Shown: piece by piece, positions 1-9,135 of the stretch
How the letters are laid out: each line of letters begins with the position of its first letter
Numbering within the stretch: position 1 is the stretch's first letter
DNA from: Akkermansiaceae bacterium
Lineage (GTDB): Bacteria; Verrucomicrobiota; Verrucomicrobiia; Verrucomicrobiales; Akkermansiaceae
Direction of reading: 5' to 3'
DNA: 9,135 nt
Assembly (NCBI GenBank): GCA_023300065.1
Contig: JALZWJ010000129.1
Location: 1 to 9,135, forward strand
Program-made: the position numbers and the translations under genes
Notes under the pieces: model-generated
What the model saw: only the letters and a program-made list of their open reading frames with translations
The model's database searches: none
What the model was told of the DNA's origin: nothing

Positions 1-104
1 GAGGTGGATTTTATTTCCATTTAATTGCGGAAAGATGGCGATTTTTTTTTAAGGCTATAAGGAGCGGCCGTTTATGACGTGCCGTGAGCCTAAGGGGAGT
101 GGAG
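1..104. other. Left-edge intergenic stretch with a T9 run
   Basis: No gene is supported in these bases, which lie downstream of the selenoprotein gene. A run of nine T at 42-50 follows a very weak possible stem (CCAT 17-20 with ATGG 35-38) on the plus strand, so it might be the tail of a terminator for a gene left of the window. No good terminator for the selenoprotein gene itself was found. Confidence 0.3.
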
Positions 105-461
105 TTAGGTAAGGAACTCGGCGATGCGGGCCTTGGGGCGGCCGATGATTGCTTTGTTTCCTTTGACGAGGATGGGGCGTTGGAGGAGCTGCTTGTGCTT
201 TACGAGGATGTCGACGACGGCCTTTGGGTTGTTGACGAAGTCGTCTGGGTTGAGTTCGAGTTTCTTGAACTTGGAGTCTTTGCGGACGAGGTCCTCGACC
301 GGGTCCTCTAGGGCGTCGACGAGGTGGGTGAGGGTGGCTTCGTCGGGCGGGGTTTTGATGTAGAGGACGACGTCGTGATCGACTCCGAGTTCCTTGGCGA
401 CCGCCAAGGCATTGTCAGAGGACCCTCAATGATTGAAGTGGTAGATGGTGACTTTGGACAT
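105..461 (-). CDS. ArsC-family thioredoxin-fold selenoprotein (in-frame UGA at the active site)
   Basis: Seen: reading from ATG at 461 gives MSKVTIYHFNH, then TGA (426-428), then GSSDNALAVAKELG and on to TAA at 105, 118 residues in all. Family knowledge: the plasmid R773 arsenate reductase begins MSNITIYHNPAC with catalytic Cys12, and binds oxyanion through Arg60, Arg94 and Arg107. Here the UGA is codon 12, and arginines occur at 60 (LVRKD), 95 (QRPILV) and 108 (IGRPK). The YIKTPP stretch near 34-39 matches YLETPP of ArsC. The length is normal for the family. A SECIS-like hairpin follows the UGA, so it is read as selenocysteine. There is no cysteine anywhere in the protein, so an outside reductant such as glutaredoxin or glutathione would be needed. 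No arsenic genes are nearby; the substrate may be arsenate or another thiol or oxyanion. No Shine-Dalgarno is seen. The alternative is a nonsense mutation or sequencing error at this codon. Confidence 0.85.
392..409 (-). promoter_or_regulatory. Candidate bacterial SECIS hairpin
   Basis: On the mRNA strand the sequence CCTTGGCGGTCGCCAAGG forms a perfect 7-bp stem (CCUUGGC/GCCAAGG) closed by a GGUC tetraloop. It starts 16 bases after the in-frame UGA, putting the loop 23 bases downstream. Bacterial SECIS elements lie inside the coding region directly after the UGA and carry a conserved G, usually GU, at the start of the apical loop for SelB binding; the Escherichia coli fdhF element has a similar GGUC loop, as I recall. 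No bulged U in the stem and no clear lower helix were found, which is a weak point. The stem encodes residues 18-23. Confidence 0.78.
426..428 (-). other. UGA recoded as selenocysteine (codon 12)
   Basis: The triplet TCA on the plus strand is TGA in frame with both the ATG at 461 and the 100 codons that follow. It replaces the CGTSR-type active-site cysteine of ArsC (here U-GSSD). Conservation of the ArsC fold continues on both sides of it, which argues for read-through and not for termination. Confidence 0.83.
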
Positions 462-487
462 GGGGGAGAGGTAGCAGTGGGTGGGAG

Positions 488-503
488 AAGGTCAACTGAC
501 CTT
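488..503. promoter_or_regulatory. 16-bp palindrome, candidate operator
   Basis: AAGGTCAACTGACCTT has perfect 7-bp arms (AAGGTCA/TGACCTT) around a 2-bp centre. It ends 27 bp upstream of the selenoprotein start, where a repressor or activator dimer could act, or it may lie in the 5' leader as a hairpin. No regulator gene is in the window to pair with it. Function is inferred from symmetry and position only. Confidence 0.4.
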
Positions 504-554
504 GCTGGTTTTTCTGAGGAGGTTGGTTGTTGGCTTGTGGCGGGGGATTTGTGA

Positions 555-585
555 GAACTCTCTTTTCATCGGGTTTTGAGAGTTC
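555..585. repeat. Inverted repeat, 8-bp arms with 15-nt loop
   Basis: GAACTCTC (555-562) and GAGAGTTC (578-585) are exact reverse complements around a 15-base spacer. Neither strand has a T-run after it, so a simple intrinsic terminator is unlikely. It could be a leader structure of the selenoprotein transcript or part of a dispersed element. Confidence 0.45.
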
Positions 586-719
586 CGGTTCTAGCCATCG
601 CTCCCTTGTGGATGAGCAATACGTTCGCGCAAGTGCCTCCGGAAAAGGTGGCGGTCCTGATTTGTTGAAGAAGGAAGTCGACTTGCGTTTTTAGGGGCCT
701 TTTACGAGGAGTGAAGGAA

Positions 720-740
720 AGCGCGTTCCACGGACGCGCT
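720..740 (-). terminator. Hairpin just after the TPR-redoxin gene, possible weak terminator
   Basis: AGCGCGT (720-726) and ACGCGCT (734-740) pair perfectly around a 7-base loop, beginning 24 bp past the stop codon of the TPR-redoxin gene. On the minus strand the stem is followed by TTTCCTTC, only mildly T-rich. It may terminate that gene, or it may be a small palindromic repeat of the REP kind with copies elsewhere in the genome. Confidence 0.4.
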
Positions 741-763
741 ATGTGCCGAGGCCGAAGTGAGTG

Positions 764-3016
764 CTACTGATAGATCGAGAGCAGGCGCTTTGATTCCTTG
801 ATGAGGAAGTCGATTTCCATGAAGGGGTCGGCGGAGATGTCTGACCAGAGGATGCGGCCTTGGGGGTCTAGGACGAAGGTGCCGTGGAGGGGTTGGTCTT
901 CGAAGTCATCGTGCGCGGTGTATTTTTTGAAGATCTCTTTTTTGAAGTCGGAGACGATAGGGAAGGGGATTTTGCCTTTTGAGTAGTTGTCTTGGGAGTC
1001 CTTGAGGTTTGCGATGTCATCGGTGGAGATGGCGAGGATGGGGAGGGCGGCTTTCTCAAAGTCGGGGTAGCGGTCGGCCATGGCGGTGAGTTGCTCGGTG
1101 CAGTGGAGGCAGCCGGCGCCGAGGTAGAAGACGAGGATGAGGGGCTGGCCGCGGTAGTTGGCGAGGGAGATGGGGGTTTGGTTTTGGTCGGGGAGGGTGA
1201 AGTCTGGGGCGGCGGGGGGAGTCCAGTGGAGGGGGCCTAGGGAGTCGAGCTCCGGGCGGGGGAGGAGGTCGGCGGCTGGGGTGTGAGGGAGGCGCCAGTC
1301 TTGTGGGTAGCCGAGTTCTGCGGCGATGGGCGCGAGGCGGGCGAAGATGGGGGAGGTCATCTCGATCTGGGAGGAGAAGGTGCGGAGGTCTGCAAAGCCT
1401 GCCTGCCAGGCGGGGTCGTCATTTTTAGCGTGGTAGAGGGTGTGGATGGCTGTGGCGAGGGGGGCGGTTTCTTTGTTCTTTTTCTCGATCTGTTTGCGGG
1501 CGGTTTCGGCAGCTTTGTCGTGGTTCCCGTATGCGAGTTGGCGGAGCATGGATGAGAATTGGGAAGGGCGTTGTGCGAGGGCCTTTGTGGCGGTTTCGAA
1601 GTCGCCGTTTAGGGCGTGGAGGTAGCCGCGGAGTTCGATGAGGGTGTTGTCGAATTTTTTGACGGTCTTCTGGTGTTGGGCGAAGGCCTTTTTCTCAGCG
1701 GATTTGATTTCCTTTTCTTTCTTCTTTTCTTTGACGGCCTTGGCGCGTGCTTTTTTTTCGGCGGTGGTTTGATCTGTTTTTACTTTGGTGAGGTGTGAGT
1801 CGATTTCTCCGATGATTTTTTTGAGTTCGTCTTTCTGGCCGAGGTTGGAATGAGCAACTGCGATGAGGCGCAGGCGGGAGAGGTCGTCAGCGGGTTTGTC
1901 GAGTTTTTCGAGCCAGGGTGAATGGGCGGTGTGGAGCGCCTCCTGCCAGAGTTCTGATTTTTCGAGCGCGTCTAAGAGGGCTTTCCGTCCATATCTTACG
2001 GAGCCTTTTTTGTAGGTATTGAGCTTGGGGTGGCGGGGGTTGGCGAGGAGGGACTTGGCCATGTCGATGCTGGCGCGGACCTGGCCGAGGATGTGAAAAT
2101 TACGGACGAGCCATTCGTTATTGTGGCTGTAGTTGTGGATTTGGTCGGGGAGGAGGAACCACTTTTGCATGTGGGCGTGGTCGATGCGGGCGGAGGCTTG
2201 TTGGTGCCATGTGGCGTCGTGGTAGCGGTTGGCCTGTGTGTAGATGTGCCCGGGCATGTGCCACATGTGGGCGATGGCAGGCGCGGTGGTGCCGAGGCGG
2301 GCGGCGGAGTCTAGGGCCTGTTTATGCTCCCGGTAATCCCAGAGGTGGATGGCGTAGTGATGAGCGGGGTGGTTTGGCTTTTCGGCAAAGATTTTTTCAA
2401 GGATGGCATCCAGTCCGAGGTGGGTGGTAATGGGCATACCTCTTTGGCTGAATTGCCAGTGGAAGCAGACGAGGAGGGCCTTGGCCTCAAGGTCATGGGG
2501 GTAGTCTAGGACGATGTCTTCGTAGGCTTTGAGGTAGTTTTGACGTCGTTTTTTAAGGTCCTTTTGTTTCTCGTCATCGTGGAAGGCGATCTCTGCTTCG
2601 AGGTAGGCTTTTTCGTGTCCTTCTGGTGGGTTTTTTTCGATGAGGGGGGCGGCTTTCTCTAAGAAGGCTTGTGCGCGTTTTGGGTTTTCAAAATTTGCTT
2701 GGGAGAGCCCCCAATAGGCCATGAGGCAGTCTGGGTCGTGGGCTAGGATGGCGCGGAATGAGCGCTCTGCCTCATAATACCAAAAGCCGTGGAGCTGGCC
2801 GAGGCCTTGATCAAAATAGGCCTGTCCCTGATCCCAAGTGGTGGTGATGGGGAGGTGGACTTCCCCGATGTGTTTCATGAGGGGGCCGGTTTGGCGGGGC
2901 CCCTCGTTAAAGGCGTGTCCGTTATGGGAATGTCCTTCTTTGATTTCCTGTTCAGCTTCCTTTGCCGTGAGGTTTAGGGTGAGGGTAGATAGGACGAGGG
3001 TAAGAAATTTTCTCAT
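764..3016 (-). CDS. Exported TPR protein with C-terminal redoxin (AhpC/TSA-TlpA-like) domain
   Basis: The 750-residue product begins with a signal peptide (MRKFLTLVLSTLTLNLTA, probable cut before KEA), so it should act in the periplasm. The frame stays open 43 codons upstream, but the start at 3016 is preferred because it exposes the signal peptide and avoids overlap with the divergent gene. Residues 70-330 are helical, TPR-like (a typical stretch is WYYEAERSFRAILAHDP), and 216-307 is strikingly rich in histidine (HMWHMPGH, DHAHM, HNYSHNN). Residues 409-455 are lysine-rich and probably coiled coil. From about 590 there is a redoxin fold (APDFTLPD, then LILVFYLGAGCLHC) with Cys636 and Cys639 as a CxxC pair, and a late VLDPQGRILW strand. 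The CxxC resembles TlpA/ResA-type exchange more than the single peroxidatic cysteine of a classic peroxiredoxin. Partner and substrate are unknown. Confidence 0.82.
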   Translation of the reverse strand: MRKFLTLVLSTLTLNLTAKEAEQEIKEGHSHNGHAFNEGPRQTGPLMKHIGEVHLPITTTWDQGQAYFDQGLGQLHGFWYYEAERSFRAILAHDPDCLMAYWGLSQANFENPKRAQAFLEKAAPLIEKNPPEGHEKAYLEAEIAFHDDEKQKDLKKRRQNYLKAYEDIVLDYPHDLEAKALLVCFHWQFSQRGMPITTHLGLDAILEKIFAEKPNHPAHHYAIHLWDYREHKQALDSAARLGTTAPAIAHMWHMPGHIYTQANRYHDATWHQQASARIDHAHMQKWFLLPDQIHNYSHNNEWLVRNFHILGQVRASIDMAKSLLANPRHPKLNTYKKGSVRYGRKALLDALEKSELWQEALHTAHSPWLEKLDKPADDLSRLRLIAVAHSNLGQKDELKKIIGEIDSHLTKVKTDQTTAEKKARAKAVKEKKKEKEIKSAEKKAFAQHQKTVKKFDNTLIELRGYLHALNGDFETATKALAQRPSQFSSMLRQLAYGNHDKAAETARKQIEKKNKETAPLATAIHTLYHAKNDDPAWQAGFADLRTFSSQIEMTSPIFARLAPIAAELGYPQDWRLPHTPAADLLPRPELDSLGPLHWTPPAAPDFTLPDQNQTPISLANYRGQPLILVFYLGAGCLHCTEQLTAMADRYPDFEKAALPILAISTDDIANLKDSQDNYSKGKIPFPIVSDFKKEIFKKYTAHDDFEDQPLHGTFVLDPQGRILWSDISADPFMEIDFLIKESKRLLSIYQ

Positions 3017-3104
3017 GAACGGAGGGCTTGGCAGTTGATGATGCGGAAGTAATATGGTGCCGTTTTTCAATGACTCAATGGAAGAATCGAGGAGGGAGGT
3101 TTCT
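3017..3104. promoter_or_regulatory. Divergent intergenic promoter region
   Basis: These 88 bp separate the TPR-redoxin gene (leftward) from the small membrane-protein gene (rightward) and must hold start signals for both. No confident -35/-10 pair is seen. The only clear signal is the Shine-Dalgarno tract GGAGGGAGG at 3091-3099. Confidence 0.4.
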
Positions 3105-3368
3105 GTGAAAACTGGGGTGATTGAGAAGGCCCTCTCGGCGGCCATCTTCCTCTTGTGTATTGGGCTTTTACTTCAAGGTTGGCGTCTAGGAATGGCGAGG
3201 CTTGTCCCGATTTTTTTAGCTCCGGTGACGATGATTTGGTTCCCGGAAAGAGCGTCCGAATACTTTAGCTCCCGAGTCACAGCAGATACGATCCGGAATT
3301 GGGGCTGGGTGCTGTTACTCCTGCTAGGGCTGCCCGCCTTGGTCGGAACAGTGGCCTTGAGGGGGTGA
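3105..3368 (+). CDS. Small integral membrane protein of unknown function
   Basis: The GTG at 3105 is chosen because a strong Shine-Dalgarno, GGAGGGAGG at 3091-3099, sits 5 bases upstream. The frame also opens at ATG 3054, adding 17 polar residues, with only a modest GGAAG before it. The 87-residue product has hydrophobic segments at about 10-26 (ALSAAIFLLCIGLLLQGW), 31-46 and 67-84 (WGWVLLLLLGLPALVGTVAL), so two or three membrane spans. No motif was recognised. It is divergent from the TPR-redoxin gene and converges with the sulfatase, 9 bp away, so it is probably a one-gene transcript. Confidence 0.62.
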   Translation: MKTGVIEKALSAAIFLLCIGLLLQGWRLGMARLVPIFLAPVTMIWFPERASEYFSSRVTADTIRNWGWVLLLLLGLPALVGTVALRG

Positions 3369-3375
3369 GGGGGTG
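3358..3375. repeat. G-rich tandem repeat at the convergent gene ends
   Basis: Two adjacent copies of an 8-base unit, GAGGGGGT, followed by GAG, span the end of the membrane-protein gene and the 9-bp gap to the sulfatase stop. No hairpin terminator is visible in the gap. Confidence 0.4.
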
Positions 3376-3377
3376 AG

Positions 3378-4748
3378 CTACTGGGCCCGATATTTTGGGT
3401 TCTTCTTGGTTGGAATGGGCGCGTGAGTTGCTTTTTGCCACGCTTTTAATTCCGCGAGAAGGAGGGTGGATTTTTTTGTGTTTTTTTGCACGAGGTTCGT
3501 CTTTTCTGACGGGTCATTTTTCAGGTTGTAGAGTTCGAGGGTGCCGTCTTCGAAGTACTGGATGAGCTTCCAATCCCCTTTTCTGATGACGCCACACGGG
3601 GTGGTGCGGAAGAGCTGGGAAGCGGACTCTGGGTCTGGCGTGCGCTGCTGAAGGTAGGCCGGAAAGTGCCAGAAAAGAGAGCGCTCAGGGAGGGCTTCAC
3701 TTTGGAAGGCGGAGGTAAGGCTGATGCCATCGAGTCGTGCCGGAGCGGCCTCTCCGGCGAGCTCTAGGAAGGTGGGGTAGAGGTCGATCTGGCTGATAGG
3801 GGTGTGGTTGGTGGAGCCTGCTTCGATGACGCCGGGGTGACGGACGAGGAAGGGCTCACGAATGCCACCTTCATAATACATTCCCTTCACGCCTCGGAGA
3901 GGCTCGGCGCGGGAGACTTCTCCGTGGGGTCCGTTGTCTGAAGTGAAGACGATGAGGGTGTTTTTGGCGAGGTCGAGGTCGTCGAGGGTTTTGAGAATCT
4001 TGCCGACGGCTCGGTCCATGGACTCGATCATGGCGGCGTATTCAGAGTTTTTGTGTGAGCCGTGGGTCGGCTTTTTTTCGTACTTCGCGGTGATATCGGC
4101 AGGGGCTTGAATGGGGGTGTGGACGGAGTAGAAAGGGAGATAGACGAAGAAGGGGGCCTTGGCGTTTTCGGTGATCCAGGTGGAGACCTCGCGGCCTAGG
4201 CGTTCGGTAAGATACTCGCCTTTTGGTCCATCGGTGAGGTAGGGGTTTTTGTAGGGAGAAAAATACGATTCAGGATGTCCCCAGGTGGTGCCGCCGAAGT
4301 TTGTGTGGAAGCCGTCTTTGGTGGGGTTTCTAGTCAGATGCCATTTTCCTGCGACGCAGGTGCGGTAGCCTTTTTCCTGAAGGGCTTCTCCGAGGGTGAT
4401 GAATTTTTCATCGAGCAGTTTCGTGTTTTTGATCGGAATGAGCTTCCGGTCTTGTGTCTTACCTCGTGCAGAAGTGTTCACGGTGAAAACTCCGTGGCGT
4501 GGGGTGTACAGGCCTGTCATGAGGCAGGCGCGTGAGGGTGCACAGTTGGCCGCCCCAGCGTAGGCGTTGGTAAAGGTCATACCCTCTTTGGCGAGGCTGT
4601 CGATGTGTGGAGTCTCATAATATTTGGAGCCTTGGCAGGAAAGATCGGTGTAGCCTAGATCATCGGCATAGATTAGGACCAGATTGGGCTGGGTGGCTGT
4701 TGCGAAAGAAATACTCACACAGAGAAGGAATGCAATTTGTCTAATCAT
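3378..4748 (-). CDS. Secreted S1-family sulfatase (formylglycine type)
   Basis: It hydrolyses sulfate esters, probably on a carbohydrate, outside the cytoplasm. The 456-residue protein starts with a signal peptide (MIRQIAFLLCVSISFATA). Family motifs in order: ADD at 28-30 (metal ligands Asp29 and Asp30), CAPSR at 69-73 (Cys69 converted to formylglycine, Arg73), GKWHL at 134-138 (Lys135, His137), His210 in SVHTP, FTSDNGPHG at 269-276 (Asp271, Asn272) and GVKGMYYEGG at 286-295 (Lys288). All core catalytic residues are present and the length is normal, so it should be active if a formylglycine-generating enzyme or anaerobic maturase is encoded elsewhere. The C-terminal part (GDWKLIQYFEDGTLELYNL) is the usual sulfatase subdomain. 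The exact substrate and S1 subfamily cannot be told by eye. Confidence 0.95.
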   Translation of the reverse strand: MIRQIAFLLCVSISFATATQPNLVLIYADDLGYTDLSCQGSKYYETPHIDSLAKEGMTFTNAYAGAANCAPSRACLMTGLYTPRHGVFTVNTSARGKTQDRKLIPIKNTKLLDEKFITLGEALQEKGYRTCVAGKWHLTRNPTKDGFHTNFGGTTWGHPESYFSPYKNPYLTDGPKGEYLTERLGREVSTWITENAKAPFFVYLPFYSVHTPIQAPADITAKYEKKPTHGSHKNSEYAAMIESMDRAVGKILKTLDDLDLAKNTLIVFTSDNGPHGEVSRAEPLRGVKGMYYEGGIREPFLVRHPGVIEAGSTNHTPISQIDLYPTFLELAGEAAPARLDGISLTSAFQSEALPERSLFWHFPAYLQQRTPDPESASQLFRTTPCGVIRKGDWKLIQYFEDGTLELYNLKNDPSEKTNLVQKNTKKSTLLLAELKAWQKATHAPIPTKKNPKYRAQ

Positions 4749-4847
4749 GGTTAAATATACTGATTGCTGCGGTTCCTCGTAAACAGGGAACCTACCTCAA
4801 ATACTCTTGTCTCATTTTAGGTATTTTGGGAAGCTTTCCCTCCACCA
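4749..4847. promoter_or_regulatory. Divergent promoter region with two inverted repeats
   Basis: This 99-bp gap must drive the sulfatase leftward and the OmpA-coil gene rightward. It contains GGTTCC (4771-4776) paired with GGAACC (4787-4792) over a 10-base spacer, a possible operator, and a short stem GGGAA/TTCCC at 4828-4840 that ends 7 bases before the OmpA-coil ATG and could affect ribosome access. No clear Shine-Dalgarno precedes 4848. Confidence 0.4.
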
Positions 4848-7061
4848 ATGATGAAGAAAACTTTTACGCTCTGGGCTGCTTGTGCGCTTCCTATGATCGC
4901 CCCCTTACAGGCCCATGAGGGGGGGGAGGAGATCGCGAAAATCCAAAAGGACCGCGAACGTCTCATCGATCTTGTTCTTACTCTGGAATCCGATTTCGGC
5001 AAAACTCTGGGCGACTACACGAAGCTTCAAAAAGAGTATGCGAGTCTTTTAAAGCGATCCTCTGTTCCTGACCAATCGGGAAAGGTGAAGGAACTCCAGC
5101 AGAGGTTAAAGGTCGCTGCTGCGAAAATCAGCGAGCAAGAAGAAAAAATGGTGGATCCGCGTGCACAAGCGCTTCTTCAGCAGGATCTCATAAACCTCCG
5201 TAAGGAACTCCAGACGGAGCGGCAGGATCTCCTTGTGGCAAAGTCTCGCCTTTTACGGGTGAAACAACTGGATCAGAAAACTCAATTACTGGAGGGATCC
5301 CTAAAAAAGGAAATCACCCAGCGTGCCACCACGATGGGTGAGCTACAGGCGATCCGAGGTGAGCGTGATGCCCTCCTTGGTAAGATAAAGGGCCTCATGA
5401 CTCGGGTGGAGGAGGCTGAAAAAGGCCACCGCGAGGCCAATCTACGGATTGGCGAGCTGGAGAAAGAGACGAACACGCTGCGACTTCAGTTACAGGAGCA
5501 GGAGGTCGAACTCCGTAATCTCCGGGTTAAGGAAGCTCATGGCCAGAGCGCGATAGCTGCGGCGGCGGACTTAAAAACAGAGCAAGACCGCCTCACCACC
5601 CTTCTCTCGAAAAGGGAGAAGGAGCTCGATGATCTCCGCAAGGATCTTGCGGTAGAAATGAAGCGTTCGCTCGATATCCCAGTCCTCATCAAGACGCGGA
5701 ATGATCTGCAGAAAAAACTCACTGCGAGCACTGCAAATGCCGACGGGCTGAAGAAGAAAAATCAAACACTCACCAAAAAGCAGACTCAGCTAGAGGCAGA
5801 AATCGCAACGGTGCAGAAAAGCATTAGCGCGATGCAAGCCGACCTTGTTAAAAACAAAGAGGCATTAGTGACCGTCGCTAAATTAAGTGAAACAAACCAA
5901 GCCCTCATCATAGAGCGTAAGGATTTGGAAAAAACCATCGCGATGGCGAAGGATGAATTGGTCAAATCCCGCGGTGCCCTCCAGACCATGGAGGCAAAAC
6001 TCGCAAAGAGCGTGAAGGAGTCTCAAAAAGGGGAACAGCTTAAGAAACAAAATACCGAACTTCTTGCTCAGCAAGAAATGCACAAAACTCAGCTTGCTTC
6101 CACCAAGGCTGAGATGGGAATTATGAAAAAGGAGATTTCACAAAATCTCCTGGCCATGAAATCTACGGTGAATCTAGATCAGAAGGTTGAGGTCCTGACC
6201 GCTGAGCGGAAGCTGCTAAACACGAAGCTAGAGGAGGCAAAGACGGCCCATCTGGATGCCGAGGGAAAGTTAAAGATCGCTCAGACCAAGCTCATGAAAA
6301 CGGGTGAAATGTCTGAAGCTAATAAAAAAGCCATCGCAGAGACCCAAAAGCTGCGTGACTCCCTCGCTACCTCCAAGGCGGCCTTAAAAAATGCCGAAAA
6401 GAAAAGCGCGCGAGCAGCCCACCTCCAAAAAGATTATGATGCCCTCACGGCTTCTGCGGCGGAGCTTGAAAAACAGAAGACAGCTCTGAGTGATGAAATG
6501 ATCAAGCGTGACGCGGACTTGAAAAAGCTCCGTGCCAAAATGGCTGAAATGGCCAAGAAGCCTGATATGTCCAAAGAAATGGCTAAGCTCCAAAAGGAGA
6601 AGGCAGAACTCACCACCGCTCTTGCGAAGCGCGAAGATGATCTGAAAAAGACGCGCGGCGACCTTGGCCGACTCCAGCTCAGCGCCTCAGTGACCAAGAA
6701 GCAGCTCTCTAATATGAAGCGAGCAAGCGCTAAGATCGATCCAGTCCGCTACGCCAAGGGCGCCGCAGATGTCTCCGCTCAGCAGGCCCGCGTCCTCACC
6801 CAGGTTCAGCAGGTCCTCACGCTCTTCCCGGAAGCTCGCTTTGAGATCGTAGGCCACACCTGCGACCTTGGCAGTGAGGGGGGGAATCTCCGCCTCAGCC
6901 AGCAACGTGCTCAGTCTCTGCAAGACTTCCTCCTTGAAAAAGGCGTGAAAGCAGAACGGCTGAAGTCCCGTGGGGTTGGCCAAGCCGAGCCCATGCTCCC
7001 GAATACGAGCGAAGCGAATCGCCGTCAAAACCGCCGCGTGGTGGTTGAAATCCTAGACTAA
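4848..7061 (+). CDS. Exported long coiled-coil protein with C-terminal OmpA peptidoglycan-binding domain
   Basis: The 737-residue product has a signal peptide (MMKKTFTLWAACALPMIAPLQA, cut before HEGG). Residues about 28-625 are almost unbroken charged coiled coil rich in K, E, L, Q and A. A motif of the form KRE-x-x-L-x-x-x-R recurs at 255-267 (SKREKELDDLRKDL), 552-564 and 593-606. From about 628 comes an OmpA-like domain: FEIVGHTCD at 665-673, then GSEGGNLRLSQQRA at 675-688, then RRQNRRVVVEI at 725-735, matching the GHTD...N..LS..RA...NRRV pattern of the family, with Cys inserted before the Asp. This domain normally binds peptidoglycan, so the protein would be a cell-wall-tethered periplasmic rod or spacer. 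No beta-barrel is present, so it is not a porin. ATG 4851 is an equally good start. It heads a tightly spaced plus-strand run. Confidence 0.85.
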   Translation: MMKKTFTLWAACALPMIAPLQAHEGGEEIAKIQKDRERLIDLVLTLESDFGKTLGDYTKLQKEYASLLKRSSVPDQSGKVKELQQRLKVAAAKISEQEEKMVDPRAQALLQQDLINLRKELQTERQDLLVAKSRLLRVKQLDQKTQLLEGSLKKEITQRATTMGELQAIRGERDALLGKIKGLMTRVEEAEKGHREANLRIGELEKETNTLRLQLQEQEVELRNLRVKEAHGQSAIAAAADLKTEQDRLTTLLSKREKELDDLRKDLAVEMKRSLDIPVLIKTRNDLQKKLTASTANADGLKKKNQTLTKKQTQLEAEIATVQKSISAMQADLVKNKEALVTVAKLSETNQALIIERKDLEKTIAMAKDELVKSRGALQTMEAKLAKSVKESQKGEQLKKQNTELLAQQEMHKTQLASTKAEMGIMKKEISQNLLAMKSTVNLDQKVEVLTAERKLLNTKLEEAKTAHLDAEGKLKIAQTKLMKTGEMSEANKKAIAETQKLRDSLATSKAALKNAEKKSARAAHLQKDYDALTASAAELEKQKTALSDEMIKRDADLKKLRAKMAEMAKKPDMSKEMAKLQKEKAELTTALAKREDDLKKTRGDLGRLQLSASVTKKQLSNMKRASAKIDPVRYAKGAADVSAQQARVLTQVQQVLTLFPEARFEIVGHTCDLGSEGGNLRLSQQRAQSLQDFLLEKGVKAERLKSRGVGQAEPMLPNTSEANRRQNRRVVVEILD

Positions 7062-7069
7062 GATTCCCA

Positions 7070-8119
7070 TTGGAAACGATCCCCTTTGGCACCACTCCTG
7101 ATGGAAGAACCGTTCGGCTCTTCACGATTCGTAACTCTCATGGATTGGAGGTCTCGCTCTCAGAATATGGGGCGACTTTAACCTCCATGAAAGTTCCGGA
7201 CCGCGATGGCCGGGTCGAGAATGTCAGCCTGGCTTGTTCCGACTTTGCGGAATGGCTCGAAAATTCAAATTACTTTGGCTCCACGGTCGGCCGTTTTGGA
7301 AATCGTATCGCGGGCGGGAAGTTCTCGCTCGATGGCGAGGACTACCAACTCGAAACGAACAACGAACCCGGCGATCTTCCCTGCCACCTCCATGGCGGGG
7401 TAAAGGGCTTCAACCGAGTGATGTGGTCAGGTCAACCGGTCCAGCGCCCCGGCGCGGTGGGGATCTGCTTCACCTACTACTCCGATGCGGGGGAAGAGGG
7501 CTACCCTGGGAACCTTACCGCAAAGGTCACATACTGGTTGAATGAGGCCAATGAACTTGTCTACGAGGTCTTCGCCACCACAGATGCGGCTTGTCCGGTG
7601 AATCTGATCAATCACGCCTACTGGAACCTTTCTGGAAATCATGAGGAAGAAATCCTGACCCATGAGCTGTCTCTCAATGCCTCCACTTATCTGCCTACCA
7701 ATCGCGGCTTGATCCCAACGGGTGAGAAAGCGCCGGTGGAAGGCACGCCAATGGATTTCCGTCAGGCTGCCGTAGTAGGTGCGCGCATGAACGATGACTT
7801 CCAAGCCCTGAAACTGGCCAATGGCTATGACCACTGCTGGATCATCGATCAACTTAATGATGAGGAAGAGCGTGATCAATGTGGCCTCCTCCAAGCCGCC
7901 ACCCTCTACGATCCTAAAAGTGGTCGCGTGATGGAGGTCTTTACCGATCACCCTTCCGTGCAATTCTATGCGGGCAACTTCCTCCCAAAGCGCACGGGCC
8001 TCTGTCTTGAAACACAGGGGTTCCCGGATGCTCCAAACCAGCCCGGCTTCCCTGATGCGATTTTAAAGCCGGGTGAAAAATACGCGCACAAAACGATTCA
8101 TCGCTTCTCCACAAAGTGA
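7070..8119 (+). CDS. galM: Aldose 1-epimerase (galactose mutarotase)
   Basis: It interconverts the alpha and beta anomers of galactose and related aldoses, feeding sugar into catabolism in the cytoplasm (no signal peptide seen). The 349-residue length is typical. Family motifs: GRFGNRIAGG at 74-83, CHLHGG at 105-110 (His106 or His108 is the substrate-binding histidine), INHAYWNLSG at 180-189 with His182 as the likely general acid, GYDHCW at 252-257 with Asp254, and LCLETQGFPDAPNQPGFP at 311-328 with Glu314 as the general base. The start is TTG at 7070: an in-frame TGA at 7046 blocks any longer form, and the next ATG (codon 40) would cut into the fold. It begins 8 bp after the OmpA-coil gene, without a Shine-Dalgarno, so translational coupling is likely. 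Confidence 0.93.
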   Translation: METIPFGTTPDGRTVRLFTIRNSHGLEVSLSEYGATLTSMKVPDRDGRVENVSLACSDFAEWLENSNYFGSTVGRFGNRIAGGKFSLDGEDYQLETNNEPGDLPCHLHGGVKGFNRVMWSGQPVQRPGAVGICFTYYSDAGEEGYPGNLTAKVTYWLNEANELVYEVFATTDAACPVNLINHAYWNLSGNHEEEILTHELSLNASTYLPTNRGLIPTGEKAPVEGTPMDFRQAAVVGARMNDDFQALKLANGYDHCWIIDQLNDEEERDQCGLLQAATLYDPKSGRVMEVFTDHPSVQFYAGNFLPKRTGLCLETQGFPDAPNQPGFPDAILKPGEKYAHKTIHRFSTK

Positions 8120-8129
8120 TCCTTGTCAC

Positions 8130-9005
8130 ATGAAATTTATCTCCTTCCTCACCCTGCTAATCGGAGCCCCACTTCTCGCCAAGCCACTCCCTGAGATCCC
8201 ACTCTGGAGCGGGGAGGTCCCAGGAGAAAAAGGCCAAATTATCGGTGAAGAGAAAGTGAAAGATCGAGATCATAACGGGATCCTTCGTACTTCGAATGTC
8301 AGTAAGCCCACCCTCACCATTTATCCCGCTCCGGCAGGGAGGGGGAATGGCGCCGCCGTCATCGTCGCTCCCGGTGGGGGTTACAATATCCTCGCTTCAA
8401 AGCACGAGGGGACAGATGTCTGCGAGTGGTTAAATGAAATCGGTGTCACAGCGGTTTTGCTAAAATACCGCGTCCCACGGCGCAAAGACCTCGGGAAACA
8501 TCACGCCCCGATGCAGGACGCACAGCGGGCCGTCAGCCTCGTCCGGTCGCGCGCCGCTGAGTGGCAGATTGATCCGGATCGACTCGGCATTCTCGGCTTC
8601 TCGGCCGGCGGGCACCTCGCCGCGACCGTCCTGACCTCCGATGGAAGCGTCTCGTTCCCGAAAGAAGAGGTGGATCAACATTCCCCCATCCCAAACTTCG
8701 GCGTCCTCGTCTATCCCGCCTACCTCAAAAGCGAGACTGATCCGAACCAGCTCGTCGCGGAAGTTTCTATCGATGCCAAAACACCGCCCTCATTTGTGGT
8801 CGTGGCGAACGGCGATAAAAAATACGTGGAAGGCTCCGCCCTCTACTACCTCGCCATGCAACGCGCTGGCCGCGAGTGCGAGCTCCACATCTACGGCAAA
8901 GGAGGCCACGGCTTCGGGATGAAGAAAACCCCACGCCGCGTCGGCGAGTGGACCACCCAAGCGGGAGCCTGGATGGGGGAGATGGGGTTCTTGAAGGTGA
9001 AATGA
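8130..9005 (+). CDS. Secreted alpha/beta hydrolase, acetyl-xylan-esterase-like
   Basis: The 291-residue product begins with a signal peptide (MKFISFLTLLIGAPLLA), which decides for ATG 8130 over an open extension to 8073 that would overlap galM. Domains: an oxyanion-hole loop APGGGYNILASKHEG at 80-94, nucleophile elbow GFSAGGHLA at 156-164 with Ser158, candidate acid Asp229 in VVVANGDKKYV, and His260 in GKGGHGFG. The whole pattern (IPLW near the start, then ALLYRVPRR-like and DAQRAVSLVRSRAAEW stretches) is that of secreted esterases often annotated as acetyl xylan esterase or dienelactone-hydrolase-like in polysaccharide-degrading bacteria. It lies 10 bp after galM, probably in the same transcript. 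It likely removes acetyl or other acyl groups from a sugar polymer; the true substrate is not visible. Confidence 0.88.
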   Translation: MKFISFLTLLIGAPLLAKPLPEIPLWSGEVPGEKGQIIGEEKVKDRDHNGILRTSNVSKPTLTIYPAPAGRGNGAAVIVAPGGGYNILASKHEGTDVCEWLNEIGVTAVLLKYRVPRRKDLGKHHAPMQDAQRAVSLVRSRAAEWQIDPDRLGILGFSAGGHLAATVLTSDGSVSFPKEEVDQHSPIPNFGVLVYPAYLKSETDPNQLVAEVSIDAKTPPSFVVVANGDKKYVEGSALYYLAMQRAGRECELHIYGKGGHGFGMKKTPRRVGEWTTQAGAWMGEMGFLKVK

Positions 9006-9029
9006 TTATGAGTCATTTTTGAACATATT

Positions 9030-9062
9030 TCAATTTCATGGGTCTGTCCTATGTGAAATTGA
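9030..9062. repeat. Inverted repeat around the start of the last gene
   Basis: TCAATTTCA (9030-9038) and TGAAATTGA (9054-9062) are exact 9-bp reverse complements around a 15-base spacer. The repeat spans both possible start codons of the following gene, so an mRNA hairpin could cover the translation start, or a dimeric regulator could bind. Confidence 0.45.
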
Positions 9063-9135
9063 TTTTTGGGCTTCTCCTCATGATCGGATCGGCGTTTGCT
9101 GATCTCCGCCTTCAAGTGGCTGGGAAGGACTCTAG
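9038..9135 (+). CDS. N-terminal part of an exported protein (runs off the window)
   Basis: Only about 32 codons are visible. From ATG 9038 the product reads MGLSYVKLIFGLLLMIGSA, then FADLRLQVAGKDS; the GTG at 9053 is an alternative start giving VKLIFGLLLMIGSAFA. Either way it is a clear signal peptide with an AFA cut site before DLRLQ, so the protein is exported. No good Shine-Dalgarno is seen for either start. It follows the esterase by 32 bp and may be part of the same run. Nothing can be said of its function from the visible part. Confidence 0.6.
   Translation, partial: MGLSYVKLIFGLLLMIGSAFADLRLQVAGKDS

Follow-up and report, generated by a model that had tools for sequence, protein, structure and literature searches.

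A predicted ArsC-family selenoprotein with UGA at the catalytic cysteine position in an Akkermansiaceae bacterium

Introduction

Sargasso Sea data of 2005 yielded 14 sequences of an arsenate reductase selenoprotein of the UxxS type, for which a SECIS element was drawn (PMC1088965), and the same UxxS ArsC selenoprotein type appeared in the GOS survey of 2008 as 'ArsC 1', with 77 sequences (PMC2398784). It is also listed in reviews of 2022 (PMC9312934) and 2026 (PMC13188914), all four sources being cited here from the portions of their text available. Words beginning with 'verrucomicrob' are absent from the main texts of these four papers; for PMC1088965 and PMC2398784, this suggests that the hosts were left unassigned. 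Among the titles listed from the open-licence PMC literature on selenoproteins, none places this gene in Verrucomicrobia, Acidimicrobi- or Akkermansiaceae.

Here we describe such a gene on a 9,135-nt stretch of DNA (the window), which is a whole contig of a 2.24-Mb, 65% complete Akkermansiaceae assembly. As far as the available text of PMC1088965 and PMC2398784 goes, the window protein and the published UxxS type have in common the PF03960/COG1393 domain, Sec at the catalytic Cys position and a bacterial SECIS element (both predicted for the window protein), the UxxS motif, Cys homologs and marine occurrence. The comparison with the published members AACY01238341 and MBT3519430.1 is one of description (domain, motif and SECIS), again within the text available. 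The UxxC type ('Arsenate reductase 2' of GOS; NF041106, in the available part of PMC13188914) is likewise ArsC-like with Sec, but the window protein is UxxS, and NF041106 is not among its NCBIfam matches at E ≤ 0.001. The gene very probably encodes another UxxS ArsC selenoprotein, a kind already described in 2005 and 2008 (PMC1088965, PMC2398784, to the extent of their available text). The initial annotation of the locus had allowed that the family might not be wholly new, and the 2005 report bears this out. What is added here are the hosts (Akkermansiaceae and Acidimicrobiia), the decoding machinery, covariation in the SECIS hairpin and a probable transfer between phyla. The UxxS ArsC selenoprotein of metagenome surveys can now be tied to nameable bacterial groups, to tRNA-Sec, selA and selB, and to a covarying SECIS.

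Results

An in-frame UGA aligns with the catalytic cysteine of ArsC

The predicted ArsC-family selenoprotein gene occupies 105..461 on the minus strand. Its frame runs from ATG 461 to the stop at 107-105 and encodes 118 residues, with codon 12 (426..428, minus strand) as the sole in-frame TGA and the predicted site of Sec. With U for TGA, the predicted protein begins MSKVTIYHFNHUGSSDNALAVAKELG. The translation agrees with the initial annotation, which had described a frame open for 118 codons apart from the lone TGA, TIYH before it, YIKTPP, Arg60, Arg95 and Arg108 after it, and no cysteine anywhere in the protein.

Pfam ArsC (PF03960) matches the protein with 49.6 bits against a cut-off of 24. 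In the alignment to R773 ArsC (1jzw; 1i9d is also listed), codon 12 falls on the catalytic Cys12, and Arg60, Arg95 and Arg108 align with Arg60, Arg94 and Arg107. Compared with R773 ArsC (1i9d; TIGR00014), the fold, His8, the Cys12 position, Ser15 and the arginine triad are common to both. The window protein differs in having Sec (predicted) for Cys and Phe9 for Asn9, in a TIGR00014 score below the cut-off, and in that the window holds no ars operon.

Codon 12 is conserved as TGA in close relatives

Any match to the protein was found in 69 of the 260 genomes of the host's family. In 39 of these the match is near full length, with 66-99% identity, exactly one internal TGA and no other stop. One genome (G203) holds only a fragment that begins after codon 12, and the matches in the other 29 have at most 33% identity and open frames. 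To these we added loci named in database records, taking the 80 best of the 183 relatives found; codon 12 was read in these 80 and in 30 of the 39 family loci. The two groups overlap in species, and the 110 loci amount to 82 distinct nucleotide sequences, 70-99% identical. Codon 12 was found to be TGA in 110/110, which argues that the TGA is not there by chance. Ahead of the TGA, variation in codons 6-8, which encode Ile, Tyr and His, is silent only, and no Cys occurs outside residue 12 in any of the 110 loci.

A wider set comprised 80 further loci (10 from Verrucomicrobiota and 70 from the class draw), some of them identical to named-locus genes and two duplicated. The 82 matches in this set that cover codon 12 have TGA in 50 cases, TGC in 27 and TGT in 5, and nothing else. 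The outcome is what the initial annotation had anticipated for a selenoprotein: homologs align Cys or UGA at this codon (82/82 in the wider set), neither TGC nor TGT replaces the TGA in the 110 related loci, and the 39 near-full-length matches are free of the random stops that a decaying gene would show. Three Acidimicrobiia loci (L077, L091 and L119) have UNSS instead of UGSS, with the hairpin described below unchanged. Three others (L192, L196 and L197) contain two UGA ArsC genes each, on opposite strands and roughly 2 to 17 kb apart.

Conserved residues and the question of substrate

The available text of PMC5593903 gives roles to two residues of E. coli ArsC: His8 reduces the pKa of the Cys, and Ser15 has a stabilising effect on the loop. 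Both residues are invariant here: the His8 codon (438..440, minus strand) encodes His in 82/82 distinct sequences, as Ser15 of the UxxS motif (U12-G-S-S15) is Ser in 82/82. The triad codons Arg60 (282..284), Arg95 (177..179) and Arg108 (138..140), all on the minus strand, also encode Arg in 82/82. An AlphaFold model, built on a 41-sequence alignment, has a pLDDT of 88.7. Its first fold matches are chains named arsenate reductase (3rdw, 3f0i and 1i9d), the first Spx chain being ranked 10th and YffB 18th.

On these grounds a reaction can be proposed in which the protein would rely on a single nucleophile, Sec12, with His8 as its activator. Sec12 would attack arsenate or a similar oxyanion, as the arginine triad (60, 95, 108) suggests, and an external thiol, for instance glutathione or glutaredoxin, would release the product. 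Judged from sequence, arsenate reduction as the reaction has about an even chance of being correct. It is also quite possible, if somewhat short of even, that the protein is a selenoprotein with the ArsC fold acting on something other than arsenate, as a selenol oxidoreductase of disulfides, glutathione mixed disulfides or another oxidised compound. Such a substrate would be in keeping with the TIGR00014 (arsenate reductase, glutaredoxin) score of 84.7 bits, below the cut-off of 106.05, as are those of the Cys relatives P0090 (94.8) and P0198 (91.4), and with the replacement of Asn9 by Phe9 (among relatives, residue 9 is Asn, Phe or Tyr). Furthermore, a Pfam scan of the six main window ORFs found no ars gene besides this one, in agreement with the initial annotation, and PF03960 also includes Spx and YffB (PMC5593903 and PMC3169414, in the text available). 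Spx and YffB have the superfamily fold in common with the window protein, but the latter scores only 41.4 bits with TIGR01617 (Spx/MgsR; cut-off 75.05), and the arginine triad is absent from YffB, as stated in the available part of PMC3169414. The invariant triad separates ArsC from YffB and hence favours arsenate or a like oxyanion, as do the invariant His8 and Ser15 and the fold matches to named arsenate reductases.

A covarying, predicted SECIS hairpin follows the UGA

A bacterial SECIS hairpin is predicted within the coding sequence at 392..409 on the minus strand, with a 7-bp stem (409-403 paired with 398-392) and a GGUC apical loop (399..402, minus strand) that is invariant in 82/82 distinct sequences. 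The distance from UGA to loop is 23 nt. Each of the 110 loci retains the loop together with six or more of the 7 pairs, so that the GGUC-loop hairpin originally noticed at the right distance in one sequence is a feature of all of them. The GGUC loop presumably resembles that of E. coli fdhF.

Two pairs (numbered from the T of TGA) covary. Pair 24/33 changes from G-C to A-U in 10 of the 82 distinct sequences, and pair 22/35 from U-A to C-G in 8 of the 82. The switch at pair 24/33 consists of coordinated silent changes, Leu19 TTG to TTA and Ala22 GCC to GCT, with TTA accompanied by GCT in 10/10. As a control, same-amino-acid codons were shuffled 500 times among the sequences, a procedure in which relatedness remains. 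It was found that 560 of 574 cells are paired, compared to a shuffle maximum of 547, and that 20 cells show double changes, compared to a maximum of 9. Codon choice at the hairpin is restricted. Val21 is GTC in 82/82, compared to 46% of the Val codons further on in these genes; for Ala20 the codon is GCG in 79/82 (31% elsewhere) and for Ala18 it is GCC in 80/82 (42% elsewhere). In the wider set, the GGUC loop motif occurs in 25/50 Sec sequences and in 0/30 distinct Cys sequences.

The folding energy of the hairpin is modest (z of -1.5 to -1.7, with 12 to 14 of 200 shuffles folding equally well). With synonymously recoded sequences as the reference, the 82 sequences have a mean z of -1.48, the 50 wider-set Sec sequences one of -1.78 and the 30 Cys sequences one of -0.90. 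The support for the hairpin is its conservation and covariation; energy is weak evidence. The window hairpin, with a 4-nt loop beginning GG, 7 bp and a distance of 23 nt, fits the bacterial SECIS model of PMC13188914, which in the text available requires a loop of 3-9 nt, a stem of 4-16 bp, a G in the first two loop positions and 16-37 nt from the UGA.

A second hairpin type is present in 15/50 wider-set Sec loci, all without GGUC (L174, L176, L178, L179, L182, L184, L190, L194, L195 and L198-L203). It has a CGUGA or CGUGC loop, lies 6 nt nearer the UGA and keeps at least 6 of 7 pairs; 0/32 Cys matches reach 6 pairs.

Selenocysteine machinery in the host and its relatives

For the UGA to be read as Sec, the GGUC-loop hairpin at 409-392 would be the binding site of SelB, which with Sec-tRNA(UCA) would place Sec at codon 12. 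The initial annotation had asked for the sel genes, treating a genome without selB or tRNA-Sec as grounds to abandon the proposal; none of its grounds for refutation was borne out. A tRNA-Sec is present (54.4 bits, gathering score 47; ARAGORN tRNA-SeC, anticodon tca), as is selA (483 bits, cut-off 267.9). SelB was seen only as a start: its first ~115-120 residues lie at a contig end and score 141 bits (residues 2-108), below the cut-off. This start has 60-79% identity to the SelB of eight relatives up to about residue 120, with two alignments reaching 143 at 60%. No selD match over the cut-off was found in the host assembly, which is 65% complete. At that contig end (L009, the end of G000:C300), the selB start continues in frame into sequence resembling another protein; this tail is perhaps an assembly join.

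Among the 27 genomes of the genus, selA exceeds the cut-off in 25 and selD in 23. SelD in this genus is itself a UGA protein, with 22 full-length copies carrying one TGA among the 27 genomes; the UGA lies at CGGU in the four copies read (L134-L137).

Across the family, selB over the cut-off accompanies the gene in 36/39 genomes, compared to 32/221 genomes without the gene. The gene-bearing exceptions are the host (G000), G177 and G228, which are 65-88% complete. A tRNA-Sec of at least 50 bits, under stricter search filters, was found in 28/39 genomes with the gene and 30/221 without. The family genomes are related, so these co-occurrences are not a set of independent events. SelB over the cut-off was also found in 24 of the 27 genomes behind 27 loci, namely those titled as Actinomycetota groups together with L072. 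The latter is a contig labelled Pirellulaceae that carries the same Sec gene, and its genome has SelB over the cut-off.

Taken together, 461-105 (minus strand) is very probably an ArsC-family selenoprotein gene in which UGA codon 12 is decoded as Sec via a SECIS hairpin in the coding sequence, a reading made from comparative sequence data. Points against it are that selD was not found and selB is incomplete in the host assembly, that tRNA-Sec was seen in only 28/39 gene-bearing family genomes, and that the hairpin energy is unexceptional. For Sec insertion at codon 12 by itself, we infer a very high probability.

Database annotation and alternative readings of the UGA

The ORF list contains a 100-residue frame from TTG 407 (105..407, minus strand), a fragment without the active site, and database matches of 100-102 aa start at the same point. 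As the initial annotation expected of standard gene calling, databases carry this form. Short forms (<112 aa, without codon 12) make up 157 of 226 database proteins besides the window's own, many of them 100-102 aa long and starting just past the TGA. In the rest, residue 12 is Cys in 41 (full-length) and Trp in 27, and one was not parsed. The flank of the Trp proteins P0005 and P0006 is that of L085, whose codon is TGA, and their Trp is therefore TGA translated by another code. Trp in the other database proteins presumably has the same origin. With a 100-residue 'arsenate reductase' without active site in the databases, or Trp at the Sec position, ordinary annotation hides the gene.

The database entries would suit a TGA that is a real stop, with the gene decayed or with only the 100-residue protein from TTG 407 being made. 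This is very improbable given the fixation of TGA in 110/110 loci, the 39 family matches without another stop, the purely silent variation of codons 6-8 ahead of the TGA and the presence of tRNA-Sec and selA in the genome; furthermore, the fragment would be without the catalytic position. Decoding of the UGA as tryptophan, or with a near-cognate tRNA, has hardly any probability: the 27 Trp database proteins would speak for it, but the Trp of P0005/P0006 comes from the translation code, TGG is found in 0 of 110 loci, other window genes terminate at TGA and the exchange partner in genomic loci is Cys, not Trp. A chance stop, a pseudogene and UGA as Trp were accordingly rejected on the fixed TGA, the lack of other stops and the Cys exchange at codon 12.

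Distribution and history of the Sec form

Among 387 Verrucomicrobiota genomes drawn evenly, the host was the only one with the Sec form. Of 395 genomes drawn from the class to which G278 and the genomes behind the loci titled Acidimicrobiaceae and Acidimicrobiia belong, 141 gave matches, with and without TGA. A tree of 173 proteins (117 columns, with many forks unresolved) requires a minimum of 5 switches between Sec and Cys and of 2 between phyla. The Verrucomicrobiota Sec forms make one group amid Acidimicrobiia Sec forms, both in this tree (support 73) and in a smaller one of 54 rows hand-picked from the 173 (91/83); in the smaller analysis, the Acidimicrobiia come together in 0% of 200 bootstrap trees. 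Despite this nesting, a single Acidimicrobiia clade is not rejected by an AU test (p 0.42), so that a transfer is compatible with either direction. Gene transfer between Acidimicrobiia and Akkermansiaceae, in either direction, is the simplest reading and a probable one.

A fuller scenario can be put forward tentatively, as slightly less than an even prospect. One ArsC Sec gene would have passed from one of two groups, Acidimicrobiia (Actinomycetota) and Akkermansiaceae (Verrucomicrobiota), to the other without loss of its GGUC SECIS, which the recipient would still decode. Deeper Acidimicrobiia would have moved to the CGUG-loop hairpin, nearer the UGA by 6 nt, and others would have reverted to Cys and lost the hairpin. 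If true, the family would preserve a natural history of SECIS elements and SelB changing in concert. With its Sec/Cys exchanges and two or more hairpin types, this small family offers a set for testing SECIS-SelB matching.

One Cys form, L211 (TGC), falls within a Sec group (support 92), next to L190, a Sec form, and has neither hairpin type. L211 is likely a Sec-to-Cys reversal.

Genomic neighbourhood

No operon partner emerged from 26 loci of both phyla, in that no neighbour is widely common across them. With the gene itself and the frame antisense to it left aside, only two ORF clusters, c19 and c32, span both phyla, each linking one locus per phylum. What likeness of neighbourhoods remains is a loose synteny confined to the genus or to Acidimicrobiia. 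A scan of window 1-800 found no promoter, and the five Rfam matches over window 1-1000 are all far below gathering score. Upstream of the gene, window 764-3145 (minus strand) encodes a 793-residue protein with a C-terminal AhpC/TSA peroxiredoxin-like domain containing a CLHC motif.
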